A stretch of DNA of 64,000 nt, from contig NZ_OY780939.1 of assembly GCF_963675975.1 (NCBI RefSeq), positions 1,302,001 to 1,366,000 of the forward strand, given 5' to 3'. The stretch is from Halarcobacter sp. (GTDB lineage: Bacteria; Campylobacterota; Campylobacteria; Campylobacterales; Arcobacteraceae). The notes below the pieces were generated by a model. That model searched no databases. It worked only from the letters and a program-made list of their open reading frames with translations, and was not told the origin of the DNA. The position numbers were made by a program, and so were the translations under genes. Below are positions 1 to 64,000 of the stretch, one piece after another (position 1 is the first letter of the stretch; every line of letters starts with the position of its first letter).

Positions 1-1
1 T

Positions 2-820
2 GGATATGAAAAAAAAGATATTGGATATTTAGGGAAAAGTAAAAATAAACTAAATGGACAAATTGATGTAGCAACTATGCAAAGTTTAAAAAATACACCA
101 GATGTAATCAACAACTATTCTTTTGTTATAGTTGACGAGTGTCACCATATCCCAGCAGTTACTTTTGAACAAATCGTTAAAAACTTTTTTGGAAGATATA
201 TTTTAGGCCTTAGTGCAACTCCAAATAGAAAAGATGGTTTAGAGCCAATACTTTTCCAACAATTAGGAAACTTAGCCTATGAATATAAAAATAAAAAAAC
301 TGTTAAAAATCATTTAAAGGTTATAAAAACAGAGTTTACAAGTACTTGTGATACTTATGCAGAATTGATAAATGAAATATCAAGGGATGAAAATAGAAAC
401 AATCTTATTATAGAACAAATTGTTTCAAATAAAGAAAGAAAAATTTTACTTTTAACTGATAGAATAGAGCATATAAATATTTTAGAAGAGAAACTTCTTA
501 ATATGGATTTTGATTTTGTTTCAATCCATGGAAGTCTTAGTAAAAAAGAACAAGAAGAAAAGATGCAGTTAGTAGAAGAGAAAAATCTTATATTAGCTAC
601 TACTTCATATTTTGGAGAGGGGATAGATTTTCCCCATTTAAATACAATTATTTTTGCAACCCCAATCTCATATTTTGGAAGATTGGTTCAATATTTAGGT
701 AGAATTGGAAGAGGCAATCAAGAGTGTTTAGCTATTGATTTATTAGATTATAAAAATGCAATGCTTAATTCAGCATATAAAAAACGTATCCCTGGATATA
801 AGCAAATGCACTATATTTAG
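2..820 (+). CDS. DEAD/DEAH-box helicase, C-terminal part (5' end outside window)
   Basis: This is an SF2 helicase fragment; the reading frame is open from base 2, so the start and Walker A motif lie upstream of the window. Motif II reads DECHH, motif III is SATPNRKDG, and the second RecA-like domain has HGSLSKKE and the motif VI region QYLGRIGRG. The layout resembles ATP-dependent helicases of the type III restriction/UvrB-like group. The substrate (DNA or RNA) cannot be told from this part. The stop is followed 14 bp later by the antiporter gene on the same strand. Confidence 0.85.
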   Translation, partial: GYEKKDIGYLGKSKNKLNGQIDVATMQSLKNTPDVINNYSFVIVDECHHIPAVTFEQIVKNFFGRYILGLSATPNRKDGLEPILFQQLGNLAYEYKNKKTVKNHLKVIKTEFTSTCDTYAELINEISRDENRNNLIIEQIVSNKERKILLLTDRIEHINILEEKLLNMDFDFVSIHGSLSKKEQEEKMQLVEEKNLILATTSYFGEGIDFPHLNTIIFATPISYFGRLVQYLGRIGRGNQECLAIDLLDYKNAMLNSAYKKRIPGYKQMHYI

Positions 821-834
821 ATTAGAGGAAAAAG

Positions 835-2475
835 ATGTTAGGGATTATAGTTTGGACACTATTTATTGCAATAATTGTAAATATAATATTAAAAAAAGTT
901 CATTTGCCAACAATCATTGGATATATTGTTACAGGTACAATTATCGCTTATGTATTTGATTTACATAATGCTGTTAACAATCATGATTTGAAAGAGATTG
1001 CAGAGTTTGGTGTTGTATTTCTAATGTTTACCATTGGTTTAGAGTTTTCAATTGAACATTTAAAAAAGATGAAAAAAGAGGTGTTTTTCACAGGAAGTTT
1101 ACAAATACTTGTAACAACCTCTTTTGTTGTATTTTTATGTATGGTTGTTTTAGGTTTTGATTTTAAAACATCACTTGTAATAGGTGCCGCTTTATCTTTA
1201 TCTTCTACAGCAATTGTATTAAAAACATATAATGAAACAAATGAGATTAAAAAAAGACATGGACAAAGGGTTTTAGGTATTTTAATTATGCAAGATATTG
1301 CAGTGATTCCTATTTTACTTATGATGTCATTTTTTACATCTGGAGATGACCAAGATGTAGTAAGACTTATTTTTAATACTACTGTTGCTGCATTTATATT
1401 AATAGCACTATTATATGTGGTTGGGAAATATCTTCTTGAACCATTTTTCGAGCATGTTACAAAAGCTGAATCTGATGAGCTTTTTGTAGCATCTGTATTA
1501 CTTATTGCCATAGGAGCTTCATATTTGGCTCACCATTTTGGATTTACCTATTCATTGGGAGCTTTTGTTGCAGGTATGATGATTAGTGAAACAAAATTTA
1601 AACATCAAGTTGAAGCTGACCTCACACCTTTTAGAAATCTTCTTTTAGGGGTTTTCTTTATAACAGTTGGGATGCAGATTAATTTTTCAGTTATTGCAGA
1701 CAATATCTTAATTATATTAATATTGCTTCCTGTTTTATTGTTGTTAAAATATGCAATTATTTATCTTATAGTTAGAATTGATGATACTAAAAGGGTAGCT
1801 TTTAAAACTGCTTTATCTTTAGTTCAAATTGGAGAATTCTCTTTAGCAATTTTAGAATTAGCAAGAAGTTCAAGTTTACTAGACCCTACATATTCACAAA
1901 TACTAATAGTAACTATAGTAATCTCTATGATATTAACTCCAATAGTTTTAAAAAATATGTCAGGTTTAGCATCAAAATTGGTGCCAGATGATACTCTAAC
2001 TATTACAAATACATACAATATAGATAAAGATACAAAAGGGCATATTGTTGTTATTGGTTATGGACATTTAGGACAAGAGATAGCAAGTAATTTAAGACTA
2101 GATGGTCATGAATATGTAATTGTAGAACACAATCTTAAATATTTTGAGATGGGATATTTAGATGATGAACCAATTATATTTGGGAATGCTGCACATAAAC
2201 ATATCTTAGAGTCTGTAAATATAAAACAAGCTTGTGCTGTAATTGTAGCAATTGACAATCCTGAAAAAGTACATTTAGTTTGTGAAGTAATAAATGATTT
2301 AACTCAAAGTACAAAAACAATTGTAAAAGTTACAAGATTTAGTGAGAAAAAAGAGCTTGAGAACTTACATTTAGAACATATAATTGTTGAAGATGATATT
2401 GTAGCAAGAGCTCTTGTTGAAGAAACAAAAGAGTGTAAATTAGATCTGATTGAAGAACAAATAATTAAAAGATAG
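835..2475 (+). CDS. Kef-type monovalent cation:proton antiporter with TrkA-N domain (CPA2 family)
   Basis: An inner-membrane CPA2 antiporter of 546 residues, probably exchanging K+ (or Na+) for H+. The first ~385 residues are 11-13 hydrophobic segments with the family's LSSTAIVLK and FGFTYSLGAFVAGMMIS regions. After a linker, residues ~405-525 form a Rossmann TrkA-N (RCK) domain with GYGHLG, which in this family binds NAD(H) or nucleotides and gates transport. The ATG at 835 follows an AGAGGAAAA ribosome site. The DUF302 gene starts 9 bp downstream, so the two are probably cotranscribed. Ion specificity is not readable. Confidence 0.9.
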   Translation: MLGIIVWTLFIAIIVNIILKKVHLPTIIGYIVTGTIIAYVFDLHNAVNNHDLKEIAEFGVVFLMFTIGLEFSIEHLKKMKKEVFFTGSLQILVTTSFVVFLCMVVLGFDFKTSLVIGAALSLSSTAIVLKTYNETNEIKKRHGQRVLGILIMQDIAVIPILLMMSFFTSGDDQDVVRLIFNTTVAAFILIALLYVVGKYLLEPFFEHVTKAESDELFVASVLLIAIGASYLAHHFGFTYSLGAFVAGMMISETKFKHQVEADLTPFRNLLLGVFFITVGMQINFSVIADNILIILILLPVLLLLKYAIIYLIVRIDDTKRVAFKTALSLVQIGEFSLAILELARSSSLLDPTYSQILIVTIVISMILTPIVLKNMSGLASKLVPDDTLTITNTYNIDKDTKGHIVVIGYGHLGQEIASNLRLDGHEYVIVEHNLKYFEMGYLDDEPIIFGNAAHKHILESVNIKQACAVIVAIDNPEKVHLVCEVINDLTQSTKTIVKVTRFSEKKELENLHLEHIIVEDDIVARALVEETKECKLDLIEEQIIKR

Positions 2476-2483
2476 GAGAATGT

Positions 2484-2861
2484 ATGCATTATATTGAGCA
2501 ATCAAATAAAAGTGTAGATGAGGTTGTAAATGCTATTAAAGAGAAAGCCCCAAGTTATAAATTTGGAGTTTTACATGTTCATGAGATTGATAACACTTTA
2601 AAATCAAAGGGTTTAGAGTTTACTAAAGAGTGTAAAGTTTTAGATGTTTGCAACCCTGGCTTTGCTAAAAAACTTTTGGATGAGGATATGAGTTTTTCAG
2701 TAATTCTACCTTGTAAAATTGCTGTTTATTCACAAGATGGGGATACAATTATTGGTATGAATTCAATTGTTCAATTAATAGATGATGTTAATCCAGATAT
2801 GATTGAAACAGCTCAAGAGATTCAAGATATTTTACTAAAATTAATAAGTGATGTTAAATAG
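2484..2861 (+). CDS. DUF302-domain protein
   Basis: A 125-residue soluble protein with no signal peptide. The pattern (N-terminal amphipathic helix, YKFGVLHVHEIDNTLKSKG, the VCNPGFAKKLL segment, then PCKIAVYSQDG) fits DUF302, a small alpha/beta fold of unknown function found in many bacteria. The ATG is preceded by AGGAGA. It sits 9 bp behind the antiporter gene and converges with the OlsF-like gene. No biochemical function can be assigned. Confidence 0.8.
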   Translation: MHYIEQSNKSVDEVVNAIKEKAPSYKFGVLHVHEIDNTLKSKGLEFTKECKVLDVCNPGFAKKLLDEDMSFSVILPCKIAVYSQDGDTIIGMNSIVQLIDDVNPDMIETAQEIQDILLKLISDVK

Positions 2862-2884
2862 ATAAAGAGTTAATCTTTATCTAT
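2858..2884. terminator. Shared hairpin between convergent genes
   Basis: A perfect 11-bp inverted repeat (ATAGATAAAGA / TCTTTATCTAT, loop GTTAA). It contains the stop codons of both converging genes: TAG of the DUF302 gene at 2859-2861 and TAA of the OlsF-like gene (complement of 2870-2872) in the loop. A TTTTT run follows at 2888 on the + strand. Bidirectional terminator by position and structure. Confidence 0.6.
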
Positions 2885-4582
2885 ATATCTTTTTCTAGCA
2901 CTATTTTTTATTTTTTCAACTTCGACTAAAATAAATCCATCAACACAATTTGAAAAATCTGGGTCAACATTAAAAGCTAGAAACTTAACTCCACCATCTT
3001 CGCAAATATCCGAGTATTGTTTAAATAGAGTTGGTACAGTAACTCCCATACTATTTAGAGTAGATTTTAAAGTTTTAAAATCTTTCTTTTTATCATCAAG
3101 TGTAAACACATCTTTTAAATCTTGAATATGACAAGAGTATTGATATGGTAATTTTGCCTCAATAAGTATTTCTTTACTTGAAAAATAGTGACTATAATGA
3201 AATATCATCATATCCTTAGCAAGTGAAGGAAATGTTCCAGATATAGAAACAGGACCAAACATATATTTGATATGAGGATGGGTTTTTAAATATGCACCAA
3301 TTCCATACCATAAATAATCTAAGGCTCTAGTCCCCCAATATTTTGGTTGAACAAAACTTCGACCTAATTCTATAGAATCTTCTAAATATGGATTAAAGTT
3401 TTGATTGTATTTAAATAGAGTATTTGAATAAAACCCTTTTTTCCCAATATTACCATTTATAAAGTTTCCATTTCCAATTCTATATGAGCCTACTATCTCT
3501 AAATCATTCTCATCCCAAAGTACAATATGTTGGTAGTAAATATCATATTTATCAGTATCTCTTTTTTGATTTATACCTTCACCAACTTTCCTAAAACTTA
3601 ATTCTCTTAGCCTTCCTAACTCTTTTAATACCACAGAATCATCTTCATAATCATAAAGATATATTTTTTTACCATCTGCAGTTTCCCCTAAAAGTTTAGA
3701 TTTTTTTAATTCTTTTAAAATATCATTTTTCTTTTGTGGATGAGCAATTGCTTTTTGGGTTACAAAATAAGACTTTTTACCTTTTTTCAAAGCATATACA
3801 TGTTTTTTGTAAAGGCTTACAATAACCTTTTTATCTAAACCTCGTGGTTTGATATTTTCATTTGGAATTATTTCTCCAATTTTTATATTGATATTTGTTG
3901 ATTTTTTTCTAAACATCTCATTTGATAATAAAAGTGTAGAAAATGTTTTATTTATTAAAGACATTGTATAAAATGCTTTTGAGTTTTTTCCTCCAATAAA
4001 TATAGGTAGTATTGGAGCATTTGAATTCATTGCAAAGTTTATAAAACCTTTATTCCAAGATGGATCTTTAACACCATTTGCACTTGCACGACTAACTTCT
4101 CCTGCTGGGAAAATTATAATAGCACTTTCATCATTCAGCGCTTCATAAACCTTTTGAATATCTTTTTTAGATTGTCTCATTTTATAATTATCAATAGGGA
4201 TAAATAAAGGTTTTAAGGCATCTATCCCTACAAGAAAATCATTAGCAACAATTTTTACATCAGTTCTTACTGTACTAATAAGTTTTAAAAGGGAAAGTGC
4301 ATCTAATGCACCTAAAGGATGGTTAGCAATAATTACAACTTTCCCTGAAGCTGGTATATTTTGAATATCATTACTTGAAACTGTATAATCAAACTCAAAA
4401 TAGTCTAATACTGCATCTACAAACTCAAACCCTTTTAAATGTGAATTTTTTTCTAAAAATTCGTTTATTGAGTTTTCATGAATTACTTTTTTTGCAATCT
4501 TTATTAAGGATTTGCTTAAAAAGTTAGGTTTTTTTGCAACCTTCGGAAACTTTTTTTCAATCTCTTTTTGCACATCTATCAT
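2870..4582 (-). CDS. olsF: OlsF-like bifunctional ornithine-lipid synthase (PlsC + N-acyltransferase domains)
   Basis: A 570-residue two-domain acyltransferase. Residues ~60-270 form a PlsC/LPLAT domain with NHPLGALD (His88-X5-Asp94) and the FPAGEVSR block. Residues ~310-520 resemble the GNAT-like OlsB/hemolysin-type N-acyltransferase (ELGRSFVQPKYWG). In the OlsF family the C-terminal domain makes lyso-ornithine lipid and the N-terminal domain adds the second acyl chain, giving a phosphorus-free membrane lipid. Its own Pho-box promoter lies just upstream and the neighbours are phosphate-scavenging genes, which fits lipid replacement under phosphate starvation. A general lysophospholipid acyltransferase is the alternative. 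The specific role is inferred; the domains are clear. Confidence 0.72.
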   Translation of the reverse strand: MIDVQKEIEKKFPKVAKKPNFLSKSLIKIAKKVIHENSINEFLEKNSHLKGFEFVDAVLDYFEFDYTVSSNDIQNIPASGKVVIIANHPLGALDALSLLKLISTVRTDVKIVANDFLVGIDALKPLFIPIDNYKMRQSKKDIQKVYEALNDESAIIIFPAGEVSRASANGVKDPSWNKGFINFAMNSNAPILPIFIGGKNSKAFYTMSLINKTFSTLLLSNEMFRKKSTNINIKIGEIIPNENIKPRGLDKKVIVSLYKKHVYALKKGKKSYFVTQKAIAHPQKKNDILKELKKSKLLGETADGKKIYLYDYEDDSVVLKELGRLRELSFRKVGEGINQKRDTDKYDIYYQHIVLWDENDLEIVGSYRIGNGNFINGNIGKKGFYSNTLFKYNQNFNPYLEDSIELGRSFVQPKYWGTRALDYLWYGIGAYLKTHPHIKYMFGPVSISGTFPSLAKDMMIFHYSHYFSSKEILIEAKLPYQYSCHIQDLKDVFTLDDKKKDFKTLKSTLNSMGVTVPTLFKQYSDICEDGGVKFLAFNVDPDFSNCVDGFILVEVEKIKNSARKRYIDKD

Positions 4583-4602
4583 ATTTTCTCCTTAAACTTG
4601 AA

Positions 4603-4635
4603 ATTTTAAGAAAAATGAATTACAAAAAAGTTACA
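4603..4635 (-). promoter_or_regulatory. Pho-box-like promoter of the OlsF-like gene
   Basis: Read on the minus strand: TGTAACT-TTTT-TGTAATT (4635-4618), a 7-4-7 direct repeat, then 9 nt and a -10 hexamer TAAAAT (4608-4603). The start codon is at 4582. The layout matches a PhoB-type site replacing a -35 box and recurs three times upstream of phosphate genes in this window. Confidence 0.72.
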
Positions 4636-4654
4636 GTTATTTATAATATAAATG

Positions 4655-6400
4655 CTATTCATATTTTACTGCTATTATTCCTGTACTAGAACCTATGTCT
4701 TTTATTTCTTTTTCTACATTCTGTACTGGTTTAACATGAGCATCTCTCCCATAAATAAAACTTTGTTCATCAACAATCACTTTATAAGCTTTATTTAGTT
4801 CTAAAGCTCTTTTTGTACTTGGATATAATAAATATGCTATATTTTCTCTCATAATCTGAACTTGGTCATTAAGTAGATTCCCTTCATTATCAAAGAATTT
4901 TTCCATAATCTCACTATTGTTTCTAAATTCATCTCCAGCTTGATTTTGTTCTAGATAAAGTGTATATTCATATCTATCATCTGGTGTTTTAGGTTCTAAT
5001 ATACCTTTTAAGCCATTCGTATCTTGTGACCAATGGTACCATCCTTTTTGAAAATGTGCATTATCAAATTTTCTTTGAAAAACAAAAGTACTATCTGTTG
5101 TTGCTCCAATACCTGAGTGGCAACCAATACAATATTGTGTTTCTTCATAGTTTTGTGGTCTTAATTCTCCATTCTCATCTTCAATAAAGCCTTGATATAC
5201 CCATCCAAGTCCTGTAAGAAGTCCCTCTTCTGTATTACCTTGGATTGTTCTAATTCTATCAGGAAAATCGTTTTTATCTTTTACTTCTGCAGAAGTGGCA
5301 TTTTCCATTTCCCAATCTCCAAGCCAAGTATATTTTTTACCATATCTAAGCTCTTTCATTCTAGAAGCCATTTTTATAGTATCATTTGTTTTATCAATAT
5401 CAATATATCTCACTGTATGCAAAAACTCTGTATCTTTAGGATATCTTCCAGGTCCTATTAAATAAGTATTTGATTCTAAAAGTGTTTTTGCCAAACCTAC
5501 ATAACTCATAGAAAAATTATAATATTTACCTGTAGTTTCATTATAAGAATATTTATTCCAATTATAAACAATTTTTGAGGCTGTGCTTAAGGTTCCATTG
5601 TTATCTAAATCAACTTGATATAAATTTTCATCAACACTATTTTCTAAATCTATATCTTTTCTTTTTATTAATGATTCAACAATTGCAAGATTTATTTTAT
5701 ATATCTCTTTGTTAAATACTCCATTTGAGTCTTGTTGAAACTCTTTTGCCAATCTTATTAGAACATCATCTGTACTACCATTTGTTGGCCAAAATGTTCC
5801 TAAAAATGGGTAATAAGCAAATGCTCTCCACCCTGTATACTCTCCATTTGGTTTTTTATCAAATCCTTCATTATCAAAATTGAAATAACAATCAGGAGTG
5901 TATCCATCCCATTTACCATTTTCATTTACATCCCAATTTGAAGGTATATTATTTAATTTATTTGCCAAAATCAAATTATTGTTAGAATCTTTATAGTTAT
6001 TTTCTCTAATATAATTTAAAATCTTTTCATCACTTATATTATTTACAGCTTGAGTTCTATCTTTAAATAGATTTGTAAATCTATTAACTTTTGTATAGTC
6101 TCCAAAATCAAGGACTTCTTGTAATTCAAAGTCGTTAATATAATTTGGTGTTTCCGAATTGATATGACATGTAAAACATGGATTATGAATATTATTGTTA
6201 TCATCCGTAGTTTTGGTATAACACTGACTTGTTACATAAGCTGCTCTATTGTTTATTGAATCTGTTGCTTTAAAATCTATATCTAAAACTTGTTTGTTAT
6301 AAGATATCCCTGATGAAGAACTACCTCCTCCACAACCAATTAGTGCAAATATTGATACTATTCCTAAAACCGACATTCCATAAAAAACTTTTTTTTCCAT
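4655..6400 (-). CDS. Dihaem cytochrome c-like lipoprotein
   Basis: A 581-residue exported lipoprotein: the signal peptide ends in a lipobox (ALIGC, Cys23), followed by a Gly/Ser linker. Two covalent haem-binding motifs are visible, CFTCH (residues 75-79) and CIGCH (424-428), about 350 residues apart. The intervening sequence, rich in Asp, Asn and aromatic residues, matches no family I can name. It should be an envelope electron carrier or a haem enzyme. It lies on the same strand between phoX and the OlsF-like gene, but a hairpin separates it from phoX and no Pho box was found upstream. Confidence 0.7.
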   Translation of the reverse strand: MEKKVFYGMSVLGIVSIFALIGCGGGSSSSGISYNKQVLDIDFKATDSINNRAAYVTSQCYTKTTDDNNNIHNPCFTCHINSETPNYINDFELQEVLDFGDYTKVNRFTNLFKDRTQAVNNISDEKILNYIRENNYKDSNNNLILANKLNNIPSNWDVNENGKWDGYTPDCYFNFDNEGFDKKPNGEYTGWRAFAYYPFLGTFWPTNGSTDDVLIRLAKEFQQDSNGVFNKEIYKINLAIVESLIKRKDIDLENSVDENLYQVDLDNNGTLSTASKIVYNWNKYSYNETTGKYYNFSMSYVGLAKTLLESNTYLIGPGRYPKDTEFLHTVRYIDIDKTNDTIKMASRMKELRYGKKYTWLGDWEMENATSAEVKDKNDFPDRIRTIQGNTEEGLLTGLGWVYQGFIEDENGELRPQNYEETQYCIGCHSGIGATTDSTFVFQRKFDNAHFQKGWYHWSQDTNGLKGILEPKTPDDRYEYTLYLEQNQAGDEFRNNSEIMEKFFDNEGNLLNDQVQIMRENIAYLLYPSTKRALELNKAYKVIVDEQSFIYGRDAHVKPVQNVEKEIKDIGSSTGIIAVKYE

Positions 6401-6418
6401 AATTAACCTTATTTTTAT

Positions 6419-6438
6419 AAATAGATTCTAATCTATTT
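6419..6438. promoter_or_regulatory. 20-bp palindrome upstream of the cytochrome lipoprotein gene
   Basis: AAATAGATT-CT-AATCTATTT is a perfect 9-bp inverted repeat with a 2-bp centre, starting 19 bp before the start codon of the dihaem lipoprotein gene. A dimeric regulator could bind it, or it may be part of an mRNA leader hairpin. No regulator can be named. Confidence 0.4.
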
Positions 6439-6454
6439 TTTAGTTCACAATCTA

Positions 6455-6484
6455 TTTATAAAAGGGAATAAACCCTTTTATAAA
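6455..6484 (-). terminator. phoX terminator hairpin
   Basis: A perfect 12-bp inverted repeat, TTTATAAAAGGG / CCCTTTTATAAA with a 6-nt loop, immediately after the phoX stop codon. It separates the phoX transcript from the downstream cytochrome gene. Confidence 0.7.
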
Positions 6485-6493
6485 TATTTAATA

Positions 6494-8437
6494 TTATCTA
6501 GCTGTGAAGTTGAATGGTCCAACAACACCAAATGATGATTCTTTATTAGTTGCAGATTCAACTAATGAATAATCAGGATCACTACTACTTGTTTCACCAA
6601 ATGGGTGTTGAGTAACAGCAGTTAAGTAACCAAATCCATTAATATCTTTATACCAATATGGAGATGTAGTTTCAGAACCATATGGAGTTGATAAAATTCT
6701 TGTCATTTTCCCATTTACAACATCATATGCCCAAATAAAGTCATTTGGATGTCTATCTGTATCCTCACCAATTACAAGTAAGTTTTCACCTTTTAAATAA
6801 GTGATATTATCAGGATGTGCAATTGAGTCAGGAGAACATTCATAAGCTTCATAATCTGAACCAGCATCATAAGAAGATGCTTCACCTCTTAATACTCCAT
6901 ACATATTTTTTACAACATATTCACTATTAATAGCATCATTTGTACTATCAACGGCAGTTTCACTTGCATCATAAATATCAAGACCATAAACTGCACCACA
7001 TTTATTTTCAGTTAATCTAATATCATTATTTCCACCAGTATCATTAGAACTTCCATCTAACATACCTTTTCTAATCTCACTCATAGCTACATAAAGTTTA
7101 TTGTGGTCAGGATTATAAGTAATACCTTCCTCTTTTCTAAACTCAGTAGTTGCACCCAACATTGCAGAGTATCTTCTAGTTTCTAAAAATGCCGCTGCTT
7201 TTTCTTGTCCAGCTTTTACAGCTAAACATTCTAATCCCCATGAAGTATTGATTCTTGTATAACCTTGTGCACAGGTATTATCATCAGCAGGATCAACAGC
7301 ATCAAAAATATCACTAAACTCTATACCTGCATCTAAAATTGACTTAATTTCAGCATCTGTGGCACTTCCCATTTTAATCCATGTCAAGTCAGCAGAACCC
7401 GCTTCTTCATCAGAAGTTTGATTCCATTTTGCTGCATATAAAGAACCAGCACTTAAATCACCAGCTGTATTAGCTATATACATATAAAAACCAACATTTG
7501 TCCCATCATCCGAAAGATATGCAGTTTTTTCATCAGGCATTACATATGCAAGCTCCCATGCAGCTCTACCCATAGAAAAGTGTTTTGTATATGTATAAGT
7601 AGGAGTTGAAGATGAAGCATTTACAGATACTTCAGGAATAAATCCATAATAATAAGGACTAGTTTTAGTATAATCCCCATTCCAGTAATATTTTAAGTTT
7701 TGATTAAAGTAATCACCCTCACCATTACCAGCATCAAAATAACCTAAATTTGCATCATAAGAAGCAGCAGTAAATGCTCTTGCATTAGGCTCATATTCTT
7801 CAGAACCTAAGTGTGTACCCCAAGGTGTAACCATACCAGCACAGTGTACCCATCCACCAAAACCAGATTTTTGACTAATATATTGCATAGAGTTATCAAC
7901 AACAGATAATGCCCCTGTTGATGGATCTTGAGATAACTCGTACCCATACATCGCTCCATTTGCACATTCAAATTGAGAAACTGCAAAGATTCTTCCATTG
8001 TTTGTTAAAATTGATGTGTGGTCTAAACCTGAACCACCAATATTTCCATTTGCTCCATCACAAATGATAAGATTTCCATCATTATCTGTAACTGTTGCAT
8101 CATTATAATCTTTTACAGCTCCAAATGTTTGACCATTATTAGTAGTTTTAGCGCTAATTAATTTTGTAAATCCAATTGCACTTGTACTACCTTGACCATT
8201 ATCATATGTAACACTATTTGTTGCAATAATTGATGATTTTTCTTCATCTGTTAAAGGAGCAGGAATCTGTGATAAAACAACTTTTTTTGCAATCCCAGAT
8301 TCTCTAACAAGAGAGTTTGAAGAAGGAGTATCAATAATTGTATTAAAAATACCATTATCATCACTACCTCCACAACCAACAAGTGCTAATGAAGCAACCA
8401 TTGAAGCTACAGCTATACTTATATATGATTTTCTCAT
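6494..8437 (-). CDS. phoX: PhoX-family (DUF839) alkaline phosphatase, lipoprotein form
   Basis: A 647-residue PhoX/DUF839 protein. Characteristic blocks are GGSGLDHTSIL, WVHCAGMVTPWGTHLGSEEY and the late segment SPDSIAHPDNITYL, which in the family help bind the iron-calcium cofactor. These enzymes release phosphate from phosphomonoesters outside the cytoplasm. The signal peptide ends in a lipobox (LALVGC) followed by GGSDD, and no twin-arginine motif is present, whereas typical PhoX is Tat-exported. A Pho-box promoter lies 74 bp upstream of the ATG and a hairpin follows the stop. Family assignment is firm; activity is inferred. Confidence 0.85.
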   Translation of the reverse strand: MRKSYISIAVASMVASLALVGCGGSDDNGIFNTIIDTPSSNSLVRESGIAKKVVLSQIPAPLTDEEKSSIIATNSVTYDNGQGSTSAIGFTKLISAKTTNNGQTFGAVKDYNDATVTDNDGNLIICDGANGNIGGSGLDHTSILTNNGRIFAVSQFECANGAMYGYELSQDPSTGALSVVDNSMQYISQKSGFGGWVHCAGMVTPWGTHLGSEEYEPNARAFTAASYDANLGYFDAGNGEGDYFNQNLKYYWNGDYTKTSPYYYGFIPEVSVNASSSTPTYTYTKHFSMGRAAWELAYVMPDEKTAYLSDDGTNVGFYMYIANTAGDLSAGSLYAAKWNQTSDEEAGSADLTWIKMGSATDAEIKSILDAGIEFSDIFDAVDPADDNTCAQGYTRINTSWGLECLAVKAGQEKAAAFLETRRYSAMLGATTEFRKEEGITYNPDHNKLYVAMSEIRKGMLDGSSNDTGGNNDIRLTENKCGAVYGLDIYDASETAVDSTNDAINSEYVVKNMYGVLRGEASSYDAGSDYEAYECSPDSIAHPDNITYLKGENLLVIGEDTDRHPNDFIWAYDVVNGKMTRILSTPYGSETTSPYWYKDINGFGYLTAVTQHPFGETSSSDPDYSLVESATNKESSFGVVGPFNFTAR

Positions 8438-8495
8438 ACTTTTATTCCTTATTTTTAGTTTAATTTTTACTCTACAATGCTATTGAGTAGACGTA

Positions 8496-8528
8496 AATAT
8501 AAAACTTTTAAATTACAATTAAGTTACA
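8496..8528 (-). promoter_or_regulatory. Pho-box-like promoter of phoX
   Basis: Minus strand: TGTAACT-TAAT-TGTAATT (8528-8511), a 9-nt gap, then -10 hexamer TATATT (8501-8496). The architecture is the same as at the OlsF-like gene. Confidence 0.75.
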
Positions 8529-8592
8529 TATTAGATTTATTAATTTAAGTACACTTTAATAATACAAACACTTTGATAGCTATATGAAATAA

Positions 8593-8625
8593 TGTTATTA
8601 ATTTGTAACTTTTACTAGTTAAGAT
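8593..8625 (+). promoter_or_regulatory. Pho-box-like promoter of the phytase-like lipoprotein gene
   Basis: TGTTATT-AATT-TGTAACT (8593-8610), a 9-nt gap, then TAAGAT (8620-8625) as -10. It lies 32 bp before the ATG at 8657 and is divergent from the phoX promoter. Confidence 0.7.
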
Positions 8626-8656
8626 TCCTGATTTTAGTAAAAAGTAAGGAATATAA

Positions 8657-11494
8657 ATGAATAAAAAAGCTTGGTTGAGTTTAACGGTTGCAAGTGCAGT
8701 TTTATCTGTCTCTTTAGTAGGATGTGGTAGTTCATCTAATGATAACTATAGTGTAGGTACTGTAGTAAAAAAATTTTTTAATGGTGGAGCAATATTACCA
8801 TATGAAGAGATTGGTGAAGAGTTAGATAATGGTGCCAAAGATGGTGAAAAGTTTTTTGTAAGAAATGGTGGATATGGCTCAGCAGCAGCAGCTCATCCTA
8901 CAAATGAAAAACAATTTTATGCATTAACAGATAGAGGTCCAAATGCAACATATACAGGGGATGATGGAAAAGGGAAAATGTTTCCTGTACCAGATTATGT
9001 ACCAAGAATTGGACTTTTTGAAATTCAAGCAAACAATTCAGTTAAAAAAATAAAAGATATACTTCTAAAAAGACCTGATGGAACTGAAATTTCAGGATTA
9101 CCAAATACTTCTGCTTTAGGAGGAACTGGTGAAACTCCATATGATGCTGACGGAAATACAATAAAAGATGAAAATGGAAATATTAAACTAGATGATTATG
9201 GTTTAGATGGGGAAGGTTTAGCTGTATTAAATGATGGAACATTTTGGATAAGTGATGAATATGGTCCTCATATGGTTCATTTTGATGCAAATGGAAAAGA
9301 GATAGAAAGAATTAACCCTTTTGTACAAGATGATAGAAATACTTTTACTCTGCCAGCAGAATTTGCTTACAGAAGAGCAAATAGAGGTATGGAAGGTTTA
9401 ACTATAACTCCTGATCAAAAAACTCTTGTAGGGATTATGCAGTCAACAATGGATTTATCATCTTCTGATGTAAGATCTCAAACTATTACTAGGATTGTTA
9501 CAGTAGATGTTGAAACAGGAGCAACAAAACAATATCTTTATAAACAAGAAAAAAATGCAAATTCTAATTCAGAAATTGTTGCATTAAGTAATGATGAATT
9601 TTTAATTATTGAAAGGGATGGTAGCTTCTTAAAAGATACTACTGACTTACAAAAACATGTATATAAAATTAGTTTATCTTCTGGTACTGAATTAGAAGGT
9701 TTATCTTTAGAAGATAATATGATACAAGATGAGTCAATTGGATTAACAATTGATGGATTAACATTAGAGCAAGTTACATTAAATGGCGGATGGGAAGCTT
9801 TAGCTTCATATGGTATTTATCCAGTATCAAAACAACTAGTAGTAGATATGGTACAAGAAGTAGATTATCCTCATGATAAAATGGAAGGTTTAATTGTATT
9901 TAAAAATGGTGATTTAGGTATTGTAAATGATGATGATTTTGCTACATGGTCAAGCTCAGGTGTATTAGAACAAAAGTATTTAGATTCTGATATGAAGATT
10001 GTAGATGGGAATACTTTATATGTTGTAAAAAATCCTAACTTATCTTCAAAACTTGAAAAAGTTGGTTCATATAATACGAATAAAGAAGCAGGAAGTGAAA
10101 TTGTTGCATATGATAAAGGTTCAAAAAGAATGTTTATAACTAATGGTGCAGATAATAAGATTGATATTATTAATATTTCAGATGTGACATCTGCTACTTT
10201 AGTTTCAAGTATTGATTTAAACTCTTATGGCACAGGTGTAAATTCTGTTTCTGCCCATAATGGTAAAATTGCAGTTGCAGTTGAAACTAAATCAACAGAT
10301 GGATTAAGAACAAATAGTAAAGGGAATGTAGTATTTTTTGATATTGATGGAAACCACTTACATACTGTTCAAGTTGGATATCTACCAGATATGGTTACAT
10401 TTAATGAAGATGGTTCAAGAGTAATTGTAGCAAATGAAGGTGAGCCAAATGGTGATTATAGTGTAGACCCTGAAGGAACAGTTGGAGTTATTAATACATC
10501 TGATTATTCATATACTGATATTGCTTTAAATATTGCTACAACTGCTGCAAATGATGGTACAGTTGTTAGACTTGGTGGAACTCCAAGTAATTCTCAAATA
10601 AAAGATTTAGAGCCTGAATATGTTACAGTTTCAGGAAACTATGCATATATTACATTACAAGAAAATAATGCTTTAGCAAAAGTGGATTTAACTACAAACA
10701 CTTTATCTTATATCAAATCATTTGGTGCAAAAGACTATTCAAGCCAAAATACTATTGATATTGAAGAAAATGGTATTATTGAAATGAAAAATTATCCAGA
10801 ACTTTTTGGTTTATATCAGCCAGATTCAATAGCTTCATATACTTATAATGGTCAAATATACTTAGTAACTGCAAATGAAGGTGATGGAAGAGAATATCCT
10901 GTTGATGATGTAAATGATAGTTTAGAAAAAGGAGATGCTTTAACAGACGAAAGCAAAATCTCAAAACTTACACTTGATTCTTCTATCGAAGCTGCATATG
11001 AAAATGAAAATGACTTAAAAGTTATGGTTGATTTAGGTGATACTGACAATGATGGTGATTATGATAAATTATATACTTATGGTGCAAGAAGTTTCTCTAT
11101 TTGGGATGCAAATGGTGATTTAGTATGGGATAGTGGTGATGAGATTTCTAAAAAAATTGCAGAACTTCAACCAGCATTATTTAATCAAGATGAAGGTGAA
11201 ATGGATGGAAGAAGTGGAAATAAAGGTGGTGAACCTGAAGCATTAGCTGTAGGAACAGTTAATGGTGTAACATATGCCTTTATTGGTTTAGAAAGACAAA
11301 ATGCTATTTTAGTTTATAATATTACAAATCCATCAAATGGAATCTTTGTAGATTATATTGAAACTGGTTCAAAAGGTGATATCTCTCCTGAAGGTATGAA
11401 ATTTATTTCTGCAAGTGACTCTCCAAATGGAAAAAATCTATTATTAGTTTCTTATGAAATGAGTGGATCTACTGCAATTTATGAAATTAAATAA
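8657..11494 (+). CDS. Phytase-like esterase / choice-of-anchor I fusion lipoprotein
   Basis: A 945-residue lipoprotein (signal peptide with LVGC lipobox). Residues ~45-440 match the 'esterase-like activity of phytase' family (ALTDRGPN, DGEGLA, ISDEYGP, RGMEGLT). Residues ~470-945 are a beta-propeller of the choice-of-anchor I type (VSAHNGKIAVAVE, YLPDMVTFNEDGSRVIVANEGEPN, GGEPEALAVG), a module often found on secreted phosphatases. The probable role is hydrolysis of organic phosphate esters at the cell surface. The Pho-box promoter and the phoX and nucleotidase neighbours support this. Substrate and catalytic residues are not established. Confidence 0.78.
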   Translation: MNKKAWLSLTVASAVLSVSLVGCGSSSNDNYSVGTVVKKFFNGGAILPYEEIGEELDNGAKDGEKFFVRNGGYGSAAAAHPTNEKQFYALTDRGPNATYTGDDGKGKMFPVPDYVPRIGLFEIQANNSVKKIKDILLKRPDGTEISGLPNTSALGGTGETPYDADGNTIKDENGNIKLDDYGLDGEGLAVLNDGTFWISDEYGPHMVHFDANGKEIERINPFVQDDRNTFTLPAEFAYRRANRGMEGLTITPDQKTLVGIMQSTMDLSSSDVRSQTITRIVTVDVETGATKQYLYKQEKNANSNSEIVALSNDEFLIIERDGSFLKDTTDLQKHVYKISLSSGTELEGLSLEDNMIQDESIGLTIDGLTLEQVTLNGGWEALASYGIYPVSKQLVVDMVQEVDYPHDKMEGLIVFKNGDLGIVNDDDFATWSSSGVLEQKYLDSDMKIVDGNTLYVVKNPNLSSKLEKVGSYNTNKEAGSEIVAYDKGSKRMFITNGADNKIDIINISDVTSATLVSSIDLNSYGTGVNSVSAHNGKIAVAVETKSTDGLRTNSKGNVVFFDIDGNHLHTVQVGYLPDMVTFNEDGSRVIVANEGEPNGDYSVDPEGTVGVINTSDYSYTDIALNIATTAANDGTVVRLGGTPSNSQIKDLEPEYVTVSGNYAYITLQENNALAKVDLTTNTLSYIKSFGAKDYSSQNTIDIEENGIIEMKNYPELFGLYQPDSIASYTYNGQIYLVTANEGDGREYPVDDVNDSLEKGDALTDESKISKLTLDSSIEAAYENENDLKVMVDLGDTDNDGDYDKLYTYGARSFSIWDANGDLVWDSGDEISKKIAELQPALFNQDEGEMDGRSGNKGGEPEALAVGTVNGVTYAFIGLERQNAILVYNITNPSNGIFVDYIETGSKGDISPEGMKFISASDSPNGKNLLLVSYEMSGSTAIYEIK

Positions 11495-11498
11495 ATCT

Positions 11499-11524
11499 AA
11501 TAAAGGGAAACTCTTCCCTTTATT
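11499..11524 (+). terminator. Hairpin after the phytase-like gene
   Basis: AATAAAGGGAA / TTCCCTTTATT, an 11-bp perfect stem with loop ACTC, starting 5 bp after the stop codon. It has little of a T tract, so termination strength is uncertain. Confidence 0.6.
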
Positions 11525-11573
11525 AAGTGAAAATAAAAATTACTACTAGCCTACAATAATCAATATACTAACT

Positions 11574-11606
11574 TGTTATTATTATGTAACTTTTAACATA
11601 TATACT
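11574..11606 (+). promoter_or_regulatory. Pho-box-like promoter of the 5'-nucleotidase gene
   Basis: TGTTATT-ATTA-TGTAACT (11574-11591), a 9-nt gap, then TATACT (11601-11606) as -10. It is nearly identical in layout to the site before the phytase-like gene. Confidence 0.75.
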
Positions 11607-11635
11607 TTGCCTTATTTTTATTAGGAGTGATATTT

Positions 11636-13444
11636 ATGAAAAAGTTTTATTTGAGTATAGCTTCACTATTTTTAGTAGGAAGCATATTTGTAGGTTGTGG
11701 AGATAGTAGTTCTTTTAATACTACTGAGGATAGTTTTAATCTATCAATTTTTCATGTAGATGATACCCATTCACACATTGAAAGTGAATCAATGACATTA
11801 GAGTTTGATGGTGTTGAAACAAATGTACCTGTTGGTGGATATGCAAGATATGTAACAAAACTAAATGAGCTTAAAAAAACAAAACCTAACTCTTTAACAC
11901 TAAATGCTGGAGATGTTTTTCAAGGTACACTTTTTTATTCATTATTTAAAGGTGAAGCTGATGCAGCTATGATGAATTTAATCTCTTGGGATGCATATTC
12001 TTTAGGGAATCATGAGTTTGATGATGGTGATGAAGGATTAAAATCATTTTTAGATATGTTAAATGATACAATCCCTGTAATATCTGCAAATGTTGTACCT
12101 CAATCAGGTAATATTTTAGAAGGTTATTGGACTCCTTATGTAATTAAAGAGATTGCAGGTGAAAAAGTAGGAATTATAGGTATAGATATTGTTGGGAAAA
12201 CTAAAAATTCATCAAATCCTAGTGATGAGATAATCTTCTTAGATGAATTAGAAACTGCACAAAATTATATAAATGAGTTAACTGATTTAGGGGTTAATAA
12301 AATAGTACTATTAACCCATCAAGGATACTCAAGTGATTTAACAATGGCAAAAGCTTTAAATGGAGTTGATGTAATAATTGGTGGTGACTCACATACATTA
12401 CAAGGTGATTTCTCATCTTTAGGCTTAGAAAGTAGTGTAAGTACTTATCCAACTGTTGAACAATCAAAAGATGGTAAAAAAGTTTGTATAGCACATGCTT
12501 GGGAATATGGACACATTCTTGGAAACGTAGATGTTCGATTTAATAAATCAGGAGATGTAATATCTTGTGGAGGAAACCCTTTACTTTTAGTAGGAAATGA
12601 GTTTACACAAGAGGATGCAAATGGTGATGATCAAGTTGTAAATGATAGTGTAAGAGCATCAATTTTAGATACAATTGCTTCAAATAAGAATATAGAAATT
12701 ACGACAGAAGATGATTACACGTTAAGTGTAGTAAAAACATATTCAGATAAAGTAGATGCTAAAAAAGCAGTTGTAATAGGAACTGCTAGTGAAAGGTTAG
12801 GACACAATAGAATACCTGGAGATGCTAGAGACGGTGTTGCTGCCTTACCTTTAGGAAGTGATATTGCACCTATTGTTGCTAAATCATTTTATGATTTAAG
12901 TAATTTAGCTGATGCTTGTATTCAAAATGCAGGTGGTGTTAGAGTTGCGATAGAAGCAGGTGAAATTACTATGGGAGACGCATATACTTTATTACCTTTT
13001 TCAAATACATTATTTGAATTACAAATGTATGGTGATGAAATAAAACAAGTATTAGAAGATGCAATAACAAATACGATTGATCCAGAAGGTTCAACTGGTT
13101 CATTCCCATATTCTTATGGTTTAAGATATGATGTTGATTTAACTGCAAGTGCAAATAATAGAATTTCAAATTTAGAGATTAAAAATAGACAAACAGGAGT
13201 TTGGTCAGAAATTAGCAACACTACTATGTATACAATTGTTACAAACTCATATACAGCAGGTGGAAAAGATGGATATCTAACTTTTAAAACTGTTCAAGAT
13301 GAAAGAGGATTGGGAGTTGATACATATTTAGATTATGCAATGAGTTTTGTTAAGTATATGGAAACTTTAACTGCAAATAATCAAACCTTAACAAAATTAC
13401 CTTCAGAAGATCATCCAATAAAAAGTTTTGTTGGGCTTGAATAA
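11636..13444 (+). CDS. 5'-nucleotidase / UshA-like metallophosphatase lipoprotein
   Basis: A 602-residue exported lipoprotein (VGC lipobox). The N-terminal metallophosphatase domain shows HVDDTHSHIE, NAGDVFQGT, LGNHEFDDG and the later THQGYSSD and GGDSH metal ligands. The C-terminal 5'-nucleotidase domain has NAGGVRVAIEAGEITMGD and the LPFSN substrate-binding block. The family dephosphorylates nucleotides outside the cytoplasm. The ATG at 11636 is chosen because AGGAG (11623-11627) lies 8 nt before it; the in-frame GTG at 11627 overlaps that ribosome site. It has its own Pho-box promoter. Confidence 0.88.
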   Translation: MKKFYLSIASLFLVGSIFVGCGDSSSFNTTEDSFNLSIFHVDDTHSHIESESMTLEFDGVETNVPVGGYARYVTKLNELKKTKPNSLTLNAGDVFQGTLFYSLFKGEADAAMMNLISWDAYSLGNHEFDDGDEGLKSFLDMLNDTIPVISANVVPQSGNILEGYWTPYVIKEIAGEKVGIIGIDIVGKTKNSSNPSDEIIFLDELETAQNYINELTDLGVNKIVLLTHQGYSSDLTMAKALNGVDVIIGGDSHTLQGDFSSLGLESSVSTYPTVEQSKDGKKVCIAHAWEYGHILGNVDVRFNKSGDVISCGGNPLLLVGNEFTQEDANGDDQVVNDSVRASILDTIASNKNIEITTEDDYTLSVVKTYSDKVDAKKAVVIGTASERLGHNRIPGDARDGVAALPLGSDIAPIVAKSFYDLSNLADACIQNAGGVRVAIEAGEITMGDAYTLLPFSNTLFELQMYGDEIKQVLEDAITNTIDPEGSTGSFPYSYGLRYDVDLTASANNRISNLEIKNRQTGVWSEISNTTMYTIVTNSYTAGGKDGYLTFKTVQDERGLGVDTYLDYAMSFVKYMETLTANNQTLTKLPSEDHPIKSFVGLE

Positions 13445-13470
13445 TAGTCTTTAAATAGATTGATTTCTTT

Positions 13471-13548
13471 ACTTATGATAAAATCCTTTTTAATTTAAAA
13501 AGGGGTTTTATCACCATGAATAAGTCTGATATTACAAATATTATTACA
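13471..13548 (+). repeat. Direct repeat copy A (78 bp) flanking the TonB-receptor cassette
   Basis: 77 of 78 bases match 16288-16365. It covers a hairpin and the first ten codons of the DUF445 gene; weaker similarity continues to about 13590. The copies bracket the TonB receptor and Spy-like genes. Confidence 0.9.
13477..13512 (+). terminator. Hairpin (copy A) after the 5'-nucleotidase gene
   Basis: GATAAAA-T-CC-TTTTT pairs with AAAAA-GGGG-TTTTATC around a short AT loop. It starts 33 bp after the nucleotidase stop, so it may end that transcript, although no T tract follows. It is the duplicated form of the hairpin before the intact DUF445 gene. Confidence 0.5.
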
Positions 13549-13560
13549 TATAGATTTTAG
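13516..13560 (+). pseudogene. Truncated duplicate of the DUF445 gene start
   Basis: ATG at 13516 opens MNKSDITNIIT, identical to the start of the intact DUF445 protein at 16333. It then diverges and stops at 13558-13560 after 14 codons. It is a remnant left by the event that placed the TonB-receptor cassette here. Confidence 0.85.
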
Positions 13561-13762
13561 CTTTGGTTATACAATTAACAATGGTGTAGATATATAAATT
13601 GATTGATATTTAACTCAAAAAAATAAAATATAAAGCTATTTCTCTTATTTAAGACAACTGAAAATTTAATCATTATTCTCATATATATAATCCAAGATTA
13701 TGAAAATATTATAAATATTAGTTATATTAAGTATAAATTTAACTATCATGTATTATTATAAT

Positions 13763-13781
13763 GATAATAATAATCATAATA
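13763..13781. promoter_or_regulatory. Fur box upstream of the TonB receptor
   Basis: GATAATAATAATCATAATA matches 16 of 19 positions of the classical Fur consensus and directly abuts the AGGAG ribosome site of the receptor gene, so bound Fur would block transcription under iron sufficiency. A weaker Fur-like stretch is visible at 13668-13685. The rest of 13561-13760 is AT-rich with nothing else recognised. Confidence 0.75.
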
Positions 13782-13790
13782 GGAGAAATG

Positions 13791-15841
13791 ATGGTTTTAA
13801 AAAAAATTGTTTTTTTAGGTCTAAGTGGTTGTGTTTTGTTGCATGCTCAGAATGTAGAGCGATTGGAAGAATTAGTAATAACAGCTACAAAGACTGAAAA
13901 TAGTATAAAAAGTTTAACTTCAACGGTACAAGTAATTGAAGATATAGATATAGAAAATAGTGGTGCGTCAAATATATCAGAGGTTTTATCCTCCGTTGCT
14001 GGAATATATTTGTCTCCTTCTGGAAATAGTTTTAGTATAAGAGGAATGAATCATTCAGATACACTTATTCTTGTCAATGGAAAACGAGTAAATGGAGAGT
14101 TTTCTAAAATCTTTGAACTTGAAAGAATATCTGTAGATATGGTTAAACGAATAGAGATATTAAAAGGTACTTCAAGTTTACTGTATGGTAGTGATGCTAT
14201 GGGTGGAGTAGTTAATATTATAACAAAAAAATCTTCTGATAATTTATCTGGTAGTATTCAAGTATTAGGTTCTGAACAAAAAAAGGCTACAGATTTTTTT
14301 GTGTCAAATAAAATAGGAAATACATCTTTTATTTTTATTCAAATTATTTAAATAAAAAGGGGTATTCTCAGAATAAATTAGCAAATATAAAATTGATGCA
14401 TTCAGGTATTGCAAAATCACCATCAGATAATACTCTACCTGGAAGAGGTGCATATAATGCAATGTCTAACAGTTTAAACGACAATTATATTATTGACAAT
14501 GATTATACATCTGATTTAGAGCTTAAAAATATAGGAGGTAGTGTATCTTATGATATAAATGATGAATTAGAATTATCATTTGAATTTTCTCATTTAGATG
14601 AATCAAAAGAAAATAGTTATGTTAGTGATAGTTATCCAACAGCTTACTTAACTCCTAAGAATACAAATATAATGGCTAAAAATGTTCCAGCTAAACAATA
14701 TAATGATAATGAAAGGTTAAATTTAGCTGCATCTTTAGATTATAATATTTCAAATGAAATGAATCTAAAATACAATATATCTTATTCAAAATATGAAAAA
14801 GATAGAAAAACATATACCCCTTTGTATAATCAATTAGGTTACACCTCAATAGCAAATTCTGCTTTTAGTGTAAATCAATCTGTTTTAAAATATTTAAACA
14901 ATGATATATTGTTTACCCATACTTTAAATAAAAATAATAGATATATACTTGGAGCAGAACATAGAATCAATGATACAGATTCAACTGCGTTCACTGTAAA
15001 TAATAGAACATACACTTCATATTTTGCACAGCATGAGTATAGTTTTTTAGAAGATTTAAAGTTTATTTATGGGGCAAGATATGATAAAACATCAATAGAT
15101 GAAAATGAAATATCTTTAAGTTTTGGAACAATATATAAAATAAATGATAATTTATCTATTCGTGGGAATTATTCAGAAGGATTTAGAAGTCCTGATGATA
15201 GAGAATTATATGTTGACCAAACAACTCCTACTGGGAAAAGAAAACTAGGTGCATCAGTTGTTGATACAACTTATGGCAAAGTTTCAAATGAATTAAAATC
15301 TGAAAAAAGTAAAACCTTTGAGTTAGGACTTATTGGAAATTATAATATTTTTGATTTTGAACTTACTGCTTATAAAACAGATGTAGATGATAGGATATCT
15401 GAGGTTTCTTATGGTGACTATAGTACATTTGAGAATATTAGTGATAGTGAAATAAAAGGTTTAGAATCATCAGTCTCTTTTTCATTGATTGAAAAGTTTT
15501 TTATAAAACTAAATTTCAATTATACTGATGGAAAAAATAAAACAGAAAATATAAGTCTTATTGAAATTCCAGAAAAAACTGCAGGTTTTGCATTAAGTTA
15601 TTATCCAACTGATAATGTAGAGTTAAAATCAATAACTAAATATACAGGTTCACAATACAGTGATGAGTACGAAAAATTAGGTGGATATACAATAACAAAT
15701 TTAAAAGCAAATATAACAGATATAGTCGAAAATACAGATTTTTTTGTAGGAGTTGATAACGTTTTTAGTAAACAAATGAATGAATACCTAGGATATATAC
15801 CTCAATCAAGTATTTATGCTGGTATTAAATATAAATTTTAG
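13791..15841 (+). pseudogene. TonB-dependent outer-membrane receptor, interrupted by a frameshift
   Basis: An N-terminal signal peptide and plug domain (EELVITATKTENS, SIRGMNHSDTLILVNGKR, LKGTSSLLYGSDAMGGVVNIITKK) are followed by a beta-barrel ending in KYKF, about 683 codons in all. The plug half runs off-frame near 14331-14340 and stops at 14349-14351. The barrel half is open in another frame from before 14330 (FYSNYLNKKGYSQN). One missing T in the short T run at 14332-14336 explains the shift. The start at 13791 has AGGAG 5 nt upstream. With a Fur box, a siderophore or haem receptor is expected. Pseudogene, programmed shift and sequencing error are all possible. Confidence 0.8.
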
Positions 15842-15849
15842 GAGAAAAA

Positions 15850-16275
15850 ATGAAAAGAATTTTAGTAATAATTAGTTTAGTGTTTTTTGCACTTAGTTTA
15901 AATGCAAAGGAAGTAAATAAGTCTAATAAGTTTAAAATAAATGAGTTGATACTTCTTCCACATATAGGAAAAGTGATTAAAAACAATAGCAAAGAATTAA
16001 ATATAAGTGCTGAACAAATGCAACGATTTTCAAAAGAGGTAAAACAAGTTTATCCTCCAAAGTTTCAAAATCTGATTAGAAAAGCTTTTCCAATAGAAAA
16101 AAAAGTGCAAAGAAAGGTTTTAAAAGGTGCAACACCTTTAGAGTTAAAAAAAGATTTAGATGAGATTGCAAAATTAAAAAGAGAAGCAATAGATATAAAA
16201 ATTGAAGCTTTAAATGCTTTTAAAAAAATACTTACAGTTGAACAGTGGAAAAAAATTATTCAACTTTCTAAATAG
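15850..16275 (+). CDS. Spy/CpxP-like periplasmic protein
   Basis: A 141-residue protein with an N-terminal signal peptide (LSLNAK cleavage region) and a helical, Lys-rich mature part. Two LTxxQ-like motifs, LNISAEQM and ILTVEQW, match the Spy/CpxP fold; the first resembles LNLSSEQM of the protein encoded at 34243-34710. Such proteins act as periplasmic chaperones or metal-stress sensors. It starts 8 bp after the TonB receptor and is part of the same inserted cassette. The family call is by motif only. Confidence 0.6.
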   Translation: MKRILVIISLVFFALSLNAKEVNKSNKFKINELILLPHIGKVIKNNSKELNISAEQMQRFSKEVKQVYPPKFQNLIRKAFPIEKKVQRKVLKGATPLELKKDLDEIAKLKREAIDIKIEALNAFKKILTVEQWKKIIQLSK

Positions 16276-16287
16276 ATTAATTACTTA

Positions 16288-16365
16288 ACTTATGATAAAA
16301 TCCTTTTTTATTTAAAAAGGGGTTTTATCACCATGAATAAGTCTGATATTACAAATATTATTACA
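16288..16365 (+). repeat. Direct repeat copy B (78 bp) at the intact DUF445 gene
   Basis: The partner of 13471-13548, with one mismatch. This copy leads into the full-length DUF445 reading frame, so it is the functional one. Confidence 0.9.
16294..16329 (+). promoter_or_regulatory. Ribosome-site-sequestering hairpin before the DUF445 gene
   Basis: A 16-pair stem, 16294-16309 with 16314-16329, has two G-U pairs and a 4-nt loop. The only ribosome-site-like sequence, AAGGGG at 16317-16322, lies inside the stem, and the ATG follows at 16333. It could restrain translation (thermometer-like) or simply be a terminator of the upstream unit. The structure was folded by eye. Confidence 0.5.
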
Positions 16366-17037
16366 ATATTAATTTTAGCTTTTGGTTATGCAAATGATAA
16401 TGATTTGGTTTATGCTATTGGATTATTTGCATTTAGTGGTGCTATTACAAATACTTTAGCTATCCATATGCTTTTTGAAAAAGTTCCTTTTCTTTATGGT
16501 TCTGGAATTATTGAAAAAAAGTTTGAAGCTTTTAAAGATTCAATACACAATCTTATAATGAACCAATTTTTTTCAAAAGAAAATCTAAAAAAATTTTATG
16601 AAGTTGAGTTTAGTAGTGTTAAAAAAACTATTGATTTTGAAAAGGTTTTAAATAAAACAGATTTTACTCCTGCATATGATTCTTTAAAAGAAGCAGTGAT
16701 GCAATCAAGTTTTGGTGGAATGTTAGGGATGTTTGGTGGAGAAGCTGCTCTTGAACCTTTAAAAGAACCCTTTGTAGAAAAACTTAAAAAATCTATTATT
16801 GATATTTCAAACAGTGATTCTTTTCAAAAAATTTTAAATGAGACTTTAAAATCAGAAGATTTAAATGAAGATATACACGAAAAAATTTCATTAGTAGTAA
16901 ATAATAGATTAAATGAACTAACACCAAAAATGGTAAAAGAGATGGTTCAAAATATTATCAAAGAGTATTTAGGTTGGTTAGTTATTTGGGGCGCAGTTTT
17001 TGGTGGACTTATTGGATTTGTTTCAACATTGGTTTAA
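16333..17037 (+). CDS. DUF445 family membrane protein
   Basis: A 234-residue protein matching DUF445 (YheB-like). The diagnostic early segment is GAITNTLAIHMLFEKVPFLYGSGIIEKKFEAF, shown here in parts: a glycine-rich helix followed by the P-[FL]-x-G-x-G-x-I-x-K motif. One hydrophobic segment lies near residues 5-40 and another at the C terminus (VIWGAVFGGLIGFVSTLV). No function is known for the family. The ATG lies directly after the stem-loop. Confidence 0.75.
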   Translation: MNKSDITNIITILILAFGYANDNDLVYAIGLFAFSGAITNTLAIHMLFEKVPFLYGSGIIEKKFEAFKDSIHNLIMNQFFSKENLKKFYEVEFSSVKKTIDFEKVLNKTDFTPAYDSLKEAVMQSSFGGMLGMFGGEAALEPLKEPFVEKLKKSIIDISNSDSFQKILNETLKSEDLNEDIHEKISLVVNNRLNELTPKMVKEMVQNIIKEYLGWLVIWGAVFGGLIGFVSTLV

Positions 17038-17049
17038 ACTTAATTAGTC

Positions 17050-17193
17050 TTACTTATCACAATTTCTTTTTCCATATCTTGGACATGGATTTTTATCATT
17101 TGTATAACATGCGAAGCAATATATAGTATCACATGTTTTGCAAGTGAGTTTACAATGCTTACACACATAAATTAATTTTTTTCTTTTTTCCAT
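17050..17193 (-). CDS. Small cysteine-rich (8 Cys) protein, possible zinc or Fe-S binder
   Basis: A 47-codon minus-strand frame, ATG at 17193-17191, TAA at 17052-17050. It begins MEKRKKLIYVCKHCKLTCKT and continues CDTIYCFACYTNDKNPCPRY. Eight cysteines (11, 14, 18, 21, 26, 29, 37, 45) fall in CxxC-type pairs, unlikely by chance in a 72% A+T spacer. It resembles small zinc-ribbon proteins but no family is recognised. The ribosome site is weak (a purine run directly before ATG). It is convergent with the DUF445 gene and divergent from the NO-cluster promoter. It accounts for much of this ~300-bp gap. Confidence 0.6.
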   Translation of the reverse strand: MEKRKKLIYVCKHCKLTCKTCDTIYCFACYTNDKNPCPRYGKRNCDK

Positions 17194-17272
17194 TCTTTTT
17201 TTTAAATAAATTAAACAATATGTTTTCCTAAAAGCTTTTCTTTTGTTTTATAGTAAATTTACTATTGCTTTA

Positions 17273-17314
17273 TTGACTCAAATCAATGATATAAATTCTC
17301 AATATTGATATATT
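17273..17314 (+). promoter_or_regulatory. Crp/Fnr-type box and -10 of the DUF2249 operon
   Basis: TTGAC-TCAA-ATCAA (17273-17286) is centred at 17279.5; a -10 hexamer TATATT lies at 17309-17314, 29.5 bp from the centre, the spacing of a class II activator site at -41.5. The gene starts at 17340 after AAAAGGAG. Confidence 0.75.
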
Positions 17315-17339
17315 TACAAAAAATAAAAGGAGTTTTCCT

Positions 17340-17663
17340 ATGGAAAAAATTGAAGTTTTAGGCTCTACGGTAGATTTTTATAAAGAGATTCAAAATGGTT
17401 TAACTGTATATCAGTTTGATACAAGTATGTGTGCTCCACCAGATCCTATGATAAATGTAATGGCTGGATTACAATTAATAGATGAAAATTCACAGCTTGT
17501 TATGATAAACCATAAGTCTCCTGCTGGTTTGTTTCCTAAAATTGAACAAGATTTTGATTTTAAAGAGGAACAAACAGAGGATGGAAAAGTAAAAGTTATC
17601 TTTTCTAAAAAGAGTGAAGCTTCAGGTGCAACTGATTTTTCACAAAATTGTTGTCAAGGGTAG
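17340..17663 (+). CDS. DUF2249 protein
   Basis: A 107-residue soluble protein. CAPPDPMINVMAGLQLI followed by an HKSPAGLFPKIE block matches DUF2249, a SirA/TusA-like small fold often encoded with NnrS, haem-copper and nitrite/NO genes. The cysteine of CAPPDP and the CC near the C terminus could bind a metal or sulfur. It is the first gene of a tight operon (17340-19795) behind a Crp/Fnr-type box. The biochemical role is unknown. Confidence 0.72.
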   Translation: MEKIEVLGSTVDFYKEIQNGLTVYQFDTSMCAPPDPMINVMAGLQLIDENSQLVMINHKSPAGLFPKIEQDFDFKEEQTEDGKVKVIFSKKSEASGATDFSQNCCQG

Positions 17664-17672
17664 ATAAAAATC

Positions 17673-18911
17673 ATGAATATTTCACAACAGTTTGCACCAC
17701 CTTTTAAGTTGATTGCTCCATATTTTATAATTGGAGTATTAATATTAACTATTAGCACATTTTTATTATTTGATATAGATATATCAAGTGCTCATAGTTT
17801 AAATAATATTACTTTGTCTTGGGTACATCTGTTTTTATTGGGCTTTGTGATGATGATTATTTTTGGTGCAATGGCTCAGTTGGTTCCTGTAGTACTAGAA
17901 GTTGGGCATTTTGCAGTTGATTTGTATTACATAATATATCCACTCTTATTTGTAGGAACTTTATTGATGGCTTTTGGGTTTTATTATCCTACAGTATTAC
18001 CCTATGGTGGAGTGATTGCTTTTATAGCATTTTTTGTATTTTTATTAGAAACGTTTTTAACAATAAAAAAGGTTAAAAAATTTAATTTTGTAATAACAAG
18101 TGTTTTAGTAGCAAATATATTTTTGTTTTTTGGTCTAATTGTAGGAATTGTTCTTGCTTTGGGTTACAGTGGTGCTGTTGATATTCAAGTATATCAAATA
18201 TTAAAAGCACATGTATATTTGGTTTTAATAGGTTTTGTTTGTATTACTATTATGGGTATGTCTTTAGTTTTATTACCAATGTTTTGGCTTAGCCATAGTT
18301 TTTCTTGGATATATGTAAAAACCGCATTGCTTATATTAACTGTTGGGATTTTATTGGTAGTTTTATCAAGTTTTACAAATATCGTTTTTTTTGAGTATTC
18401 TGGATATCTACTTACTTTTCTAGCTTTTGTTTTATATTTTTTACAAATATTTATAATCTATAAAACAAGAGTACGATTAGAAAAAGATATATATTTTAAA
18501 AGCATGATGTTTTCTTATATTTGTTTGTTCTTCTCAATTATAATGGGGATTGTTTATATGTTTTACCCAAATGATAACCTATTATTAAGCCTTTCTTGGC
18601 TTGGAATTTTTGGTTTTATAACATTTATTATAACAGGACATCTCTATAAAATCATCCCTTTTTTAGTGTGGTATGAGAGGTTTTCACCCTATGTAGGTAA
18701 AAGAAAAGTTCCAATGTTAGCAGATATGCTTCCTATAAGAAGTGCAAATATGCAGTTTATGTTTTCTTCACTAGGGGTTGTAACAGTTGCAATAGGAATT
18801 TTGACTATAGATGAGAGTATTTATAAAAGTGGAGTTAGTTTTTTAAGTGTAGGTGCAATTTTTTTGTTAAACGATATTTTATATATGATAAGGTTTAAAG
18901 AAGATGTATAG
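17673..18911 (+). CDS. 12-TM haem-copper-oxidase-I-like / NnrS-like membrane protein
   Basis: A 412-residue integral membrane protein with about 12 hydrophobic segments. Histidines sit at helix starts typical of haem/copper ligands in this superfamily: SWVHLFLLGFV, LKAHVYLVLIGF and TGHLYKIIPFLVWYERF. It is not the catalytic CcoN or NorB, because the full ligand set is not evident. NnrS-like proteins protect against nitric oxide or its metal adducts. It starts 9 bp after the DUF2249 gene and overlaps the DUF59 gene by 8 bp, so the three are translated together. Confidence 0.6.
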   Translation: MNISQQFAPPFKLIAPYFIIGVLILTISTFLLFDIDISSAHSLNNITLSWVHLFLLGFVMMIIFGAMAQLVPVVLEVGHFAVDLYYIIYPLLFVGTLLMAFGFYYPTVLPYGGVIAFIAFFVFLLETFLTIKKVKKFNFVITSVLVANIFLFFGLIVGIVLALGYSGAVDIQVYQILKAHVYLVLIGFVCITIMGMSLVLLPMFWLSHSFSWIYVKTALLILTVGILLVVLSSFTNIVFFEYSGYLLTFLAFVLYFLQIFIIYKTRVRLEKDIYFKSMMFSYICLFFSIIMGIVYMFYPNDNLLLSLSWLGIFGFITFIITGHLYKIIPFLVWYERFSPYVGKRKVPMLADMLPIRSANMQFMFSSLGVVTVAIGILTIDESIYKSGVSFLSVGAIFLLNDILYMIRFKEDV

Positions 18912-19206
18912 TAAAGAAGAAATTTTTAAAGCAGTATCAACTGTAAATGACCCTGAAGTTGGTTTTAATCTTGTAGAAATGGGATTAATTTATGATGCCA
19001 TTTGTGATGAAAATATGGCAGTTACAGTTACTATGACTCTAAGTACAAAATCGTGCCCTTTGCACCAAATGATTGTTCAATGGGTTGAAGAAGCCGTATT
19101 AAGAGAGTTAGCAAAAGTTGAGTTGGCAAAAGTTGATTTAGTTTGGGAGCCTGTATGGAATATTACTATGGCAACAGATGAAGTGAAAGCAAAATTGGCA
19201 GGTTAG
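18904..19206 (+). CDS. DUF59 / MIP18-family metal-sulfur cluster assembly protein
   Basis: A 100-residue protein of the MIP18 (PaaD/SufT-like) family: VNDPEVGFNLVEMGLIYD, TMTLSTKSCPLH and the closing VWEPVW block. The conserved Cys of KSCPLH is present. These proteins help load or repair Fe-S centres, which fits an operon expressed under nitrosative stress. It overlaps the preceding gene by 8 bp and is followed after 1 bp by the HPP gene. Confidence 0.82.
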   Translation: MYSKEEIFKAVSTVNDPEVGFNLVEMGLIYDAICDENMAVTVTMTLSTKSCPLHQMIVQWVEEAVLRELAKVELAKVDLVWEPVWNITMATDEVKAKLAG

Positions 19207-19207
19207 T

Positions 19208-19795
19208 TTGAAGAAGTTTTTTAAACAATTTAAAAAAGTAAATACAGAACCCCTTGAACGTTCACATATAATTTGGTCTTGGATAGGTTCTTTCCTTGGC
19301 ATTATGTGTATCACTTTATTTCATAGGGGTGTATTAGGTGATGAAGATTTAGGGTTGGTTATAGGCTCTTTTGGTGCTAGTGCTGTGTTAGTTTATGGGG
19401 CTATTCATTCCCCTTTAGCACAGCCACGAAACCTTATAGGTGGGCATATATTATCTGCATTAGTTGGAGTTGTTTCTTATAAACTTTTTTCAGGAAATAT
19501 TCTTTTTTGTTCAGCTTTTGCTGTTGCAACATCTATTTTAGTTATGCAACTAACTCTTACTCTTCATCCTCCTGGAGGAGCTACTGCCTTAATTGCAGTT
19601 CTAGGTAGTGAACATATTCATAGTCTTGGATTTATTTATGTTTTATACCCTGTCTCAACTGGAGCTTTCATTTTATTTTTTATTGCGTTATTAGTTAATA
19701 ATATCCCAAAACATAGACATTATCCTGATGGTATAAAATTTAATAAATTTATAATTAATCCTAAAAAAGAATCAAAAGATGATGATATGTTTTAA
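19208..19795 (+). CDS. HPP family membrane protein
   Basis: A 195-residue protein with 4-5 membrane segments and the signature LHPPGGATALIAV, plus GSFGASAVLVYGA and SPLAQPRNLIGGH. Plant plastid and cyanobacterial HPP proteins have been tied to nitrite transport, so a nitrite-related role is plausible here. The start is TTG at 19208, one base after the DUF59 stop. A terminator is not obvious before the next promoter at 19801. Confidence 0.82.
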   Translation: MKKFFKQFKKVNTEPLERSHIIWSWIGSFLGIMCITLFHRGVLGDEDLGLVIGSFGASAVLVYGAIHSPLAQPRNLIGGHILSALVGVVSYKLFSGNILFCSAFAVATSILVMQLTLTLHPPGGATALIAVLGSEHIHSLGFIYVLYPVSTGAFILFFIALLVNNIPKHRHYPDGIKFNKFIINPKKESKDDDMF

Positions 19796-19800
19796 AGTTA

Positions 19801-19842
19801 TTGATTTAAATCAATGATAATTGATATCAAAATAATTATACT
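19801..19842 (+). promoter_or_regulatory. Crp/Fnr-type box and -10 of the CopD-like/fmdE/ygbA operon
   Basis: A perfect dyad TTGAT-TTAA-ATCAA (19801-19814, centre 19807.5), with -10 TATACT at 19837-19842, again 29.5 bp from the centre. Confidence 0.8.
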
Positions 19843-19865
19843 TCCAAATAAAAAAAGGAATACAT

Positions 19866-20285
19866 TTGACATATTTAATTATAAAACTTTTGCATATATT
19901 TTCTGTATTAATCTACGGTGGTTTTTTATTCACAGACAATCTTATTCTAATGAGAATGCAAAAAACATTATCAAAAGAGAAATATGCAGAGGTTAGAGCA
20001 TACTTTAAAGATTTTACAAGAGTATTGGTTCCTAAAGCTTTAGTTGTAGCCGTAGTAAGTGGCTTGTTTTTATTTCATAATAGCTTTGGAATTGTTGGAG
20101 AAAATGGATTCTCAAATTTCCAAATTCTATTATCAATAAAGGCAGTATTAGGGATTTGGTTAGGTTTAAGAGGAATTCTTCAAGTATTTTTTGGAATTCA
20201 ACCTCTTGTATTTAAAAGTCATAGGCTACCTTTTTTATTAGTTGTTTGTATAGTTTTTTTATCACAAGCTATGTATCATTTTTAA
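19866..20285 (+). CDS. CopD-like four-helix membrane protein
   Basis: A 139-residue protein with four hydrophobic helices. KLLHIFSVLIYGGFLF at the start and LSQAMYHF at the end follow the CopD/DUF2269-like pattern, with a histidine in helix 1. It is paralogous in layout to the protein at 25356-25766 (KIIHILSAIFF ... LSQIMFT). The start is TTG at 19866, with AAGGAA 5 nt upstream. It leads an operon with FmdE and YgbA. A haem- or copper-handling role is only a guess. Confidence 0.6.
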   Translation: MTYLIIKLLHIFSVLIYGGFLFTDNLILMRMQKTLSKEKYAEVRAYFKDFTRVLVPKALVVAVVSGLFLFHNSFGIVGENGFSNFQILLSIKAVLGIWLGLRGILQVFFGIQPLVFKSHRLPFLLVVCIVFLSQAMYHF

Positions 20286-20294
20286 GGAATTATA

Positions 20295-20888
20295 ATGAAA
20301 TACCCAGAATTTTTTAACACAATTGAAACAATAAAACTACAAGATGATTTATCATCTTTTTTAGGTTCTATTGAGGATGGCTTAGTCGAGTTTAGTTACT
20401 TAGATATAGTAAAAGCTGCCGGTCACTCATGCCCAACTGTTGCAGGAGCTTATATTATGACTCTTTCTGCATTAAAAGAGTTATATAAAAATGAAATTCC
20501 TAAAAGGGGAGAGATTTTTGTAAGCTTTAAAGAGAACTCAAGTGAAGGAACAGCAGGGGTTATAGCAAATGTAATCACTCAAATTACAGGTGCAACAGAA
20601 AGTTTTGGATTTAAAGGTTTAAATGGAAAGTTTAAAAGATTTGACTTGATGAAATTCAATGATAGTATAACAACAAATGCAAAATTTCAAAGAGTTGATA
20701 CAAAAGAATCTGTTGAAGTGGTATATAATCCAAATGTTATTTCAGTTAATCCTAAAATAAATATTTTGATGCAAAAAATGATGCAAAACCAAGCTTCTGA
20801 AGAGGAAAAAATAGAGTTTGGAAAATTATGGCAAGAAAGGGTACAAAATATATTTGGAAACATAGATAAAGTGATAAAAATATTATGA
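20295..20888 (+). CDS. FmdE-family protein
   Basis: A 197-residue protein with AAGHSCPTVAGAY near residue 40, the His/Cys metal-binding signature of the FmdE (formylmethanofuran dehydrogenase subunit E) family, here without methanogenesis genes. In many bacteria stand-alone FmdE proteins are encoded beside NO or denitrification genes; the function is not defined. It starts 9 bp after the CopD-like gene and its stop overlaps the ygbA-like start (ATGA). Confidence 0.78.
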   Translation: MKYPEFFNTIETIKLQDDLSSFLGSIEDGLVEFSYLDIVKAAGHSCPTVAGAYIMTLSALKELYKNEIPKRGEIFVSFKENSSEGTAGVIANVITQITGATESFGFKGLNGKFKRFDLMKFNDSITTNAKFQRVDTKESVEVVYNPNVISVNPKINILMQKMMQNQASEEEKIEFGKLWQERVQNIFGNIDKVIKIL

Positions 20889-21229
20889 CTGAAGAAAAAT
20901 TTCAAAAAGAGATTTTAACATTAGAAAAATTCTTTGTAAAATTTTGTGAAGATAAACATGAAAATAGATATGCAAAAATTTATAATCTAGAGTATAAAGA
21001 ATTTTCAATAGAAAAGAAAATTATTCTTTGTGAAGATTGTCACAACACTATATCTTATTCGTTTGATAGACTTAAAGGGTGTCCTCATGAAATAAAGCCT
21101 AAATGCAGGCAGTGTCCTAATCCTTGTTATGAAAAAACTAAATGGAAAAGTTTAGCAAAAATTATGAGATACAGTGGATTGAGATTAGGATTAATAAATA
21201 TTAAGAAAAAATTAAAAATTAAATTTTAG
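20885..21229 (+). CDS. ygbA: YgbA-like nitrous oxide-stimulated promoter family protein
   Basis: A 114-residue protein of the YgbA_NO family: LCEDCHNTISYSFDRLKGCPH, cut here into its CxxC and GCPH parts, then KCRQCPNPCYEKTKWKSLAK. The five or more conserved cysteines suggest a zinc or Fe-S site. In enterobacteria ygbA is induced by nitric oxide. It overlaps the fmdE stop by 4 bp; a chemoreceptor gene begins 12 bp later and may be cotranscribed. Confidence 0.82.
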   Translation: MTEEKFQKEILTLEKFFVKFCEDKHENRYAKIYNLEYKEFSIEKKIILCEDCHNTISYSFDRLKGCPHEIKPKCRQCPNPCYEKTKWKSLAKIMRYSGLRLGLINIKKKLKIKF

Positions 21230-21241
21230 AAAGGAAATTAA

Positions 21242-22651
21242 ATGATTAATTATAAGTCATTATATTTAAGAATGACGCTTATTCATCTAACAGGAATAAT
21301 ACTTTTACCAATAAATGCAATATTTTTCACAGAAGAATATTTTGCTCAAATGGTTCAAATTGTAATTGCTATAGCACTTATATTTCATGAATTAGATGAA
21401 AGAAAAAATGGTAATAACTTATCAAAAGAACTAATAAAATTTTTAAAAAATATGGATAAAAAAGATGTAGCTTTTAAGATAAATACTTCAATGTCTAGTG
21501 AATATTCTGAAATAAAAAATATTATAGAAGAACGTGAAAAAATATTGATAGAAAAAGAAAAAGAAGAACATGCCTTAATAGAAGAGGCTAAAGAAGTAAT
21601 GCAAAAAGTAAAAAAAGGAACTTATTCAAATACAATTGTTTCAAAGACTTCAAATATTGCAATTGAAGAATTTAAGAAAACAGTTAATGATATGATTGAA
21701 GATACAAAAAGAAATTATTCTATAATGAACACGGTATTAGAAGAATATACTAATTATGACTATAGAAATAATTTAGCACTAAACGAGATAAATCCTGACA
21801 GTGAATTAAATATTTTAGTAAGTGCTGTAAATAAGTTAAAAGAAGCAATAACTCAGATGTTATTAGAGAATAAATCTACTGGTGTAAGCTTGCAATCTTC
21901 ATCAAAAGCTTTATTGACTAATGTAGATAAATTAAATTTATCATCAATTGAATCTGTTAACAGTTTAACAAATACTACATCTGTTTTAGAAAAAGTTACA
22001 ATAAATGTATCTGAGATATCAGAACAAACAATTTCTATGTCAAAATTAGCTAACACAGTTGTTAAATCATCAAATGATGGAGAAAAACTAGCAAATAAAA
22101 CAAATATTGCAATGGATGAAATTAATACTCAAGTAAAAGCAATAAATGAATCAATTTCTATCATTGATCAAATTGCATTTCAAACTAATATACTATCACT
22201 TAATGCTGCTGTTGAGGCAGCAACTGCAGGAGAAGCTGGAAAAGGGTTTGCTGTTGTTGCACAAGAGGTAAGAAATTTAGCAAATAAATCTACCGAAGCA
22301 GCAAAAAAAATAAAAGATTTAGTGGAGTTAGCTAATCAAAAGGCTAATGAAGGAAAAATAATTGCAAACAATATGATAGAAGGATATTCTAATTTGAATA
22401 CTGATATTAATAAAACAATTGAAATTATAGAAAATGTAGCAAATATTTCAGAAGAACAGAGAATAGGGGTTGTGAAAATTAATGAAGCTGTATCTATCTT
22501 AGAGCAGCAAATCAAATCTAATAATGAAGTCTCAATAGAAGCAAATAATATAGCTGTCAAGACATTTGATATTGCTGATACTATTGTTGAAAAGGCAAAT
22601 GAAAAGGAATTTGAAGGTAAAGATTCTATTAAGTGTGAAAAGTGTAAATAA
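21242..22651 (+). CDS. Methyl-accepting chemotaxis protein without a large periplasmic domain
   Basis: A 469-residue chemoreceptor. Two hydrophobic segments at residues ~10-28 and ~33-48 leave almost no periplasmic sensor. A long coiled coil leads to the signalling tip ([17 protein letters not shown] near residue 315). The protein ends in IKCEKCK, a CxxC pair not usual for chemoreceptor tails. The 12-bp gap behind ygbA suggests expression with the NO-stress operon, so it may sense internal redox, metal or NO state. The ligand is unknown. Confidence 0.85.
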
Positions 22652-22840
22652 AAAGATGGTTATAAATTTTTATGAAAAAGAAGTGAATAATTTTAAGAGA
22701 TTATTATATCACTATGTTTGATGATGGAGATACTAAAATATAGTCAAAGAATTTATATAAATTAAAAAAAATACATAGCGACTCAAAAGAGACTGCACCT
22801 ATATTATAATTCATTTTAAGATTAAAATATAATTAATTAA

Positions 22841-22888
22841 ATTAAGTTACTATTAATATATTTTAATTCAATAATTGATTTTAATCAA
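22841..22888 (+). promoter_or_regulatory. Regulatory spacer before cytochrome c: CpxR-like repeat and Crp/Fnr box
   Basis: The spacer 22652-22953 holds no gene that I can support. ATTAAGT-TACT-ATTAATA (22841-22858) is an OmpR-family-type repeat, similar to 34140-34157. TTGAT-TTTA-ATCAA (22875-22888) is a perfect Crp/Fnr-type dyad centred at 22881.5, with TATTCT at 22911-22916 exactly 29.5 bp away as -10. A TATAAT at 22919-22924 is an alternative -10. Confidence 0.65.
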
Positions 22889-22953
22889 GCACAAAAGTTT
22901 ACTTATTTAGTATTCTTTTATAATGTCATTAGACAAAATATAAGGAGAAGAGA

Positions 22954-23229
22954 ATGAAGAAAATATTACTTTTTACTTCAATAGTCGCGTGTGCTGCATT
23001 TGCTAATCCATACGCAAAATGTGTTGCATGTCATGGTGCAAATGGTGAGAAAGTTGCTTTAGGTAAATCAAAAATCATTAAAGATATGACGAAAGCAGAG
23101 ATTGTATCTGCATTAAATGGTTATAAAGATGGTTCTTATGGTGGAGCAATGAAAGGTCTTATGAAAGGTCAAGTTGCATCTTTATCTGATACTGATATTG
23201 AAGCAATTGCAAATCAAATCGGTAAATAA
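22954..23229 (+). CDS. Small periplasmic cytochrome c (c553-like)
   Basis: A 91-residue class I cytochrome c. The signal peptide ends at AAFANP, CVACH binds haem, and methionines in GGAMKGLMKGQV can supply the sixth ligand. It carries electrons from the bc1 complex to terminal oxidases or reductases in the periplasm. The ATG follows AAGGAGAAG. A Crp/Fnr-type box upstream ties it to the nitrosative-stress regulon. The mature size (~75 residues) is normal for epsilonproteobacterial c553. Confidence 0.9.
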   Translation: MKKILLFTSIVACAAFANPYAKCVACHGANGEKVALGKSKIIKDMTKAEIVSALNGYKDGSYGGAMKGLMKGQVASLSDTDIEAIANQIGK

Positions 23230-23254
23230 AATCCCTTCTTTTCGAAGGGATTTT
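23228..23254. terminator. Bidirectional terminator, cytochrome c / TonB receptor
   Basis: AAAATCCCTTC / GAAGGGATTTT, an 11-bp perfect stem with a 5-nt loop and T or A runs on both sides, between two converging genes. Confidence 0.85.
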
Positions 23255-23255
23255 A

Positions 23256-25325
23256 TTAGAAGCTAACTCTAATTCCAGTATAAAAGTATCTACCTACATT
23301 AGTTCCTAGTTCTTCTTCAATCTTTTTATCAAAAATATTATCTATTCCTGCATAAAATTGGAGATGCTTATTTATGTTATATCTAGCACCTAAATCGACT
23401 AAATTATAATTATTTGCTTTTGTTGTATTAGTTGAGTTTGTAAATTGTTTACCAATATATCTAAAATTTAGATTTGATGAAAATTCTTTAGTAATCTGAT
23501 AGTTTGCTCCTATACTAGCAGAAATATTAGGTGTATACATTAATTCATTTCCAGTTGATTTATCTTTTGTTTTTAAATATGTTGCATCTAAAGAAAGGTC
23601 AAAACTATCATTAAATATATAACTAAATGAAGCTTCAATACCTTTTATAACTACTTCATCTAGGTTTTCAGAAGTATAATATTTAGCTGCTGTACCATCA
23701 TTATAAGATACTAATTCAATTTTATCTTTAACTGTAGTATTAAATAGTGTTAATTGAGATGATAAATCATTATATTTATTTGATAATGATAATTCAAAAG
23801 TTTGAGATTCTTCTGGTTTTAAATCATATGCAGTTGTTTTTGGACCGTAAATAACTTCTGCACCAAATCTTTTTCCATCTTTATAAGAGGGGGAAACAAC
23901 ATAAAGCTCAGCAATATCTGGTGCTCTATACCCTTGTGCATAGTTTGCTCTTAAACTGGTATTCTCTCCAAGTTTTTGTACAAGTCCTGCTTGGAATGTA
24001 GTTTTATTATCTGCATTTGATATATTATCATATCTAGCACCAATCGTTGCATTTAAAGTATCATTTAATACTATTTCATCTTGGATAAATAAAGCTTTAT
24101 ATTTTACAACTTTTGTAATGAATTCACTTGAAGATGGATCAGGATTAATAGCACTAGATTCTCTTTTTTCTTTTCTATACTCTATTCCACTTGTAATAAA
24201 GTTTAAATCATTTAATTCATATTTTAAATTTGATTCAATACCGTCAATTGTTACATTTGCACTAAATTTTGTATTTGTTGGGCCTGTAAAATTTATAGGG
24301 TTTGTATAGTTTCTTTTTTTATAATAAGATCTATAAATATTAGTGTCAAGTGATAATTTCTCAGTAATAAAATATTCTAAGTCTAAAGATACATCTAATC
24401 TTGAGTTTTTATCTTCTGAGCTTACAGGAGTATTCTTTACTAAAATAGGTGTTCCTGAATTTATATATTTAGCAGTACCAATATATTCACCTTCTCTATT
24501 TTCTTTAAAATAATTTACATCAATTCCTACTTTTAAATTATCAGAAAAATCATTTTCAAATCTTGTTCCTATAGTCTTTGTAGTACTTTCATCTCTATAT
24601 GTAACATTTGAAACTCCAGTAACTCCATGTTGAGCATCTGTTGTAATAGCTGAACCTGTACTAGGATTTGTAGCAACTTGGGAATATGATTTAGAAATAC
24701 TATAAGGTGTTGTATCATTAATATTTCCATAGATTTTATATTTAAAAGTCCCAACTTTTGCCCTTGTTATAAAGTTTACATTCTTATTTTTTGCTTCTCC
24801 ATCACCGTTTGATCCATATTTTATATCAATAGTGGTTTCATTCTTATCTATTTTTTTAGTGATTATATTTATAACTCCGCCAATGGCATCAGAACCATAA
24901 AGTGTTGACATAGAACCTTTAACTATCTCAATTCTTTCTATCATTGAAGCTGTGATTCTAGTCATCTCATAGGGACTTTCAGTTTCTCCACTTAATCTTT
25001 TCCCATCAATTAAGATTAATGTACCATTTGCACCAACACCTCTTAGTGAGATTGATGCTTTTGATTTAGAACTTGGGTGGGGAAATCTTGCATATTGTGC
25101 ATTTATAGATGGAATTTTTTCTAATATTTTATCTAGTGTTGAAGCACCAGTTTTTTCTATCTCTTCTTGTGTTACAACTACTACTGAAGCTGTAACACCA
25201 TCAATACTTTTTTCAGTCTTTGTAGCTGTTGTTACAGTTATTTCTCCTAAAGAAGTTGTATCTGCATAAATACTACTTATTAATACTGCACTTGTTGCAA
25301 GTGAGATTAAAATTTTTTTGTTCAT
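23256..25325 (-). CDS. TonB-dependent outer-membrane receptor
   Basis: A 689-residue receptor. A signal peptide is followed by a TonB-box-like EITVTTATKTEK, a plug (ISLRGVGANGTLILIDGKRL, then VKGSMSTLYGSDAIGGVINIITKK, both shortened in use) and a 22-strand-type barrel ending in aromatic YTGIRVSF. It imports a metal chelate or similar ligand. It is the last gene of the operon with a NitT-type ABC transporter and NnrS. No Fur box lies directly before it, so it probably depends on the SBP and upstream promoters, which do have Fur boxes. Confidence 0.88.
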   Translation of the reverse strand: MNKKILISLATSAVLISSIYADTTSLGEITVTTATKTEKSIDGVTASVVVVTQEEIEKTGASTLDKILEKIPSINAQYARFPHPSSKSKASISLRGVGANGTLILIDGKRLSGETESPYEMTRITASMIERIEIVKGSMSTLYGSDAIGGVINIITKKIDKNETTIDIKYGSNGDGEAKNKNVNFITRAKVGTFKYKIYGNINDTTPYSISKSYSQVATNPSTGSAITTDAQHGVTGVSNVTYRDESTTKTIGTRFENDFSDNLKVGIDVNYFKENREGEYIGTAKYINSGTPILVKNTPVSSEDKNSRLDVSLDLEYFITEKLSLDTNIYRSYYKKRNYTNPINFTGPTNTKFSANVTIDGIESNLKYELNDLNFITSGIEYRKEKRESSAINPDPSSSEFITKVVKYKALFIQDEIVLNDTLNATIGARYDNISNADNKTTFQAGLVQKLGENTSLRANYAQGYRAPDIAELYVVSPSYKDGKRFGAEVIYGPKTTAYDLKPEESQTFELSLSNKYNDLSSQLTLFNTTVKDKIELVSYNDGTAAKYYTSENLDEVVIKGIEASFSYIFNDSFDLSLDATYLKTKDKSTGNELMYTPNISASIGANYQITKEFSSNLNFRYIGKQFTNSTNTTKANNYNLVDLGARYNINKHLQFYAGIDNIFDKKIEEELGTNVGRYFYTGIRVSF

Positions 25326-25355
25326 TTTGTGTTTCCTTTTGTTTAAATTAAATTT

Positions 25356-25766
25356 TTATGTGAACATAATTTGTGATAAAATCACTGTTGTAATCATCAA
25401 TATGAAATAAAGATGATGAAAAAAAGTTGAAAACCAAGATATATGGTTAAACCTCTTCATTATCAAAGGAACAATATAAAAAGATAATGCCAATAATAGA
25501 CCTACTGCTATTTTAAAATGAAAAAGTAAAGTCATACTTTGAATATGAAAACTAAACAAATACAACCCACTTCCTATTAAAAATAGATTGTTTATAATGA
25601 TAATTTTTCTAGCTCTAAAGCCTACTGCTTTTTCAGATTTTAAATAAATCTCATTTCCATACATCTTTTTTATTGCGGGCATTATAAATGTTCTAAAACT
25701 TACAACACTCATAAAAAATATTGCACTTAAAATATGTATTATTTTTGAAACTATAAATAAACTCAT
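25356..25766 (-). CDS. CopD-like four-helix membrane protein (second copy)
   Basis: A 136-residue protein with four hydrophobic helices. KIIHILSAIFFMSV starts it and ILSQIMFT ends it, like the protein at 19866-20285. The histidine in helix 1 and HISWFSTFFHHLYF in helix 4 could bind haem or copper. It lies between the substrate-binding protein and the TonB receptor with short gaps (12 and 30 bp), so it belongs to the uptake operon. The role is unknown. Confidence 0.6.
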   Translation of the reverse strand: MSLFIVSKIIHILSAIFFMSVVSFRTFIMPAIKKMYGNEIYLKSEKAVGFRARKIIIINNLFLIGSGLYLFSFHIQSMTLLFHFKIAVGLLLALSFYIVPLIMKRFNHISWFSTFFHHLYFILMITTVILSQIMFT

Positions 25767-25778
25767 TTTTTAACCTTT

Positions 25779-26753
25779 TTAGAAATAGATACTTGTTTCT
25801 GGTAATTTTCCCCCTATTAGTTTTGAATTGCTTTGTTTTAAGATTTCAAAGAAAAACTCCAAATCTTTTTGTGAATCTTTTGCACTAATTGATTGTAAAT
25901 TCACGTGAGCAATTGAATCAGCTAAACCATCCTCTTTTAACATTGGTAGTGTTTTGACAACAAGTTTTGCAGCTTCTTTGGGGTTGTTTTTATACCAAAG
26001 TAAAGACTTGTCATACTCTTCCATAAATCTTTTGATTAACTCTTCTTTACCTTTAGTCTCACCTAAAAAAGACATCCCCGCTTGTGGAATTTTTGCTTCT
26101 GTTTTAAATAATCTTCCCCACTCTTTTTGTAAATCAACACTTCTATATAAATCAGGTGCAATTAGTTTCAAAGGAAAAGAACCTGTTTTTCTTAATGCCA
26201 TTGAAATAGCAGGTTCTGCTAAAAGTGCATGGTCAACCTGTCTTAAAATAAGTGATTGCATAGTATCAATTGGATTGCTTGAATAGATTAGTTTAAAATC
26301 TTTTTTAGGATCAAGACCACTTTTTTTGATAAGCTCTTTAAATACAATATCAGGCATGTCTTCTCTAAAAGGAACTGCTATTTCTTTTCCTTTAAAATCT
26401 GCAAGGGTTTTTAGGTTTGGATTTCTTGATACCATTCCTAATATTCCCCAAATAGAAACATTTAGGATCTTTATATCAACACCTTTGTTGAATAAATTTG
26501 CTGCTACATTTGTAGGTGTTGCTATAAATTTAACATCACTATTTAAAACTAAAGCTCTTAATTCATCTGGATTTTTCCAAAGTTTAAACTCTATTTGAAC
26601 CCCAATGTCTTTAAGTGCATCTTCTTTTATCATATGCATAATTGGATGTGATACAGAAGCAAAAGGCCCTGCAACAACTAGTTTTTCTTTTGTCTCATTT
26701 GCATTTAAAAAAACTGCTAAAAACAGACAAAAAATTGCGAATATATTTTTCAT
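25779..26753 (-). CDS. ABC transporter substrate-binding protein (NitT/TauT-like)
   Basis: A 324-residue periplasmic protein with a signal peptide (AVFLNANE). The VVAGPFASVSHPIMHMIKEDALKD start, ADFKGKEIAVPF and LLAEPAISMAL segments fit the NMT1/SsuA-type SBP_bac group that binds small organic ligands. A Fur box 21 bp upstream and the adjacent TonB receptor argue for an iron- or metal-linked ligand instead of taurine or nitrate. The ligand cannot be read from sequence. Confidence 0.78.
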   Translation of the reverse strand: MKNIFAIFCLFLAVFLNANETKEKLVVAGPFASVSHPIMHMIKEDALKDIGVQIEFKLWKNPDELRALVLNSDVKFIATPTNVAANLFNKGVDIKILNVSIWGILGMVSRNPNLKTLADFKGKEIAVPFREDMPDIVFKELIKKSGLDPKKDFKLIYSSNPIDTMQSLILRQVDHALLAEPAISMALRKTGSFPLKLIAPDLYRSVDLQKEWGRLFKTEAKIPQAGMSFLGETKGKEELIKRFMEEYDKSLLWYKNNPKEAAKLVVKTLPMLKEDGLADSIAHVNLQSISAKDSQKDLEFFFEILKQSNSKLIGGKLPETSIYF

Positions 26754-26773
26754 GTATTTCCCTTATATTGATA

Positions 26774-26788
26774 TTATAATTATTCTCA
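26774..26788. promoter_or_regulatory. Fur box upstream of the substrate-binding protein
   Basis: Minus strand TGAGAAT-A-ATTATAA matches 12 of 14 positions of the 7-1-7 Fur motif (TGATAAT-N-ATTATCA). It lies 21 bp before the start codon of the substrate-binding protein gene. Confidence 0.65.
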
Positions 26789-26794
26789 TTAAAT

Positions 26795-26848
26795 AAATAG
26801 AGAAAAATAATCCTCTATTTAAAACCTTTTAGGAGAACGAACTCCTAA
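26795..26848 (-). terminator. Two hairpins after the NnrS gene
   Basis: TTAGGAG / CTCCTAA (26829-26848, loop 6 nt) directly follows the NnrS stop, and AAATAGAG / CTCTATTT (26795-26820) comes next. They may end or attenuate the permease-ATPase-NnrS transcript before the Fur-controlled SBP promoter. Confidence 0.5.
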
Positions 26849-28102
26849 TTAACCTGGTATTCCATCTGCTCTTTTATTTAAAAGATATGGAAAACATATT
26901 TTTATGTAAATTATAAAAGGTATTGCCCAAAGGATTGAAGAGATAATATATGCTTGCATCAAAAATTCTTCATAAAATGGAATTAAAGCCCTTGTAAAAG
27001 TTGCTACAATAATTAGTATTACCCCAATGCTAGTATAAATATTTGTAAATAGATGTCTTCCTGTGTGAATGGTTGAGATTATCATCATAACTAGATAAAA
27101 AACTAAGCCATAAACACCAGTAGTTAAAAAGTGTCTAAAATGATTTAGTGCATAAAGTTCCTCATTTAAATAATCATATCCCAAAGCTGCATAGGCAATA
27201 CTAGTTAAAATTAAAACAGAAATCATATACATTACAAATGGTTTTAGTAAAATATTATGGTCTTTTAAAATAAAATCATTGATAATAGCTAAAACAGAAG
27301 CAGCACTTGCAATTGCTAAATAAGCTAAAACAGAATTAGCTGGATAAAAAAACTCCACAAAGGTATATAAAGAGATACAAAATACAGCAAGATTATATCT
27401 TGGAGCCCTTGAGAAAAAAGTTTCATCAATCCCCTCATCTTCTAACAATTCATTTATTGCCTCCATATTTATTCTTCGCAAAGCCAAAATAATTAAAACT
27501 ATAAATGCCCCAAGGCTTGCTATTATAATAGCATTTGAAGAGCTTTCACTAAAACCTAAAAGTGAAGCAAAAAACCAAATTTGTAAGGCTAGGATTACCA
27601 AGACATTTATAGCTAAAGATAAATGTCTTTTTCTTGGATCTAAAACAACAGGTTTAAAAATAATTGCTACTATCCAAATAATTGAAGCTATGTTTAAAAT
27701 GGCAACTGTATAAATACCAACAAAATCCATAAACCAAAAACCAATTCTTCCTAAAGCCCAACAAATAACAAGGGCTGCTAAATGTTTTCCAACAACAGGA
27801 ATGGTTCCTGGGAAAAGCTCTGGAGCACCCGTTAGGAAGAAGGCTATAAATCCAGCAATTCCAACACCAAAAAGCATCTCATACATATGCCAAGTTAATG
27901 GATCTTGTATAAATGACAAGTTAATATAACCAGCAAAAGTAAAAGACCATAAAATAATTGAGATTATGATATACGGTGCCAAAAGTAAAAATATAGGTCT
28001 AAAACCATATGCCAAAAATGGTGGAAATTCTCCTTTTGGATATGAAGAATAATGTTTAGTGGCATTTAGATTTTCTAATTTTTGTTTATCAAAGTTTTCC
28101 AT
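26849..28102 (-). CDS. nnrS: NnrS family haem-copper membrane protein
   Basis: A 417-residue NnrS protein with 12 hydrophobic segments. Family blocks include FLAYGFRPIFLLLAPY, DPLTWHMYEMLFGVGIAGFIAFFLTGAPE and NHFRHFLTTGVYGLVFYLVMMIISTIHTGR, cited in shortened form; the histidines in WHMYEM, HFRHF and HTGRH are likely haem/copper ligands. NnrS protects cells against nitric oxide and metal-nitrosyl stress. The gene abuts the ABC ATPase gene (shared base 28102), so it belongs to the uptake operon. Confidence 0.85.
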   Translation of the reverse strand: MENFDKQKLENLNATKHYSSYPKGEFPPFLAYGFRPIFLLLAPYIIISIILWSFTFAGYINLSFIQDPLTWHMYEMLFGVGIAGFIAFFLTGAPELFPGTIPVVGKHLAALVICWALGRIGFWFMDFVGIYTVAILNIASIIWIVAIIFKPVVLDPRKRHLSLAINVLVILALQIWFFASLLGFSESSSNAIIIASLGAFIVLIILALRRINMEAINELLEDEGIDETFFSRAPRYNLAVFCISLYTFVEFFYPANSVLAYLAIASAASVLAIINDFILKDHNILLKPFVMYMISVLILTSIAYAALGYDYLNEELYALNHFRHFLTTGVYGLVFYLVMMIISTIHTGRHLFTNIYTSIGVILIIVATFTRALIPFYEEFLMQAYIISSILWAIPFIIYIKICFPYLLNKRADGIPG

Positions 28103-28863
28103 TATTTTAACTCCAGTTCAAAGGTATTTATAATAGTTTTATTAGATAATAACTTGGCAGTTTCTTGGTAAACAAATTCATCATCCCTTAAAGATTTTTG
28201 TAAATCATATTTAAAGGTTTCAACAATATGTCCTACAGGTTCTGCTTTTAAAACTAAAATCTCATCGCTCAATTTAATTGCTTCCATTAAATCGTGTGTT
28301 ATAAATAAAACACTTAGATTTTTTTCTTCGATTACTTTTATTAAAAGTGTTTGCAACTCTTTTTTTAATCCAATATCAAGGGCAGAAAAAGGTTCATCTA
28401 AAAAAAGTAAAGAGGGGTTTGTAACCATTGCTCTAGCGAAGGAAACCCTTTGTTTCATACCTCCACTTAAATCTTTTGGGAACTTTTCAAAATCTTCCTC
28501 TTCTAAACCAAATTGTAAAGCTATCTTTTTTGAACGTTTTATTCTCTCTTCTTTTTTTATCCCTTTTGCTTTTAAACCAAAGGCAATATTATCTATAACA
28601 TTTTTCCATGGAAGCAGTCTTGGCTCTTGAAAAGCGTAAGATGAGCTATCGAAAGAGTTTTTTATTTTTCCCTCTTCTAAATCAAGTAAGTGGGCACAAA
28701 GATGAAGTAAAGTTGTTTTCCCACCACCACTAGGTCCTACTATTGATAAAACTTTACCTTTTTCCAAAGTAAAGTTAATATCTTTTAAAATATCTTCAAA
28801 ACCAAATGAGTGGTCAACATTTTGAACAATTAATTCTTCTTTTTGATTTTTTATTCTCTCCAT
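28102..28863 (-). CDS. ABC transporter ATP-binding protein (NitT/TauT type)
   Basis: A 253-residue ATPase with Walker A GPSGGGKTTLL, Q-loop AFQEPRLLPW, signature LSGGMKQRVSFARAM, Walker B LLFLDEPFSALD and an H-loop (FITHD). The QEPRLLPW form is typical of SsuB/TauB-type ATPases. It energises the permease encoded just upstream, overlapping it by 13 bp, and works with the substrate-binding protein at 25779-26753. Confidence 0.9.
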   Translation of the reverse strand: MERIKNQKEELIVQNVDHSFGFEDILKDINFTLEKGKVLSIVGPSGGGKTTLLHLCAHLLDLEEGKIKNSFDSSSYAFQEPRLLPWKNVIDNIAFGLKAKGIKKEERIKRSKKIALQFGLEEEDFEKFPKDLSGGMKQRVSFARAMVTNPSLLFLDEPFSALDIGLKKELQTLLIKVIEEKNLSVLFITHDLMEAIKLSDEILVLKAEPVGHIVETFKYDLQKSLRDDEFVYQETAKLLSNKTIINTFELELK

Positions 28864-29633
28864 AATTCAACCTCCCTTTTAATTGGCTCTAAAATTAGAT
28901 ATTCGATTAATAAAAGTGAGCCAATCATTATTACAACCAAAGCTAAAGCTGTAGGAGTATCTAAATGGCTTCTAGCAATTGCAAGAGATGCTCCAATACC
29001 ATCATTTGCAGATAATAGTTCAGCCATAACTACAATTTTCCAAGCCATACCTAAAGCACTAATCCAAGCAGGAAATATATATGAAAAAATATGTGGAAAA
29101 TATAAGTCAGTAAGTTTCATAAGAAAAGGAGCTTTAAAACTTTCTGCCATCTCATTTAAATTTCCCTCTAAAGTTCTAGTTCCTTGCAAAGCTCCTATAA
29201 AAACAATAGGGAAAGAGGCAACAATAACAGTAAATATTACAGTTGTATCACTCATCCCAAACCAAATCATCGCCAAAACAATCCAAGCAATTGGAGGCAT
29301 CCCCACTAAAATAGTTACAATTGGTCTACTCATCATTGAAGCAGTAACAAATAATCCAGCTAAAAGTCCTAAAAATGAACCAAGCAAAGATGATATAACA
29401 AAACCAATCATTGCTCTTTTTACAGTTATTACAATATTTTCCCAAACATCTTTATCTCCTAGCATAGAAAATAAAGTTAAAAAGGTTTCTTTTGGACTAG
29501 GCAGTATTAAATCACCATATAATTGATTTCCAAAATCCCAAAAAGCAATAAATATAAATATAGAAGCAATAGAAGCCCAACCACTCCATAAATAAGCTGG
29601 AAAATCTTTTATAATTTTAAATATAAATTTCAA
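28851..29633 (-). CDS. ABC transporter permease (NitT/TauT type)
   Basis: A 260-residue inner-membrane permease with six hydrophobic segments and the EAA-type loop EMAESFKAPFLMKLTDLYFP, followed by IFPAWISALGMAWK. This belongs to the BPD_transp_1 SsuC/TauC group. It is the first gene of the operon; a perfect Fur-type palindrome begins 41 bp upstream. Confidence 0.9.
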   Translation of the reverse strand: MKFIFKIIKDFPAYLWSGWASIASIFIFIAFWDFGNQLYGDLILPSPKETFLTLFSMLGDKDVWENIVITVKRAMIGFVISSLLGSFLGLLAGLFVTASMMSRPIVTILVGMPPIAWIVLAMIWFGMSDTTVIFTVIVASFPIVFIGALQGTRTLEGNLNEMAESFKAPFLMKLTDLYFPHIFSYIFPAWISALGMAWKIVVMAELLSANDGIGASLAIARSHLDTPTALALVVIMIGSLLLIEYLILEPIKREVELWRE

Positions 29634-29674
29634 TTTTAAACCTTTTAGAATATTAATTTTGTAATTTTAATAAA

Positions 29675-29693
29675 AATGATAATAATTATCATT
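29675..29693. promoter_or_regulatory. Perfect Fur-type palindrome in the divergent promoter region
   Basis: AATGATAATAATTATCATT is a 9-1-9 perfect inverted repeat matching the Fur core. It lies between the ABC operon (minus) and the Crp/Fnr gene (plus) and overlaps the Crp/Fnr box by two bases. Confidence 0.8.
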
Positions 29694-29733
29694 GACTTAA
29701 ATCAATAATTCTTAAGTTCATTTAAGTTAAAAT
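29692..29733 (+). promoter_or_regulatory. Crp/Fnr-type box and -10 of the regulator gene
   Basis: TTGAC-TTAA-ATCAA (29692-29705, centre 29698.5) with TAAAAT at 29728-29733, 29.5 bp away. Transcription would start about 29740, at the start codon, giving a leaderless message; no ribosome site is visible. Confidence 0.7.
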
Positions 29734-29739
29734 ATTTTT

Positions 29740-30375
29740 ATGTATATAGATATATTGAAAAAAATAGATTTTTTTAAATTACTTAATGAAGATGAAATAA
29801 AATTAATTAATGATGCTTGTAAAATAATAACTCTTAGTAAAAACAATATATTATTTTATGAAGGAGAAGATGCCAAAGCATTTTATATTTTACTTCAAGG
29901 AAATTTGAAATTATACAAAACAGGTACAATGGGAAATGAAATAGTTATTCACAATTTTACAAAACCTACAATTTTTGCAGAAATGGCTACATTTCAAGAA
30001 TCAACTTTTCCTGCTACTGCTGTTAGTGTGAGTAGTCACAGTAAAGTAGCAATTTTAAAAAAAGATATTTTTATATCTCTTTTAAAAAAAAATTCTAATT
30101 TGTCATTTCATATTATAGGAGCATTGATAAAAAAGATGAAAACACTAGAACAAACAATTCACCGAAACTTAGTTTATGATACAACTCAAAGAGTTTGCTT
30201 TTTATTAAAAGAATCTCCTAATATTTTAATTGAGAAAAAACATTCTACAATAGCAAATAATTTAAATATGGCTCCAGCTACATTATCAAGAACAATTAAA
30301 AAATTAAAAGATGATGATATTTTAGATGAAAATAATATGATAAAAGATTACTCTTTTTTTGAAATTTTAAAATAA
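29740..30375 (+). CDS. Crp/Fnr-family transcription regulator (DNR/NnrR-like)
   Basis: A 211-residue regulator. Residues ~1-115 are a cyclic-nucleotide-binding-type sensor fold (ILFYEGEDAKAFYILLQG). A dimerisation helix and a winged helix (TIANNLNMAPATLSRTIKKL) follow. No Fnr-type cysteine cluster is present, so it is closer to DNR/NnrR regulators, which sense NO through haem, than to Fnr. It probably recognises the TTGAY-N4-ATCAA boxes at 17273, 19801, 22875 and 29692 and regulates itself. Confidence 0.8.
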   Translation: MYIDILKKIDFFKLLNEDEIKLINDACKIITLSKNNILFYEGEDAKAFYILLQGNLKLYKTGTMGNEIVIHNFTKPTIFAEMATFQESTFPATAVSVSSHSKVAILKKDIFISLLKKNSNLSFHIIGALIKKMKTLEQTIHRNLVYDTTQRVCFLLKESPNILIEKKHSTIANNLNMAPATLSRTIKKLKDDDILDENNMIKDYSFFEILK

Positions 30376-30447
30376 TTAACATATTTAAGAGTAATGTAGT
30401 TATTTTTTCTTAAATAATAAAGACATATTAAAGTATCTAGTTCAACT

Positions 30448-30474
30448 GATTAAAACCAATAATTTGTTTTAATC
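30448..30474. repeat. Inverted repeat in the spacer before the mfd operon
   Basis: GATTAAAAC / GTTTTAATC, a 9-bp perfect stem with a 9-nt spacer, 73 bp after the regulator stop. The arms resemble half sites of TTGAT boxes. A weak terminator or a binding site is possible. The remainder of 30376-30651 is AT-rich and nothing else is recognised. Confidence 0.4.
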
Positions 30475-30651
30475 TTCCTTGAATATGTACAAAAATTAAA
30501 ATAAATATATTTTTATTTTGAGTTGTTATAAAAATATATTCTTAAGTTGATAGTAGATTTTGTTATAAGCCTTCTAAACCCCATATTAAACCTTATTTAA
30601 ATACAATACGATTATATTAAATAAAAATTCTAAATTATTAGGAGATTAAAA

Positions 30652-30981
30652 ATGAGCGATGAACAAGATGGTATTGAATTATTAGTATTATTAGAAGTAG
30701 AGGGTTTAGAAGATAAACAAAGATTTGAAAAACATGTAAAAAAAGAGGGTTTTGTAGTTGTAGAGGATGAAGAATTTGTATACACAGGAAAATCAACAAC
30801 ATCCCTTTTTGCAACAAAAGCGTTTATCTTGGAAGTTTTTAAAGTTGCTTTACAAAAACAAGAATTTAAAGGAAAAGCAAATTTAGTATTTCTTTTAAAT
30901 GAACTTCCATATCCTCCATATTATTATGATTTAAATACAAAAGAGTTTGAAGAGGCAGAGATAAAGGAAGAAACTAAATAG
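30652..30981 (+). CDS. Conserved hypothetical protein upstream of mfd
   Basis: A 109-residue acidic, soluble protein with no signal or membrane segment. It has a mixed alpha/beta pattern with the segment VFLLNELPYPPYYYD and a Glu-rich tail. It is not assignable to a named family. Its TAG stop overlaps the GTG start of mfd by one base, so the two are translationally coupled and it may act with Mfd. The ATG follows AGGAG. Confidence 0.7.
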   Translation: MSDEQDGIELLVLLEVEGLEDKQRFEKHVKKEGFVVVEDEEFVYTGKSTTSLFATKAFILEVFKVALQKQEFKGKANLVFLLNELPYPPYYYDLNTKEFEEAEIKEETK

Positions 30982-33968
30982 TGAACAGTATATACGAATT
31001 TTTAAAAAATTTAAAAGATGAAAAAAAATTAAAAGATTGTCAACTTCTTGTTGTAAATGATGATATTCAAGCTCAAATGGCTTCAGATATTATATCTTTT
31101 TTGGGTTTTAAACCTTTTGCATTAGCTGATTTTAGAGCAAACTTTGGGGATGATTTATTATCTTTTTCAACTGAACTTCAAGATATTACAAAAGTTTTAA
31201 ATGAATACTACTCATATAAAAAAGAGAATAAAATTTTAATCTCTCCTGTTAGAACTATCTCTTTTCCTATGCCAAAAGAGAACTGTTTTGATTCTTTTGA
31301 AATCTCATTTGCCGATACTTTAAATCTTGAAGAGTTTAAATCTAAACTTTTTAATTGGGGATATTATTTTGTTGATATAGTTACTTCAGAAGCAGAAGTT
31401 TCTGTACGTGGAGATATTATAGATATTTGTCCTTTAGGAAGTGAAATTGGATATAGGGTTTCTTTATTTGATGATGAAGTTGAGAGTATCAGAAAGTTTG
31501 ATATTGAAGACCAAAAGTCTTTTAAAGAGGAGATTGAGTCTTTTAAAATAACTCCAGCATTTCTAGCCTTAGATGAACAAAAACTTGAAGAGATAAATGA
31601 ACAGATTGAAAAGGTTGAGTCTGATGCTTTTATTAAAGATATTCACTCTTTAGGGTTTTGGTATTTAGATGAGTTAGGTGAGTATTTACCTCAAAAATTA
31701 AACTCATTTATTACAAAAGAGGCTTTAGATGAACTTGAAGAGGTTTATGTTTTTGAAGATAAAAGAATAAACAAAGACAAGTTTTTAACTCTTCCTCAAA
31801 TCTTTAGAGCAAAAAACTATCAAGAGATTGCACCAGCAAATGTAAAAGAGTTTTTAACTTTTCATGAAAACAAAAAAGTAACTATTATCTCTTCAACTGA
31901 AGCAAAAGTAAAATCTTTTGATTTAGAGCTTTCAAACAAAGATATCAATTATGTATTTGATTCTTATATAATAAATCTTGTAAGTGATGATGAGGTTATT
32001 ATCTCACTTAATAAAGAGATTAAAAAAAGAAGAAAAAAGAAAATCAAACTTGTTCTTGATGAGTTACAAAATGGAGATTTTGTTGTTCATGAAAAACATG
32101 GTATTGGTCAATATCAAGGGATAGAACCAGTAGTTGTTATGGGAGCAAAAAGGGATTTTGTTGTTGTAACTTACGCAGGTGATGATAAACTTTTACTTCC
32201 AGTTGAAAATATTGATACTATTGATAGATATGTTACTGATGGTAGTTCTTATGCTGTAGTTGATAAGCTTGGAAAAGGAAGTTTTGCAAAACTTAAAGAG
32301 AAAGTAAAAGATAAACTTTTTGCAATTGCAAATGATATTATTAAAATAGCAGCTGCAAGGGAACTTGTAAATGGTATAAAAATTAATACAGACAAAAAAT
32401 TACTTTCTGATTTTGCAAACAGTGCGGGGTTTGAATATACAAAAGACCAAGCAAGAAGTGTTAGGGAAATCTTTGAGGATTTAAGTTCAGGAAGAGTTAT
32501 GGATAGGCTTCTTAGTGGAGATGTTGGTTTTGGTAAAACAGAAGTTGCTATGAATGCTTTACTTGCAACAGTTTTAGATGGATACCAAGCAATCTTTGTA
32601 TGTCCAACTACACTTTTAGCTTCACAGCACTTTCATGGAATTAAAAAAAGATTTGCAGACTATGGAATCAAGATGGCAAAACTTGATGGAAAAAGTTCTA
32701 CAAAAGAGAAATCTCAAATCAAAAAAGATTTAGAAAGTGGTGAGCTACAACTTGTAATTGGAACTCACTCACTTCTTAGTGTAAAAACAAATAACTTAGC
32801 GCTTGTAGTAATAGATGAAGAACATAAATTTGGAGTAAAACAAAAAGAGAAATTAAAAGCTTTAAGGGATGATGTTCATATCTTCTCTATGAGTGCAACT
32901 CCAATTCCAAGAACATTAAATCTTGCTCTTAGTAAACTAAAAGGTATGAGTTCCCTTCTAACTCCTCCACAAGAAAGATTAGGAGTTAGAACCTATGTTA
33001 AAGAGTATAGTGACAAACTTATAAAAGAGATTATCTTAAGGGAAAAAAGAAGAGGTGGACAACTTTTTTATGTTCATAATAACATCGCTTCAATAGAAGC
33101 TAAAAAAGCAGACATAGAAGAGGTTGTTCCAAATATCAAAGTTGAGATAATCCATTCACAAATAAAACCAGCCGAAGCAGAAAAGATAATAGAAAAATTT
33201 GAAAACAAAGAGTTTGATATTTTACTTGCAACCTCTATTGTGGAATCTGGACTTCATCTTCCAAATGCAAACTCAATTATCATTGATGGAGCAGATAGAT
33301 TTGGTATTGCTGATTTACATCAGTTAAGAGGAAGAGTTGGAAGAAGTGACAAAGAGGGATTCTGTTATTACGTAGTTGAAGATAAAAAGAAAATTACAAA
33401 TGATGCAATAAAAAGATTGGTTGCTTTAGAATCAAACTCATACTTAGGAAGTGGTACAGCTTTAGCCCATCAAGATTTAGAAATCAGAGGTGGTGGAAAT
33501 ATTATTGGTGAAGCTCAAAGTGGTCATATAAAACAAATAGGTTATGGTTTATATTTAAAAATGCTAGAAGATGCATTAGCAACTCTTAGTGGAGATACTA
33601 AAGAGGAAGCTAAAACTGTTGATATCAAACTAGCTATTTCTGCTTATATTAGTAGTGATTATATAGTTGAAGATAGAGTAAGACTTGAACTATATAGAAG
33701 ATTGTCAAAATGTCAAAATAAAGAGGAAGTATACGTAATAGAAGAGGAGATGGAGGATAGATTTGGAAAACCAGATACTCCAACAAAACAATTCTTAGAA
33801 TTAATCATGATAAAAATTCTTGCTCTGTCAAAATCTATTAAAACAATTAGCTCATATGAGATGAATGTTACTTTTACAAAAGGTGATGATACAAAAGAGA
33901 CAATAAAAAGTCCTAGTAAAGATGATGATGATATTATTGATACAACATTGAAATACTTAAGAAAATAA
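30981..33968 (+). CDS. mfd: Transcription-repair coupling factor Mfd
   Basis: A 995-residue Mfd, shorter than the E. coli enzyme (~1150). Order: UvrB-like N-terminal modules; RNA-polymerase-interacting CarD-like domain (LQNGDFVVHEKHGIGQY); helicase with Walker A SGDVGFGKTEVA, DEEH, SATPIPRT and QLRGRVGRSD; the translocation (TRG) motif region; and a C-terminal TRCF domain. It removes stalled RNA polymerase at DNA lesions and recruits UvrA. The start is GTG, overlapping the stop of the preceding gene. Confidence 0.95.
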   Translation: MNSIYEFLKNLKDEKKLKDCQLLVVNDDIQAQMASDIISFLGFKPFALADFRANFGDDLLSFSTELQDITKVLNEYYSYKKENKILISPVRTISFPMPKENCFDSFEISFADTLNLEEFKSKLFNWGYYFVDIVTSEAEVSVRGDIIDICPLGSEIGYRVSLFDDEVESIRKFDIEDQKSFKEEIESFKITPAFLALDEQKLEEINEQIEKVESDAFIKDIHSLGFWYLDELGEYLPQKLNSFITKEALDELEEVYVFEDKRINKDKFLTLPQIFRAKNYQEIAPANVKEFLTFHENKKVTIISSTEAKVKSFDLELSNKDINYVFDSYIINLVSDDEVIISLNKEIKKRRKKKIKLVLDELQNGDFVVHEKHGIGQYQGIEPVVVMGAKRDFVVVTYAGDDKLLLPVENIDTIDRYVTDGSSYAVVDKLGKGSFAKLKEKVKDKLFAIANDIIKIAAARELVNGIKINTDKKLLSDFANSAGFEYTKDQARSVREIFEDLSSGRVMDRLLSGDVGFGKTEVAMNALLATVLDGYQAIFVCPTTLLASQHFHGIKKRFADYGIKMAKLDGKSSTKEKSQIKKDLESGELQLVIGTHSLLSVKTNNLALVVIDEEHKFGVKQKEKLKALRDDVHIFSMSATPIPRTLNLALSKLKGMSSLLTPPQERLGVRTYVKEYSDKLIKEIILREKRRGGQLFYVHNNIASIEAKKADIEEVVPNIKVEIIHSQIKPAEAEKIIEKFENKEFDILLATSIVESGLHLPNANSIIIDGADRFGIADLHQLRGRVGRSDKEGFCYYVVEDKKKITNDAIKRLVALESNSYLGSGTALAHQDLEIRGGGNIIGEAQSGHIKQIGYGLYLKMLEDALATLSGDTKEEAKTVDIKLAISAYISSDYIVEDRVRLELYRRLSKCQNKEEVYVIEEEMEDRFGKPDTPTKQFLELIMIKILALSKSIKTISSYEMNVTFTKGDDTKETIKSPSKDDDDIIDTTLKYLRK

Positions 33969-34008
33969 AAGGAAAGAATAGGGGGGAGGGAATAAATTCT
34001 TTCCTTTT
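33967..34008 (+). terminator. mfd terminator with G-rich loop
   Basis: AAAAGGAAAGAA / TTCTTTCCTTTT, a perfect 12-bp stem just at the mfd stop, ending in T4. The loop holds GGGGGGAGGG (33981-33990), unusual in this AT-rich DNA. Confidence 0.75.
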
Positions 34009-34139
34009 ACAAGGAGTATAAAGTACTAAATGTCTACAAACTAAAAGTTTATAGATTCACTTACTGATGAAATTATAATGGAAAAAAGTAGTGAAAAAGT
34101 GTGCATTTCAAAGAAATCAAAAAAAATTGAAAAATTTTT

Positions 34140-34163
34140 GTTAAGTTACCGTTAATATATAAT
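34140..34163 (+). promoter_or_regulatory. OmpR/CpxR-type repeat and -10 before the Spy-like gene
   Basis: GTTAAGT-TACC-GTTAATA (34140-34157) is a 7-4-7 direct repeat of the kind bound by OmpR-family regulators, directly followed by TATAAT (34158-34163). The gene two positions downstream encodes such a regulator, so autoregulation is likely. The rest of 34009-34242 shows no gene. Confidence 0.55.
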
Positions 34164-34242
34164 TAAAAATGAGTTAAAAACCTAATGTCATAATTTCAAT
34201 GTAGCAAATGAAAAGTTACTTAAATTGACAAAAGGATTTGAG

Positions 34243-34710
34243 ATGAAAAGAAAATTATTAATGACAGTAGCACTTACTGGATTATTAGGAACTGGTCTTT
34301 ATGCATATGGTGGAAATATGCAAGGTATGGATAAAGGTATGAGTTGCCCTAGTGGTATGAAAAGTTCTATGATGAAAAAACACAAAAAAATGAAAGATTT
34401 TGGTGTTATGGGTTTAATAAGAGATTTAAATTTATCTTCTGAACAAATGAAAGATATTCAAGAAATCAAACAAGATATGATGAAAAATAAAGTAAAATCT
34501 ACAGTTGCTTTTTCAAAAGATGGTTTTGACAAAGAGAAATATATTGAAATCATGAAACAAAAAAGAGATAATATGCTAGAATCAAAAGCTGAAATGATTG
34601 ATAGAGTATATAAAGTTTTAACTTCTGAACAAAAAGAGCAATTAAAAGTGCTTATGGATTTAAGAGAAGAAAAAATGGCTTCAATGATGAAAAAAAGGAT
34701 GAGATTTTGA
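34243..34710 (+). CDS. Spy/CpxP-like periplasmic protein
   Basis: A 155-residue protein with a signal peptide (GLYAYGG) and a Met-rich mature part (NMQGMDKGMSCPSGMKSSMM) ahead of two LTxxQ motifs, LNLSSEQM and VLTSEQK. This is the Spy/CpxP family: periplasmic chaperones that restrain their sensor kinase and respond to envelope or metal stress. The Met cluster suggests copper or silver binding. ATG at 34243 is chosen for AAGGA 7 nt upstream; the in-frame TTG at 34225 has no such site. It is the first gene of an operon with the regulator and kinase. Confidence 0.8.
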   Translation: MKRKLLMTVALTGLLGTGLYAYGGNMQGMDKGMSCPSGMKSSMMKKHKKMKDFGVMGLIRDLNLSSEQMKDIQEIKQDMMKNKVKSTVAFSKDGFDKEKYIEIMKQKRDNMLESKAEMIDRVYKVLTSEQKEQLKVLMDLREEKMASMMKKRMRF

Positions 34711-35390
34711 TAAAAATTGCTATGGTGGAAGATGATTTAGAATTAGCTGAAGTTCTAACTCAATACTTAAAGCAGTATAATATTGAAGTAATTAACTATG
34801 AGGAGCCGTATTTGGCTCTAAGTAGTTTAAAGTTAAATAAATTTGATTTAATAATATTAGATTTAACTCTTCCTGGAATGGATGGTTTAGATGTGTGTAA
34901 AGAGATTGTTAAAAATTTTGATACACCTATAATTATATCAAGTGCGAGAAGTGACATAACCGATAAGGTAACTGCTTTACAATTGGGTGCTGATGATTAT
35001 CTACCAAAGCCATATGATCCAAGGGAACTTGAAGTTAGAATAAAGACAATTTTAAGAAGATTTAATCATAATAATGATGATGTAAAAGAGGAAAAAGTTA
35101 AACTTTTTAATCTTGATTTGGATAAAAAAGAGATTACAAAAGAAGGAAAATATATAAAGTTGACAGCTGCCGAATATGAGGTTTTATCTTTAATGATACG
35201 AAGAGAAGGTTTTGTAATCAGTAGAGAAGATATATTTGATAACTCAGATTTGATGAATTCTGATTATGAAAGTTCAGGCTCTTTAGCTGTAATTATTAAT
35301 AGAATAAGGCATAAAATAGAAGATAATCCAAAAGAACCAAAATATTTACATACAATTAGAGGAATGGGGTATAAATTTACAAATGAATAG
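34707..35390 (+). CDS. OmpR-family response regulator
   Basis: A 227-residue regulator with receiver domain (acidic pocket EDD, phospho-acceptor Asp in IILDLTLPGMDG, switch Lys in LPKPYDPRE) and a C-terminal winged helix (YLHTIRGMGYKF). It starts with TTG overlapping the stop of the Spy-like gene and overlaps the kinase gene by 8 bp. It probably controls the Spy-like gene through the repeat at 34140, in the manner of CpxR. Confidence 0.9.
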   Translation: MIKIAMVEDDLELAEVLTQYLKQYNIEVINYEEPYLALSSLKLNKFDLIILDLTLPGMDGLDVCKEIVKNFDTPIIISSARSDITDKVTALQLGADDYLPKPYDPRELEVRIKTILRRFNHNNDDVKEEKVKLFNLDLDKKEITKEGKYIKLTAAEYEVLSLMIRREGFVISREDIFDNSDLMNSDYESSGSLAVIINRIRHKIEDNPKEPKYLHTIRGMGYKFTNE

Positions 35391-36624
35391 AGAATCAATA
35401 TTTTTTACAATCACAATAAGTTTTTTTATTTCTATTATTTTAGTAATAGTTAGTTTTGGTATTTTAATGATTGGTAATCAAAAAAGAGTAGAACACTACT
35501 TATTTGAAAAATATAGACCAGTTTCTCAAATGATATTTAAACGACATTTTAGAAAAGGTGGTTTTGATGAAAGATTTTATGAAAATTTAACATCTTTAAA
35601 TTTTAACATGATAGCTGAAAAGCCACAAATAAATAGTGTAACTTACAATCCAAAAACAAAAGTTTTAGCCCAAAGAAGATATAAAGATATACTTTTTAGA
35701 GTTCTACAATTAAATAATAAACAATATCTATATTTAAAAAAGAAACAAAATACCTTTTTAATAGAAGATAAAAATGATTTTACAGTAGATTCTAAAATAT
35801 ATATTATTTTAGGTTTTGCAATTATATTAATCACTTTGATTTTATCTTTTCTTGTAACTCTTAGAAAACTAATGCCATTAAAAATATTAAAAGATAAAGT
35901 TAGTACTTTAGGTGATGAAAACTTTGATTTTGAATGTTGTAATACCAATAGAAAAGATGAAGTTTCTTTATTAGCAAATGAATTTAAAATAAGTGCCAAA
36001 AAATTAAAAAAACTTAAAGAAGCTAGAAATGTTTTTATTAGAAACATAATGCATGAACTAAAAACACCTATAACAAAAGGGAAATTTCTAACTGAGTTAG
36101 AAAGAAATGAAGAAAACTACGAAAAACTAAAAGAGGTTTTCAATCGTTTAGAATCTTTAATAAATGAGTTTGCTTCAATTGAAGAGTTAATATCTTCTTC
36201 AAAAAATATTGAAAAAAGATATTACTTTTTAGATGATATTATTGATAATGCAAAAGATATTTTAATGTTAGATGATGAATTAGTTATTGAAAAATATGAG
36301 AATATAAAACTTGATATTAATTTTAAACTTTTTTCAATAGCAATTAAAAATCTAATTGATAATGCTATTAAATATTCTGATGATAAAAAAGTTACGATAA
36401 AAAATGATGGTGAAAATATAATTTTTGAAAATAGTGGAAAAGAGTTAGAGTTTGATTTAGAAAAATATTATGAACCATTTTTTGCCAATGAGGAAAAAAG
36501 AAAAAATTCATTTGGATTAGGTTTATATATTATTAGCAATATTTTAAAAGCAAATAATTATGTTTTAGAATATGAATATAAAGATGATAAAAATATTTTT
36601 ATATGTAAAAAGGAAGAGAAATAG
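35383..36624 (+). CDS. Sensor histidine kinase (CpxA/ArsS-like)
   Basis: A 413-residue membrane kinase: TM1 ~7-29, a ~105-residue periplasmic domain, TM2 ~138-160, HAMP-like linker, HisKA with phospho-acceptor His in IMHELKTPITKG, then HATPase with NLIDNAIKYS and FGLGLYII. It pairs with the regulator just upstream. The periplasmic part probably interacts with the Spy-like protein. Confidence 0.9.
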   Translation: MNRESIFFTITISFFISIILVIVSFGILMIGNQKRVEHYLFEKYRPVSQMIFKRHFRKGGFDERFYENLTSLNFNMIAEKPQINSVTYNPKTKVLAQRRYKDILFRVLQLNNKQYLYLKKKQNTFLIEDKNDFTVDSKIYIILGFAIILITLILSFLVTLRKLMPLKILKDKVSTLGDENFDFECCNTNRKDEVSLLANEFKISAKKLKKLKEARNVFIRNIMHELKTPITKGKFLTELERNEENYEKLKEVFNRLESLINEFASIEELISSSKNIEKRYYFLDDIIDNAKDILMLDDELVIEKYENIKLDINFKLFSIAIKNLIDNAIKYSDDKKVTIKNDGENIIFENSGKELEFDLEKYYEPFFANEEKRKNSFGLGLYIISNILKANNYVLEYEYKDDKNIFICKKEEK

Positions 36625-37754
36625 TATACGATATAGCTATTATAGGAGCAGGTGCAAGTGGTTTGATGTTTGCATCTAAAATAAAAAATAAAAATATCTG
36701 TTTAATAGAAAGTAATTCAAAAATAGGTCAAAAAATAAAAGTAAGTGGTGGAGCTAAATGTAATATTACAAATGAAAAAGTAAGTTGTGATAATTATTTA
36801 GGTGAGAAGAAACTTACTTCTTTTGTTTTAAAAGAGTTTTCAAATAAAGATTTATTAAATTTTTTAAATGAAAATGGTGTATATCCAAAAGTAAATCCCA
36901 AAATAGTAAAAGGAACATATTTTTGTAATTCTTCTCAAGATGTTATTGATATGTTTTCAAAAACCACAAGTCATGTAAAAAAGTTTTTAAATACAAAAGT
37001 TACTGATGTAAACTATGATGAAAACTTTATTATAAAAACAGATAATCAAAACATAAAAGCAAGAAAACTTGTAGTTGCAAGTGGAGGTTTATCATATGAG
37101 GGATTGGGGGCTTCAAGTATTGCTTTTGATATAGCAAAAAAATTTGGGCACACAGTAGCTAAACTAAATCCAGCTCTTGTTGGTTTTACTGTTCAAAAAG
37201 AGCAATTTTGGTTTAAAAAGTTAAGTGGTTTATCTCTTATGGTAAAAGCAAAAGTTGAAAATAAATCTTTTTATGGTTCTTTACTTTTTGCCCACAAAGG
37301 CTGCTCAGGGCCTGTTATTTTAAATAGCTCTTTATATTGGAAAAAAGGGAAAATGAGTTTTGATTTTTTACCAAATAAAAAAGTTAGAAAATTACTAGTT
37401 GGAAATGCTTTTATTAGTTCAAAGATTCCACTTCCAAAAAGATTTATGCAAGAGTTTTTAGAATCAATTGAATTAAAAGATAAACCTTGTAATAAATTAA
37501 ATGAAGAAGAGATAAAAAGATTAGAAACAATTCATGATTATGAGTTTTCACCTGCTGGTAATTTTGGATATACAAAAGCTGAAGTTACAAAAGGTGGAAT
37601 TTGTACAGATGAAATAGATATTCAATCTATGGAGAGTTTAAAACAAAAAGATTTATATTTTTTAGGAGAATGTTTGGATATAACAGGGGAACTTGGAGGT
37701 TATAACTTTCAATTTGCTTTTTCTAGTGCTGTATCTTGTGCAAATAGAATTTGA
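36621..37754 (+). CDS. HI0933/YhiN-family flavoprotein (non-canonical start)
   Basis: A 377-codon NAD(P)/FAD-dependent oxidoreductase of the HI0933 family. The dinucleotide-binding motif IIGAGASGLMFA is encoded at 36639-36674, followed by KVSGGAKCNITN and the closing TGELGGYNFQFAFSS. No ATG, GTG or TTG lies between the in-frame stop at 36606-36608 and this motif. The first normal start (TTG 36663) would remove the FAD site. I place the start at ATA 36621, after AGGAAGAG, as the least bad choice; GTA 36624 is the alternative. The frame overlaps the kinase stop. Confidence 0.75.
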   Translation: MVYDIAIIGAGASGLMFASKIKNKNICLIESNSKIGQKIKVSGGAKCNITNEKVSCDNYLGEKKLTSFVLKEFSNKDLLNFLNENGVYPKVNPKIVKGTYFCNSSQDVIDMFSKTTSHVKKFLNTKVTDVNYDENFIIKTDNQNIKARKLVVASGGLSYEGLGASSIAFDIAKKFGHTVAKLNPALVGFTVQKEQFWFKKLSGLSLMVKAKVENKSFYGSLLFAHKGCSGPVILNSSLYWKKGKMSFDFLPNKKVRKLLVGNAFISSKIPLPKRFMQEFLESIELKDKPCNKLNEEEIKRLETIHDYEFSPAGNFGYTKAEVTKGGICTDEIDIQSMESLKQKDLYFLGECLDITGELGGYNFQFAFSSAVSCANRI

Positions 37755-37785
37755 TTAAGCTAGTAACAAAATGTTACTAACTTAA
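37755..37785. terminator. Bidirectional hairpin between HI0933-like and BCCT genes
   Basis: TTAAG-C-TAGTAACA / TGTTACTA-A-CTTAA, a 14-bp stem with one mismatch and an AAA loop, beginning right at the end of the flavoprotein gene and reaching the BCCT stop codon. Confidence 0.65.
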
Positions 37786-39750
37786 TAAGTGAATAAAGTG
37801 CATATGTTTTTGATAGTGGTCAACAATATCATTTCTGATACCATCTTTTGACCATCCCATAATATCATAATCTTGTCCCCCTTCAATTAGGTGAACAACT
37901 GCACAATAATATAATTCCTCTTCTGTTCTTTCATTGTCATCTTTTTCATCAACAGCAAAACTAGGTTTAACTCTTGGCTCAACTTTTACTTTATATATAA
38001 AGTTTTTATTTTCACCAAAATTACCCTCTTCACCTAAAACAACAGTTAAAGATATACCATCATCTGACTCTTTTACTAAAACATCCAATTCATGTTTTTT
38101 TAATTCTTCAGCCACATCATTTACAGCAGGAGAGGTAACCTTTTTAATAAATTTTTTTACATTTGTTTTAGAAGGGTAGTCAATTATATTACTTAATCTT
38201 GTATCCCAATCAGCAGTATTATTTGTGGTTGTTATTTGAGTAGGGTTATATTGTAAACTCTCTTTTTTAGCTATATCTACTCTTAAAGCTTTTATTAGTC
38301 CATAGCAGGCTATGAGTAAAACAATAGCAAAAGGTAAAGCACTGGCAATGGTCATTGTTTGTAAAGCACTTAAACCTCCAACTAAAATTAAGACTGAAGC
38401 AACAACACCTTCTCCAACGGCCCAATAAACTCTTTGCCAAATTGGAGTATTGTCATTACCATTTGAACAAAGCATATCAATAACCATAGAACCAGAATCC
38501 GAAGATGTAACAAAAAATACTATAACCATAACTGTAGCAACTATAGATGTAAGTCCACTAAAACTAAAATGTTCTAAAAAGGCAAAAATTGCTACAGGTA
38601 CATTGTCTTTAACAACTTGTCCAAATTGGATTAAACCATCATCTAAGATTAAACTAATAGCTGAATTACCAAAAAATGTCATCCACATTAAAGTAAATCC
38701 AGTTGGTACTAAAAGAACACCTAAAGTAAACTCTCTAATTGTTCTACCTCTTGAAATCCTTGCAATAAAAAGTCCAACAAATGGTGACCAAGATATCCAC
38801 CAAGCCCAATAAAGAATGGTCCAACCACCTATCCAATCAGTTTTTTGATAGGCAAAGAGATTAAAGGTACTTTTTAATAAGTTTGATGCATAATCACCAA
38901 CATTTTGTACGTAAGCTTGAAGTAAGAAAATAGTATTTCCTGCAACCAATACAAAAAGTAGAAGTAATACAGCTAACACTAGATTTATTTCTGAAAGTAT
39001 TTTGATACCTTTATCAAGTCCAGTTGTAACTGAAATTGTTGCAAGACCAGTTACAGCAATGATTAAAATTACTTGTGAAGTTGTATTAACTGGTACATCC
39101 CATAAATAGTTTAACCCTGTATTTACTTGTAATACTCCATAACCTAAAGAGGTTGCAACCCCAAATAAAGTACCGATTACTGCAAAAATATCAACTGCGT
39201 GACCAATTGGTCCATATATTTTATCCCCAATTAGAGGATAAAGTGCAGATCTTAAAGTTAAAGGAAGATTATGTCTATAACTAAAAAATGCCAAAATAAT
39301 TGCAACGATTGCATAAATTGCCCAAGCGTGTAAACCCCAGTGAAAAAAAGTGATTTTTAAAGCTTCTTTGGCTGCTTCAATTGTACTTCCTTCTCCTACA
39401 GGTGGGTTTAAAAAGTGCATTACAGGTTCAGCAACACCAAAAAACATTAAACCAATTCCCATCCCAGCTGAAAATAGCATGGCAAACCACGAAAGATATG
39501 AGTAATCTGCCGTAGAGTGATCAGGACCTAGTTTAATATCTCCATATTTCGAAAGTGCTAAATAAAATACAGTGATTAATATTATTGCAACTGATAGTAC
39601 ATAAAACCAACTACCATTTTGTACAATAACATTTTGTAAGTTTTTAAAAAAATTATCAGCTACTTTTGGAAATATAGATGCAAACAATGCTAGCAAAATG
39701 ATTAGTCCAGAAGAAGTGAAAAAAACATGTTTGTTAAGTTTTGATTTCAT
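37777..39750 (-). CDS. BCCT-family betaine/choline/carnitine transporter
   Basis: A 657-residue transporter with 12 membrane segments and the BCCT signature WTILYWAWWISWSPFVG, and FFHWGLHAWAIYA. The C-terminal ~150 residues are cytoplasmic, longer than in many members, and may sense osmotic state. It takes up compatible solutes with Na+ or H+, fitting a marine or brackish host. The ATG at 39750 is chosen for AAGGA 8 nt upstream; a longer in-frame start at 39789 has no ribosome site. The spacer to 40043 is AT-rich. Confidence 0.9.
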   Translation of the reverse strand: MKSKLNKHVFFTSSGLIILLALFASIFPKVADNFFKNLQNVIVQNGSWFYVLSVAIILITVFYLALSKYGDIKLGPDHSTADYSYLSWFAMLFSAGMGIGLMFFGVAEPVMHFLNPPVGEGSTIEAAKEALKITFFHWGLHAWAIYAIVAIILAFFSYRHNLPLTLRSALYPLIGDKIYGPIGHAVDIFAVIGTLFGVATSLGYGVLQVNTGLNYLWDVPVNTTSQVILIIAVTGLATISVTTGLDKGIKILSEINLVLAVLLLLFVLVAGNTIFLLQAYVQNVGDYASNLLKSTFNLFAYQKTDWIGGWTILYWAWWISWSPFVGLFIARISRGRTIREFTLGVLLVPTGFTLMWMTFFGNSAISLILDDGLIQFGQVVKDNVPVAIFAFLEHFSFSGLTSIVATVMVIVFFVTSSDSGSMVIDMLCSNGNDNTPIWQRVYWAVGEGVVASVLILVGGLSALQTMTIASALPFAIVLLIACYGLIKALRVDIAKKESLQYNPTQITTTNNTADWDTRLSNIIDYPSKTNVKKFIKKVTSPAVNDVAEELKKHELDVLVKESDDGISLTVVLGEEGNFGENKNFIYKVKVEPRVKPSFAVDEKDDNERTEEELYYCAVVHLIEGGQDYDIMGWSKDGIRNDIVDHYQKHMHFIHLLS

Positions 39751-39980
39751 TAAAATCCTTTTAATAGTTTTATTATACAAATTGTACACAATATCTATTT
39801 TATTATTTTTTTCTTAATCCATTGAATTTAATAAATTATTATATAAAAAAAGTGCATATAAAATTATTTTTTTATATTTAAAATTAGATAATTTTTTAAT
39901 AAAATATTATTTTGACTTAAAAAAGCTTAATAAAAGTAGATAATAATGTAAAAAATGTATATAAAATTATTAAAATAATC

Positions 39981-40009
39981 TTGAAAAAACTGTATAAACA
40001 AGTTATAAT
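39981..40009 (+). promoter_or_regulatory. Sigma70-type promoter of the CZB chemoreceptor operon
   Basis: TTGAAA (39981-39986), 17-bp spacer, TATAAT (40004-40009), 34 bp before the start codon at 40044. Confidence 0.65.
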
Positions 40010-40043
40010 AAAATATTATAAAATAAACTAAAGGCAAAGTTTA

Positions 40044-41447
40044 ATGTTTTTTTCAGGTTCCAAGCATAAAGATGAAGAGATTCTTCAACTAAAAAAAGAG
40101 ATAGAAGGTTTAAAAGAACAGTTAGAGCAAAAAAATCAAAAAGTTGAATCTTTACAAAAAAAAGTTGAAGATTCTATATCAAGCATAGAATTAGAAAATG
40201 TAAAAAAAGAATTAGATATTTATATTCAAATGGCAGGGTTTTCACAAAGTGAAGGGCTAATGGTATTTGGAAAAGATGATAAAGTATTTTTTAGAAATAA
40301 AAATACCATTGAACATGGGGTTGATGAACATGTTGTATTAAATGCAGTTAAAAACTCTTCAGATAGAGTGATTCTAAATGACTGTGAAGCTTCTGTTGCA
40401 ATAAAAGAGTTTAATGATTACACTATAGTATCATTAAAGCAAACTTCAATACATGATAAAAAAGATGGTGGCTTACTTGAAAGACATAATAAGAATATGA
40501 CTAATTCTTTATCAACAACACAAAATGCATATTTGAGTTTATTAGAAGAATTAAAATCTATGATGAAAGAATCAAAAGAAACTGCAGAGGGTTCAACAAA
40601 GGGATTAAACCTTACAAATGATATTGTTCAAGATACAGAAAAACTGCATAGTGAAATTGAGATTGAACATGAAGTTGTTAATTCATTGGTTTCAAAAAGC
40701 AAAGATATTTCAGATGTTATTAATATAATTCAAGAGATTGCCTTTCAAACAAATATTCTTTCACTTAATGCAGCAGTTGAAGCAGCAACTGCAGGTGAAG
40801 CAGGGAAAGGTTTTGCAGTAGTTGCACAAGAAGTAAGAAATCTTGCAAATAGGTCAGCTGAGGCAGCAACACAGATAAAAAATGTTGTAGATTCTATTCA
40901 ATTAGAAACAGGAAGAATCAAAAAAAGCTCAGAAAGTGTTGCTGTTGTAGTAAACCAAACAAAAGACAGAGTTTTAGTTTTAAGTGATTTAATGAATACT
41001 TTCCAAAGAAACTCAAACAGAGCTGTTTATGAGGTGGAAAGTATTTCAAATAAAATCTTTATAAACTTAGCTAAACTAGACCATGTTATTTATAAAAACA
41101 ATCTTTATCAGTTAATATTTGGTGGAGAACACAACTTTAACCCTGTTGATCATCATAACTGTAGACTTGGAAAATGGTATGATTCAGGATTAGGAAAAGA
41201 AGAGTTTAGTATGGTTCCTTCATATAAAAATCTTGAAAAACACCATTCGATTGTACATGATGAAGCAAATTCATTGGCAAAAGAGTGTTCAGGTCACTCT
41301 GTTTCATGTTCTAAACAATTAATTGAAACAAAAATAGAATTTGTTGAAGATGCAAGTGAACAAGTGTTTGTTTATTTAGATAGAATTTTAGAAGAAAAAA
41401 ATAATTTGATTATGAAAGAGGCTGCTTCTAGGCTTTTTAATGAATAA
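40044..41447 (+). CDS. Soluble chemoreceptor with CZB zinc-binding domain (TlpD-like)
   Basis: A 467-residue cytoplasmic chemoreceptor without membrane segments: N-terminal coiled coil (~10-55), a PAS-like region (~60-150), signalling tip [17 protein letters not shown] (~235-250), and a C-terminal CZB domain with the His-x-Cys-Arg-Leu-Gly-Lys-Trp-Tyr motif [12 protein letters not shown] and HHSIVHDEA. In H. pylori TlpD this domain binds zinc and responds to oxidants. It heads an operon with a response regulator and two kinase-like proteins, so it may feed signals beyond the flagellar motor. Confidence 0.9.
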
Positions 41448-41459
41448 TTTGGAGAAAAA

Positions 41460-41837
41460 ATGAGCGATAAAATTTATGAAATAGCAGTTGTGGATGATGA
41501 AACTGAAATCTTAAGTATGATACAAAAATTCTTAGGAAAAATTGGTAAATATAAAGTAACAACATTTTCAAACCCAGTTGTTGCAGTTAATTCTATAGAA
41601 AAAGATAAATTTGATCTGATTCTTTTAGATATTATGATGCCTCAAATGAGTGGATTAGAAGCTTTAGAAAAAATTATTGAAAAAAATCCTTCACAAAAAG
41701 TTTGTATGATGACAGCTTATTCTACATTGGATAAAGTTTTAAAATCACATAAAGAGGGTGCTACTAATTATGTAATGAAACCTTTTTCTTCTCTACAAGC
41801 TTTAGAAACGAAGATTAAAAATATATTAGATTCATAG
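41460..41837 (+). CDS. Single-domain response regulator (CheY-like)
   Basis: A 125-residue receiver domain: acidic pocket VVDDE, phospho-acceptor Asp in LILLDIMMPQMSG, Thr in MMTAYS and Lys in VMKPFSS. It has no output domain. It starts 12 bp after the CZB chemoreceptor and ends 4 bp before the kinase-like gene. It probably passes phosphate between the operon's kinase and another target. Confidence 0.9.
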   Translation: MSDKIYEIAVVDDETEILSMIQKFLGKIGKYKVTTFSNPVVAVNSIEKDKFDLILLDIMMPQMSGLEALEKIIEKNPSQKVCMMTAYSTLDKVLKSHKEGATNYVMKPFSSLQALETKIKNILDS

Positions 41838-41841
41838 ACAT

Positions 41842-43992
41842 ATGTATTTTAAGAGATTATTAAATTGGTATATTCTCTTATCTATTGTTTTAGTTGTATT
41901 TATTGTAGTATTTTTTAAAACTTTTGAAAAGAAAGAGAAAGACTTAGTTTTAAAAAATACGATTGTAAAGCTAGATAAAGTTTACCAAAAATATTTACAA
42001 AATATAAAAGAGTACAATGAAATACTCTTTTTTAATCATATTGCTAGTAATGAAAAATTAAATGCTTTAATTATAAAAAAAGATAAATCTTTAGAAGAAG
42101 AATCTTATATAAAAAAAAATTTAGATAATTTATCAAGTTTTTTTAAAACCTATAATATTGATGAATTAACTATTTATTCTAATGATTTTAAAACTATTTA
42201 CAATAGCCGTTATGAAATTGAAAAAAATCATCTAAATAATACTCACAAAAAAATTTTAGAAGATTTAACAAAAAATAAAAATGAACTATCTTCTATTGTA
42301 GTTTCAAATACAAATGCCTCATTAAAAATTTTTAAACCCATTTTAGATAAAAATCATTTTGTACAAGCTATTTTTGAAACTTCAATTGATTTACCTAAAT
42401 TTTCTCATAAAATATCAATAAATGAAAATATTGATATAAAATATATTTTTAAAAAATCTATTTTGGAAAAATCTTTAGATAGTAAATTTTTAGAAAACTA
42501 CTTGCCCTATGTTTATGATACAAATTATCTTTATAAAAAATCATTTTTCACTAGTAGAAATAGTAATGAATTAGATAAACATGAAGTTGAGTATAAACTA
42601 AACAAAGAATCTAGGTTTGAACTAATTTCAATGAAAAATAATCAAACTTATTTAACTAGTTTTGTTCCCATATCAAAATATTTTTCAGATGATAAAATAG
42701 GATATATTATATTTGATATGAACTTTTCTAGATATTCTGAAATTTCACATAACTATAATCTATTGACCCTGTTTACAATTTTTCTATTATTATTTGTTTT
42801 CATTGTATTTGATCAATATAAAAGAAGAAAAAAACTTTTTTATAATTTACAATTGAAATTAAATAGTATTACAAAAAGTATTGATAAATATGTAATCCTT
42901 GTTGAAACAGATTTAGAAGGGATAATAACTTATTGCTCACAAGCTTTTTGTGATATTAGTGGGTATAAAAAAAGTGAAATAATTGGTAGACCAATAAGTA
43001 TTGTTAGAAATCCAGATATATCAAAAAAGTTTTTCGAAAGTATGTGGGATAAAATATCTCAGGGTAAAACTTGGGAAGGGGAGATAAAGAATTTAGATAA
43101 AAATGGTAATTCTTATTGGGAAAAAGGGGTGATTTCTCCAATATATTCCATTAATAAAAGAATTGTAGGTTATAGAGCAATAAAAGTAAATATTACAGAT
43201 GAAAAACAATTACAAAAGGTAAATAGCCTATTAAAAAAAGAGTTGTTTTTTAAATTAAATGAGATTAAGACAAGTGATCAATTAAAAGTTGATGAGTCAA
43301 AAATTAAATTAATGAGTCAAATTCTTGATACCTTTTCAAGTGAATGGAAAAAGCCTATTTCTAATATAAGTTCAAATTTACTAGATTTTGAAAATAGAGT
43401 AGATACTGCAAGATATACAAAAAAAGATTTAAAAGAGTTTGTTTTAAATCAAAAAGAAGAGATTAAATATTTATCAATAAATCTAAATGAATTTAGAAAA
43501 CTATTTATAGATAGTGATAAAAATGATAAATATAATATCTCTGAAGTTGTTCATTCGGCAATAGACTCTTTTAGTAATGAAAATATAGTATTTGAATTCA
43601 AAGGGGATAAAACACTAGAAAATTATGGTGTTTTTTATGATTTAAAAAAGGTTATATCAGGAATCATAATAAACTCAATTGATGCATTTAAAAGTAAAAA
43701 AATTGAAGAGAAAAAAATTAGTATAGAATTGATTGCAGAACAAGATATAGCAACTTTAAAAATATCAGATAATGCAGGAGGAATTTCAAAAGAGTTTCTT
43801 CCTAAAATATTTGATTATAACTTTTCTACAAAATATCATACCAAAGTTGATGGGTTACCTTTATATCTTGCAAAGTTAATTATAGAAAAATCTGATGGAA
43901 AGATGTGGGTTGAAAATATAGAGAATGGGTGTTGTTTTTTTATTGAATTAAAAATAAAAGATAGAAGAAGTGAAAGAAGAGAATTAATATGA
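41842..43992 (+). CDS. PAS sensor with histidine-kinase-like core lacking the phospho-acceptor His
   Basis: A 716-residue protein: TM1 ~8-26, a ~280-residue extracytoplasmic sensor, TM2 ~308-326, a PAS domain ~340-445 (CDISGYKKSEIIGRP), then a kinase core. Where related kinases have a His in an AHQWRQP-type box, this reads SSEWKKPISN, with Ser in place of His. The ATPase domain keeps INSIDAF, SDNAGG and VDGLPLYLAK. It may act as a pseudokinase partner of the kinase encoded just after it, with which it shares ATGA. Confidence 0.8.
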   Translation: MYFKRLLNWYILLSIVLVVFIVVFFKTFEKKEKDLVLKNTIVKLDKVYQKYLQNIKEYNEILFFNHIASNEKLNALIIKKDKSLEEESYIKKNLDNLSSFFKTYNIDELTIYSNDFKTIYNSRYEIEKNHLNNTHKKILEDLTKNKNELSSIVVSNTNASLKIFKPILDKNHFVQAIFETSIDLPKFSHKISINENIDIKYIFKKSILEKSLDSKFLENYLPYVYDTNYLYKKSFFTSRNSNELDKHEVEYKLNKESRFELISMKNNQTYLTSFVPISKYFSDDKIGYIIFDMNFSRYSEISHNYNLLTLFTIFLLLFVFIVFDQYKRRKKLFYNLQLKLNSITKSIDKYVILVETDLEGIITYCSQAFCDISGYKKSEIIGRPISIVRNPDISKKFFESMWDKISQGKTWEGEIKNLDKNGNSYWEKGVISPIYSINKRIVGYRAIKVNITDEKQLQKVNSLLKKELFFKLNEIKTSDQLKVDESKIKLMSQILDTFSSEWKKPISNISSNLLDFENRVDTARYTKKDLKEFVLNQKEEIKYLSINLNEFRKLFIDSDKNDKYNISEVVHSAIDSFSNENIVFEFKGDKTLENYGVFYDLKKVISGIIINSIDAFKSKKIEEKKISIELIAEQDIATLKISDNAGGISKEFLPKIFDYNFSTKYHTKVDGLPLYLAKLIIEKSDGKMWVENIENGCCFFIELKIKDRRSERRELI

Positions 43993-46487
43993 ATTTAAAA
44001 TTTTCTACAAAATTATTTTTTACTTTTTTATTATTTGGAACAACAATTATATTTTCTTTGGGGTATTTTGAATACAAAATGATTAAAGAAAAAGTTGAAG
44101 AGAATAGTATAAAAACTTTTTATTCTAATATTGACGATATAGATTCAAAAATTAAAAAAATAAAAATAGAGAATAAAAAAATTATAGATTCAATAAAAAA
44201 TTTGAATTCAATAGAAAGTATGGATAATATTAAACTTTTAAATTATCTAAAAGCCATAATAGATTCACATATGAATATATTGGAAATATCAATTTTAGAT
44301 AAGAGTTATAATGTTTTAATAAATACATCAAACAATAAAAGTTTTGAAAATGAAGATTTTTATAAATATCTATCTTCTTTAAATAAAAATGAACTATATA
44401 TTAGTGAGATTGATTTAAAAAGTATAAATAAAGATATAGTATACCCTTTAGTAAATATATTAAAAATTGCAAAAAAAGTAGATAATTATATTATAGTTTT
44501 AGATATAAATATCAATAACTTAATAGATTCTTTTAAATCTTTCTCTTATGTTCTTGATAAGAAAAATAATATTATTTTTGATAAAACAAACAAATACACT
44601 TGGTCTAAATATTATTATCCAAATATAAATTTGGAAAATGAACTTCCCTTTTTAAATAAAATTATTCATAAAAAAGAAATGCTTCTTCACAGTGAATATA
44701 TATACAAATTTCTTAAAATAGATAAAGATAATTATCTTATTATTCTAAATAGTTTTGAAAAATTAGACTTAAATGAATTTATAAATTTATATCTTTATGA
44801 GATATTGACTATAGCTATATTGACATTGATAATATCTTTAATATTATCTTTGCTATTGACTGTACCTATTTCAAAAATAAATAAAAAACTATTAACAGAA
44901 AAAGATTCTTTATATAATTCAATAAAAAAGAAAAGTTTAGAATTAGATGAAAGTTTAGAGATTATTGATCAGCATGTTATGTTTTTAAAGATGTCAAAAA
45001 ACTATGTGATTGAGGATGTGAGTTCTTATTTTTGTGAAGTTTATGGCTATCAAAAAGAGGAACTTCTAGGACAACATTATTCTATACTTTATTCAAAAGA
45101 TAGATATAAACAAATTAAAAAAGAGGTTTTTGACAGATTAGCTGAGATAAATGAATGGAAAGGTGAAATCTTAGCTAAGAAAAAAGATGGAGAAGAGTAT
45201 TGGGTAGAATCTTATATAAAAGCAGATTTTGAAGGGCCAAACCTAAAATCTTATACAATCATTAGAAAAGATATAAGTGATAATAAAAAAGTTGAAAAAC
45301 TTTATGAGGATTTATATTATCAAATTGAACAATTAAATGTAATTTTTCAAAATGTATATAGTGGAATTAGTTTAATAGATATAAAAGGAAATATTAAAAA
45401 ATCAAACCTGTTCTTTTGTAATATCCTAGGTTATACAAATGATGAAATTACTTCAATAAATATTTTTGATTTAATTAGTATTAGGAATAAAAATTTATTA
45501 GAAAAAATATTAAAAGATTTAAATGAGTTTGGCTCTATTTCTGATATGGAATTTATATTTATTACAAAAAATGAAACTGAAATATATTTAAATCTTTCAT
45601 TAAAAATACTTCCCGATAAAGCTAATGTTGTAGTCGTAGTTAACTCTTTGGAAGATAAAAGAAAACTACAAGAGTTAAATCAAAATTTAGAACAAAGAGT
45701 AAAAGAGGAAGTTACAAAAAATATTCAAAAAGATAAAGCCCATCAAGAAGAAAGATTAAAAAATGTAAAACTTACTTCAATTGGAACATTAGCAGCAGGT
45801 ATTACCCATGAAATAAATACTCCATTAACTTATCTAAAAGGTAATTTTGAGATGTTACAAATGGATATTGATGATGTGTCTGATGAAAATTTGAAAAATG
45901 AGATGGTAGAAAGTTGTACAAAAATTTCAGATGCAATAACAAGAATCTCTGTAATTGTTGAATCTATGAGAGAGATGTCTCAAACCTCTTCAGAAGTAAA
46001 AGAAAAAACAAATGTATTCTCATCTTTGATCACCTCTTTAACTATGGCTTATAATGTCTCAAAACAGATCTCAAAAATATTTTTAAATGATAAAGAGTTT
46101 AAACTTACAAATATAAAAAAAGATGAGATGGAGTTTTTTGCAAAAATTCAAAAACAAAGACTTGAACAGGTTTGGGTTATTATTGTAAATAATGCTTTAG
46201 ATGAGTTAAAGAAAATAGAATCCTATGAAGATAGAAGATTAGATATAAAAATCTATGAAGAAGAGGATTTTATTGTAATAAAATTTATAGATAATGCTGG
46301 TGGAATAAAAAAAGAGATATTAGCAAAAATATTTGAACCTTTTATAAGTTCAAAAGAACATAGCGGTATGGGGATTGGACTTAATATTGCCAAAAAAATT
46401 GTTGATGAACAAGAAGGTATTATGGAAGCATATAATCAAGATGCTGGGGCAGTATTTGAAATCAAACTTCAAAAAGCTAAATCATAA
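43989..46487 (+). CDS. Membrane PAS histidine kinase
   Basis: An 832-residue kinase: TM1 ~9-28, ~240-residue extracytoplasmic sensor, TM2 ~272-295, PAS1 ~325-430 (CEVYGYQKEELLGQH), PAS2 ~445-560 (CNILGYTNDEI), a coiled coil, then HisKA with phospho-acceptor in AAGITHEINTPLTY and HATPase with NNALDEL, DNAGG and SGMGIGLNIAKK. It starts on the 4-bp overlap with the pseudokinase gene. It probably phosphorylates the response regulator at 41460. Confidence 0.9.
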   Translation: MNLKFSTKLFFTFLLFGTTIIFSLGYFEYKMIKEKVEENSIKTFYSNIDDIDSKIKKIKIENKKIIDSIKNLNSIESMDNIKLLNYLKAIIDSHMNILEISILDKSYNVLINTSNNKSFENEDFYKYLSSLNKNELYISEIDLKSINKDIVYPLVNILKIAKKVDNYIIVLDININNLIDSFKSFSYVLDKKNNIIFDKTNKYTWSKYYYPNINLENELPFLNKIIHKKEMLLHSEYIYKFLKIDKDNYLIILNSFEKLDLNEFINLYLYEILTIAILTLIISLILSLLLTVPISKINKKLLTEKDSLYNSIKKKSLELDESLEIIDQHVMFLKMSKNYVIEDVSSYFCEVYGYQKEELLGQHYSILYSKDRYKQIKKEVFDRLAEINEWKGEILAKKKDGEEYWVESYIKADFEGPNLKSYTIIRKDISDNKKVEKLYEDLYYQIEQLNVIFQNVYSGISLIDIKGNIKKSNLFFCNILGYTNDEITSINIFDLISIRNKNLLEKILKDLNEFGSISDMEFIFITKNETEIYLNLSLKILPDKANVVVVVNSLEDKRKLQELNQNLEQRVKEEVTKNIQKDKAHQEERLKNVKLTSIGTLAAGITHEINTPLTYLKGNFEMLQMDIDDVSDENLKNEMVESCTKISDAITRISVIVESMREMSQTSSEVKEKTNVFSSLITSLTMAYNVSKQISKIFLNDKEFKLTNIKKDEMEFFAKIQKQRLEQVWVIIVNNALDELKKIESYEDRRLDIKIYEEEDFIVIKFIDNAGGIKKEILAKIFEPFISSKEHSGMGIGLNIAKKIVDEQEGIMEAYNQDAGAVFEIKLQKAKS

Positions 46488-46549
46488 AAGAAAGTAAATA
46501 CTAATACTAGTCTCGATACAATTTCACAATTTATAATATAGGGTTGATT

Positions 46550-47362
46550 TTGAGAATAGCATTTATTGGTGATATCGTTGGACGTCCAGGCAGAAAAATT
46601 ATTAAAGAGAATCTTTCTAAAATAAGAGATGAATATAATATTGATTTTGTAATAGCAAATGGAGAAAATGCAAGTCATGGTTTTGGACTTACTGTAAAAA
46701 ATTGTAATGAATTATTAAAAACTGGAATAGATATTATCACAGGTGGAAATCACTCTTTTGATAAAAAGCAGGAGATGTTTGCTCTTCTTGAAACAGGACA
46801 AGTTTTAAGACCTGATAATTATCCAGAAGGTGTACCTGGTAGTGGTTTTAAAGTTGTAGAAGTAAATAATGAAAAATTAGCTGTAATTAATCTAATGGGA
46901 CAATTTGGTATGCCCATGGTAGAAAATCCATTTAATTGGGTAAAAAAGATTATGGAAGATTTAAAACAACAAAATATAAAAAATATTTTTATAGATTTCC
47001 ATGCAGAAGCTACAAGTGAAAAAAGAATTATTTTTATGATGTTAAAGGGACAAGTTAGTGCAATATGTGGAACACATACACATATTGGAACTGATGATTT
47101 AGAAGTTACTGATAACACAGCATATCTTACAGATATAGGATTAACTGGTTGCAGAGACAATGTAATTGGTATGAATGAAAATATTCCTATTCAAAAAGCT
47201 ACAACTGGATTGGGTGGGCATTTTGAAGTTCCAAATGCTTGTAAATCTATTTTGCAAATGATGGTAATAGATATAGAAGAGGGTAAAGCTGTAAATAGTT
47301 TTAAACTTAAAAAATATTGTAATAGAGATGAAATAATTAAAACAGATGCAATTATCAACTAA
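46550..47362 (+). CDS. ymdB: YmdB-family metallophosphoesterase
   Basis: A 270-residue YmdB-type phosphoesterase (TIGR00282 group): FIGDIVGRPGRK, NGENASHGFGLT, GGNHSFDKKQE, DFHAEATSEK and GTHTHIGTDD supply the two-metal site. Family members hydrolyse 2',3'-cyclic nucleotides and influence RNA turnover and development. TTG at 46550 is preferred because AGGG lies 6 nt upstream; TTG at 46544 is also in frame. A TATAAT at 46532-46537 suggests its own promoter, placing the message start almost at the start codon. Confidence 0.88.
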   Translation: MRIAFIGDIVGRPGRKIIKENLSKIRDEYNIDFVIANGENASHGFGLTVKNCNELLKTGIDIITGGNHSFDKKQEMFALLETGQVLRPDNYPEGVPGSGFKVVEVNNEKLAVINLMGQFGMPMVENPFNWVKKIMEDLKQQNIKNIFIDFHAEATSEKRIIFMMLKGQVSAICGTHTHIGTDDLEVTDNTAYLTDIGLTGCRDNVIGMNENIPIQKATTGLGGHFEVPNACKSILQMMVIDIEEGKAVNSFKLKKYCNRDEIIKTDAIIN

Positions 47363-48008
47363 GATTTCTAATAGTTTTGAATTATTAGTTTTTTTAAAAA
47401 ATAAAAATCTTTTAGAAAATCATAGTGAATATTGGTGGCCAAGTGAGAACTCTTTTGAGATTTTACTTGGTGCAATTTTAACTCAAAATACAAAATGGAC
47501 AAATGTAGAAAAATCCCTTTTTAATTTAAAAAATTTAAATCTTCTTTCTTTAGAAGCTTTAATTGATGTTGATTTAAATCTACTCATTGAAGCAATAACT
47601 CCAAGTGGATTTAAAAATCAAAAGTCTCAAAGATTAAAACTTTTAGCAAAAAATATTATTAATGAGTTTGTCAATTTTGAAATATTTTTAAAAAAAGTAG
47701 ATAAGCAATGGTTGTTAAAACAAAAAGGAATAGGTTCAGAAACAGCCGATGCTATACTTTGTTATGCTTGTAATAGAGAGTTTATGGTTGTAGATAAATA
47801 TACTCAGAGATTAGTTTCATATTTTGGTTTTGAATTTGATAATTATGAGGATTTACAAGGCTGGTGTGAATATGGAATTAATGAAAATTTGGATAAAATT
47901 GTCAAACTTTATGGTTATGATATACCTCTAAATAAAATATATTGCAGATTCCATGGAAAAATTGTTGAATTTATGAAAACTAATAAATTAAGTAAGGGTG
48001 AAGAATGA
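47346..48008 (+). CDS. magIII: MagIII-like 3-methyladenine DNA glycosylase (EndoIII superfamily)
   Basis: A 220-residue helix-hairpin-helix glycosylase. SENSFEILLGAILTQNTKW opens the fold, and LKQKGIGSETADAILCYACNREFMVVDKYT contains the hairpin (cited in shortened use) with the catalytic Asp of VVDKYT. The C-terminal iron-sulfur cysteines of endonuclease III are missing, as in H. pylori MagIII, which removes 3-methyladenine. It overlaps ymdB by 17 bp and the ParA-like gene by 4 bp (ATGA). Confidence 0.8.
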   Translation: MQLSTKISNSFELLVFLKNKNLLENHSEYWWPSENSFEILLGAILTQNTKWTNVEKSLFNLKNLNLLSLEALIDVDLNLLIEAITPSGFKNQKSQRLKLLAKNIINEFVNFEIFLKKVDKQWLLKQKGIGSETADAILCYACNREFMVVDKYTQRLVSYFGFEFDNYEDLQGWCEYGINENLDKIVKLYGYDIPLNKIYCRFHGKIVEFMKTNKLSKGEE

Positions 48009-48796
48009 TTATTATTCCACAAACAAAAGGTGGTGTTGGTAAATCTACAGTTGCAATGCAAGTAATTGCACCGTATCTTTATAAAAAACATGGTAAAAAA
48101 GTTACTTACATAGAAATTGATGATGAGAATAATGACAGTAAATCTTTTACAAGAACTGAAATAGTTAATAAAAGAATGTTAGGGACTAACAAACTTACAG
48201 AATTAGATGAGCTTATCTTAATGGATGATAATCATGAGATTATTGTTGATGTAGGTGGAAATAAAACCTCTTCTTTGGTTTTAGAAGAGATTAAAAAAGT
48301 TGGTTCTTTTGGAAATATCAAATGGATTATCCCTTTAGGTGACGGAGAATTAGATGGTAAAAATGCCATTGCAACTTTAAAAAAAATAAAAAAAATAGAA
48401 CAAGATTTAGATAACAACATCCTTTTTGCCTTAAATAGAGCAATCTCTATGGATGCAGATTATGTTGAAGAACAATTTATAAACTTTTTTGGTCACAAAT
48501 ATTTAGATAGCAATTCAGTTATTTGTGATTTTATAAAAGACCCTAAATACTTCCCTGTAAAAAACGATAAAGTTATTACAATGAGTAGATATTTAGGAAG
48601 TACAGTTTGGGAAATGGCATACAATAATACTGATTTTGCAGCTAAAGCTATGAAAGCTAAAGAGTTAGGGGATATTGAAAGTGCTAGAAAATATCTTTTC
48701 TTTAGAAGAATACAAACTGAAGCAAAAGATTATGTGTTAGGAACACTTAATAAAATTTTTTATGATTTAGATACTTGGTTGAATATTAAAAAATGA
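48005..48796 (+). CDS. ParA/MinD-like ATPase
   Basis: A 263-residue P-loop ATPase with a deviant Walker A (TKGGVGKST, residues 7-15) and a Walker-B-like IIVDVGG. The signature lysine (K8) is present, as in dimerising ParA/MinD enzymes. The C-terminal half is unlike chromosomal ParA and no parB or origin is nearby. It overlaps magIII upstream and a small membrane-protein gene downstream by 4 bp each. It could position a structure at the membrane; the cargo is unknown. Confidence 0.75.
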   Translation: MIIIPQTKGGVGKSTVAMQVIAPYLYKKHGKKVTYIEIDDENNDSKSFTRTEIVNKRMLGTNKLTELDELILMDDNHEIIVDVGGNKTSSLVLEEIKKVGSFGNIKWIIPLGDGELDGKNAIATLKKIKKIEQDLDNNILFALNRAISMDADYVEEQFINFFGHKYLDSNSVICDFIKDPKYFPVKNDKVITMSRYLGSTVWEMAYNNTDFAAKAMKAKELGDIESARKYLFFRRIQTEAKDYVLGTLNKIFYDLDTWLNIKK

Positions 48797-49041
48797 GTGA
48801 TATGACATTTAAACAGGCTAAGGAGATAGTTGAAAGACTTGAACTAGCTGAGCTTAGTTTACGAAACTCTTTTGATAATATTGACTATGCTAGAAGATCA
48901 TTAGATGATTCTATTATAGAACAAAAAAAAGTATTAAAACAAATACCACAAAAAGATAAAAAAATATCAATATTGTATATTATTATCATGTTAAATGTTG
49001 GCTTTATAGCTGGTCTTTTTGTGGGTAAATATTTATTATAA
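48793..49041 (+). CDS. Small tail-anchored coiled-coil membrane protein
   Basis: An 82-residue protein: residues ~5-50 are a charged amphipathic helix likely to form a coiled coil, and residues ~60-80 are a single hydrophobic segment (ILYIIIMLNVGFIAGLFVG). No family is recognised. Translational coupling (ATGA) with the ParA-like ATPase makes it a candidate membrane partner or activator of that enzyme. Confidence 0.7.
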   Translation: MSDMTFKQAKEIVERLELAELSLRNSFDNIDYARRSLDDSIIEQKKVLKQIPQKDKKISILYIIIMLNVGFIAGLFVGKYLL

Positions 49042-49056
49042 AATTTAGGAATATGA

Positions 49057-49767
49057 ATGGGTAAACAAGAAAAAATTGTAACTATGTTTAATGAGATTGC
49101 AGGAACATACGATATAGCAAATAGAGTATTAAGTCTTGGGATTGATAAATCTTGGAGAAACAAAGCTTGTAATAAAGCTTTTGAGCTTTATGATAAAAAT
49201 GAATTAGAAAGAATTGTTGATGTTGCTTGTGGTACAGGTGATATGATAGAGTTTTGGCAAAAAATAGCAAAAGACAATGGTATTTTATTAAATAATATTG
49301 TTGGTGTTGATCCAAGTGTTGGTATGATGGATGTAGCTAAAAAGAAGCTTCCAGAAGTTAAATTTATAGAAGCAGGTGCCGCACAAATGCCTTTAGAAAA
49401 TGATTGTGCTGATATTATTTCTATTTCATATGGTATTAGAAATGTGGTTCAAAGACAAGAAGCTTTTGATGAATTTTCGAGGGTTCTAAAAAAAGGTGGT
49501 TTAGTTGTTATCTCTGAGTTTACAAAAAAAGAGAAAACTTCAATCTTAGATCATTTAACTGATTTTTATATGAATAAAGTATTACCAACTTTAGGTGGAC
49601 TTATCTCTAAAAATAAAGCAGCTTATACTTATCTTCCAAACTCAATTGATGAGTTTTTAACAACAGAAAATCTTTGTAAAGAGTTAAAACAAGCTGGACT
49701 TGAACCTATTTATACAAAAGATTTTTCAATGAAAATTTCAACTTTAATTATCGCAAGAAAAATCTAA
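49057..49767 (+). CDS. ubiE: Demethylmenaquinone methyltransferase UbiE/MenG
   Basis: A 236-residue SAM-dependent methyltransferase with YDIANRVLSLGIDKSWR, VACGTGDM (SAM site) and ISYGIRNV, all typical of UbiE/MenG. It methylates demethylmenaquinone to menaquinone, the main respiratory quinone in this phylum. It starts 15 bp after the small membrane-protein gene and precedes xseA. Confidence 0.93.
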   Translation: MGKQEKIVTMFNEIAGTYDIANRVLSLGIDKSWRNKACNKAFELYDKNELERIVDVACGTGDMIEFWQKIAKDNGILLNNIVGVDPSVGMMDVAKKKLPEVKFIEAGAAQMPLENDCADIISISYGIRNVVQRQEAFDEFSRVLKKGGLVVISEFTKKEKTSILDHLTDFYMNKVLPTLGGLISKNKAAYTYLPNSIDEFLTTENLCKELKQAGLEPIYTKDFSMKISTLIIARKI

Positions 49768-49792
49768 TTTCTTACGATAATAAAGGTAAACT

Positions 49793-50980
49793 TTGAATTC
49801 TGCAATATCTGTTTCAACTTTAAATACTCAAATAAAATCTTTATTAGAAACAACATTTATAAATGTTTATGTTGAAGGTGAAATATCTAATTTAACATAT
49901 CACAATTCAGGACATATATATTTTTCTATAAAAGATGAAAACTCTACTATTTCATGTGTAATGTTTAAAGGAAATGCAAAATATTTGAAATTTCAATTAG
50001 AAGTAGGGCAAAAAATCACTATTACTGGAACTATTACAGTTTATACTCCAAGGGGTAGTTATCAACTTTTATGTAATAAAATTGAACCCTCAGGACAAGG
50101 AGCTTTGGCTTTAGCCTATGAACAGTTAAAAGCAAAACTTCAAGCAAAGGGTTATTTTAATCCTGAGATTAAAAAACAATTACCAAAGTATCCAAAAAAA
50201 ATCGCACTTATAACCTCTCCAACAGGTGCAGCAATTGCAGATATGAAAAAAGTTGCAACACATAGATGGCCTTTAGTTGAACTTGTATTAATACCTACTT
50301 TAGTTCAAGGTGAAGAGGCAAAACATGATATTGTAAAATCAATAAAATATGCACAAACTTTAGATGTAGACCTATTAGTTGTTGGAAGAGGTGGGGGAAG
50401 TTTAGAAGATCTGTGGGCTTTCAATGAAGAGATTGTAGCAACAGCTATTTATGAATCTTCAAAACCGATTATTTCTGCAGTTGGACATGAGATTGATTTT
50501 TTAATTTCTGATTTTGTAGCTGACCTTAGAGCGGCAACTCCATCAAATGCCATGGAGATTGCACTTCCTGATATAAATGAACATAGAATTTATTTAGACA
50601 ATTTAGAAAGTGATTTAAGTATTAGATTTAAAAATCTAATCTCTCAAAAACAAAATAGTTTAGAAAATATTAAATCCCTATTTGAACAAAACTCTTTAAA
50701 ATCAAAGTTCAATTTTATTGAAGAGCAAATAAAATTATTGAAGAAAAATTATGATAGTTATTTAAATACTGTAATAAATAATAAACAAAATAATATTAAT
50801 TTATTAAAAAATGCAATTGAATCAAATCATCCAAATAAAAAAGAATTAAATGGTTATGCTCAAATAACTTTAAAAAATAAAATAATAAAACTGGAAGAAT
50901 TAAAAGAGGATGATATTATTGCTTTACAATCCCCACAAACAATAGTTTCATGTAAGGTATTAAATATAAAAAATCAATAA
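49793..50980 (+). CDS. xseA: Exodeoxyribonuclease VII large subunit
   Basis: A 395-residue XseA: N-terminal OB fold (VYVEGEISNLTYHNSGHIYF), catalytic region with GRGGGSLEDLWAFN and SAVGHEIDFLISDFVADLRAATPSNA, cited in parts, and a C-terminal coiled coil. With XseB it degrades single-stranded DNA to short oligonucleotides. It starts with TTG at 49793. It is shorter than the E. coli subunit (~455), mainly in the coiled coil. xseB is not in this window. Confidence 0.93.
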   Translation: MNSAISVSTLNTQIKSLLETTFINVYVEGEISNLTYHNSGHIYFSIKDENSTISCVMFKGNAKYLKFQLEVGQKITITGTITVYTPRGSYQLLCNKIEPSGQGALALAYEQLKAKLQAKGYFNPEIKKQLPKYPKKIALITSPTGAAIADMKKVATHRWPLVELVLIPTLVQGEEAKHDIVKSIKYAQTLDVDLLVVGRGGGSLEDLWAFNEEIVATAIYESSKPIISAVGHEIDFLISDFVADLRAATPSNAMEIALPDINEHRIYLDNLESDLSIRFKNLISQKQNSLENIKSLFEQNSLKSKFNFIEEQIKLLKKNYDSYLNTVINNKQNNINLLKNAIESNHPNKKELNGYAQITLKNKIIKLEELKEDDIIALQSPQTIVSCKVLNIKNQ

Positions 50981-51036
50981 TATATTAAGTTTATAATAGA
51001 TAAAATAAGGCCCTATATATTAAAAAAAGGTTTGAA

Positions 51037-53214
51037 ATGAATTCAGAATCTATTGCAAATAAAATTCGAACTAAACTAATAATAGCAGGTATATTTATTA
51101 TAGCTTTTGCCATTGCCGTTTCATATTACATGATTTCTAATATGGAAAAAGAGATACAATTAAGTACTAAAGCACATTTCGAACTTTTAATAAATGAAAG
51201 AATTAAATCAAAGATGAATATTGGTTTAACAAATGCAATTACACTTTCAAAAAATACAGATATTATGGCAGCACTCGAATATAAAGATAGAGATACAGCT
51301 AAGCTTTCATTAGAAGGTATTTCAAAGGCTATGAAATCAGGAACAAGTTTAAAGAATGTAAAAATTCATATTCATGATAAAGATGTTAAATCTTTTTTTA
51401 GAGCTTGGAAACCAGATAAGTATGGGGATGATTTAAGCTCTTTTAGGGAAACAATTTTAGAGGTTAAAAAAACACAAAAACCATTAAATGCAATTGAAGT
51501 AGGAAGAGCAGGTTTAGTTTTAAGAGGACTAGCTCCTATTTTTGATATTGAAGATAAATATTTAGGTTCAATTGAATATATACAAGGTTTTAACTCTATT
51601 GTAAATGATTTTAAAAAAGATGGTGAATATCTTTTAGTTTTAATGGATGAAAAATATAAAAGAGGTAATGCTTTATCTGATCAAAGTAAAGTTGGAAAAT
51701 ATTATATCTCACAAAAAGATGTTGATAAAAATTTTGTAAATAGTTTTTCAAAAATTGATATGAATAGTTTAAAACAAAACGGGATATTAAAAGGTAGTAA
51801 TTATTTTTATACAGCTTTTCCTATTAAAGATTTAAAAGGGGAGCAAATTGGTATCTATGTTTTAGGTGAAGATATAAAAAAACTAGAAACAGTAATTAGT
51901 AATTCTTCACAAATAGTTTTTGTAATGCTTGCTTTAATGGTAGTTCTAATTTTAGTTTTTGTATTTATAACAATGTATTTATTTAAAAAGATTGTTACCG
52001 GTGGTTTAAATAAATTTAAATCAAATTTCGCATACTTTTTAGAATTTGTTTCTTTCAAAATCAATACATTTCATAAACCAGCTGTTTATACAAATGATGA
52101 AATAGGCCAAATGTTAACAATGTTAAATGAGGCAGCTGAAACTTTTGATAAAAAATTAAAAAATGATATGAGGGTTATTGGTGAAATCGTTTTAACAACT
52201 GATAAAGTTGAACAAGGTATCTATAAATGTAGAATTAATTCTAATTCTGATAATCCTATGATTATGACTTTAAAAACTACAATTAATAAAATGCTTGATG
52301 CTATGGATTTAAATATGAAAGAGCTTATGAAAACTTTAGGTCATTATTCTGAGGGTGATTTTAGAGAAAAAGCTTATATAGCTGAAAATTTAAAAGCTGA
52401 TATGCTAGAAGTTATGAACTCAATTAATAAGTTAGGAGATGCTTTAAGTGAAAACGCGAAAAGCAACCTGCATAACGGAGAGACATTAGAAGATAACTCA
52501 ACAACAATGACAAGCTCAATGGAAAACCTAGCATTAAAAGCAAATGAACAAGCAGCAAGCTTAGAAGAGACAGCAGCAGCAGTAGAAGAGATTACCTCTA
52601 TAACAAGAGGGAACACACAAAATGCAACAAAAATGGCAACATTAGGGAAAACAGTAAGAGATTCAGTAACAACAGGTGAAGATTTGGCATCTAAAACAGC
52701 ATCTTCAATGGATGAGATAAATGAAAAAGTAACAGCAATAAATGAAGCAATAAATGTAATTGATCAAATAGCATTCCAAACAAATATTCTTTCGTTAAAT
52801 GCAGCAGTAGAAGCAGCAACAGCAGGAGAAGCAGGAAAAGGGTTTGCAGTAGTAGCACAAGAAGTAAGAAACCTAGCATCAAGATCTGCCCAAGCAGCAA
52901 AAGAGATAAAAGAATTAGTAGAAGATGCAAACCTAAAAGCAAATGAAGGTAAAGTAATTTCAGATAGTATGATAGAAGGATATAAAGAGTTAAATACACA
53001 TATAAGTGAAACAATCCATATCATAGAAGATGTAAGTGTAGCATCAAGAGAACAGATGACAGGTATAGAACAAATAAATGATACAATAACAATGTTAGAT
53101 AGAGTAACACAAGAGAATGCGAGTGAAGCTAATCAAGTAAAAGAGATAGCAAAAGAAGTATCAGCAATGGCAAATGAATTAGTACAAGATGCCAAAAGTA
53201 AAAAGTTTAACTAA
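51037..53214 (+). CDS. Methyl-accepting chemotaxis protein with Cache-like sensor
   Basis: A 725-residue chemoreceptor: TM1 ~12-32, a ~255-residue periplasmic Cache-like domain ([22 protein letters not shown]), TM2 ~289-313, a long linker with HAMP-like repeats, and a signalling domain from ~490 with tip [17 protein letters not shown]. Codon choice changes abruptly near 52455, so the signalling half looks recombined. It heads an operon with a PAS protein, CheW and two receiver proteins; with the PAS protein it recalls the CetA/CetB energy-taxis pair, but it has a full periplasmic sensor. Confidence 0.9.
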
Positions 53215-53223
53215 GGAGAGAAC

Positions 53224-53628
53224 ATGGCAGCAGGACAAGAGACAGTTTTAGATGAATATGCATTCTTAGTTAGTGAAACAGATGAAAAGGGTATAATAAG
53301 ATTTGCCAATGATGATTTTTGTAAAATAGCAGAATATAGCCTAGAAGAGTTAATAGGTGAGCCACATAGTAAAGTAAGAGATCCTGAAATGCCTAAAAAA
53401 GCTTTTAAGTCATTGTGGGATACAGTACAAAAAGGTAAAATCTGGACAGGCTATGTAAAAAATGCTACCAAATCAGGAGGATATTATTGGGTATATGCTA
53501 CAGTATATCCATTCGAAAGTTGTGATGGTTCTAAAGGTTATCTATCTTGTAGAAGAAAACCTTCTAGAGAAGAAATTGACACTATTAAAGAAGTTTACAA
53601 ACAATGGAATTTAGAAGAGGGGAAATAG
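53224..53628 (+). CDS. PAS-domain redox/energy-taxis protein (CetB/Aer-like)
   Basis: A 134-residue single PAS domain: GIIRFANDDFCKIAEYSLEE, HSKVRDPEMPKKAF and GYYWVYATVYP match the FAD-binding PAS of Aer and Campylobacter CetB. It has no membrane segment. In CetA/CetB systems the PAS protein signals through a separate membrane receptor, and the receptor gene lies 9 bp upstream here. FAD binding is inferred from family. Confidence 0.82.
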   Translation: MAAGQETVLDEYAFLVSETDEKGIIRFANDDFCKIAEYSLEELIGEPHSKVRDPEMPKKAFKSLWDTVQKGKIWTGYVKNATKSGGYYWVYATVYPFESCDGSKGYLSCRRKPSREEIDTIKEVYKQWNLEEGK

Positions 53629-54117
53629 ATGGAAACGATTAACGATACTCATGAAGAGATGATAAATTATGCAAACTCAAGCGAGTTTATGACATTTGAA
53701 CTTGGTAAAATGAAATATGCAATCGAGTTACCTAAAATTAGAGAAATTCTTACATATCCTAAGAATATAACAATATTACCCAACACAACAAAATGGGTAA
53801 AAGGGTTAATTAACCTAAGAGGTGAGGTTGTTCCAATTCTTGATATTAGAATAAAGTTTAAAACTGGTGAAGTTGTTTATAATGAAAGCACAGCTGTAAT
53901 TGCAGTGATAACTGATGATAAAAGAATGATTGGTATTGTGGTTGATAAAGTTGATGATGTTCAAAGAATTGATACTTCAACATTAGCACCTGTTTCTGAT
54001 ATGGGGTCAGCAATTCCTTCTAAATATTTAAAAGGTTTTGTAAGATTAGCAAATAATCAAATGCTTGTAATAATGGATATTGAATCTGTTGTTAGTAAAG
54101 ATGAATTAAAGAATTAA
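53629..54117 (+). CDS. cheW: CheW-type chemotaxis coupling protein
   Basis: A 162-residue CheW: FELGKMKYAIELPKIREIL, LPNTTKWVKGLINLRGEVVPILD (cited in parts) and the closing MLVIMDIESVV. It links receptors to the CheA kinase. The ATG directly follows the PAS gene stop. The first ~20 residues are an extra N-terminal extension. CheA is not in the window. Confidence 0.9.
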   Translation: METINDTHEEMINYANSSEFMTFELGKMKYAIELPKIREILTYPKNITILPNTTKWVKGLINLRGEVVPILDIRIKFKTGEVVYNESTAVIAVITDDKRMIGIVVDKVDDVQRIDTSTLAPVSDMGSAIPSKYLKGFVRLANNQMLVIMDIESVVSKDELKN

Positions 54118-54134
54118 AAGAATAAAATAATTTT

Positions 54135-54524
54135 ATGCAAGAAAAAATAGAAAAATTAAAGCGGCTAAAACTACTATTTGTAGAAGATGAGACGGATCTT
54201 GTCGAAATTATTACTGATACATTACAAAAGTTGAATGCAAACTTTTTATCAGCAAAAAATGGTCAAGAAGCACTTGATATTATTGAAGCCAATGATGACA
54301 TAGATATTATTGTAACAGATATAAATATGCCTGTTATGAATGGTCTAGTTATGATTAAAGAATTACGAGATAGAGGGAACTCTATCCCTATTATTATTAT
54401 GTCTGCACATACTGAAACAGACTATATTAATAAAGCAAAAGAGTTAGGTGTAGATAACTATTTACTAAAGCCTTTTGATTTTATTAAATTTATTGATTTG
54501 ATAACTGAGATGGAAATAAAATAA
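54135..54524 (+). CDS. Single-domain response regulator
   Basis: A 129-residue receiver domain: LLFVEDETDL acidic pocket, phospho-acceptor Asp in IVTDINMPVMNG, and Lys in LLKPFDF. No output domain. It is similar to the receiver of the next gene, from which it is separated by 5 bp, so the two may be a duplicated pair. Confidence 0.88.
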   Translation: MQEKIEKLKRLKLLFVEDETDLVEIITDTLQKLNANFLSAKNGQEALDIIEANDDIDIIVTDINMPVMNGLVMIKELRDRGNSIPIIIMSAHTETDYINKAKELGVDNYLLKPFDFIKFIDLITEMEIK

Positions 54525-54529
54525 TATAA

Positions 54530-55909
54530 ATGTCTGGGACAATTGATAAAAAATTATTAAAAAGACTTAAACTACTTTATGTTGAAGATGATGATACTGT
54601 TAGAGCAGATTTGTCATCTTTGCTTTCAAACTTTTTCGACACTGTATATACGGCAAAAGATGGTCAAGAAGGTTTATCTTTATATAAACAAAAACAAAAT
54701 GAAATTGATGTAATTGTTGCTGATATAAATATGCCAGGATTAACTGGAATACAAATGTTAGCAAAAATAAGAGAGTTTGATAAAGATGTTCCAACAATAT
54801 TTGCAACAGCATATTCTGATAATGAATTTTTAGTTGATGCAATAAAATTAAAAGTTTCAGAATATATTATAAAACCAATTGATATAAGAAATTTAATGAC
54901 TTCATTAAATGAGATTGCAAAAAATACTTACCATGATTTTCTTATAAACCAACAAAATAAAGAATTAAAAAAATATAAAGATATTATTTATAACAACAAT
55001 ATTGTTATAAGAACTAATAAACATATGAAAATATCTTTTGTAAATGACCTTTTTTGTAAAATTACTGGATTTGACAAAAAAGAGTTATTAGGTGAAGAAT
55101 TAACTGTTTTAAAACATAAAGATGTGGATTCTGAAATTTATAAAAAAATTTATAATTGTGTTTTAGATAACAGACAATGGAATGGTGAATTAAAAAATCT
55201 AACAAAAGATGGAAGTTTTTATTATGCTGATACATCAGTTATCTCTACTTTAGATGATTCAGGAGATATTACTGGATGTTTAATAATACAAAAAGATGAA
55301 ACCTCAAAAGCTATTAAAAGGCGAGAAATCCAAACCTCTTTAATAAAAGACAAAAGTGAAATTTTTCAAAAAAGTAAAAAAAGTTCAGTAGAGCTTTATC
55401 AAGTAATAAATAATTTGAATGATGAATTAGAGTCATTAAAAGAGGGCTTACAAAAAGAGAAACAAGAGAAAAATTCTTATATAAATACACTTGAAAGATA
55501 TAGTTCCGAAAATAAAAAACTTTTAAACGAAATAAATACATATAGAAAAGTTAGTGAAACTTCACATGATGCAACTAGAAAACTAATTAAAATGTCAAAA
55601 GAGAGTGCAGACTTAAAAGTTGAAATAAAAAGACTAGAAACAAAACTAGAGATGATTGAAGATGAACATCAAAAAGATTTGAAACAGCAAAAAGTTTATT
55701 ATGAAGTAAAATTAGATGATATGGACAAACTTTTAACTAGTGCAAAAGAAAAGTTAGATGCAGTTGAAAATGTTGAAGCAGTTTCTCAAAAATTAGCTTA
55801 TTGGCAAGAAAAAGCAAAAAGTGAAGCAAAGAAAAATGAAAAAATTGAAAAAGAGATCATAAGTTATGGGGATAAAAAACTAATGGCTAAACTTTTTGGA
55901 GGGAAATAA
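54530..55909 (+). CDS. Receiver-PAS-coiled-coil protein without catalytic output
   Basis: A 459-residue cytoplasmic protein: receiver domain ~1-125 (LLYVEDDDTVR, Asp in IVADINMPGLTG, Lys in IIKPIDI), PAS domain ~150-260 (CKITGFDKKELLGEE), then ~190 residues of coiled coil. No kinase, GGDEF, EAL or HTH domain follows. It is the last gene of the chemotaxis operon and probably acts as a scaffold or adaptor controlled by phosphorylation and the PAS ligand. Confidence 0.82.
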   Translation: MSGTIDKKLLKRLKLLYVEDDDTVRADLSSLLSNFFDTVYTAKDGQEGLSLYKQKQNEIDVIVADINMPGLTGIQMLAKIREFDKDVPTIFATAYSDNEFLVDAIKLKVSEYIIKPIDIRNLMTSLNEIAKNTYHDFLINQQNKELKKYKDIIYNNNIVIRTNKHMKISFVNDLFCKITGFDKKELLGEELTVLKHKDVDSEIYKKIYNCVLDNRQWNGELKNLTKDGSFYYADTSVISTLDDSGDITGCLIIQKDETSKAIKRREIQTSLIKDKSEIFQKSKKSSVELYQVINNLNDELESLKEGLQKEKQEKNSYINTLERYSSENKKLLNEINTYRKVSETSHDATRKLIKMSKESADLKVEIKRLETKLEMIEDEHQKDLKQQKVYYEVKLDDMDKLLTSAKEKLDAVENVEAVSQKLAYWQEKAKSEAKKNEKIEKEIISYGDKKLMAKLFGGK

Positions 55910-55919
55910 CCTCCAAAAA
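55893..55919. terminator. Bidirectional terminator, chemotaxis operon / cyclophilin
   Basis: TTTTTGGAGG / CCTCCAAAAA, a 10-bp perfect stem with a 7-nt loop at the junction of converging genes; the stop codon of the upstream gene is inside the loop. Confidence 0.8.
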
Positions 55920-56450
55920 TTATTTGATTTCAATATTTAAAATCTTTTGTTCCATTAAAGGTTTACTTCCATTACTTTGTCCAAGTGTTGGTACATTTTC
56001 AATAGTTTTTAAAGTTTTCATTCCATCTTTTAAGTATCCAAAAATAGTATGTCTTCCATTTAACCAAGGTGTAGGAACAGTAGTAATAAAAAATTGACTT
56101 CCATTTGTATTTGGTCCCGCATTAGCCATGGCTAAAATTCCAGGTTTGTTAAAAGTAATATTTGGAGCAAATTCATCTTGAAAAGGTTTACCCCAAATTG
56201 ATTCACCACCTCTACCTGATGCAGTAGGATCTCCACCTTGTATCATAAAGTTTTTTATTACTCTATGAAAAACTGTACCATTATAATAACCATTTTTTGC
56301 ATGTGTAATAAAATTTTCAACTGCTTTTGGAGCTAAATCAGGTCTCAATTCAATTTGCATTTCACCTTGATTTGTTTTTATAACTGCAATAGGATTCGCT
56401 GCTTCTAATAGTAACATGAAACCAAAAAGTAGAAAAAATATTTTTTTCAT
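55920..56450 (-). CDS. Periplasmic cyclophilin-type peptidyl-prolyl isomerase
   Basis: A 176-residue cyclophilin with signal peptide (LLEAANP). Family blocks are [31 protein letters not shown] and [12 protein letters not shown], including the catalytic Arg of FHRV. It assists folding of envelope proteins. It is monocistronic. Confidence 0.93.
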
Positions 56451-56592
56451 TTTTTACCTTTATTTCTAAATTTTTGAGCAAGTATATTACTTAAGATTTT
56501 AAAAACTTATTAAAATAACTTTTTTATATGGGTTTAAAAATTATCTGTTAAAATTAAGATAATTTTTATCTTAATTTTAAAGGACTCAAAAT

Positions 56593-56952
56593 ATGGAAAT
56601 GCCAGCAATTCCTCAACCAACATTTTATATCTTCAAATGTGAACAAAGTGCACCTCCAGGTATGCCAAAACCTTCATGTGTAACAGAACAAAGTAGAGAT
56701 TTATTTAACCACTTAGCGCAATCAATGATGCAAAAAGGATTAATGGGACCAGTTCAAGCAATTAGAACATCATGTTTAGGTCGCTGTCAAATGGGGCCTG
56801 TTATGTTAGTAGAACCAGGTCATCATATGTATTGCCAATTATCTAAGGAAAAAATAGATAAAATAGTTGAAGAACACATTATAGGTGGAGCTCCTGTTCA
56901 AGAGTATTTAATACCTGAACAATTCTGGGGAGAACCTGTAAGTTTATCTTAA
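56593..56952 (+). CDS. Thioredoxin-like [2Fe-2S] ferredoxin
   Basis: A 119-residue protein: an early Cys (FKCEQS), a later pair in TSCLGRCQMGPVMLV and another in MYCQLS give the spaced cysteines of thioredoxin-fold [2Fe-2S] ferredoxins. The inserted APPGMPKPSC segment is typical of epsilonproteobacterial versions. It should be a cytoplasmic electron carrier. It is followed 15 bp later by panD. Confidence 0.8.
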   Translation: MEMPAIPQPTFYIFKCEQSAPPGMPKPSCVTEQSRDLFNHLAQSMMQKGLMGPVQAIRTSCLGRCQMGPVMLVEPGHHMYCQLSKEKIDKIVEEHIIGGAPVQEYLIPEQFWGEPVSLS

Positions 56953-56967
56953 AAGAGGATATTATTA

Positions 56968-57351
56968 ATGACATTTGATATGCTTTATAGTAAGATTCAT
57001 AGAGCAACTGTAACAGATGCAAACTTGAACTATGTTGGTTCAATCACAATTGATGAAGATTTGATGAAAGCTTCAAAATTGAGAGTTGGACAAAAAGTTG
57101 AAATTGTTAATATTAACAATGGAGAAAGATTTGCAACTTACGTAATAAAAGGGAAAGCGGGCAGCAAAGACATGTGTTTAAACGGCGCAGCTGCAAGAAA
57201 AGTAGAGATAGGTGATAAGATTATTGTAATTTCATATGCTTCATATTCTGAAGAGGAATTAGAAACTTATAAACCAACAGTTGTAATCGTTGATGATGAA
57301 AACAATATTGATTCAATTACTAACGAACTTGTAGGAAGTGATCATGTTTGA
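56968..57351 (+). CDS. panD: Aspartate 1-decarboxylase PanD
   Basis: A 127-residue pyruvoyl enzyme: self-cleavage occurs at Gly-Ser in NYVGSITID, and the [15 protein letters not shown] block is conserved. It makes beta-alanine for pantothenate and coenzyme A. The full length matches the family. Its 3' end overlaps the ybaB start. Confidence 0.95.
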
Positions 57352-57664
57352 TGGTATTGATTTAAGTAAAATAAATTTAAATGAAGTGATGGGGCAGGTT
57401 CAAGAGATGGCTGATAAAGCCAAAGAAGAAAATGCCTCTAAAATTTTTACTTCAAAAGCAGGCGGAGGTATGGTAGAGCTTTCAATTAATGGAAACTCTG
57501 AAGTTATAGACCTTCAAATTGATGACTCTTTAATGGATGATAAAGATTCCCTTCAAATATTATTGATTTCAGCAATGAATGATGTAATAAAACAATCTGA
57601 TGAAAATAAAAAATCTATGGCCATGAATATGATGGGTGGATTTGGTTCATTTGGTCAAAATTAA
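57344..57664 (+). CDS. ybaB: YbaB/EbfC nucleoid-associated protein
   Basis: A 106-residue protein: the N-terminal helix ends in [21 protein letters not shown], followed by the [21 protein letters not shown] strands (both cited in part). This is the YbaB/EbfC DNA-binding family. ATG at 57344 is chosen since AGGA lies 7 nt upstream; an in-frame GTG at 57338 is too close to that site. It overlaps panD by 8 bp and ends 2 bp before ispA. Confidence 0.88.
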
Positions 57665-57666
57665 AG

Positions 57667-58530
57667 ATGCAAAAACTTTTAAAAACATTTGAAGATTATC
57701 TTCTTGATAATCTTCCTCTTTCAAATACTTTTCATCCTTATTTTGAAGAAGCTTTAGGGCAGATGTTAAAAGCAGGTGGAAAAAGATTTAGACCTATGCT
57801 GTTGCTTTGTGTGGTAGAGTCTAAAAAACCATTATTATTAAACAATTCATTACCTGTGGCACTTGGATTAGAGATGTTACATACATACTCTTTAGTGCAT
57901 GATGATTTACCAGCTATGGATAATGCAGATTTAAGAAGAGGTTTTGAAACTATTCATAAAAAGTATGATGAAGTTACAGCTATATTAGTAGGTGATGCAC
58001 TAAATACTGAAAGCTTTAAGCAAATAGTAAATGCACCCTTACATAATGATATTAAAATTGATTTAATTAAAACATTAAGTACTGATGGTGGAATTGATGG
58101 AATGATTATAGGTCAAGCAATAGACTGTTTTTTTGAAAATCAAAAATTAGAACTAAATCAGTTAGAGTTTTTACATATACATAAAACTGCAAAATTGATT
58201 GCTGCTAGTTTAAAAATGGGTGCAATAATATCTGAATATGATTTAGAAATACAAGAAAAGCTATACAACTTTGGTATTGACTTAGGTTTATTATTCCAAA
58301 TTCAAGATGATATTATAGATGAAACACAAAGTGAAGAGGAAGCAGGAAAAACTACACAAAATGATAGTGCTAAAAATTCATTTGTAAATCTTTTAGGTCT
58401 TGAAGGGGCAATTAAAAGTGCAGATGATTTAGCAGATAAGTGTATTGGTGAGTTAAATAGTCTTGATGAGAATTTAAAAAATTCATTAAATGAATTACTA
58501 CTAAAATATATTAATAGACACAAAAATTAA
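57667..58530 (+). CDS. ispA: Polyprenyl (geranyl/farnesyl) diphosphate synthase
   Basis: A 287-residue trans-prenyltransferase: KRFRPMLLLC, first Asp-rich motif DDLPAMDNADLRRG and second DDIIDE. The residues before the first motif suit a C15 (farnesyl) product. It supplies precursors for quinones and cell-wall lipid carriers. It directly follows ybaB. No strong terminator is seen before the groESL promoter. Confidence 0.9.
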   Translation: MQKLLKTFEDYLLDNLPLSNTFHPYFEEALGQMLKAGGKRFRPMLLLCVVESKKPLLLNNSLPVALGLEMLHTYSLVHDDLPAMDNADLRRGFETIHKKYDEVTAILVGDALNTESFKQIVNAPLHNDIKIDLIKTLSTDGGIDGMIIGQAIDCFFENQKLELNQLEFLHIHKTAKLIAASLKMGAIISEYDLEIQEKLYNFGIDLGLLFQIQDDIIDETQSEEEAGKTTQNDSAKNSFVNLLGLEGAIKSADDLADKCIGELNSLDENLKNSLNELLLKYINRHKN

Positions 58531-58567
58531 TTTTTTAAAAAACTTTAGTCAAATCTACTCAAACTAC

Positions 58568-58596
58568 TTGACAATTAATAAAAAATTTTTTATAAT
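58568..58596 (+). promoter_or_regulatory. Consensus sigma70 promoter of groESL
   Basis: TTGACA (58568-58573), 17-bp spacer, TATAAT (58591-58596): a perfect consensus, directly followed by the CIRCE operator. Confidence 0.9.
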
Positions 58597-58623
58597 TTGG
58601 CACTCTATTTTTTTGAGTGCTAA
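58597..58623. promoter_or_regulatory. CIRCE operator (HrcA site)
   Basis: TTGGCACTC-N9-GAGTGCTAA; one base differs from the CIRCE consensus in the left arm. It covers the expected transcription start, so HrcA bound here would block groESL until heat shock. Confidence 0.9.
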
Positions 58624-58666
58624 TATAATAAAAATTTAAAAATACAGATTTTACAGGAGAAATATT

Positions 58667-60564
<1,898 letters not shown>

Positions 60565-60596
60565 AGATGTCCAAATTTGTCTAATTATGTCTATTT

Positions 60597-60619
60597 ATAG
60601 TACCCTTTTGGGGTACTAT
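60597..60619 (+). terminator. Hairpin after groEL
   Basis: ATAGTACCC / GGGTACTAT, a perfect 9-bp stem with loop TTTTG, 33 bp after the groEL stop and embedded in the repeat array. No T tract follows, so termination is uncertain. Confidence 0.5.
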
Positions 60620-60636
60620 GTCTACTTTTCCTAACT

Positions 60637-60660
60637 ATTTCCTAACCACAGTTGTCCAAC
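60637..60660 (+). repeat. 24-bp direct repeat, left copy
   Basis: ATTTCCTAACCACAGTTGTC plus CAAC; 23 of 24 bases match 61601-61624 on the far side of the beta-lactamase gene. Weaker similarity extends about 13 bp leftward. Confidence 0.85.
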
Positions 60661-60772
60661 TATGACTAAATTTGTCTACTTTTGTCTAAATTAGTTGTAG
60701 GAATGTAAATTACCTCTCAACCACCTAATAGTTTCTTTTTGATAAAATGAAAAAAAATAAACGGATGAAGTG

Positions 60773-61525
60773 ATGATAAAATTTTTTAGTTTACTGTTTT
60801 TATGTTTTACTTTATTGAATGGTGATGATAAATCATTTGAAAAGATATTTAAAGAGTTTAATATTAATGGAACTTTAGTATTGACAACACTAAAAAGTAA
60901 TGAGTTGTATGTGTATAACTCAAAAAGAGCTGATAAGAGATTTTGTTCAGCTTCAACTTTTAAAATACCTCATACTTTAATTGCATTAAATGAAAATCTG
61001 ATTACAACAAAAGATGATATTATAGAATGGGATGGAGTAAAAAGAGGATATGAACTTTGGAATAAAAATCAAACATTACAATCAGCGATTTCAGTGAGTT
61101 GTGTTTGGTGTTATAAACAATTTGCACAAAAAATATCAAAAGAAAAATATATTGATTATCTTTTAAAATTTAACTATGGAAATAAAACATTAGGAGAAGA
61201 TAAATCATCTTTTTGGTTAAATGGTGATTTGAAAATATCTGCATATGAGCAGATAGAATTTTTAAAAAAACTTTATAATGAAAATCTCCCAATTTCTAAA
61301 AACAACATTAGTATAGTTAAAGATATTATAACAGTAGATAAAAATGATAAATATGAATTAAAAGCAAAAAGTGGATGGGATGGAGCTGTCGGTTGGTATG
61401 TAGGTTATGTAAAAACAAATAATAAGGTATATTTCTTTTCTTTAAATGCTGATATAAAAAGAGAAGAATTAAACCTTAGAAAAGAGATAGTTTATAAAGC
61501 ATTAAAATCCAAAAATATTTTATAA
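60773..61525 (+). CDS. Class D (OXA-type) beta-lactamase
   Basis: A 250-residue exported serine beta-lactamase. The signal peptide is followed by the class D motifs in order: S61-T-F-K64 (active-site Ser and carboxylated Lys), SCV within SVSCVWCY, FNYGN, and KSG within KAKSGWD. It opens beta-lactam rings in the periplasm; the spectrum cannot be read. ATG at 60773 has GGATG 5 nt upstream; an in-frame GTG is at 60770. It stands alone between groEL and the diguanylate cyclase gene, inside a block of short repeats, with no transposase. This suggests insertion or transfer. Confidence 0.9.
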   Translation: MIKFFSLLFLCFTLLNGDDKSFEKIFKEFNINGTLVLTTLKSNELYVYNSKRADKRFCSASTFKIPHTLIALNENLITTKDDIIEWDGVKRGYELWNKNQTLQSAISVSCVWCYKQFAQKISKEKYIDYLLKFNYGNKTLGEDKSSFWLNGDLKISAYEQIEFLKKLYNENLPISKNNISIVKDIITVDKNDKYELKAKSGWDGAVGWYVGYVKTNNKVYFFSLNADIKREELNLRKEIVYKALKSKNIL

Positions 61526-61532
61526 AATAAGG

Positions 61533-61791
61533 TGTCTCAAATTGTCTAAGATAGTCTAACTATGTCTATCCAAAAACACTCAAAATATTTTTCTTAACCA
61601 ATTTCCTAACCACAGTTGTCTAACCCATTTTGAAATCAGATTTTATCCTCTGTATCTCCTATGAGTAGGTGGTTTTTAAGGTGTATTTTATGGTTTTAAA
61701 AGTGTCTCAAAATGTCTAAGTTGGGTTTTTTGAATGTGTCTTATGTAGTCTATCTTTGACTAAGATAGTTTAGGTGAGGGAAGTTGAGTCT
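61533..61791 (+). repeat. 10-bp-phased TGTCTA repeat array, downstream block
   Basis: Units start at 61533, 61543, 61553, 61563 (TGTCTCA, TGTCTAA, AGTCTAA, TGTCTAT; exact 10-bp steps), 61617, 61703 and 61713, then 61737, 61747, 61757 and 61787. Orientation is the same as in the upstream block. The stretch 61526-61815 has no gene. Confidence 0.8.
61601..61624 (+). repeat. 24-bp direct repeat, right copy
   Basis: Partner of 60637-60660, differing only at one base (C to T). Together they bracket the beta-lactamase gene with 964 bp between starts. Confidence 0.85.
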
Positions 61792-61815
61792 ATTTTACTA
61801 AATTAGATGATGTAA

Positions 61816-61929
61816 AAACTCGTTAAAAATGACAACTGCTTGTCATTTTTAGAGTTTGCAGACGAAATGGTCTAACAAAGTTAGCCATTGAGGGGGAACA
61901 AGGCAATTATTTCCTTGTTCCCCTTTTTT
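61816..61929 (+). ncRNA. Possible structured small RNA with intrinsic terminator
   Basis: Three successive stems: AAACTC / GAGTTT enclosing AAAAATGACAA / TTGTCATTTTT (61816-61857); AATGG-CTAAC / GTTAG-CCATT with a one-base bulge and AAA loop (61866-61889); and GGGGAACAAGG / CCTTGTTCCCC followed by T6 (61893-61929). No reading frame of note crosses them. The promoter is not clear and the RNA matches no family I recognise. It may be a small RNA or the leader or tail of a mobile segment. Confidence 0.5.
61893..61929 (+). terminator. Strong intrinsic terminator
   Basis: GGGGAACAAGG / CCTTGTTCCCC (11-bp stem, 9-nt loop) with TTTTTT directly after. It is the last stem of the possible RNA. From 61930 to the next start codon at 62074 the sequence is AT-rich with no other feature. 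Confidence 0.88.
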
Positions 61930-62073
61930 ATTTCTTTCAAAAATTTAATCAATTACTTATATATAAATACAATTTAAAAAATACTATTATAATTTAATTT
62001 TAAGATTTTTATAATATTTAACCTTTATAAAATAATAAAATAGATACAATATTATTTTTTAAAATAAGGTGAA

Positions 62074-63918
62074 TTGTTGAAATTTCAAAATATCAGGTTG
62101 ATATATTTAAAAAATATTATGCTATTTCTTTTTTTTGGTTTTGTAATTGCTACTATTACAAGTTATATTCAGTATTCTGTCAAATACGACGAAGTAAAAG
62201 AAAAATTAAAAGATGAATCATTTTTTGTATCAAATAGAATTAAAACACAGATTAAAAATTATATAAATAAAATAGAAGTAAGTATAAACTCTATTTATGA
62301 TAATAAGTTATTTTTAGATTATATAAACAATACAACTAATTATAATAAAAATATTATAGAACAATTATTTATTAATACAATGGAAAATAATAAGAGTTAT
62401 TTTCAGTTAAGATTTCTAGATATAAATGGTATAGAAAAGATAAGAATTGATAGAAAAGATGATAAAGTTTTCATAGTAGAAGATTCTAAGCTTCAAGATA
62501 AATCAAATAGATACTATTTTAAAGGTGCAGTTAATACTAAAAGAGGTGAATATTGGTATTCAAATGTTGATTTGAATATTGAAAATAAGAAATTAGAATA
62601 TCCTATAAGACCAACATTTAGAGTATCAACAAAAGTATTTCATAATAATCAGTTTGTTGGGATATTAATTGTAAATATTGAACTAAAACCCCTGCTAGAT
62701 AATATTAAAGATAATAAACAATTTAATATCTATTTGATTGATAAAGATGGGTATTTTATTTTAAATCCAGATTCTAAAAAAAATTGGTCAAGATATTTAG
62801 GTACTAATTATAAAATTGATTTTGAAAATAATAAAAAGGAAAGAAATTTTACAAATACTTATTTATTCCCACTAAATAAGTATTTTAATAACAATGAAGG
62901 TATTCAATTAGTATTAAAAGTCAAAAATCACTATTTAGATAAAATTATTGATAGTAATCGTAATTTAGCTTATACTATAGGTATTCTAACGCTACTTATC
63001 TCTATTCCAATAAGTTTAATTATTTCAGTACCTATATCTAAACTTTATATAAAGTTTGAAAAAATTTATAAAGATAATTTAAAATATGTAGATTTGGTTG
63101 ATAAATACGTAATAAGTATGACTGTTGATTTAAATAAAAAAATTGTGGAAGTAAGCAAAGCTTTATGCAATATTAGTGGATTTGCTAAAGATGAACTTAT
63201 TGGAAATGATGTATCCATAATACGAAATACTAAAACAAATAATTTAGTATGTAAAGATTTATGGAATAATATTCATGAAGGTAAAGTTTGGACTGGAGAA
63301 ATTGAAAATAAAAAAAAGAATGGTAAATTATATTGGATAAAAACTACTGCTTTGCCAAATATAGAAAATAGTAAAATATTAAGTTTTAGTTCAATTAGCG
63401 AAGATATTACTGATAAAAAAATTATAGAAAAGATTTCAGAAACAGACAAATTAACTCAATTATACAATAGGATCAAATTAGATAGAAGTTTAGAATATGA
63501 GTTTAATAGATTTAAAAGAAATAGAGCGATTTTTTCTCTTATTTTAATAGATATAGATTTTTTTAAATTAGTTAATGATACTTTTGGTCATCAAGTTGGG
63601 GATAAAGTATTAATAGAAGTTTCAAATATATTAAAAGAAAATTGCAGAAAAATAGATATATTGGGAAGATGGGGAGGAGAAGAGTTTTTAATAATTTGTG
63701 TAAATACTGAAATTTTAGGGGCTCAACATCTTGCAGAAAAGTTAAGAAAAAAAATTGCAAAGTATGAATTTGAAATTGTAAAACATAAAACTATTAGTTT
63801 AGGTGTTTCTCAAGTAAATTTAAACGACACCATTGAAAGTTTGATAAAAAGAGTTGACAATAATCTTTATCAAGCTAAAGAAAGTGGTAGAAATCAAACT
63901 GTAACAGATATTTATTGA
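62074..63918 (+). CDS. Membrane diguanylate cyclase (Cache-like sensor, PAS, GGDEF)
   Basis: A 614-residue protein: TM1 ~12-32, a ~260-residue extracytoplasmic Cache-like sensor (FQLRFLDINGIEKIRIDR), TM2 ~300-322, PAS ~335-440 (CNISGFAKDELIGND), then GGDEF ~450-614 with active-site RWGGEEF. An RxxD inhibitory site (RKID) lies five residues before GGEEF, so product inhibition is expected. It makes c-di-GMP in response to an external signal. The start is TTG at 62074 (another TTG at 62077). Confidence 0.9.
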   Translation: MLKFQNIRLIYLKNIMLFLFFGFVIATITSYIQYSVKYDEVKEKLKDESFFVSNRIKTQIKNYINKIEVSINSIYDNKLFLDYINNTTNYNKNIIEQLFINTMENNKSYFQLRFLDINGIEKIRIDRKDDKVFIVEDSKLQDKSNRYYFKGAVNTKRGEYWYSNVDLNIENKKLEYPIRPTFRVSTKVFHNNQFVGILIVNIELKPLLDNIKDNKQFNIYLIDKDGYFILNPDSKKNWSRYLGTNYKIDFENNKKERNFTNTYLFPLNKYFNNNEGIQLVLKVKNHYLDKIIDSNRNLAYTIGILTLLISIPISLIISVPISKLYIKFEKIYKDNLKYVDLVDKYVISMTVDLNKKIVEVSKALCNISGFAKDELIGNDVSIIRNTKTNNLVCKDLWNNIHEGKVWTGEIENKKKNGKLYWIKTTALPNIENSKILSFSSISEDITDKKIIEKISETDKLTQLYNRIKLDRSLEYEFNRFKRNRAIFSLILIDIDFFKLVNDTFGHQVGDKVLIEVSNILKENCRKIDILGRWGGEEFLIICVNTEILGAQHLAEKLRKKIAKYEFEIVKHKTISLGVSQVNLNDTIESLIKRVDNNLYQAKESGRNQTVTDIY

Positions 63919-63923
63919 TATAA

Positions 63924-63958
63924 AAAAAGGGAAATGTTAAATAATCATTTCCCTTTTT
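63924..63958 (+). terminator. Terminator of the diguanylate cyclase gene
   Basis: AAAAAGGGAAATG / CATTTCCCTTTTT, a perfect 13-bp stem with a 9-nt loop ending in T5, 6 bp after the stop. Confidence 0.9.
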
Positions 63959-64000
63959 GATTTAAATAATACACATATTTATAAATTTGTTCTGTAACAA

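Follow-up and report, generated by a model that had tools for sequence, protein, structure and literature searches.

The window, that is, the whole stretch of 64,000 nucleotides that was analysed, carries between positions 2870 and 13444 an island of genes and putative promoters, given here with coordinates, strand and the basis of each gene assignment.

2870 to 4582, minus strand: olsF, bifunctional ornithine lipid synthase (NCBIfam NF052615, equivalog OlsF, 832 bits against a cut-off of 620)
4603 to 4635, minus strand: olsF promoter, a Pho box (7-4-7), 9 bp and the -10 box TAAAAT; the box lies 20 nt before the olsF start
4655 to 6400, minus strand: gene behind phoX in the same orientation, its lipoprotein-like product containing two CxxCH motifs (from the sequence; weak Pfam match to Cytochrome_P460, 27.6 bits)
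6494 to 8437, minus strand: PhoX-domain, lipoprotein-like phosphatase (Pfam PF05787, E=1.5e-16)
8496 to 8528, minus strand: phoX promoter, a Pho box, 9 bp and the -10 box TATATT, 58 nt before the PhoX-domain gene
8593 to 8625, plus strand: divergent promoter of the phytase-like gene, a Pho box, 9 bp and the -10 box TAAGAT, 31 nt before the gene
8657 to 11494, plus strand: lipoprotein with phytase-like esterase and choice-of-anchor I domains (Pfam PF13449, PF22494)
11574 to 11606, plus strand: promoter of the NadN-like nucleotidase gene, a Pho box, 9 bp and the -10 box TATACT, 29 nt before the gene
11636 to 13444, plus strand: NadN-like NAD/5'-nucleotidase lipoprotein (NCBIfam TIGR01530, equivalog NadN, 476 bits against a cut-off of 436)

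Read directly in the sequence, the promoters are spelled TGTAACT-TTTT-TGTAATT-CATTTTTCT-TAAAAT before olsF (4635-4603, minus strand), TGTAACT-TAAT-TGTAATT-TAAAAGTTT-TATATT before phoX (8528-8496, minus strand), TGTTATT-AATT-TGTAACT-TTTACTAGT-TAAGAT before the phytase-like gene (8593-8625, plus strand) and TGTTATT-ATTA-TGTAACT-TTTAACATA-TATACT before the NadN-like gene (11574-11606, plus strand). The arrangement is 7-4-7-9-6 in four of four, so that the identical Pho-box architecture claimed in the preliminary description holds, as does its statement that the sites precede OlsF-like, phoX, phytase-like and 5'-nucleotidase genes: they lie 20-58 nt before the start codons, and HMM matches uphold the gene names. 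The sites at 8496-8528 and 8593-8625 share one intergenic region and point outward, and the former probably also serves the di-CxxCH gene downstream of phoX. When one mismatch was allowed, the 64-kb window held 4 matches to the pattern against 0.02 expected from shuffled windows, and none of 100 shuffles reached 4. No Rfam family was found in 4500-11700.

The island has counterparts among relatives, where the olsF, phoX-like, choice-of-anchor I and di-CxxCH genes are also clustered in six genomes (G001, G002, G005, G010, G011 and G017). The partner of the choice-of-anchor I domain is PhoX in five relatives, the phytase-like domain in the window genome and G011, and a NadN-like domain in G021, and in G049 PhoX and NadN appear, as judged by eye, to be fused. 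PhoX, phytase-like, NadN-like and choice-of-anchor I modules have thus been recombined across 6494-13444 of the window and the genomes G001, G002, G005, G010, G017, G021 and G049. The di-CxxCH protein (4655-6400, minus strand), in which the motifs are spelled CFTCH and CIGCH, has homologues in 14 of 60 genomes, with a Pho box of their own at 7 of these 14 loci, and we predict it to be a phosphate-regulated, cytochrome-like protein.

Beyond the window, the 3.27 Mb Arcobacteraceae-like genome was examined by pattern searches and in chosen stretches, rather than by a matrix scan of its entire length, and the reversed pattern in the same genome served as control. The pattern of the preliminary description gave 3 exact matches against 0 reversed, and 29 against 14 with up to two mismatches. 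A refined pattern derived from relatives (TGTAAYY-N4-TGTAAYY-N9-TANANT) gave 41 against 9 with up to two mismatches, and a third variant 19 against 0 with up to one. Whether pst, phoU or phoB genes would be hit had been left to such a search; the box does precede pstS and a pstC operon that contains phoU, phoB and phoR, and enrichment before phosphate genes extends to phn, ugp-like, phoD and ppk2 promoters. The sites outside the window, which are pattern matches with gene families assigned by HMM, include the following.

986043, minus strand: Pho box before pstS
983102, minus strand: Pho box before pstC, heading pstC-A-B-phoU-psiE-phoB-phoR
2255218, plus strand: Pho box before phnF, heading the phn/C-P lyase operon
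1897426, minus strand: Pho box before a DeoR-ugp-like operon
3190356, minus strand: Pho box before ppk2

The box stands 25-63 nt before pstS, pstC, phnF, the ugp-like operon, ppk2 and phoD; at ppk2 it coincides in part with the 3' end of the open frame ahead of it, and coding constraint may explain some of its conservation. A Pot/AEP-type ABC transporter was also among the box-bearing genes found with the pattern of the preliminary description at up to two mismatches, while the refined pattern added phoD, a PiT transporter and a divergent phosphoesterase/glycosyltransferase pair. These occurrences support the view that the island belongs to a larger predicted Pho regulon, scattered over the genome. 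Some strong-looking matches do not serve as promoters of phosphate genes: an exact one at 186488 (plus strand) recurs in relatives but lies antisense to the first codons of a peroxiredoxin (M-L-V-T) and was rejected as a coding artefact, and one at 2909924 (plus strand) has no gene downstream. Separately, we observed a Pho-type box (L035:2897-2929, plus strand) 26 nt before the gene for a methyl-accepting chemotaxis protein of 986 aa, which is a candidate receptor for phosphate taxis. Weaker boxes with two mismatches occur between gap-pfk and a GH57 gene (L168:2768-2844) and before zwf (L174:2864-2896); both places are doubtful, and a regulator of sugar metabolism may explain them.

In the divergent pair, the refined pattern places back-to-back boxes (L163:4208-4273, divergent) between genes for a PlcP-like, calcineurin-like phosphoesterase and an Agt-like glycosyltransferase of family 4/1, whose sole NCBIfam match is a glycosyl-phosphatidylglycerol synthase, far below cut-off; from family and context we infer that the two enzymes act as PlcP and Agt. 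Their -10 boxes lie only 6-7 nt before the ATG, and 6 nt for each gene at L163; the arrangement is kept in most genomes of the same genus, and this position suggests leaderless transcripts. A further Pho-type box precedes the pyruvate kinase gene (minus strand; 206789-206821 of G000, L036:6790-6822). It is conserved with variable spacers in most genomes of the genus, where it mostly reads TGTAACT-N4-TGTAAAT-N9-TATAAT, and would be an unexpected link from phosphate control to glycolysis.

To measure conservation, a matrix derived exclusively from the four window sites was applied to the regions upstream of pstS and pstC, the relatives having been collected through the similarity of their PhoB. 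The best match reached p<=0.005 against first-order Markov shuffles in 58 of 70 such regions, and in the Arcobacteraceae relatives most matches lay roughly 30 nt ahead of pstS and 65 nt ahead of pstC. A score of 10 was reached at 33 of 50 PstS/PstC frames compared with 8 of 344 other ORFs at the same loci, for which starts were called equally crudely. When the gaps were left free in the relatives, the 4/9 spacing returned in 51 of 56 matches and the gap of 4 in 55 of 56, whereas the reversed sequences gave 3 matches in total. The consensus of 54 sites is WGTAACCA-N3-TGTAAYCA-N8-TANAMT; over the window sites and relatives, the half-site is TGTAA, less frequently TGTTA. An analysis of column conservation was set aside as circular, since its rows had been located by the motif and some had caught a divergent site.

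The individual promoters of the island are conserved as well. All 15 olsF promoters of the same genus bear the box 19-24 nt before the start, and among PhoX homologues of relatives it occurs at 12 of 13 loci at p<=0.01; for phoX-like, plcP-like and agt-like promoters it is present in most orthologues, with spacers that vary. The box of the phytase-like gene is kept before the G011 homologue (91% identical) and that of the NadN-like gene in G011, G021 and G038; the NadN-like gene of G010 lies 21 nt behind the PhoX-anchor gene. Some relatives have no box before the gene concerned. Summed by hand, pattern and reversed matches number 232 and 25 in 16 genomes of the genus, 153 and 35 in 21 other genomes of the family, and 45 and 13 in the order's other families, a weak enrichment outside the family. 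In G017 and G045, which belong to two other genera, roughly 15 of 26 matches stand before phosphate-linked genes, as judged by eye from N-terminal sequences.

The genome also encodes what a Pho-box system requires, PhoB, PhoR, PhoU and Pst, with a pst-pho operon: the best listed NCBIfam matches are to the PhoB, PhoR, PhoU and PstS families, though they fall below the curated cut-offs. A PsiE-family protein is encoded between phoU and phoB (L030:9068-9475, minus strand), and most Arcobacteraceae relatives have a recognisable homologue. With the sites, their geometry, their position before phosphate genes, their conservation and these regulatory genes all visible in the DNA, we consider the four sites very probably PhoB-type activator sites, at which a PhoB dimer would replace the -35 box, within a genome-wide Pho regulon. 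The binding by PhoB, the activation and the induction at low phosphate are predictions from sequence. Many members of the OmpR/PhoB family bind 7-4-7 direct repeats (PMC4832192), and Campylobacter jejuni, of the same phylum, controls its phosphate regulon by PhosSR (PMC9449129), so that a different regulator of this family, for example a PhosR-like one, might bind the sites while PhoB regulates something else; this is improbable, for PhoB and PhoR are encoded in the pst-phoU operon whose own pstC promoter bears the box, and phoB adjoins pst-phoU in most Arcobacteraceae relatives. That ordinary sigma70 promoters carry TGTAA-like repeats by chance in AT-rich intergenic DNA is scarcely credible: the genome and TGTAA itself are AT-rich and the reversed controls gave some matches, but the window count far exceeds its shuffled expectation, and across many genomes the orthologous promoters of separate genes keep the geometry.

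If the sites are indeed bound by PhoB, phosphate scarcity would lead PhoR to phosphorylate it, a tandem PhoB dimer would occupy the two 7-mers, 11 bp apart, in place of the -35 box, and the bound protein would recruit sigma70 RNA polymerase to the -10 box 9 bp downstream. The island would then make phosphorus-free ornithine lipid via OlsF and the exported PhoX, phytase-like and NadN-like phosphatases, in a regulon that would also include pst-phoU-phoB-phoR, phn, ugp-like, phoD and ppk2. A prediction follows that, once phosphate is exhausted, phospholipids would be replaced by ornithine lipids and glycolipids. A wider proposal, for and against which we find ourselves evenly divided, is that the family's Pho regulon reaches central carbon metabolism, through pyruvate kinase, and redox metabolism, through the di-CxxCH lipoprotein, with leaderless paired-box transcripts for lipid remodelling and a swapping of phosphatase modules.

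A literature search, with most subscription papers outside its scope, found no description of a PhoB box in Campylobacterota or Epsilonproteobacteria, and the Arcobacteraceae PhoB-type box, classical in layout with letters of its own, is apparently undescribed for the group. It yields a Pho-box matrix that can be put to the test in free-living Campylobacterota, a field in which C. jejuni PhosSR was the model studied, and it marks genes of unknown role as candidate phosphate-regulated ones. The 2006 paper on C. jejuni PhosR speaks of a non-classical system in its title. PhosSR is said to have a different recognition sequence and no autoregulation. The two systems are alike in that PhosS/PhosR is also a two-component system that controls pst and phoX under phosphate limitation (PMC3197622, PMC9449129).

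The preliminary description had compared the sites with the 7-4-7 sites that replace a -35 box in Escherichia coli, where phoA (TGTCATA-AAGT-TGTCACG-9-TATAGT) has a geometry identical to that of the window sites: two 7-mers separated by 4 bp repeat directly every 11 bp, and in the register used here 9 bp lead to the -10 box. The predicted targets pst, phn, ugp and alkaline phosphatases are shared with the E. coli PhoB/PhoR regulon (phoA, pstS, ugpB, phnC), whereas olsF, the plcP-like/agt-like pair, ppk2, pyruvate kinase and the di-CxxCH lipoprotein are unlike it. The Pho box consensus differs among species (PMC4415409), and the half-site here is TGTAAC/T in place of the TGTCA of E. coli. The PhoB recognition helix, TVDVH in E. 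coli, is TVNVA in all 79 PhoB sequences of relatives with a readable helix. Arcobacteraceae retain the classical promoter geometry of E. coli, with changes in both the letters of the box and the PhoB helix, and we hypothesize a causal link between the helix change and the half-site change from C to A. The effector domains of E. coli PhoB lie head to tail on the direct repeats and contact RNA polymerase (PMC4415409, PMC3348028), and by analogy the PhoB of this lineage would do the same. Of the residues tied to that contact in E. coli (W184, G185, V190 and D192; PMC3348028), alignment finds only W184 kept in the lineage, and since the other three differ, the surface that makes contact may have diverged along with the sigma factor of the lineage. 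Phosphate limitation in Proteobacteria leads to phosphorus-free ornithine lipids and PlcP-dependent glycolipids (PMC4796936, PMC8528852, PMC9239053); the lipid genes here are similar to those of this PlcP/Agt and ornithine-lipid remodelling, but here, unlike in Proteobacteria, it is the Campylobacterota-type box that precedes olsF and the divergent pair of metallophosphoesterase and glycosyltransferase genes.
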